A DNA stretch of 22,764 nucleotides from a virus: positions 1 through 22,764 of the IMG/VR virus record IMGVR_UViG_3300048013_000290. One strand, given 5' to 3'. Under the pieces are notes generated by a model. It saw only the letters and a program-made list of their open reading frames with translations. It ran no database searches and was not told where the DNA came from. How positions within the stretch are numbered: position 1 is the stretch's first letter; each line of letters starts with the position of its first letter. Below, in pieces: positions 1 through 22,764 of this stretch. The position numbers were made by a program, and so were the translations under genes.

Positions 1-2
1 CA

Positions 3-3000
3 GACAATTTAGATGCTCTTAATGTAAGGGTTGTATCTTCTTCTGAGGGCAAGGCCGGTTCTATATCTAATGTAAATGGAACAAGACTAGTGCCTAATTA
101 CCAATCATTTTATAATGTAAAAGTTGTCGGATCTTATGAGGATTTTACAACTAATAATGTTTTTTATTTTTTAGTAAATAAAGACAACAATGTAAGCACT
201 ATATATTGTTATAAACCTGAAGAGGATAATATATTTAAAGTATTGTCTGACAACAACTTAGATTCAACATACTCGTTAAATTTTAATCCAGATAAACCAA
301 TAACTGGTATAGGATATATTGATGATATTTTATATTGGACAGGTGTTGATGGAAGAGAGCCTTTTAGAATTAATGTTGAGAGAGGTATTAAAACAAATCA
401 TACGGATTATGTTACCTCAGAAAATGCATATGTAACACCGATAAGTAAATCTATTGTTACTCTTATAAGAAAACCTCCAATGCTTCCTTTACAAATTACA
501 GTTATGGAAGATACAGATAGAGACACATCTTTTTTGAAATCTAGATCACATACTTTTGCTTATAGATATGTGTATAAAGATGGTGAAACAAGTGTTTTTT
601 CACCTACTTCATATCATTATCCAAATCAAGACATAGATGATGATAATCATAAAACGTCTAGAAAAATAAAAGTTGATTTTCCATTATATGAGGCAGAGTC
701 ATATGGTATATCACAAGATGTGCATAAAATACAATATGCTGTTAAATTTGACAAAGACACATCTTATTTTATATGGAAAGAGTTTGATAATATAACACAT
801 GCAACAGAATTTGCAGCACAGAAAAATAATATAGAGGGTGCGATTTCAGCAGATTTTTACAACGATGTTTTAGGTTTTGCTGTTGATGATGTTAATTCAA
901 TTAAGTTATATGACACAATTCCATATGAAGCCGAAGCATTAAGTATTGCAAGGAATAGACTGTTTTTAGGAAATATAAAAGAAGGTAGATTAAACACAAG
1001 ACAATTAAAAAGCACTGATATAGATTTAAATATAATCACACAGTCTTTTAGCGACAGTTTTAATCAATACGACAGAGATAGAGGTGGTAAAGTAAGTTTT
1101 AGTCATGCTTCTGCATATCAAATTGGTTTAGCCTTTTTTGATTTTGCAGGAAGAACTGGTGGTGTTTTAACTGACAATGCTATGAAAGTTATAACTCCAG
1201 AAAGAGAATTAGAACTTGACGCATATAATGCTTTTATAAATTTTAATTTAAATACAGAAACTGCCAATAGTATAATACCTGATTGGGCTGAATACTATGC
1301 AATAGTAAGAACAAAGAATTTAATAAAAGATTTTACTATAACAAATCTTTCTGATAGTATTAGATATTATAAAATTGACTCTAATGGAGGGTTTAGTGTC
1401 TTTGTAGAAAACAATTATCCAACTAATAATGAAAATGACAATAAAGGAATATCAGGAACTCCTAATGGTACATTTTCAGATAACCAACATGTTACTTTTG
1501 ATCCAAATCATGAAGGTGTTGCAATAGGTTTAGGTGATTTAACATCATATAAACAGGGTTACACATATCAGGAGGGTGACCGTATTAAATTAATAACTAA
1601 AGATAGAATAATAGAAATGGCTATAACAGGCCAGGAAGGAAGATATGTATTGTGTAATCTTATAGATTTAAATGAATCTGATTATTTAAATACAACAGTA
1701 TTGTCTGCATTGGATTATTCTATTATATATGAAATATATAGTCCTCATAAAATACAACCAAACGAGTTTTATTACGAAGCATTTAATGGAAGGATAATAG
1801 AATCAGGAGGTCAAAGAACTTATTCTGATACATCTGGAAACTTAATAGGAGATGTATATGTAAGAAGTTTAGCAGCAGATTTATCTGCTATAGAAGATCA
1901 CTTTCATGAAGGAAAACAGAGATCAACATCATCACAAGACTCTCCAATTCAAGGTAATGTAGCATATATAGATTTTCCTATATTTTATGGTTCAGGAGAA
2001 AACGATCTATCAGCAAACACAGGTGTAGGTAATTATACTGAATCTGATGATTACAGATATGATATTAAAATAAACTCTACAGGTAGTACCGACACTTTTG
2101 TGTGGAGAAGACGAAGTAGAGTGCAATTAGGAATTTCAACTAGTTACTCTAGTCCTATAAGCATAACAGGAAGTGCTCAATCGTTATCAGGTGGTGTTGT
2201 AATTACTTTTGAAAATACTACAGGTCATACTCTTAATGATAGATGGGTTGTATCTGCAAAAACTGCGACAAATTCTAATATGGATCAACTGGCTGATAAA
2301 ACCATGGCTTTATATAAGCCGCCTCCAGGGGGTACAATACTTCAAGGGTCTAGGATAAAAATTTATTATATAGAAAGAAGAAATCCAGTAGGGCCTAACA
2401 ATTTTACGCATGAATGGGAGGTAGAATATCCAGGAAATCTTATTACTGAAACCTTTGTTTCATTAGAAGAATTGTTTTGGGAAACCACTTTTGGAACTCA
2501 GTGTGCATCAGCATTTCAGAATAGAAAATATGCTTTTAGTTTCCGTAGAGGGAAAATGGATAACACCAATGGGGGTAATCAACGTATAAAAATATTAGAT
2601 TCTGATGGTACAGCCCCAGGAGCAAATGTTAGTTTATCCGATGGTTCTGATATTTTTATGATTGTTGAGTCAAGGGAAACAGAAGTTGGTGGAGGTAGAG
2701 ATGTAAGAACAACATATTCTCTTTTAATTGATTTTGCAGAAGAATTTGCTTACAAATCAGAATCAATGAATCCAAGTAATGATTATTTTTTAAACTGGAT
2801 TCAAATAACAGGTAAGCCCAATTTAGTTCCTTCAGAAGTTAGTAGTCAGAAAAAAACTACTGGTATTGTTTTTAGTGAAACAAAAATTCCTGGAAGTAAA
2901 ATAAATGGACTATCAAAATTTAGTGCATTAGATGAGAAAAGATTAGATGATGCTACAGGACCTTTGAGAGTTTTGCAAGTGACAAGTAAAACTCAATCAA

Positions 3001-5162
3001 CAGGATCTGTATTGTTAGCGGTTTCTGAAAATGAAACAACAGGTATTTATTTGGGTGAACAACAATTACAGCAAACATCTAGTGGAGGTCAGTTTTTAGC
3101 GGTTTCCTCAGGTGTTATTGGAACAATGAATACATTACGAGGTTCATACGGTACAAGTCACCCCGAATCATTTGTTGTTAATGAGGGAAAGGCTTTTTGG
3201 TTTGATGTAAAAAATGAAACAGTAATAAAGTATGACAATAATGGTTTGACTGCCATTGGGGATGTTAAAATGAAAACTTTCTTTAAAGAAAAGTCTAATA
3301 TAATAAATAGCGACACAATACGTCATTTTGTAGTTGGAACGTATGATGACTATAACTCAGAATATATTTTAACTATACCAAGAACAGGAGAGGTTACAAC
3401 TGTGTTACAGCAGGACCCATATTATCCTGACACACCGGTTATAGAAATAACAAACGAGGGTAGTGAGCCAACATCAAAAGTTGTAACAGTTGAAATATTT
3501 AAACCTTGGGAAATGCAGTTTGAAATGACTGTAATTGATGGTGTCGGTACTATAACATTTAATAGTCCGTATACTTTTACGATACCATCTGGTGTTGTTC
3601 AAACTCCATCAGGATCTAATATAACTGTAACAAATGCCACAACAGGTGGTTTCACGTCATCTAATAATGAATTTTCTGGTTCTGGTACTTTAACAATATC
3701 TGGTGTATTTGGCGATGTAGAACATATAATTCTACAATTGAATAGAGTTATTCAACCAAGGTTGTCTGCTATTGTTGTTTCTAATTTAATAACATATACA
3801 AATGATACTGAATTAGATTTCGGAGCACAAACAAGTGGTAATACACCAATAAGAGTTACAGATGCTACAGATGGTACTTTTCCTATGTTTGAGGAAAAAA
3901 GTTTAGTCCCTTCTAATGGAACGTTAACAATACCTTGTACTTCTACAGTCCCATGGCAATTTGGTATAGCAGACAATAATTCTACTAATTTTACAGAATG
4001 TGAGTTAGGGGTTTGTTCTGATATTGCAGCAAATAGAATTACTACAAACGCTACTGCAATAACTGCGTCAAGCACAACTATAGGTTATCAACCAGGAACT
4101 TTTAACATCACTATCACAGGTATTGATGAAGATATAGACTCTATAGTTATAGATTCCAGACCACTTAAAAGAGCGGTATTTGGTAGTTTTACTTTTGATG
4201 ATATAACAGCATCAGGATTAAGTTTAAATTCATCTATAGTTTTAAATAAAGAAACAGCAACAGAATTCGGGTTTGTTTATTCTACTACAGACACTGATCC
4301 TTCAATAGGAGAATCTGGGGTGACCAAGGTTGCCTTATCAGGAAGTACTTCTGATATGTCACACACTATAACAGGATTAAGTGCAGACACAACAGTATAC
4401 GCAAAAGCATATTTAACATCTAACTTTGGAACAAGATATGGTGTTTGTTATAACCAGGCTACAGGATCAGCAAGTAATACAGCACCCGCAGTAACCTCTG
4501 ATAGTTTCAGTTCTACTAACAATAGGTTTACAGGAATTATAACTTCTAATGGAGGATCAACAGCAGGGACAAATGGTATTACAGAAAGAGGTTGGGTTTT
4601 CTCATCAAGCGACAACACTCCTACTATAGGTGAGTCAGGTGTTGTAAAAATACTAGCACCTCAAGTTGCTATTGATTCATTCCCTTACACTTATACAAGT
4701 CTTAATACTTTGTTAGTATCAGGCACACAATATTACTGGAGGGCATATGCTAAAAATGATGTAGGTACTTCTTATGGTGATGTGAAAACCTTCACCACAG
4801 CAGATACTTCAGTGGGTATTGGAGGGTTTACATTGCAAAGTAATAGTGTTTCAGGTAACGGTGGATATGTACAGGTTGATGTTACTAAAAATGTAACAAC
4901 AGGAATAGTAGCGGGAGACATAACATTTGTAATTTCTGCTAGTACTTCTATTATAGAAGGTGAAGAAGTAGCGGTAGCGTTTACAAATACACAAACTATA
5001 GACTCTGTTCAGGTGTACATTCCTGCAAATTATTCTGGTAGTAGTAGATATATTAATTTAAAAGTGAACTTATTTGATGGTATTCCAAACTTAACAGGAA
5101 GCAACACACCTGTTACAATACAAGGTACTATTAATCAAGCAAGTTCGTCATTTCAACCATAA
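3..5162 (+). CDS. Large tail structural protein, 5'-partial (muzzle/nozzle-type) with FN3-like C-terminus
   Basis: The frame is open from base 3, so the gene begins upstream of the window. The GTG at 90 is an internal valine codon: the 29 codons before it are uninterrupted and read like the rest. About 1719 residues are visible. The text from about 2750 to 3390 (NGLSKFSAL, an AVSENETTGIY stretch, YGTSHPES, AFWFDV, NGLTAIGDVKMKTFF, then a GTYDDYNSEYI motif) recalls the large structural proteins of crAss-like and Cellulophaga podoviruses. By position before the ejection genes it could form the lower tail (muzzle/nozzle). The C-terminal third is beta-rich: two FN3-like repeats (about 4180-4803), then a final domain from about 4815 with IPANYSGSSRY and an IQGTINQA end, resembling a BACON-type domain. 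Structural role is fairly secure; the exact tail position and the BACON reading are inferred. Confidence 0.8.
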   Translation, partial: DNLDALNVRVVSSSEGKAGSISNVNGTRLVPNYQSFYNVKVVGSYEDFTTNNVFYFLVNKDNNVSTIYCYKPEEDNIFKVLSDNNLDSTYSLNFNPDKPITGIGYIDDILYWTGVDGREPFRINVERGIKTNHTDYVTSENAYVTPISKSIVTLIRKPPMLPLQITVMEDTDRDTSFLKSRSHTFAYRYVYKDGETSVFSPTSYHYPNQDIDDDNHKTSRKIKVDFPLYEAESYGISQDVHKIQYAVKFDKDTSYFIWKEFDNITHATEFAAQKNNIEGAISADFYNDVLGFAVDDVNSIKLYDTIPYEAEALSIARNRLFLGNIKEGRLNTRQLKSTDIDLNIITQSFSDSFNQYDRDRGGKVSFSHASAYQIGLAFFDFAGRTGGVLTDNAMKVITPERELELDAYNAFINFNLNTETANSIIPDWAEYYAIVRTKNLIKDFTITNLSDSIRYYKIDSNGGFSVFVENNYPTNNENDNKGISGTPNGTFSDNQHVTFDPNHEGVAIGLGDLTSYKQGYTYQEGDRIKLITKDRIIEMAITGQEGRYVLCNLIDLNESDYLNTTVLSALDYSIIYEIYSPHKIQPNEFYYEAFNGRIIESGGQRTYSDTSGNLIGDVYVRSLAADLSAIEDHFHEGKQRSTSSQDSPIQGNVAYIDFPIFYGSGENDLSANTGVGNYTESDDYRYDIKINSTGSTDTFVWRRRSRVQLGISTSYSSPISITGSAQSLSGGVVITFENTTGHTLNDRWVVSAKTATNSNMDQLADKTMALYKPPPGGTILQGSRIKIYYIERRNPVGPNNFTHEWEVEYPGNLITETFVSLEELFWETTFGTQCASAFQNRKYAFSFRRGKMDNTNGGNQRIKILDSDGTAPGANVSLSDGSDIFMIVESRETEVGGGRDVRTTYSLLIDFAEEFAYKSESMNPSNDYFLNWIQITGKPNLVPSEVSSQKKTTGIVFSETKIPGSKINGLSKFSALDEKRLDDATGPLRVLQVTSKTQSTGSVLLAVSENETTGIYLGEQQLQQTSSGGQFLAVSSGVIGTMNTLRGSYGTSHPESFVVNEGKAFWFDVKNETVIKYDNNGLTAIGDVKMKTFFKEKSNIINSDTIRHFVVGTYDDYNSEYILTIPRTGEVTTVLQQDPYYPDTPVIEITNEGSEPTSKVVTVEIFKPWEMQFEMTVIDGVGTITFNSPYTFTIPSGVVQTPSGSNITVTNATTGGFTSSNNEFSGSGTLTISGVFGDVEHIILQLNRVIQPRLSAIVVSNLITYTNDTELDFGAQTSGNTPIRVTDATDGTFPMFEEKSLVPSNGTLTIPCTSTVPWQFGIADNNSTNFTECELGVCSDIAANRITTNATAITASSTTIGYQPGTFNITITGIDEDIDSIVIDSRPLKRAVFGSFTFDDITASGLSLNSSIVLNKETATEFGFVYSTTDTDPSIGESGVTKVALSGSTSDMSHTITGLSADTTVYAKAYLTSNFGTRYGVCYNQATGSASNTAPAVTSDSFSSTNNRFTGIITSNGGSTAGTNGITERGWVFSSSDNTPTIGESGVVKILAPQVAIDSFPYTYTSLNTLLVSGTQYYWRAYAKNDVGTSYGDVKTFTTADTSVGIGGFTLQSNSVSGNGGYVQVDVTKNVTTGIVAGDITFVISASTSIIEGEEVAVAFTNTQTIDSVQVYIPANYSGSSRYINLKVNLFDGIPNLTGSNTPVTIQGTINQASSSFQP
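4180..4803 (+). repeat. Two tandem FN3-like protein repeats in the large tail protein
   Basis: Two successive units of about 100 residues share a plan: an E-x-G-W/F-V-Y/F-S-S/T opening, the near-identical PSIGESGVTK and PTIGESGVVK, then a TVYAKAYLTSNFGTRYG or QYYWRAYAKNDVGTSYG strand pair. The pattern is familiar from FN3-like modules of Bacteroidetes surface proteins. The DNA has diverged, so this is an old protein-level duplication and not a recent DNA repeat. Carbohydrate or cell-surface contact is the usual inference for such modules on phage tails. Confidence 0.65.
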
Positions 5163-5168
5163 AAAAAT

Positions 5169-6710
5169 ATGAGTAATTTTTGTATAAATACTGACTTTAA
5201 TCCAGGAGACGAAATAAAAATAGTTTTCGACATACATAATGAGGTGCCTACTACCACAGATAAAACAGTATATATTGTAGATTTACAAGAAGGAACTCCT
5301 CATACTATAGCAGAAGAAAATATAACTCGAAGTGATTATCAGGCAATACAGTCACAAAACATTCATTGGAGTAATGTTCGTGGAAGTTATGTAAATGGTG
5401 CTTGGCAAACTAATGAAAATTTTTATGCGGGTGCCACGTCATCTGATGGTGTATACAATACTAATAAAATAATAAGCCAACCAAAACATGAAACTTCCGC
5501 TGCTAAAATAGCATCAGATATTTCAAGGACTATAAGCGGTGTTACTTATGATGATTGGTATCTACCAACACAAGGTGAGTTAAGTACTTTGTATAATTTA
5601 ATGGATGTTTTAGATCCTGTAATTGTTGCAAATGGTGGTTCTAAATTAAGAAAAAATCACTCATGGGCTATTGTAAAAAATTACTGGGCTTCCTGGGAAA
5701 GTGCTAGTCCAACTACAACAACTCCTGTTATTAGTATGTCTTTTAACCCAAACTCTGGAGGTGGTGCAACTTTTGGTAGACAAAAGTATCATAAATTTAG
5801 AGTTAGAGCAGTTAGACGTATGACCACTACAGATAATGTTTCTGTAGGAGATTTTTATAAAGGTGGTGTAATATTTAAAATTATAGATAGCGATACAGCA
5901 ATAACTCCAGAAGTAGATCTAGATATTACTATGGGTTATGCAGATACAAATATATTTTCTGCTAATGATTTAGCAAGTGGGTATTCTAATTCAGGGGTTG
6001 AGGTTTCGGTTACCGCAACACATGGTTCGAGTCCAGAAATATGTTTTAATTATACAAACAGCAATGCAGGTGATTATGAGTGGACAACAAATGTCAGAAT
6101 ATTTAAGAAGGTAGAAGAGATAGAAGAACAAATTTCTGTTGGGAAAAGAACTACACTTGCTTGGAGTGAAGCGGCTCAAAGATGGGTAACTAGATATTCT
6201 TTTACTCCTGAGTATTTTTCAACTTATAAAACCGGGTTCGCATCATTTGTAAATGGACGATTGTTTATTCATGACGATTCGAATAATAAAAACTATTTTT
6301 ACAATGGTAAATATCCTACTCAAGTTTGTTATGTTGAGAATATAGAACCATCGCAGCCTAAGGTGTTTTTAACACATTCTGTGGAAGGTAATTCAGAACC
6401 ATCATTAGCAAAGTTTGAAACGATAGATAACTGGACAATGAATAGTGACCTTGTAAAAGGTGATTATATAGAAAGAGAAGGTACTTATTACTCTGATATG
6501 TTTGGAGATGTTAATGACCCTAATGTAGGTGATAATGCAACATATGGTGATAAGTTAATGAGAGGGACAAAACTAAGAGGTCAATACTTAAAAGTATTTA
6601 TGACCTTCAGACAAGAAGATTTAGAAGTAAAACATTCTAACATCGGATATATAACAAGTAAAGGACATACAACAAATGGTTCAAGAGGAGGCAGTCAAAA
6701 AACAAGGTGA
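5169..6710 (+). CDS. Tail-associated protein with embedded Lcl/DUF1566 C-type-lectin-like domain
   Basis: 513 residues, starting 6 bases after the previous stop behind an A-rich TAAAAAAAT leader. Residues about 40-217 match the Lcl C-terminal/DUF1566 pattern: an AAKIASDI helix, YDDWYLPTQGE at 127-137, YWASWESA at 172-179 and FRVRAVRR at 210-217. This fold also carries the variable region of many diversity-generating-retroelement targets. A VGDFYKGGVIF motif, which normally precedes such domains, here follows it (about 227-237). The rest (about 330-505) has the style of crAss-like/Cellulophaga structural proteins: WVTRYSFTPEYFSTY, FVNGRLFIHDD, then YIEREGTYYSDMFGD and LRGQYLKVFMTF. It probably sits on the tail next to the upstream protein and contacts the host surface. 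The domain call is good; receptor binding is inferred from fold and context. Confidence 0.65.
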   Translation: MSNFCINTDFNPGDEIKIVFDIHNEVPTTTDKTVYIVDLQEGTPHTIAEENITRSDYQAIQSQNIHWSNVRGSYVNGAWQTNENFYAGATSSDGVYNTNKIISQPKHETSAAKIASDISRTISGVTYDDWYLPTQGELSTLYNLMDVLDPVIVANGGSKLRKNHSWAIVKNYWASWESASPTTTTPVISMSFNPNSGGGATFGRQKYHKFRVRAVRRMTTTDNVSVGDFYKGGVIFKIIDSDTAITPEVDLDITMGYADTNIFSANDLASGYSNSGVEVSVTATHGSSPEICFNYTNSNAGDYEWTTNVRIFKKVEEIEEQISVGKRTTLAWSEAAQRWVTRYSFTPEYFSTYKTGFASFVNGRLFIHDDSNNKNYFYNGKYPTQVCYVENIEPSQPKVFLTHSVEGNSEPSLAKFETIDNWTMNSDLVKGDYIEREGTYYSDMFGDVNDPNVGDNATYGDKLMRGTKLRGQYLKVFMTFRQEDLEVKHSNIGYITSKGHTTNGSRGGSQKTR

Positions 6711-7170
6711 AACTGGAGTTAGTAACTACAAGCAAAAACTTGAAGATTTACAAAATGTAATGATTGCTAACAATGATCGAGATGGTATATATGGAGATGG
6801 TAAGACATTAGTAAATAATGAAGAATTTAAAATAACTCATGATTTCTCAGATCAATTATATATGAGAAAAATGAGAATGCCTGAAGGGTCATTTGTGGTT
6901 AGTGCGATACATCATACTGATCATTTTTGGTTTTTACTATCTGGTAGAATATTTGTTACGACAGATGGTGAAACAGTAGAACATGTAGCACCTTGTTATG
7001 CTAGATCTATAAAAGGGGCAAAAAGATTTATTGTTTGTGCGGAGGAATGTTTATTTATTAATGTGCATAAAAACCCAACAAACACAAAAGACATTGATGA
7101 GGTGCAAGATAATTTGTACTCAATAACAATAGAAGAATATAATAAAAAAGAAAAATCATGGCAGGAATAG
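6676..7170 (+). CDS. Cupin-fold phage protein
   Basis: 164 residues, with the start inside the last 35 bases of the previous gene, so probably translationally coupled. The core, residues about 60-131, alternates short beta strands in cupin style: a G-S-F-V-V-S-A-I-H-H-T-D-H stretch (71-83), FLLSGRIFVTTDGE (86-99), VAPCYARSIKGAKR (104-117) and CLFINVHKN (125-133). H80, H83 and H131 could be metal or ligand contacts, but the canonical cupin-motif glutamate is not seen where expected, so enzymatic activity is doubtful. Similar small cupin proteins occur among structural genes of other podoviruses; their role is not established to my knowledge. The N-terminal 28 residues precede a second possible ATG at 6760. 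The upstream ATG is kept because the coupled arrangement is typical here. Confidence 0.55.
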   Translation: MVQEEAVKKQGETGVSNYKQKLEDLQNVMIANNDRDGIYGDGKTLVNNEEFKITHDFSDQLYMRKMRMPEGSFVVSAIHHTDHFWFLLSGRIFVTTDGETVEHVAPCYARSIKGAKRFIVCAEECLFINVHKNPTNTKDIDEVQDNLYSITIEEYNKKEKSWQE

Positions 7171-7763
7171 TTACAGCAGGATTAATCGGAGGAGGTATAC
7201 AAGCCTTAGGTGGTTTGGCTCAAGCAGCCTCTGGTATATTTGGCAAGAAAAAAAGACAAAGAAGATTAGAGAGTCTTCTTGCTCAAAGACCTAAATATAA
7301 AATACCAAAAGAGATATCACAAGACATGGAGATGATGCGTAACCGAAAAGATGGTAGGTTATCAGAACAACAAGACATGAAAAATGCTTTATTCACTAAC
7401 GTACAAAACACAGTTGCAAGAGCCCAGGCGGCTTCAGGATCTTTAGAAGATCAGTTAGCAATTGGTGCAAGTGCAGGTGCAGGAATGCAAGATGCATTAA
7501 TAAAGAATAGAATGGCCGGTGCTCAAGAGAGAGCAAACAGAATCTCTGGATATAGAGAATCTTTAACTAACATGGCTCAAGCAAAAGACCAAGCATTTAA
7601 ATTAAATGAATTAGATCCATTTAAAATGAAAGTTCAAGGGACACTAGCAAACGATGCAATGTCTAGACAGATGACTTTTGGTGGAATTAATCAGGCAGGT
7701 GCAGGTTTAGCAAATATGGGAACAGCAGGAACAGCCGCAGGTAATACTGGGTTTTTCCAATAA
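7158..7763 (+). CDS. Internal virion protein, T7 gp14-like (ejection protein)
   Basis: 201 residues, overlapping the cupin gene by 13 bases. Residues 2-28 form a Gly/Ala-rich hydrophobic segment, immediately followed by a strongly basic patch (GKKKRQRR, about 29-36). The remainder is Ala/Gln/Met-rich and helical, and it ends in a Gly/Ala-rich tail (QAGAGLANMGTAGTAAG). This layout, an amphiphilic N-terminus plus a helical body, just before a medium and then a giant internal protein, is that of T7 gp14 and related podoviral ejection proteins, which enter the host outer envelope and open the DNA channel. No sequence motif proves homology; the call rests on composition and gene order. Confidence 0.55.
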   Translation: MAGIVTAGLIGGGIQALGGLAQAASGIFGKKKRQRRLESLLAQRPKYKIPKEISQDMEMMRNRKDGRLSEQQDMKNALFTNVQNTVARAQAASGSLEDQLAIGASAGAGMQDALIKNRMAGAQERANRISGYRESLTNMAQAKDQAFKLNELDPFKMKVQGTLANDAMSRQMTFGGINQAGAGLANMGTAGTAAGNTGFFQ

Positions 7764-7772
7764 AACATAATT

Positions 7773-9680
7773 ATGGCAAAATATACACCGACTTTATTAG
7801 GTAAAGACACAGAAATAAATATAGCACCTTTCTTTGGAGGGGGCTTTGTTGATGCAGGAGCAGCACAATTAAATCAGGCTGTTCAAAATAATGCAAGAGC
7901 AATAACCGAAGCAAAGAACAAGAAATTTGAACAAGCCCAAAAACTTAGAGATGGTATTGTGTCAGGACATTTTTCTGATATAATGGCCGCTCAGGTTGGA
8001 GAAGATATTGCAGAACTAGCATCAATGGGTACTTATTCAGAAGCATACCAAGTTAAACTTGCTGAGGCTAATGCTAGATTAGGTGTTAATGTCGCTAAAC
8101 AAGAACAGATTACCACAGGTGCTAAAGAAATAACAGATCAGTTTCAACAAGATCCAAGTAATAAGTATTATGAGCGTAATGCTTTGGGTGCAAACTTAGA
8201 CGATACAATTCAATCGGGCGGTTTAAATACAACAAGAAATGACTTAGATGATTCTTTTAAATATTTTAAAAACAACACTAAAAACATTAAAGATGGTGTT
8301 GTTAGAACGGACTTTCAATCTAAACTTGGAGAGATAGTACAAAAAGTAGAAGCAACAGGCGGCTTAACTAATGTAAATTCTGAGTTTGCCAAATTTACAA
8401 AAACATCTGATGGTCAAAAATTCGTTACAGGTTATACTTATGATCCTGTAAATAGAATGTACATCCCTGCTTTTGATGAGAGTAAGTTACCTCCAAGAGG
8501 TTTAGTTGAATTGTATAGAGGAATCGATGACGCTGCTGCAACTTTAATGGATGATTATGTAAGTAAAAAACACAAAGAAAAAGCAGACGATCCAAATTCA
8601 CCTATAACAGAGTTTGCAAAAGATCAGTATGAAAGAAGATTTATACTAGAAGAAATGCAAAAGTTAGCCCCAGGTGGATCTATGCAAGATATAGAGCAGG
8701 ATGAGTTTAGAAGCAGAAGGGCTCCAACTGAATCTGTAAAAAAAGATCAAATTGAGAAAATCAAGGACAAAGCAGCATTAGATGCGGTACTAAACAAAGT
8801 AGAACAAGTACGATTGTTAGATGCTAATCAAATGCAGTCTAAAGGCATGATGGTTAATTATGTAGATATTGATCCTTCGGGCACTGGAAATCCAATAAGA
8901 ATGTTAGACCTTTCTGGAACACAAGATTTAGATATTCCTATAGCAAAACAAGTTTATATCAATAATCAAACAGGAGAAAGAAAAGAATCTTATGTTGCTC
9001 CAAATAAAGTTTATTTAGATGTTGATGAAGAAAGTGGTATGAATTCACTTTATCTAGTAACAGGTGATGATGGCGATGAAACTTATACTGTTTATAATGA
9101 TAGAAATATATCTACACTTGCTTTAAGATTATCTAATGCTAATTTTGGTGGATCGTCTGTTTATAAGAACTGGAATCTGATATCACAACAAAATGGTGAG
9201 TTATCAAGAGATGGAATAACTACTAATCAATTAAATAAATTAGATAAACCAGATTCAGTTATAGCAGATGGAATAAGAACGAAAAACGATGCTATTTCAC
9301 AAGGAGCAGAAGCCCCATCTTTTGATGTAACAGAATTGAACAACAACTTTAAAGAAGCAGGTAATAATCATGATAAAATAGATGCAGCACTTGAGCCTGT
9401 AAATATTTATTTTGCTAGAGAAGGACATTTTGATGTTGGTATTGTAGATAGAAACGGTAAACAGGTTACTGATAAAAGAGTAAAATATTTAGATTTCAAA
9501 AGAGATGGATACTATGGCGGAACCAGAGGTTTTGATAAAAAATATGGTATACTAAGATATAAAGTAGATAATGGAGATGGGACTTTTGGCCCAGAACAGA
9601 CAGTAGAAATGAAAACATCTGACTTTGTGAATTCAGTAGCAGGTTCAGCAGGACAATTCAATTTAAATCAGGAAAGATAA
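7773..9680 (+). CDS. Internal virion protein, T7 gp15-like by position
   Basis: 635 residues, starting 9 bases after the gp14-like gene and ending 3 bases before the giant gene. No transmembrane segment is visible. Residues about 30-110 are a long Ala/Gln/Lys-rich helix region (LNQAVQNNARAITEAKNKK and following), and later parts are mixed, ending in beta-rich text around residues 545-625 (REGHFDVGIVDRNGK, GYYGGTRGFDKKYGILRY). In T7-like phages the gene between gp14 and gp16 encodes a soluble helical tube protein of the periplasmic ejection channel, and size and order fit that. I recognise no family-specific motif, so the function is inferred from its place between two better-supported ejection genes. 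Confidence 0.45.
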   Translation: MAKYTPTLLGKDTEINIAPFFGGGFVDAGAAQLNQAVQNNARAITEAKNKKFEQAQKLRDGIVSGHFSDIMAAQVGEDIAELASMGTYSEAYQVKLAEANARLGVNVAKQEQITTGAKEITDQFQQDPSNKYYERNALGANLDDTIQSGGLNTTRNDLDDSFKYFKNNTKNIKDGVVRTDFQSKLGEIVQKVEATGGLTNVNSEFAKFTKTSDGQKFVTGYTYDPVNRMYIPAFDESKLPPRGLVELYRGIDDAAATLMDDYVSKKHKEKADDPNSPITEFAKDQYERRFILEEMQKLAPGGSMQDIEQDEFRSRRAPTESVKKDQIEKIKDKAALDAVLNKVEQVRLLDANQMQSKGMMVNYVDIDPSGTGNPIRMLDLSGTQDLDIPIAKQVYINNQTGERKESYVAPNKVYLDVDEESGMNSLYLVTGDDGDETYTVYNDRNISTLALRLSNANFGGSSVYKNWNLISQQNGELSRDGITTNQLNKLDKPDSVIADGIRTKNDAISQGAEAPSFDVTELNNNFKEAGNNHDKIDAALEPVNIYFAREGHFDVGIVDRNGKQVTDKRVKYLDFKRDGYYGGTRGFDKKYGILRYKVDNGDGTFGPEQTVEMKTSDFVNSVAGSAGQFNLNQER

Positions 9681-9683
9681 AAT

Positions 9684-12600
9684 ATGGAAGACGAAGACAT
9701 CTTAGGGGTTGATCCTTTTGTAGATTTAAGCATAGAGGACAGAGAAGACCAGTTGGTTATATTGGCTGATAAATTAAAAAAACAGCGAGGTGGTGGGATG
9801 AGTAACTTTTCAATTAAAGATATTCAAAGCACTATTCCTGGTTTAAATCAAGATCAATTTCAAGAGGCTGTTGCCTGGGGAAACACATATAATAGAGGTC
9901 GTTATAAAGAGAGTGATGAGTTAAATTCAAAATTTAATAATTTATTTCCTGAGTTGGAGGGTGTTCAGTTTCCTGAATATGAAAACAACAATGGGTCTAT
10001 AAATGTAATTAACAGAGAAGTAAATCCTCAAAACGCACAAGATAAATGGGCACAAATTCAAGATGCCATAGACAAGGGGACTCAGTTATATAATAATCAG
10101 GGTCAGCCATGGATGCAAGGTGATGAAGGCGATGGAGTTATTACTAACCCAGGTCTTTTACCCGATGGCACTGATGAATCTATAAAAAAGAATCTTATCC
10201 AATATGGCCAGGTTCTTAAACACACTGACCCTCAATTCAATGAAAAATATCAAGCAGGTGTAGATCCATTTGAAGATCCTAGATCTGCATATGAATTTAC
10301 TAAGCAAGCAAGGAATTTTCAAGGGACAAAATTTAAAGTAAACGCATTAAGATACATTGCTGCTAACTACGATAAAAATCTGTATGATTTTGTAGATAAA
10401 AATGAGGATTTCTTTAGAATTATGCCTGAACTTCGTGAGGATGATGAATTCATGAAAATGTATAAATCTCATGAAGATGTAGCATCTAAATATTCAGATC
10501 ATTTAAAAACAAATTTCAGCGACCTACTAGAAGACGAAGCAAGAGATATGATGCAAACGATGAGGTTGTCTGGTGCCATGGGTATGGGAGGTGTGCCAGG
10601 AATGGGTCCTGGGTATCTTGACACTTCTATAGCAGTTGGTCTAGGAGGTGTAGTAGAGTCTGTAGGAAATTTAGCAGGAGGACTATTTGAATTTACTTCA
10701 AAGTATGGTATAAATGCTTTTCCTAAGGTTAAAATAGCAAAAGAAGTAGGTGAGTTATTTTTAAGTGATGAACAAAAAGAACAACAAAAAGAATTAGAAA
10801 GAGAGTATGACCAAAAAGTAGAAGAAGTAGCAGACAATATTTCTCATTTTTTCTCTTCAGACAACTGGAAAGATACAGCAATAGGTCAATATGCATATGT
10901 TCCTGATCAAGTAGCATCAGCAGATTTATCTGAAAACCCTATGTATATATTACCTATGACTTTAAAAACTGTAGGTGAAATGGCTCCTGCTATTGTTGCC
11001 GCTGCTTACACAGGCGGTGGAACTCTTGCTGCGGGTGCTGTGATGGGGGGTGACCAATTCTTCAAATCATATCATACTACAAATAAAGAAGCAAGAGAAT
11101 TAGGAGTCGATCCAGAAGACGCTGAAGCAATGGCATTAAGTATAGGTCTTGTTACTGGTGGTACAAGTGCTTTATTCAATAACCCTTTAGCAAGAAAAGG
11201 TGTTAGTGCCATGATGGGTATAAGAAACAGAGCCACAAGACAAGCGGTAAATACACTAGCAAGTACAGGAAGTAGATCAGCAGGAATTAAAGCCGGTACA
11301 AAAGCATATCTTAAGGAGGTTGGATCTGAAGAAGTTGAAGAACTTGTACAAGGAGGATTTGAAAATTATCAAAAATGGAAGTATGATCAAAGTACTCCAA
11401 ACCCAGTATATGGTGTAGATAAATTTATGTCTAAAGAAGAATTTACTAATACTCTTATTTTAACTGCAACAGCGACTACCTTGATGGCTAGTCCTAATTT
11501 AGGAGTGTCTTCAACTCAACTAGAAAAAGAAGCCTGGACCACAGCAGGATTAGATTATACAAATTTTGAGAAATCAGTACAAAAAGAATTAAAAAGAAAA
11601 AACCCTAAGTTCACTGAGGAAACTGCCCAAGGCATGTTGGAAAAGGCTAAAGTATATGAAACTATAGTTAAGCCACTAAAAGACTCAGGGGTTAAAATAA
11701 ATGAGATTACCGAACTGGCTGATGTTGTTTATAATTCTATGAATGCACCTAAAACACCTGATGCAGAAACTTCTGCTGAACCGACTGTTGAGGAAAAGCA
11801 AGCAGAAATTAAAAATGGTATACCTAAACAAGGTGCTATTGTTGATGGAGGTAAAGTTGTTTCTGTAATAGAAAACATAGGAGATAGTGCTACAGATTCT
11901 GATTTAAAAACTAAACTAGATAATATTCAAGGTAGAACTTTTAAAATGAAAAGAACTTCTCTTGAAACATTATACGAAACAAACAAAGAGTTTAAAAAGT
12001 TTGTTGATGAAAATCCTGACATGGTATATGATGGCAAGAATAAAAATGCTCCTGCTGTTATTGATAATGAAGGAAATGTTTTAGATGGAATGAAGCGATT
12101 GGCTGCTGCATATAACAGAGGTCAAAAAGGTATTAGAGTTTTTAATGAACAAGAAACTACCGTTTCAAAAGAAGAAGAAACTAATATCGTTAACGAGATA
12201 GATAATATAATTTCTCCTAAATCAGAAAACAACACTAATGAGTCTATAGATGATATAGAAAAAATTGGTAATCATTTTCAGAGAGTATTTAAAGGATCAT
12301 CGGTGTCTTTTGATCAACAATCTTTTGATACAGAGGCAAGAAGTAGAGGACTAGATCCTGCGAAAAACAAAGGTTTCAGAGATAGAAATACAAATCAAAT
12401 TTTTATAAACCCTAAACTTGCTACACTTGATACACCTATACATGAGTTTGCTCATATTTGGGAGGACATGTTGGCTGAAGTAAATCCAGATGCTCATAAA
12501 AAAGCAATGGCTTTAATAAAAGGCACAAAGTATCATAAAGATGCAGTTGCTAATGGTTATGGAGATAGGGCATTAAATGAGGCTTTGGTTCAGGCTATTG

Positions 12601-15600
12601 GTGAAAAGGGTGCAAAAATATTTAAAGATCCTAAAAGACAATCACAGTTTGAAAAAGTAATTGAACAAGTAAAACAAGCAATCAAACAGGCTTTGAACTT
12701 ACCGGCTGACGCAGACTTTGATATTAAAACAAGTAGTCTTGACGCTGTTATAAATTCTAGTGCAGAAAAAATTATGTCTGCTACTAGTATTGATCCTTCT
12801 AAAGAATCGATAGATATAGACGCTATTGATGCACAGAGATATAAAAACCCTGAGCGAGAAGCAATAAAAGAATTTAAGGCACTACAAGAAACAATACAGA
12901 ATGACCCAACACTATCACCAATTACTCCGGTAATGAAAGATGGTAAATATCAATTTAAGAAAAACAAAAAATCTGGGAAAATAAGTGTAAAGATTTCAGG
13001 AAAGTCTTATGCCTTGGTTAATGGAATTAATGAATATTTTGAAGGAACTGTAGAGGAAAAAGTAGACCAAATTGGTGACAGAATTGTAGATGAGTTTAAT
13101 GCTAACAAAGATGTTCCTGAAGTTGTTAAAGGTTTGGGATGGTATAAGGACTTACATCTGAAGATGAGAAATCTTTTTGGAGGTAGAACTAATTTCTTTG
13201 GTAGATTATTAGGAGCAACCTCAGGCCAGACTAATGTTGAGCAAAATTACAAATATGCTACGCAAGCCTTAGAAGCCTATTCAAAAGGAGCCTATGATAA
13301 ATACCTTGAAGAATATAAGGAGTTTATCGACAGAGTAGAACAATATGAAAATGAAGAAGAATTAAATCAATTCTTTAATGAGTATAAAGGTAGAGCAGTA
13401 AATGCTATAAAAAAACAAGGTAAAACTGGATACAACGAATCAAGAATAAAGCCTGATCCAAAAGACATTAACGAAACAAAAAGAAAGTTATTGAATCTAT
13501 GGCCAAAGGCTAATCCTTTATATAGAACTGATAATCCAAAAAAACTTTATGGAATTAATAGTCCTGCTACTGCAAAAGTTTTAGCAGGTATATGGCTACA
13601 ACAAACGCAACAGACTAAGACAAATAACTTTTATGAGAATGTTGTAGGTCTAACTACAAACCCTACTATTGATTTATGGGCTGCTCGTACAATTAGAAGA
13701 ATGATCTACGATGGTAATGTTGATAGATATAGAATTGCAGAAAGAGCGGAACAAGGAGTAGATGAAAGGGTTTATGCTGCTGAAGCAGGAGGTTTGTCAG
13801 ACTACCAACTTGCCGAAGAAGTAATTAAAAATGCGTCTAATAAATTAGGAATGGACCCGGATGATCTTCAAGCATACTTGTGGTTTGCTGAAAAAGATCT
13901 ATGGTTAAAGAATGGTTGGTCAAAAGGAACAGCCGCTAAAAAATCAGATTTTAGAGAAGAGGCTGATAAAAATGATATAAGCAGATATTATTTAGGTTTA
14001 AGTACGGAAAGAGATCAGTATACAGATCCTGTATTAGAAGCACAAGAAAATATTGAAATATTAAATCAGGAAAAAGAATCAATAACTAATGACTTGAGAG
14101 AGGGTGACCTTATTTCATTAAAGGTAAATACAACTCAAGGTCAGTACTTAATATATCCTGAAAGAAGTTTTGATGCAGAGATGATTGTAACAGCGGGTCA
14201 AGATATGACTCCTGTTTTAAGAAGAGCAATTGAATCAGCAAAGAAGCATGAACAAGAATCTGTATTCTTATCAGAGGTTTTACCTATTGATGAGAGAATG
14301 GATCCTGAAACTATGGAGAGAGAGTTGGCGAAAAAGCCAAACGCTAGACCCGCAGTAGAATTACAGTTTAGAACTCCAATGAGTTTCGAAGCAGCATCAG
14401 AATTTGCACAACAAAATTTAGACAAAGAAGGTGTGCAGATAGGTCCTGTTAAAACTGATATCTCAGGTTATACTTTTATAACTAATGAGAATGGAACTGA
14501 AGTTTTAGGTGTTAAATATCAATTTGTTCCTGAGTTTGTTTTTGAGAACGAAGAAGATATAACAGATGAAAACTTACATCAGGCGGTTGCTGATTGGGTT
14601 TCGAATGCACAAGAAACTAAATTAAATTTAGAGAATAACGAAAATGTTTTGTACTTTTACAACCATTATGTAGATACATTCGTTGCTCACAATAATCAAT
14701 ACAACGGAATCTTAAATAATATAGACAATGGATCAAAAGACATTTTTAAAGGCACTCGCAAGTCACGCACTAAACAATACTACCAATCCAAAGGATCAAG
14801 ACTTGAGCCAGGACAAGAAAGTTCAGGTGTCGATGCACAAAAACAACAAGATGAAGGAGATAGATCCCGCTTCTCTGGAACTGTTTCGAGAGATGATGGC
14901 GGATCGATTTCAGCAGTCGAACACCGAAGAATAGATCAGGCAAAACTACCTGATCAACTTACTAAATTACTTACTACATTAAGTGGACAAGGCATGGTGC
15001 CTTCTAAACTTATACCCGCAATTAAGATTTATTCTCAAAGAGTAGATGGTAAAGAAATATCTACTGAAGAAGCGAGAATGCTGCTTAATAAATTTATGGG
15101 ATCTGAAGGTTTCAGGCAGAGAGGTTTTGAGACAGGGTCTATTGAAAAAGGTAAAGATGGTGATGTAGGTAAGCAAGAAGTTTATGATTGGGTAAATGGA
15201 AACCCAAACTATTATGAGACTATGGATATGAAAGAAACCATGGATCTTGTAGTTGAAGACATAAATAATAGAGGAGGTTTCGAAAACGAGCAGGTTATAA
15301 AAGACTTACTTCAAGCAAATCCTACAATAAAAGAATTACCTAGAGTTCAACTTGCTAGACAGGCAGCACTTCATCACTATGGATTAAAAGTTAGTAAATT
15401 AAGATCAGATGGTGCTTCAGATGCAGAATTAGATTCTGTTATAGACACAATGGCTCAGATTGAGCGTGCTTTAGCAAAAGATGCTACGTTTGCAGGACAA
15501 GCCTCTGCCGCATTAAGATCTTGGACAGCACAAACAGCCGCTACATTAATTGACAGGACTGAACGTGCCATGGAGAAGTTCAACGAGGAAATGGACAATA

Positions 15601-17918
15601 AAAGTAAGTTTGGCCATTTTATTCATAGACTTTTTGGAGGTAAACAAAAATTAGAAAGCACAACACTATCATCAGATCAACGTGCAAAAATTGAAGAGTT
15701 ACACTCTATAATTAAAGACGCTCCTGCTAATAGTGAGTTGGCTAATGTTGCTATGAGATCTATGTATAAATATATGGATTCAGTATTGCCTTCTTACACA
15801 TGGCAAGATACATTCTTTGGTTTGCAATACGCAGCACTTTTATCAGGTGTTTCTACGCAAGTATTAAATGTGACATCAGGTAGTGCAAACATCGTGCTAC
15901 AACCGTTAATGGAAATGTCAAGGGTAGATAAAATCTTTACAGGAGGTTATTTCAACTTTATAAGAAAGATTGGTTCTGGTACCAATACAAAAGGTATGCA
16001 GCAAGGCTACAACATGGCTATTGATATCATGAAAAATGGTGCTAGAGTTGATAAATATCAAAACTCTGAAAGTACACCAGATGGTGGTCAGTACAATGTT
16101 TTAGAAACATCAGAATTTAAAGGTGGTAAAGCAAACCCTTACAACTACTACAAATATGTAGGTAGACTTTTAAATGCTACTGATAGATTTATAAGTAAGG
16201 TTGGTTATGAAGGTAGATACTATAATTATTTACTTGATCAATTAAGAAAAGATGGTGTACCTAAAAGTCAATTAAGACAAAGAGCATCAGACTTGTATTT
16301 AGCAACTGAAGTTAGTAGAAATGCAAAAGCAGAAATGGAGGCTCTTATGAATAGAATGCGTGAGGCTGATCCTAATACTGATTTTAGTAATATAGAAGTA
16401 GTAAGAGCAAGAGAATTAATGCATGAAGCACTTGCTAAAAAATATAGTGAAGATTTTATTAATAAGCCTGACTCTGAATTGGAAACAATGAAAGAGAAAG
16501 AAAACTTCGATGGTTCTTTAGAAGAATTTAAAGAATATATGAAGGCAATGAAAGAGGCGGAAATAAATGGAATAGCCGCTGACGCAAACCTTGCTAGTAA
16601 TGCACAGGTCTTTATAGATAATAGACCTGGTAGTTTTGCTCAACCTATTGCATTTGTTGCTGATAAAATACGTCAAGCATCTAATTCACAAAAAATAGGA
16701 TTTGGAGGAAAACTTATATTAAAATCTTTTGTACCATTTACAAGTATTATTGGATCTATTGGTGAATATATGATTGATGTAACTCCAGGAATTGGTATTG
16801 CTAGAGCATATATGTCAAAAGATGGACTTGGTGAAAAAGGATCAAGAATGCGAGACGAACAGATGTCTAGAGCATATTTTGGTACTATGTCTTTTATGGG
16901 TCTAGCGGCACTTGCGGCTATGGCATATGAAGACGATGACGATGATCCATTCTTTGAAGTAAGTGGCGGTGGTTATAACAACTCTAACCAGTACACTAGA
17001 AATGATATGAAAAACGCACCTCTTCCTCCATATACAGTTAAAGTAGGTAATGTAATGATGGACTACAGGAATATAATTCCTTTGTCTATTCCTTTGGCGA
17101 TCATAGGAAATTATATGGAAACACATAAAATGACTGGAGGTAAAGGAGAAGTGTTTGATGATATGATGAGCAGATTAACAATTGCATATGCGAACTCTGC
17201 AAATCTTATAATGGACTCTTCTGTATTAACTTCAGTAAAAGAATTATCAGAGGCTGTATTTGGACAGATCGATGGTCGTGGATCTCAGTATGATCCTAAT
17301 ACTGTTAGCGACTCTAGTTTAAGTAAAACAATGCAGCGTATTGGTAAAACAACCATAAGATCTGTAGGTGGAACTATAATGAGACCGTTGCCACAAAATC
17401 TTAATTTATTTAGACAGGTTACAAAAATATTTGATGCTAATTCATATAGTGCAGGAGATGCAAAAAATGCTCTGTTATATGCAGCAGGACTTAGTCAAAT
17501 AGCAGGTCAACCAAAAGTTGATGTGTTTGGTGAGCAGGCTAAAAGTTATCCAGGTGAAACAGTCATCCCTTATACTCATTGGTTAGGTTTAAGAGGTGAA
17601 GATCCTAGATGGTCATATATAGATAAATACAACGCTTATCCTGGTAAAATTCAAAATAGACCTATTCGAATAGGAAGAAACATGGAACCTTTAAACGATG
17701 AAAATTTATATCAACACCAAATAACTACTGGTCAAGAGTTTAGTAGACTGCTTAGTAATTATATGAAAGGTCGAGGTAAAATAAAGGATAAAATAATTAC
17801 CACTAGTGGTAGATCTCAAAGTATGCATAGAAGTAATATTCAAAAAATGTGGACAGCAGCCCAAGCAATATCAAAAAGAAAAAACATGAGTAATTGGAAA
17901 AAAAATAATCAACAATAA
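9684..17918 (+). CDS. Giant ejected polyvalent protein: ParB-like module, HExxH zincin peptidase, membrane segments (T7 gp16 position)
   Basis: 2744 residues, far longer than T7 gp16. In order: a soluble N-terminus (1-290); glycine-rich and hydrophobic segments (about 296-337 and 420-457) typical of phage internal virion proteins; a ParB/sulfiredoxin-like module (about 750-825) with DGMKRLAAA at 801-809; a zincin peptidase with HEFAHIW (H920, E921, H924) and a likely third ligand, E966, in NEALVQAIGE. A helical module (about 1150-1400) carries GWYKDL and PTIDLW (D1330). An alpha/beta module (about 1470-1640) and a linker (about 1680-1755) follow. The C-terminal part has an LLSGVSTQVLNVTSG segment near 2053-2067, FVPFTSIIGSIGEYM (about 2348-2362), a TM-like stretch (about 2396-2414) and IIPLSIPLAIIG (about 2463). 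ParB plus zincin plus such C-termini define the polyvalent proteins of phages and conjugative elements, thought to enter the host with the DNA. Ejection is inferred from gene order. Confidence 0.75.
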   Translation: MEDEDILGVDPFVDLSIEDREDQLVILADKLKKQRGGGMSNFSIKDIQSTIPGLNQDQFQEAVAWGNTYNRGRYKESDELNSKFNNLFPELEGVQFPEYENNNGSINVINREVNPQNAQDKWAQIQDAIDKGTQLYNNQGQPWMQGDEGDGVITNPGLLPDGTDESIKKNLIQYGQVLKHTDPQFNEKYQAGVDPFEDPRSAYEFTKQARNFQGTKFKVNALRYIAANYDKNLYDFVDKNEDFFRIMPELREDDEFMKMYKSHEDVASKYSDHLKTNFSDLLEDEARDMMQTMRLSGAMGMGGVPGMGPGYLDTSIAVGLGGVVESVGNLAGGLFEFTSKYGINAFPKVKIAKEVGELFLSDEQKEQQKELEREYDQKVEEVADNISHFFSSDNWKDTAIGQYAYVPDQVASADLSENPMYILPMTLKTVGEMAPAIVAAAYTGGGTLAAGAVMGGDQFFKSYHTTNKEARELGVDPEDAEAMALSIGLVTGGTSALFNNPLARKGVSAMMGIRNRATRQAVNTLASTGSRSAGIKAGTKAYLKEVGSEEVEELVQGGFENYQKWKYDQSTPNPVYGVDKFMSKEEFTNTLILTATATTLMASPNLGVSSTQLEKEAWTTAGLDYTNFEKSVQKELKRKNPKFTEETAQGMLEKAKVYETIVKPLKDSGVKINEITELADVVYNSMNAPKTPDAETSAEPTVEEKQAEIKNGIPKQGAIVDGGKVVSVIENIGDSATDSDLKTKLDNIQGRTFKMKRTSLETLYETNKEFKKFVDENPDMVYDGKNKNAPAVIDNEGNVLDGMKRLAAAYNRGQKGIRVFNEQETTVSKEEETNIVNEIDNIISPKSENNTNESIDDIEKIGNHFQRVFKGSSVSFDQQSFDTEARSRGLDPAKNKGFRDRNTNQIFINPKLATLDTPIHEFAHIWEDMLAEVNPDAHKKAMALIKGTKYHKDAVANGYGDRALNEALVQAIGEKGAKIFKDPKRQSQFEKVIEQVKQAIKQALNLPADADFDIKTSSLDAVINSSAEKIMSATSIDPSKESIDIDAIDAQRYKNPEREAIKEFKALQETIQNDPTLSPITPVMKDGKYQFKKNKKSGKISVKISGKSYALVNGINEYFEGTVEEKVDQIGDRIVDEFNANKDVPEVVKGLGWYKDLHLKMRNLFGGRTNFFGRLLGATSGQTNVEQNYKYATQALEAYSKGAYDKYLEEYKEFIDRVEQYENEEELNQFFNEYKGRAVNAIKKQGKTGYNESRIKPDPKDINETKRKLLNLWPKANPLYRTDNPKKLYGINSPATAKVLAGIWLQQTQQTKTNNFYENVVGLTTNPTIDLWAARTIRRMIYDGNVDRYRIAERAEQGVDERVYAAEAGGLSDYQLAEEVIKNASNKLGMDPDDLQAYLWFAEKDLWLKNGWSKGTAAKKSDFREEADKNDISRYYLGLSTERDQYTDPVLEAQENIEILNQEKESITNDLREGDLISLKVNTTQGQYLIYPERSFDAEMIVTAGQDMTPVLRRAIESAKKHEQESVFLSEVLPIDERMDPETMERELAKKPNARPAVELQFRTPMSFEAASEFAQQNLDKEGVQIGPVKTDISGYTFITNENGTEVLGVKYQFVPEFVFENEEDITDENLHQAVADWVSNAQETKLNLENNENVLYFYNHYVDTFVAHNNQYNGILNNIDNGSKDIFKGTRKSRTKQYYQSKGSRLEPGQESSGVDAQKQQDEGDRSRFSGTVSRDDGGSISAVEHRRIDQAKLPDQLTKLLTTLSGQGMVPSKLIPAIKIYSQRVDGKEISTEEARMLLNKFMGSEGFRQRGFETGSIEKGKDGDVGKQEVYDWVNGNPNYYETMDMKETMDLVVEDINNRGGFENEQVIKDLLQANPTIKELPRVQLARQAALHHYGLKVSKLRSDGASDAELDSVIDTMAQIERALAKDATFAGQASAALRSWTAQTAATLIDRTERAMEKFNEEMDNKSKFGHFIHRLFGGKQKLESTTLSSDQRAKIEELHSIIKDAPANSELANVAMRSMYKYMDSVLPSYTWQDTFFGLQYAALLSGVSTQVLNVTSGSANIVLQPLMEMSRVDKIFTGGYFNFIRKIGSGTNTKGMQQGYNMAIDIMKNGARVDKYQNSESTPDGGQYNVLETSEFKGGKANPYNYYKYVGRLLNATDRFISKVGYEGRYYNYLLDQLRKDGVPKSQLRQRASDLYLATEVSRNAKAEMEALMNRMREADPNTDFSNIEVVRARELMHEALAKKYSEDFINKPDSELETMKEKENFDGSLEEFKEYMKAMKEAEINGIAADANLASNAQVFIDNRPGSFAQPIAFVADKIRQASNSQKIGFGGKLILKSFVPFTSIIGSIGEYMIDVTPGIGIARAYMSKDGLGEKGSRMRDEQMSRAYFGTMSFMGLAALAAMAYEDDDDDPFFEVSGGGYNNSNQYTRNDMKNAPLPPYTVKVGNVMMDYRNIIPLSIPLAIIGNYMETHKMTGGKGEVFDDMMSRLTIAYANSANLIMDSSVLTSVKELSEAVFGQIDGRGSQYDPNTVSDSSLSKTMQRIGKTTIRSVGGTIMRPLPQNLNLFRQVTKIFDANSYSAGDAKNALLYAAGLSQIAGQPKVDVFGEQAKSYPGETVIPYTHWLGLRGEDPRWSYIDKYNAYPGKIQNRPIRIGRNMEPLNDENLYQHQITTGQEFSRLLSNYMKGRGKIKDKIITTSGRSQSMHRSNIQKMWTAAQAISKRKNMSNWKKNNQQ
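14728..14934 (+). other. Candidate overlapping ORF (68 codons) nested in the giant gene
   Basis: An ATG-initiated frame, shifted +1 relative to the host gene, runs 68 codons. Its end reads like a helix (KEIDPASLELFREMMADRF). By hand count the stretch 14761-14940 has 81 G/C in 180 bases, against 16/60 just before and 22/60 just after. In the main frame it encodes a low-complexity linker using codons otherwise rare here (CGC, TCC, CCC). No Shine-Dalgarno site precedes it. This could be overprinting or only a compositionally odd linker; the latter is at least as likely. Confidence 0.15.
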
Positions 17919-18358
17919 TGAGAGAAATTAATAAAATTATAGTTCATTGTACTGCTACACCTGAAGGCAGAAAAGTTTCAGTAGAGGAAATAGATTCATG
18001 GCATAAACAAAGAGGATGGTCACAGATTGGATATCATTATGTTGTTCAATTAGATGGTACAATAAATCCGGGGCGACCAATCACTATCACAGGTGCTCAT
18101 GTGAAAGGACATAATAAAGGTTCTATAGGTATAACATATGTGGGAGGAGTAGAATCTGAACGAGGTGAAGATGGTAAATGGATTGCAAAAGATACAAGAA
18201 CGGAAGCACAAAAAGACAGCCTAGAATATTTAGTTGGTTATCTTTGTGCTAGTTATCCAGGTGCTGAGGTATATGGTCATTGTGATTTCTCTTCCAAGGC
18301 CTGCCCTAGTTATGATGCTAAGTCTGAATACAAATCTATACAGGAAAAATATGTTTGA
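17918..18358 (+). CDS. N-acetylmuramoyl-L-alanine amidase, T7 lysozyme-like endolysin (Amidase_2)
   Basis: 146 residues, close to T7 lysozyme in length. It cuts the amide bond between N-acetylmuramic acid and L-alanine in peptidoglycan to release progeny. Zinc ligands line up with the family: H10 in IIVHCTAT, H121 in YGHCDF and C129 in KACPSYD. Y39 in GYHYVVQLDG and K127 match the T7 catalytic Y46 and K128. GAHVKGHNKGSIGI (59-72) is the usual Amidase_2 core strand. The start codon shares one base with the stop of the giant gene (TAATG), so translation is probably coupled. No signal peptide is seen, so export needs the holin encoded downstream. T7 lysozyme also inhibits its RNA polymerase; nothing here shows whether that applies. 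Confidence 0.95.
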   Translation: MREINKIIVHCTATPEGRKVSVEEIDSWHKQRGWSQIGYHYVVQLDGTINPGRPITITGAHVKGHNKGSIGITYVGGVESERGEDGKWIAKDTRTEAQKDSLEYLVGYLCASYPGAEVYGHCDFSSKACPSYDAKSEYKSIQEKYV

Positions 18359-18518
18359 TAATTTAGGTTACGAAGTAGCGATATCAGAAAGGTTTAGGAT
18401 TGGTCCATTATTAGGATGGGCATTTTATACTCCTGATGAACACGATGATTGTTATGAGTTAAATATTTATTTCATATTCATAATGTTACATATAAAATGG
18501 TGGGAAGGCGATGAATGA
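18351..18518 (+). CDS. Small hypothetical protein (55 aa) in the lysis cassette
   Basis: The real start is the ATG at 18351, behind AGGAAAAAT, overlapping the amidase end by 8 bases (ATGTTTGA). An upstream ATG at 18234 in the same frame would add 39 residues lying wholly inside the amidase gene and looking like a frame shadow. The 55-residue product begins MFDNLGYEVAISERF, has a central GPLLGWAFYTPDEHDD, and ends in aromatic and aliphatic text (LNIYFIFIMLHIKWW) that could be a short membrane-associated strand or helix. I know of no defined function. Its position between endolysin and a membrane protein suggests a lysis-linked role, which is only an inference. Confidence 0.6.
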   Translation: MFDNLGYEVAISERFRIGPLLGWAFYTPDEHDDCYELNIYFIFIMLHIKWWEGDE

Positions 18519-18813
18519 ATTATCTGACAAATCAGAAGTTAAATTAGATATCAAGACGTTAGTTGGTATTGTTATAGGTATTGTAACAATTGCAGGTATA
18601 TGGTTTGATTTAACTGCTAAAATATCTGAAATAGATAGTTCACTTGTAAGGTTAGAGTATAATCAAACGTTAAATGATGAGTTTAGAATTAAGTGGCCTA
18701 GAGGAGAAATGGGTGCTTTACCGGATGATGCAAAACAAGATTTAAGAATTGAGTATTTACAAAAAGAAATAGAAGAGTTGCAAGACTTAATAAAAGAATT
18801 AAAAAATGAGTGA
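18511..18813 (+). CDS. Single-TM coiled-coil membrane protein (100 aa), lysis cassette
   Basis: 100 residues, overlapping the previous gene by 8 bases (ATGAATGA). A transmembrane helix spans residues about 16-32 (TLVGIVIGIVTIAGIWF) after a short hydrophilic N-terminus. A WPRGEMGALPDDAKQDLRI segment (about 62-80) and a charged heptad-like helix (about 80-99, LQKEIEELQDLIKEL) follow. An N-terminal TM with a long outer coiled coil is the plan of inner-membrane spanins, but no lipoprotein partner with a lipobox is found nearby. A holin accessory or another membrane role is equally possible. Confidence 0.6.
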   Translation: MNELSDKSEVKLDIKTLVGIVIGIVTIAGIWFDLTAKISEIDSSLVRLEYNQTLNDEFRIKWPRGEMGALPDDAKQDLRIEYLQKEIEELQDLIKELKNE

Positions 18814-18946
18814 CACAAGTAGTAATAGCGGACCACAATTAAACGCATTAAGAAGTAACTATAATAAATTAGTTTCTAAAAAACTTTATTTATCAAAAAC
18901 CAAAAAAGTACAATGGGAATCTAAAAGAAGATTTGGTAGTATCTAA
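18806..18946 (+). CDS. Small basic hypothetical protein (46 aa)
   Basis: A 46-codon frame starting ATGAGTGA, which overlaps the previous gene by 8 bases in the same manner as the two preceding junctions and ends 5 bases before the next start. The product begins MSDTSSNSGPQL. Its second half is Lys/Arg-rich (KLVSKKLYLSKTKKVQWESK, then RRFGSI), with no membrane segment. The tight fit between neighbours and the repeated overlap form are the evidence that it is a real gene. The function is unknown; nucleic acid or membrane-surface binding would suit its charge but is not shown. Confidence 0.5.
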   Translation: MSDTSSNSGPQLNALRSNYNKLVSKKLYLSKTKKVQWESKRRFGSI

Positions 18947-18951
18947 AAGAA

Positions 18952-19203
18952 ATGTCTAAAGATGATGTAAATATAAATAAATTTTTGACTAATAATTGGT
19001 CAATTGTGGTTGGTCTATTGGCCGCTATATTTACAGCGGGGACTATCTTCGCACAATTTACTGCTCTTCAAGTAGAATTAACAACAGTACATGAAAGGTT
19101 AGATAAAAAGATAAAGGTAATTAATGAACTAGAAGACAGAATAGTCAATATAGAAAAAGAATTACAGTACGAAAAAGGTTACTTAGAAGGTAAAGAAAAA
19201 TAA
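18952..19203 (+). CDS. Single-TM coiled-coil membrane protein (83 aa)
   Basis: 83 residues. A hydrophilic N-terminus (1-15), a transmembrane helix at about 16-36 (WSIVVGLLAAIFTAGTIFAQF), then an uninterrupted charged coiled-coil-type helix to the end (about 38-80, including ERLDKKIKVINELEDRIV). The plan is the same as in the 100-residue protein two genes upstream, so the pair may be distant paralogues or partners. i-spanin or holin-accessory functions fit the plan and the lysis context. There is no lipobox and no clear proline-rich outer domain, so the assignment stays open. Confidence 0.6.
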   Translation: MSKDDVNINKFLTNNWSIVVGLLAAIFTAGTIFAQFTALQVELTTVHERLDKKIKVINELEDRIVNIEKELQYEKGYLEGKEK

Positions 19204-19208
19204 AAATC

Positions 19209-19670
19209 ATGAGCAAACCAAAAAAGAAATTTAAAGACACTAAGGTAGGTAAATTTTTAACAGACAAAGTTCCTTCAATACTTGGAATTGTTGGAGATGT
19301 TTTACCAGATGCAGGTGTATTAGGAGTAGTAAAAGGATTAATTGATAAGCAGGATCCTGCTGTTTTACCTCCTGAAGACAAGGAAAAAGCAATGAAGTTG
19401 CTAGAACTTGATATGATTGAGTTACAAGAAGTAAGTAAACGTTGGGACTCTGACATGAAATCAGACTCATGGCTTTCAAAGAACACACGTCCGCTAACAC
19501 TAATTTACTTAACAGTAATTACTTCTTTATATATATTATTAGATGCAATGGATATTGCGTTTGATATTGATGAAAGTTGGGTAGAACTTTTGAAAACTCT
19601 TTTGGTTACAATTTATGTTGCATATTTCGGATCTCGTGGATTTGAAAAGTACAGCACAATAAAAAAATAG
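19209..19670 (+). CDS. Holin of the GTA/3TM type
   Basis: 153 residues. A basic N-terminus (SKPKKKFKDTKVGK) precedes a hydrophobic amphipathic stretch (about 22-43, ILGIVGDVLPDAGVLGVV). A helix with KRWDSDMKSDSWLSKNTRPL (78-97) leads into two clear transmembrane segments (about 95-113 and 127-143), and the protein ends YFGSRGFEKY. The W-D-x-D-M-x-S-D-S-W-L-x-K-x-x-R-P signature followed by TM segments and a YFGxRGxEK end is what I know from the 3TM phage/gene-transfer-agent holins. It would make the membrane lesions that let the amidase reach the cell wall. It is the last gene of the rightward block and meets the leftward genes 9 bases later. Confidence 0.7.
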   Translation: MSKPKKKFKDTKVGKFLTDKVPSILGIVGDVLPDAGVLGVVKGLIDKQDPAVLPPEDKEKAMKLLELDMIELQEVSKRWDSDMKSDSWLSKNTRPLTLIYLTVITSLYILLDAMDIAFDIDESWVELLKTLLVTIYVAYFGSRGFEKYSTIKK

Positions 19671-19697
19671 TTAGGAGACTTAAATCCCCCAACTATT
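19661..19697. terminator. Hairpin at the convergence of the two blocks, possible bidirectional terminator
   Basis: AATAGTT (19666-19672) pairs with AACTATT (19691-19697); after one mismatch GG/CC can add two pairs. On the - strand the hairpin is followed by a run of seven T (complement of 19661-19667), a fair intrinsic terminator for the leftward genes. On the + strand the downstream tract (ATTAGTAT) is weak. The element overlaps the ends of both convergent genes. Confidence 0.45.
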
Positions 19698-20030
19698 ATT
19701 AGTATACTCAAACCATCCTTTGTGTTCCTCAGGAGGTTTATTTCTGTTTTTCATTTGGTTTAATGGTTCTTCCTGATCTTTTAATGCAATAAGTAAAAGA
19801 ATTAAATATCCAACAAGATCTTTAACAGTATCTTCTGTTTTGTCATAAATACCTTTTTGTTTTATCCTAGATATTTTATCGTCTATTCTTGCACATAAAG
19901 ATTTGACCGGATCTCCATCACCAAATATACTTACAGGAGATGTTGCGGAATCTCCGTAGTCTGCGTTTTTAGAAATAAGAAGGCCGATGATTTCAGCACC
20001 GACCCTCTCAATTTTTTCTCTAGTATCCAT
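19680..20030 (-). CDS. DUF1599 / nucleotide-modification-associated (Nmad1-type) protein
   Basis: 116 residues. The first two thirds match the DUF1599 pattern: KNADYGDSA (21-29), an FGDGDP turn, RIDDKISRIKQKG (48-60) and EDTVKDLVGYLILLLIALKD (66-85). The conserved acidic and arginine residues resemble those of all-alpha MazG-like NTP-processing proteins. Family members are found near nucleotide-modification genes and in phages, but the biochemical activity is not firmly known to me. The last 30 residues (KNRNKPPEEHKGWFEY region) are unlike the core. The start codon shares a base with the stop of the SSB-like gene (TAATG on the - strand). A role in the phage nucleotide pool or modified DNA is plausible, not shown. 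Confidence 0.65.
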   Translation of the reverse strand: MDTREKIERVGAEIIGLLISKNADYGDSATSPVSIFGDGDPVKSLCARIDDKISRIKQKGIYDKTEDTVKDLVGYLILLLIALKDQEEPLNQMKNRNKPPEEHKGWFEYTNNSWGI

Positions 20031-20395
20031 TAAAATGATAAACCATCATTAACAGCCGCTTCAACGTTGTTAGCGTGAGTATTATTGCTGTTAGGAATAT
20101 TACCATCCGCATAAGTAATTTTCCATGCATTAGCATTTGCTGTCCTAAGATTATTGTCACGATCTCTGTAACTTCTTAAGTTAATAGAAACCTTTACTTC
20201 ATCTCCTGGTTTGTATGCATTAAACAAATTTGCTTTAGCACCAATTGCTTCTACAGGATAGTCAACAGGATACTGAGAATCAGCACCTAATTCAACTGTT
20301 AGTACTCTTTTTTCAATATCTCCTTTTTGAGTTTGAATGGTTTGTGCATCTGAGATTTCTTTGATGCGACCTTGTAATTCTACTGAATTTGACAT
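20030..20395 (-). CDS. DUF3127-type OB-fold single-stranded DNA-binding-like protein
   Basis: 121 residues. The body reads as an OB fold of the DUF3127 type, common in Bacteroidetes: ELQGRIKEISDAQ (6-18), KRVLTVEL (29-36), YPVDYPVEA (42-50), a KPGDEVKVSINLRSYRDRD stretch (62-80) and NANAWKI (87-93). A disordered Asn-rich linker (about 98-112) and a short tail VNDGLSF follow. The tail recalls the D-D-x-P-F tip by which SSB proteins recruit partners, although only one acidic residue remains. It probably coats single-stranded DNA during replication, working beside the primase-helicase and the nuclease of the same leftward set. Confidence 0.65.
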   Translation of the reverse strand: MSNSVELQGRIKEISDAQTIQTQKGDIEKRVLTVELGADSQYPVDYPVEAIGAKANLFNAYKPGDEVKVSINLRSYRDRDNNLRTANANAWKITYADGNIPNSNNTHANNVEAAVNDGLSF

Positions 20396-20419
20396 AATTA
20401 TTAATTAAAGTGTTATATA
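20389..20419 (+). promoter_or_regulatory. Candidate sigma70-like promoter for a + strand RNA
   Basis: TTGACA (20389-20394) and TATATA (20414-20419) are 19 bases apart on the + strand and would start a transcript near 20425. The TTGACA overlaps the start codon region of the leftward SSB-like gene (its ATGTCAAA gives TTTGACAT), so it may be accidental. The spacing is 2 above the usual 17, and Bacteroidetes hosts use a different promoter consensus. Support comes mainly from the structured, terminator-ended segment that follows. Confidence 0.2.
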
Positions 20420-20526
20420 TATTCAGAGGTGTCTAAGCCTCTCGCCTGAAGATATTCCAGGACTTCACAGACGATAACATTTACATCGTCTATTTTCGTT
20501 GCGAGAGTTTCATCCAACTCTCTTAA
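20413..20526 (-). other. Open -1 frame continuing the 41-codon ORF (frameshift product, or chance)
   Basis: If the ribosome slips back one base on A-AAA-AAT (20532-20526), reading continues LRELDETLATKIDDV and ends ARGLDTSEYI before TAA at 20413-20415, 17 bases upstream of the SSB-like start. There is no ATG or GTG in this frame; the only alternative start is a TTG at 20517-20515. The text could form an amphipathic helix, but many codons end in G or C (CTC, ATC, GTC, CTG, GCG, GGC), unlike the neighbours. A one-base error in the A8 run of the assembly would have the same effect. Confidence 0.25.
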
Positions 20527-20534
20527 TTTTTTTT
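20425..20534 (+). ncRNA. Candidate structured small RNA with three-way junction and terminator
   Basis: About 110 bases with dense perfect complementarity. An outer stem CTCTCGC (20439-20445) with GCGAGAG (20501-20507) encloses two hairpins separated by single bases: TGAAG/CTTCA (20447-20451, 20463-20467) and AGACGAT/ATCGTCT (20469-20475, 20485-20491). A 5' hairpin AGAGG/CCTCT (20425-20429, 20438-20442) and a 3' hairpin GAGAGTT/AACTCTC (20503-20509, 20516-20522) compete with the outer stem, and the 3' one is followed by TTAA and T8. Bases 20421-20520 hold 43 G/C per 100, against 30 per 100 in 20541-20640. Strand choice rests on the T tract. The same segment could instead act as structure in the leftward mRNA or be part of a frameshifted gene. 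Confidence 0.35.
20503..20534 (+). terminator. Terminator-like hairpin plus T8 on the + strand
   Basis: A perfect 7-bp stem GAGAGTT/AACTCTC with the six-base loop TCATCC is followed by TTAA and eight T. It could end the candidate small RNA, or catch rightward late transcription that passes the weak hairpin near 19680 before it runs further antisense into the leftward genes. The stem has only three G-C pairs, so its strength is uncertain. Confidence 0.4.
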
Positions 20535-20648
20535 ATCCTCCTTAGTGTTGTTTACTGAAACAATACTTACATGTAACTTGTTGTGCTCTGTAAGAAGTTT
20601 ATCTATTGTAGGAATTCTAATTTTATAATTTACCGGCATCTCTTCCAT
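20523..20648 (-). CDS. Small hypothetical protein (41 aa), possibly extended by a -1 frameshift
   Basis: The ATG follows directly after the stop of the nuclease gene (TAAATG on the - strand), which favours coupled translation. The product begins MEEMPVNYKIRIPTIDKLL and ends KEDKKN. Codon use is A/T-ending like its neighbours. No family is recognised. The last codons run over eight consecutive A (20534-20527) just after an AAGGAGG. The frame one base back is open for a further 37 codons to a stop at 20413-20415, so the full product might be 78 residues. Its reality as a gene rests on spacing and coding texture only. Confidence 0.45.
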   Translation of the reverse strand: MEEMPVNYKIRIPTIDKLLTEHNKLHVSIVSVNNTKEDKKN

Positions 20649-20996
20649 TTATGGTGTATTTATTATCTTGTTTTGTACAAGCATTTCTATTAATTCTAAC
20701 ATATCTTCTTTGTATAAAATACAATATTGTTTTCCTCCAGGTGCTTTATGAAATACAATAGGTATGTCTGTAGGTTTTACATCCATGTCTGCTAATACTT
20801 TTTTGTATTGTGGATTTCTTTTATAACATTTTGCTTGTACTGCAAAATCTCCTGTGTTCATCAGATCAATACCTTTGTCGTCTAGCATTTTAGATCCATA
20901 CCTAGATGTTACGCATTCTGTAAAACCCAAGTCTTTAAAATCCTTAACTAATTCTCTCTCATAATTGTGACCTTTCGTTCTATTTGTGTTTGCCAT
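20649..20996 (-). CDS. PD-(D/E)XK nuclease, Hjc/phage Holliday-junction-resolvase-like
   Basis: 115 residues from the ATG at 20996 (MANTNRTKGHNYEREL). An ATG at 21020 would add eight residues that look like an upstream extension and would lengthen the overlap with the previous gene from 17 to 41 bases. Visible active-site elements, numbered from MANT: E13 in the N-terminal helix (NYEREL), D44 in KGIDL, then Q54-x-K56 in FAVQAKCYKR, with a YGSKMLDDKG loop between. This is the layout of Hjc-type resolvases and related small phage nucleases, which cut branched DNA during recombination or before packaging. It lies in the DNA-metabolism set beside the primase-helicase, consistent with this. The exact substrate cannot be told from sequence. 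Confidence 0.7.
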   Translation of the reverse strand: MANTNRTKGHNYERELVKDFKDLGFTECVTSRYGSKMLDDKGIDLMNTGDFAVQAKCYKRNPQYKKVLADMDVKPTDIPIVFHKAPGGKQYCILYKEDMLELIEMLVQNKIINTP

Positions 20997-21315
20997 ATTT
21001 ATTAAATTCGTTATAGACATATACCATTTTGTTCTTTACAAAAGTTTTTATGTCTTCATATTCAACTGATTTATCAAATCCTTTATACAACAGGTAATAC
21101 TGATTTCCTTGTCCATTAGGTCTAATAAAATAATCTTCTTTATTAGGTACAATTTCATCAAGCATAGCAGGTCTAAGAAGATCTCCTTCATCAAACCTTT
21201 TGCTCTTACCTATGGAAGATCCCCATCTATTTCTTTCCCAAACAACTTTATATAAAAGTTGCTTATTGACCTTTGAATGTCGGGAACTGTGTATTTTGCC
21301 TCTCGATTTCGCCAT
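20980..21315 (-). CDS. Hypothetical protein (111 aa) between primase-helicase and nuclease
   Basis: The ATG at 21315 lies inside the end of the primase-helicase gene, overlapping by 53 bases; no later ATG, GTG or TTG gives a sensible shorter form before the conserved-looking text. The N-terminus is very basic (KSRGKIHSSRHSKVNK), then come WERNRWGSSIGKSKRFDEGD (about 27-46), an NKEDYFIRPNGQGNQYYLLYKG stretch in two parts (58-79) and a C-terminal helix region (YEDIKTFVKNKMVYVYNEF). No known fold is recognised. The arginine/tryptophan-rich front suggests contact with nucleic acid, which is a guess. Position in the replication set supports a DNA role. Confidence 0.6.
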   Translation of the reverse strand: MAKSRGKIHSSRHSKVNKQLLYKVVWERNRWGSSIGKSKRFDEGDLLRPAMLDEIVPNKEDYFIRPNGQGNQYYLLYKGFDKSVEYEDIKTFVKNKMVYVYNEFNKYGKHK

Positions 21316-22753
21316 TATTATATTCTGAATAACAAGTTGTATCTAAATTATATTTGAATTCCTGCATACCGGTTTTTCCTGTGAATCTCCATCGTACCTT
21401 CCAAACATGTACCTCGACTAATTCCTTTTCAAAATCTCGATATACAGTAATTCCATTATCTACTTTATTAAAGAAGTGGGAAGAGCCACTTACGCTGTAA
21501 CCTGAAGCGACCTCTACCTTCCCATTCTCTTTCTTTAATTTTTGTGGGTGTGCTACTAACATAACTCCACAGTCATACGCTTCTTTAAATATTTTAATCT
21601 TTGATAATTGAAGTCCGGTGTATTGATGCTCATTCATCCCTCGCTCAATCTTGTGTTCAACAAAAGCCCAATTATCTATTATTAAACAATTGATCCCCAT
21701 CTTTTTTACTAACTCTTTTCCTTTATTTAATATACCCTCAACCGTTAGATCATTGTCTTTTAAGTTTATAAAAAAGAAATGTTTATTTATAAAATCAATT
21801 GCAGGATCTAATTCTTCAGGTTGTAAATTATCAACAGATCCTCTGCCAAATTTCTTTCCTGCATATTTTTCTATTAATTCTGCAACGTGTACTTTAATAG
21901 GTTGTTTTTCAGCAGAAAACACTCCAAATTTCCATCCTTTTTTTGCTAATTCTATAACTACTTGATCAACAAAACTAGATTTACCATGACCAGGAACACC
22001 TGTAACTAATGTGAATTCTGATGGCCTCCAAGACATGAGTTTATCAAAATTATTATAGCCTATAGTATCTCCTTGAGGCATTCCATAATTATATAAATTA
22101 TGTATTTCTTTACGAGAATCTGATGCTTTACTCACACCTTCTAGTGGAAAAGGTTTTGCTGAATCAATACATTTAACTAATACTTCTGATCCATGCTTAA
22201 GTAAAACATCATTAGCATCCTTACATCCTTCCGGAAAATTTACTAACCAAATTCTATCTTTGCCAATTCTTCTCGATAACTCATCTCTTAATTTAATTCC
22301 TGGTGCATCGTTATCTAATGCTAAATATATTTTCTCTTTATTTTCAAACTCATTTATACTGTTGTCTAAATATGTAAGGTTTTGATTTCCTGTTGATGCT
22401 CCATTAGGTACAGAACAAGCAAACATAAGTCGCTCTTGCTGTAATCCTGCTTCATAAAAAGCCATAGCATCAAATTCTCCTTCAGTTATAATACACCATG
22501 AAGAATCCTTTATAACATCCAAACCATACATAATAAGTTCAGATCCTTTATTTAATTTAAAATTCTTCTCAGCGTCTCTAAATTTTATATTAACCCTTCT
22601 ACCCTTTCTAATGTAATTAAATTGAATAACAGCCCTCTCAGACTGTACCTGAGGCATATACTCTGTGCCTTCAGTAACACCATAGTACCCTATTGTATCT
22701 TCATTAATACCTCTTTCTTTGAAAAAATTAATTATTTTGTCTGATATTGGTAA
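21263..22753 (-). CDS. T7 gp4/Twinkle-type primase-helicase (TOPRIM + DnaB-family helicase), N-terminus missing
   Basis: Bifunctional replication enzyme: it synthesises primers and unwinds DNA at the fork. Residues are numbered from the ATG at 22657. TOPRIM: E59-G60-E61-x-D63 in TEGEFDAMAF, D115-x-D117 in LALDNDAPG, and KDANDVL (146-152). Helicase: Walker A GVPGHGKS (220-227), Walker B LIIDN (325-329), H370 in VAHPQKL and a basic KVRWRFTGKTG (420-430). This ATG is probably not the true start: the 32 codons before it are open and read like the family (INFFKERGINEDTIGYYGV, just before MPQ). A TAA at 22756-22754 then interrupts, 8 bases from the window edge, so the zinc-binding primase domain is absent here. 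Either a frameshift lies at the edge or the protein is a toprim-helicase short form. Confidence 0.9.
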   Translation of the reverse strand, partial: LPISDKIINFFKERGINEDTIGYYGVTEGTEYMPQVQSERAVIQFNYIRKGRRVNIKFRDAEKNFKLNKGSELIMYGLDVIKDSSWCIITEGEFDAMAFYEAGLQQERLMFACSVPNGASTGNQNLTYLDNSINEFENKEKIYLALDNDAPGIKLRDELSRRIGKDRIWLVNFPEGCKDANDVLLKHGSEVLVKCIDSAKPFPLEGVSKASDSRKEIHNLYNYGMPQGDTIGYNNFDKLMSWRPSEFTLVTGVPGHGKSSFVDQVVIELAKKGWKFGVFSAEKQPIKVHVAELIEKYAGKKFGRGSVDNLQPEELDPAIDFINKHFFFINLKDNDLTVEGILNKGKELVKKMGINCLIIDNWAFVEHKIERGMNEHQYTGLQLSKIKIFKEAYDCGVMLVAHPQKLKKENGKVEVASGYSVSGSSHFFNKVDNGITVYRDFEKELVEVHVWKVRWRFTGKTGMQEFKYNLDTTCYSEYNNGEIERQNTQFPTFKGQ

Positions 22754-22764
22754 TTATCTAACGG

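Follow-up and report, generated by a model that had tools for sequence, protein, structure and literature searches.

A conserved two-hairpin leader RNA, and putative translational operator, upstream of a DUF3127 single-stranded DNA-binding protein gene in marine phages

The best-known case of a single-stranded DNA-binding protein (SSB) governing its own synthesis through its own mRNA is that of the T4 group of phages. Once T4 gp32 is in surplus over single-stranded DNA, it first binds a pseudoknot located 67 nt upstream, as its nucleation site, and from there extends across the ribosome site; the fold of the gene 32 operator begins ~67 nt before the AUG and is followed by an unstructured A+U-rich part (PMC3014915, PMC535899). 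The fold overlaps the ORF segG, which is missing in RB69, and the recognition of one mRNA by an unspecific ssDNA-binding protein has been described as unclear (PMC535899). A second structured element, the STAXI RNA motif, occurs near SSB, topoisomerase, antirestriction and integrase genes (PMC2864571).

The whole stretch of DNA analysed here (the window) is an IMG/VR virus record of 22,764 bases, in which a block of rightward genes (large structural proteins and an amidase) ends at 19,670 and a leftward block, 22,657-19,680, encodes a primase/helicase, a RusA-like resolvase, a short ORF, a DUF3127 SSB and a 116-aa protein. A terminator-like hairpin at 19666-19697 lies between the converging blocks. 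The predicted model of the SSB is of moderate confidence (pLDDT 69), with its best Foldseek matches being SSBs without exception, and resembles bacterial SSBs. A preliminary description had drawn a compact three-way junction RNA at 20425-20534, between ssb and a “41-codon ORF”. A structured RNA is real at this site, yet it is different from the one drawn, with the following features:

20030-20395, - strand: ssb (DUF3127 / phrog_4932), the presumed regulated gene
20393-20465, - strand: the whole ssb-leader element, AAGUCCU...AUG (P1, P2, AU-rich tail and ssb start codon), aligned in 23 distinct versions
20444-20463, - strand: hairpin P1, closed by G20463-C20444, with a bulged U20462, 6 bp (20461-20456/20445-20450) and a 5-nt loop
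20425-20442, - strand: hairpin P2, AGAGG / CCUCU with an 8-nt variable loop
20396-20424, - strand: tail GAAUAUAUAUAACACUUUAAUUAAUAAUU from P2 to the ssb AUG, AU-rich and mostly unpaired
20469-20491, - strand: accessory hairpin P0 (AGACGAU / AUCGUCU), within the 78-codon gene
20413-20648, - strand: 78-codon gene (MEEMPVNYKIRIP...SEYI), frameshifted in the window, its 3′ end overlapping the RNA
20503-20534, + strand: terminator-like hairpin with T8, facing the rightward genes, in the coding sequence of the 78-codon gene
19977-20009, - strand: hairpin H2, 13 bp, just inside the gene following ssb and near its start codon (z -5.9)

A search with the SSB as query yielded 58 loci. Of 2.9 million viral contigs, 63 were hit in the final pattern scan, with similar counts in other scans. 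The element lies immediately 5′ of ssb in 63/63 motif contigs, its distance to the AUG being constant within 3 nt, and a covariance model finds every one of 28 records, those of 56-64 kb included, to have a single strong copy (E ≤ 4e-14), with extra matches in the same phages at chance level only. The fixed spacing, the end at the start codon and an invariant tail suggestive of specific recognition would suit an element of the standby or translation-promoting kind, or else an operator for a phage or host protein other than the SSB (e.g. a ribosomal protein or a translational repressor of the phage). In the case of the other-protein operator, however, one would expect a general phage repressor to act at several genes, whereas only ssb carries the element, in one copy per record, and we consider this pair of readings quite unlikely.

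The carriers of the leader are a family of marine phages, the relatives forming one phage clade, of which the most distant member, L172 (63% SSB identity), holds a diverged copy (E 3.8e-5) with a degenerate P1. No similar DNA was found in the annotated phage collection, and 84,980 genomes of bacteria and archaea yielded neither relatives nor the motif; in cultured phages, distant DUF3127 ssb genes are preceded by different genes and leave a leader little space or none. Exact-pattern matches outside the family (L064 and L108) and tail-only matches (L124-L126) lack the rest of the element and were set aside as chance. In two contigs, L039 and L040, an insertion of 60 nt (about 4850-4915) separates the ssb leader from the resolvase stop and forms a terminator-like hairpin followed by a U run, and in L054 (640-760) the 78-codon gene is fused straight to SSB codon 12, with leader and ssb start missing, a junction reflecting either a deletion or a chimeric assembly.

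The consensus of the 23 versions reads AAGUCCU-NNA-loop-UNN-AGGCGAG, AGAGG-N8-CCUCU, UCUGAAUAUAUAUAACA, an AU-rich run and AUG, giving a leader of ~70 nt whose 3′ end is the ssb start codon and which overlaps the 3′ end of the 78-codon gene. P1 and P2 are paired in 99.6% of cells, compared with at most 59% when the partner strand is slid. The P1 pair 20458-20448 (alignment 10-20) occurs in GC, AU, UA, CG and UG forms, with four independent compensatory changes on the ssb tree, placing it top of 1540 column pairs, and P2 is paired in every cell in 23 sequences, with a G-C to A-U double change and several G-U forms. RNAalifold recovers P1, with its closing G-C and bulged U, and P2, and in the ORF group also P0. 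P1 and P2 are the leading helices among those holding in at least 90% of sequences; at the ssb start codon, a weak AU/GU helix of 5 bp matches P2 in length. The weak alternatives, AAGU/ACUU enclosing both hairpins and UAUAA/UUAUG at the start codon, pair in at least 90% of rows, and were rejected with no compensatory changes among the top pairs. A search for a pseudoknot holding across the set gave no extra helix both compatible with P1-P2 and covarying, and pairing of the P1 loop with the tail, as a candidate pseudoknot, is broken by a change of that loop in L122.

G-U wobble forms occur at 5 of the 11 positions counted (10-20, 11-19, 28-41, 29-40 and 30-39), and as these would be A-C mismatches on the + strand, they place the functional RNA on the - strand. 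One pair of P0 is found as UA, GC, CG, GU and AU, with 11 double-changed cells; P0 is missing from relatives lacking the long ORF, and weak in L050, L053 and L071. The relatives have unremarkable folding energies (z from about 0 to -2.5), and the case for a structured leader is one of covariation and constraint read from aligned sequences.

Constraint is seen in the fixed sequences AAGU, AGGC 3′ of P1, and UCUGAAUAUAUAUAACA in the tail, the last being the longest invariant run at 17 nt, the next longest having 10, over 3.7 kb aligned from 11 divergent loci. The tail is 88-91% AU, with a mean unpaired probability of 0.44-0.74 that exceeds the surroundings in 23/23 versions, only slightly in some, e.g. 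L018. If the element instead acted as DNA, its hairpin potential being incidental, it could be an integration site, an origin or a promoter within the operon (TATATATAAC). Such a role would fit the AT-rich invariant run and a gene ~1.2 kb downstream of ssb in some relatives (L026, 6227-7498; L027, 6207-7460), which we take, by eye, to be integrase-like. In P1 and P2, however, the compensatory changes and the G-U forms preserve pairing and not sequence, a scan for promoters of the sigma-70 type placed no site for an ssb mRNA start within the tail, and the tail has no second copy in the window at up to 3 mismatches, making a DNA-level element improbable. The spot that holds the integrase-like gene in L026 and L027 is taken in the window by rightward structural genes.

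The complementary segments of the three-way junction are present as first drawn, with an outer stem (20439-20445 CTCTCGC/20501-20507 GCGAGAG) enclosing a 5-bp hairpin (20447-20451 TGAAG/20463-20467 CTTCA) and a 7-bp hairpin (20469-20475/20485-20491). The segment 20425-20534 also folds better than 200/200 shuffled controls on both strands (z -5.19 on the - strand, -3.61 on the + strand), and its 75-nt part is GC-rich (0.427) relative to the flanks (0.315 and 0.270), as had been noted. Among relatives, however, the outer stem and the 5-bp hairpin are lost, pairing in 80% and 76% of cells respectively across 18 homologues, with failures that are mostly mismatches. The outer stem is predicted with a probability of 0.98 for the window and L002 and of 0.00-0.41 for every other relative tested, whereas the 5-bp hairpin reaches at most 0.02 everywhere, the window included. 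The outer stem outcompetes P2 in the window and, among the relatives tested, in L002 only; L003 and L004 have the same sequence as L002. The three-way junction fold is thus a local peculiarity of the window and its near-identical relatives. Covariation is borne out for the 7-bp hairpin (P0, 20469-20491) and not for the other two stems of the drawing, and is found instead in P1 (20444-20463), with P2 (20425-20442), absent from the drawing, also conserved; conservation is moreover highest at 20396-20424, beyond the bounds drawn earlier.

A free phage small RNA with the three-way junction shape would agree with the strong fold in the window and its outer-stem probability of 0.98. The loss of two of its stems in relatives, together with a search for a - strand terminator at its end that found none, renders this reading extremely improbable. 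On the + strand, the terminator-like hairpin with T8 of the preliminary description is present (20503-20522), kept in only part of the relatives (74.6% of cells), with the T8 run corresponding to an A-rich codon stretch of the 78-codon gene.

The “41-codon ORF” proved to be an artefact of a one-base indel in this 78-codon gene, which runs through the whole segment. The window has A8 at 20527-20534, either a sequencing error or a real mutation, where its nearest relatives L002-L004 have A9, cutting 78 codons to 41; the A9 frame reaches a stop TAA at 20415-20413, and the shorter ORF is its first half. Family searches with the 78-aa protein gave no convincing assignment. As the segment first marked lies within a coding frame in most relatives, the question becomes one of RNA or protein conservation. 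Conservation of the protein C-terminus (ARG..TSEYI) alone, with pairing by chance, would accord with a long frame open in 48/63 contigs and a C-terminus conserved as protein. In the 15/63 contigs in which the frame is absent, broken by a TAG inside P1 or lacking an ATG start, the core is nevertheless kept. Six distinct no-ORF versions show changes at 0/41 core sites, with differences confined to paired positions and the P2 loop, whereas their ssb synonymous sites differ by 24-47%; zero changes in 41 sites at neutral 24-38% has a chance of about 1e-5 to 3e-9 for a single sequence pair. Within the ORF group, any synonymous change is absent from codon -16 (V), codon -9 (R) and the last four, -4 to -1 (S, E, Y, I), compared with 43% of same-residue pairs differing further upstream, and conservation extends beyond the 78-codon stop (AACA).

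The unchanged core in no-ORF relatives with diverged ssb synonymous sites places selection on the RNA and not on the peptide, and a peptide-only explanation is very improbable; conservation solely as amino acids of a - strand frame, the outcome named in the preliminary description as counting against an RNA, is ruled out for the P1-P2-tail core by these relatives. Upstream of AAGUCCU these relatives retain no more than about 10-15 nt, and the 5′ boundary of the element is thereby marked. On comparative grounds, P1, P2, the invariant tail and the AU-rich stretch to the AUG are under selection as - strand RNA. Of the interpretations first offered, the one that stands is a structured leader or intercistronic element of the leftward mRNA, given its strand, its fixed site before ssb, its covariation and its retention where the frame is lost.

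We propose that the element is a cis-acting RNA operator controlling translation of ssb, a reading to which the sequence data lead us to assign a probability of roughly 0.5. From the position of the element and the analogy with T4 we infer the SSB itself to be the ligand. The operator would sit in the leftward early/replication mRNA and set the SSB level, with SSB in excess of the available single-stranded DNA binding its own leader. Binding would start at the P1-P2-tail site and spread along the unstructured AU-rich stretch across the ribosome entry site, which, once coated with SSB, would no longer permit ssb translation. Where the 78-codon gene is present, its ribosomes would melt P1 and P2 and terminate ~20 nt before the ssb AUG, such that its translation could counteract repression. 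Sequence-specific recognition, which an SSB does not typically show, is suggested by the invariant 17-nt run, and we count this against the SSB as ligand. Also weighing against the operator are the negative outcome of the pseudoknot search across the set, the degenerate P1 of L172, the unremarkable folding energies of the relatives and the differing upstream context of distant DUF3127 ssb genes in cultured phages.

The main rival to an operator arises because H2 sits just downstream of ssb. H2 is paired in 95% of cells and includes a double change from C-G to U-A, and its invariant G-U pairs fit the - strand; in L042, unrelated sequence at the H2 site is again hairpin-forming. As elements of intercistronic processing or stability, the leader hairpins would define or protect the processed 5′ end of the ssb mRNA and H2 its 3′ side, such that ssb is expressed above its operon neighbours with no SSB binding. 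Structured elements do flank ssb on both sides, and an AU-rich single-stranded tail beside hairpins is a usual context for cleavage. Protective hairpins, however, seldom require invariant sequence, whereas AAGU, AGGC and the 17-nt tail run are fixed, and H2 lies within the coding sequence of the next gene. That RNase E processes T4 gene 32 mRNA into a stable form (cited in PMC3014915) favours this rival, which we regard as unlikely overall, if the most serious of those considered.

Returning to the operator, we entertain more tentatively, at clearly less than even odds, that the locus represents an undescribed RNA family, in which a DUF3127 OB-fold SSB represses itself via a two-hairpin and invariant-tail operator, independently of T4 gp32, with H2 coupling the next gene. 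If so, feedback from free single-stranded DNA to SSB synthesis would seem to be a recurring phage solution, found here in an unrelated SSB type, and the leader would offer a short, bounded RNA (~70 nt) for studying mRNA choice by an unspecific ssDNA-binding protein.

That the element belongs to no known class, as first proposed, agrees with Rfam, which gives 0 matches above the gathering threshold in the window, and with tRNA and tmRNA searches, which found none. The best sub-threshold Rfam match in the region, to the L20 leader (RF00558; 18 bits, E 0.44), is far below the gathering score of 58.7 and lies on the + strand, opposite to the supported RNA. The likeness to phi29 pRNA is limited to the three-way junction shape as drawn in the window, and the analogy with packaging RNA falls with the specificity of that junction to the window sequence; the junction is not conserved, and the element belongs to the mRNA of replication genes and has no Rfam match. 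STAXI is likewise a structured element near ssb genes (PMC2864571), however it is a repeated pseudoknot, whereas the leader here is a single copy of two hairpins without an Rfam match. The T4 gene 32 operator is also a pseudoknot, in contrast to the two plain hairpins with a U bulge found here, which do not qualify as one; furthermore, the element here has invariant sequences, and the SSB is a DUF3127 protein resembling bacterial SSBs, its autoregulation being putative. The resemblance to the operators of T4 and RB69 gene 32 is nonetheless one of site and layout, with the element directly upstream of a phage ssb (63/63 contigs here), the folded part beginning ~70 nt before the AUG, an A+U-rich unstructured part extending from the 3′ side of the fold to the ribosome site, and the fold overlapping the end of an upstream ORF that is lost in some relatives, segG in the one case and the 78-codon gene in the other.
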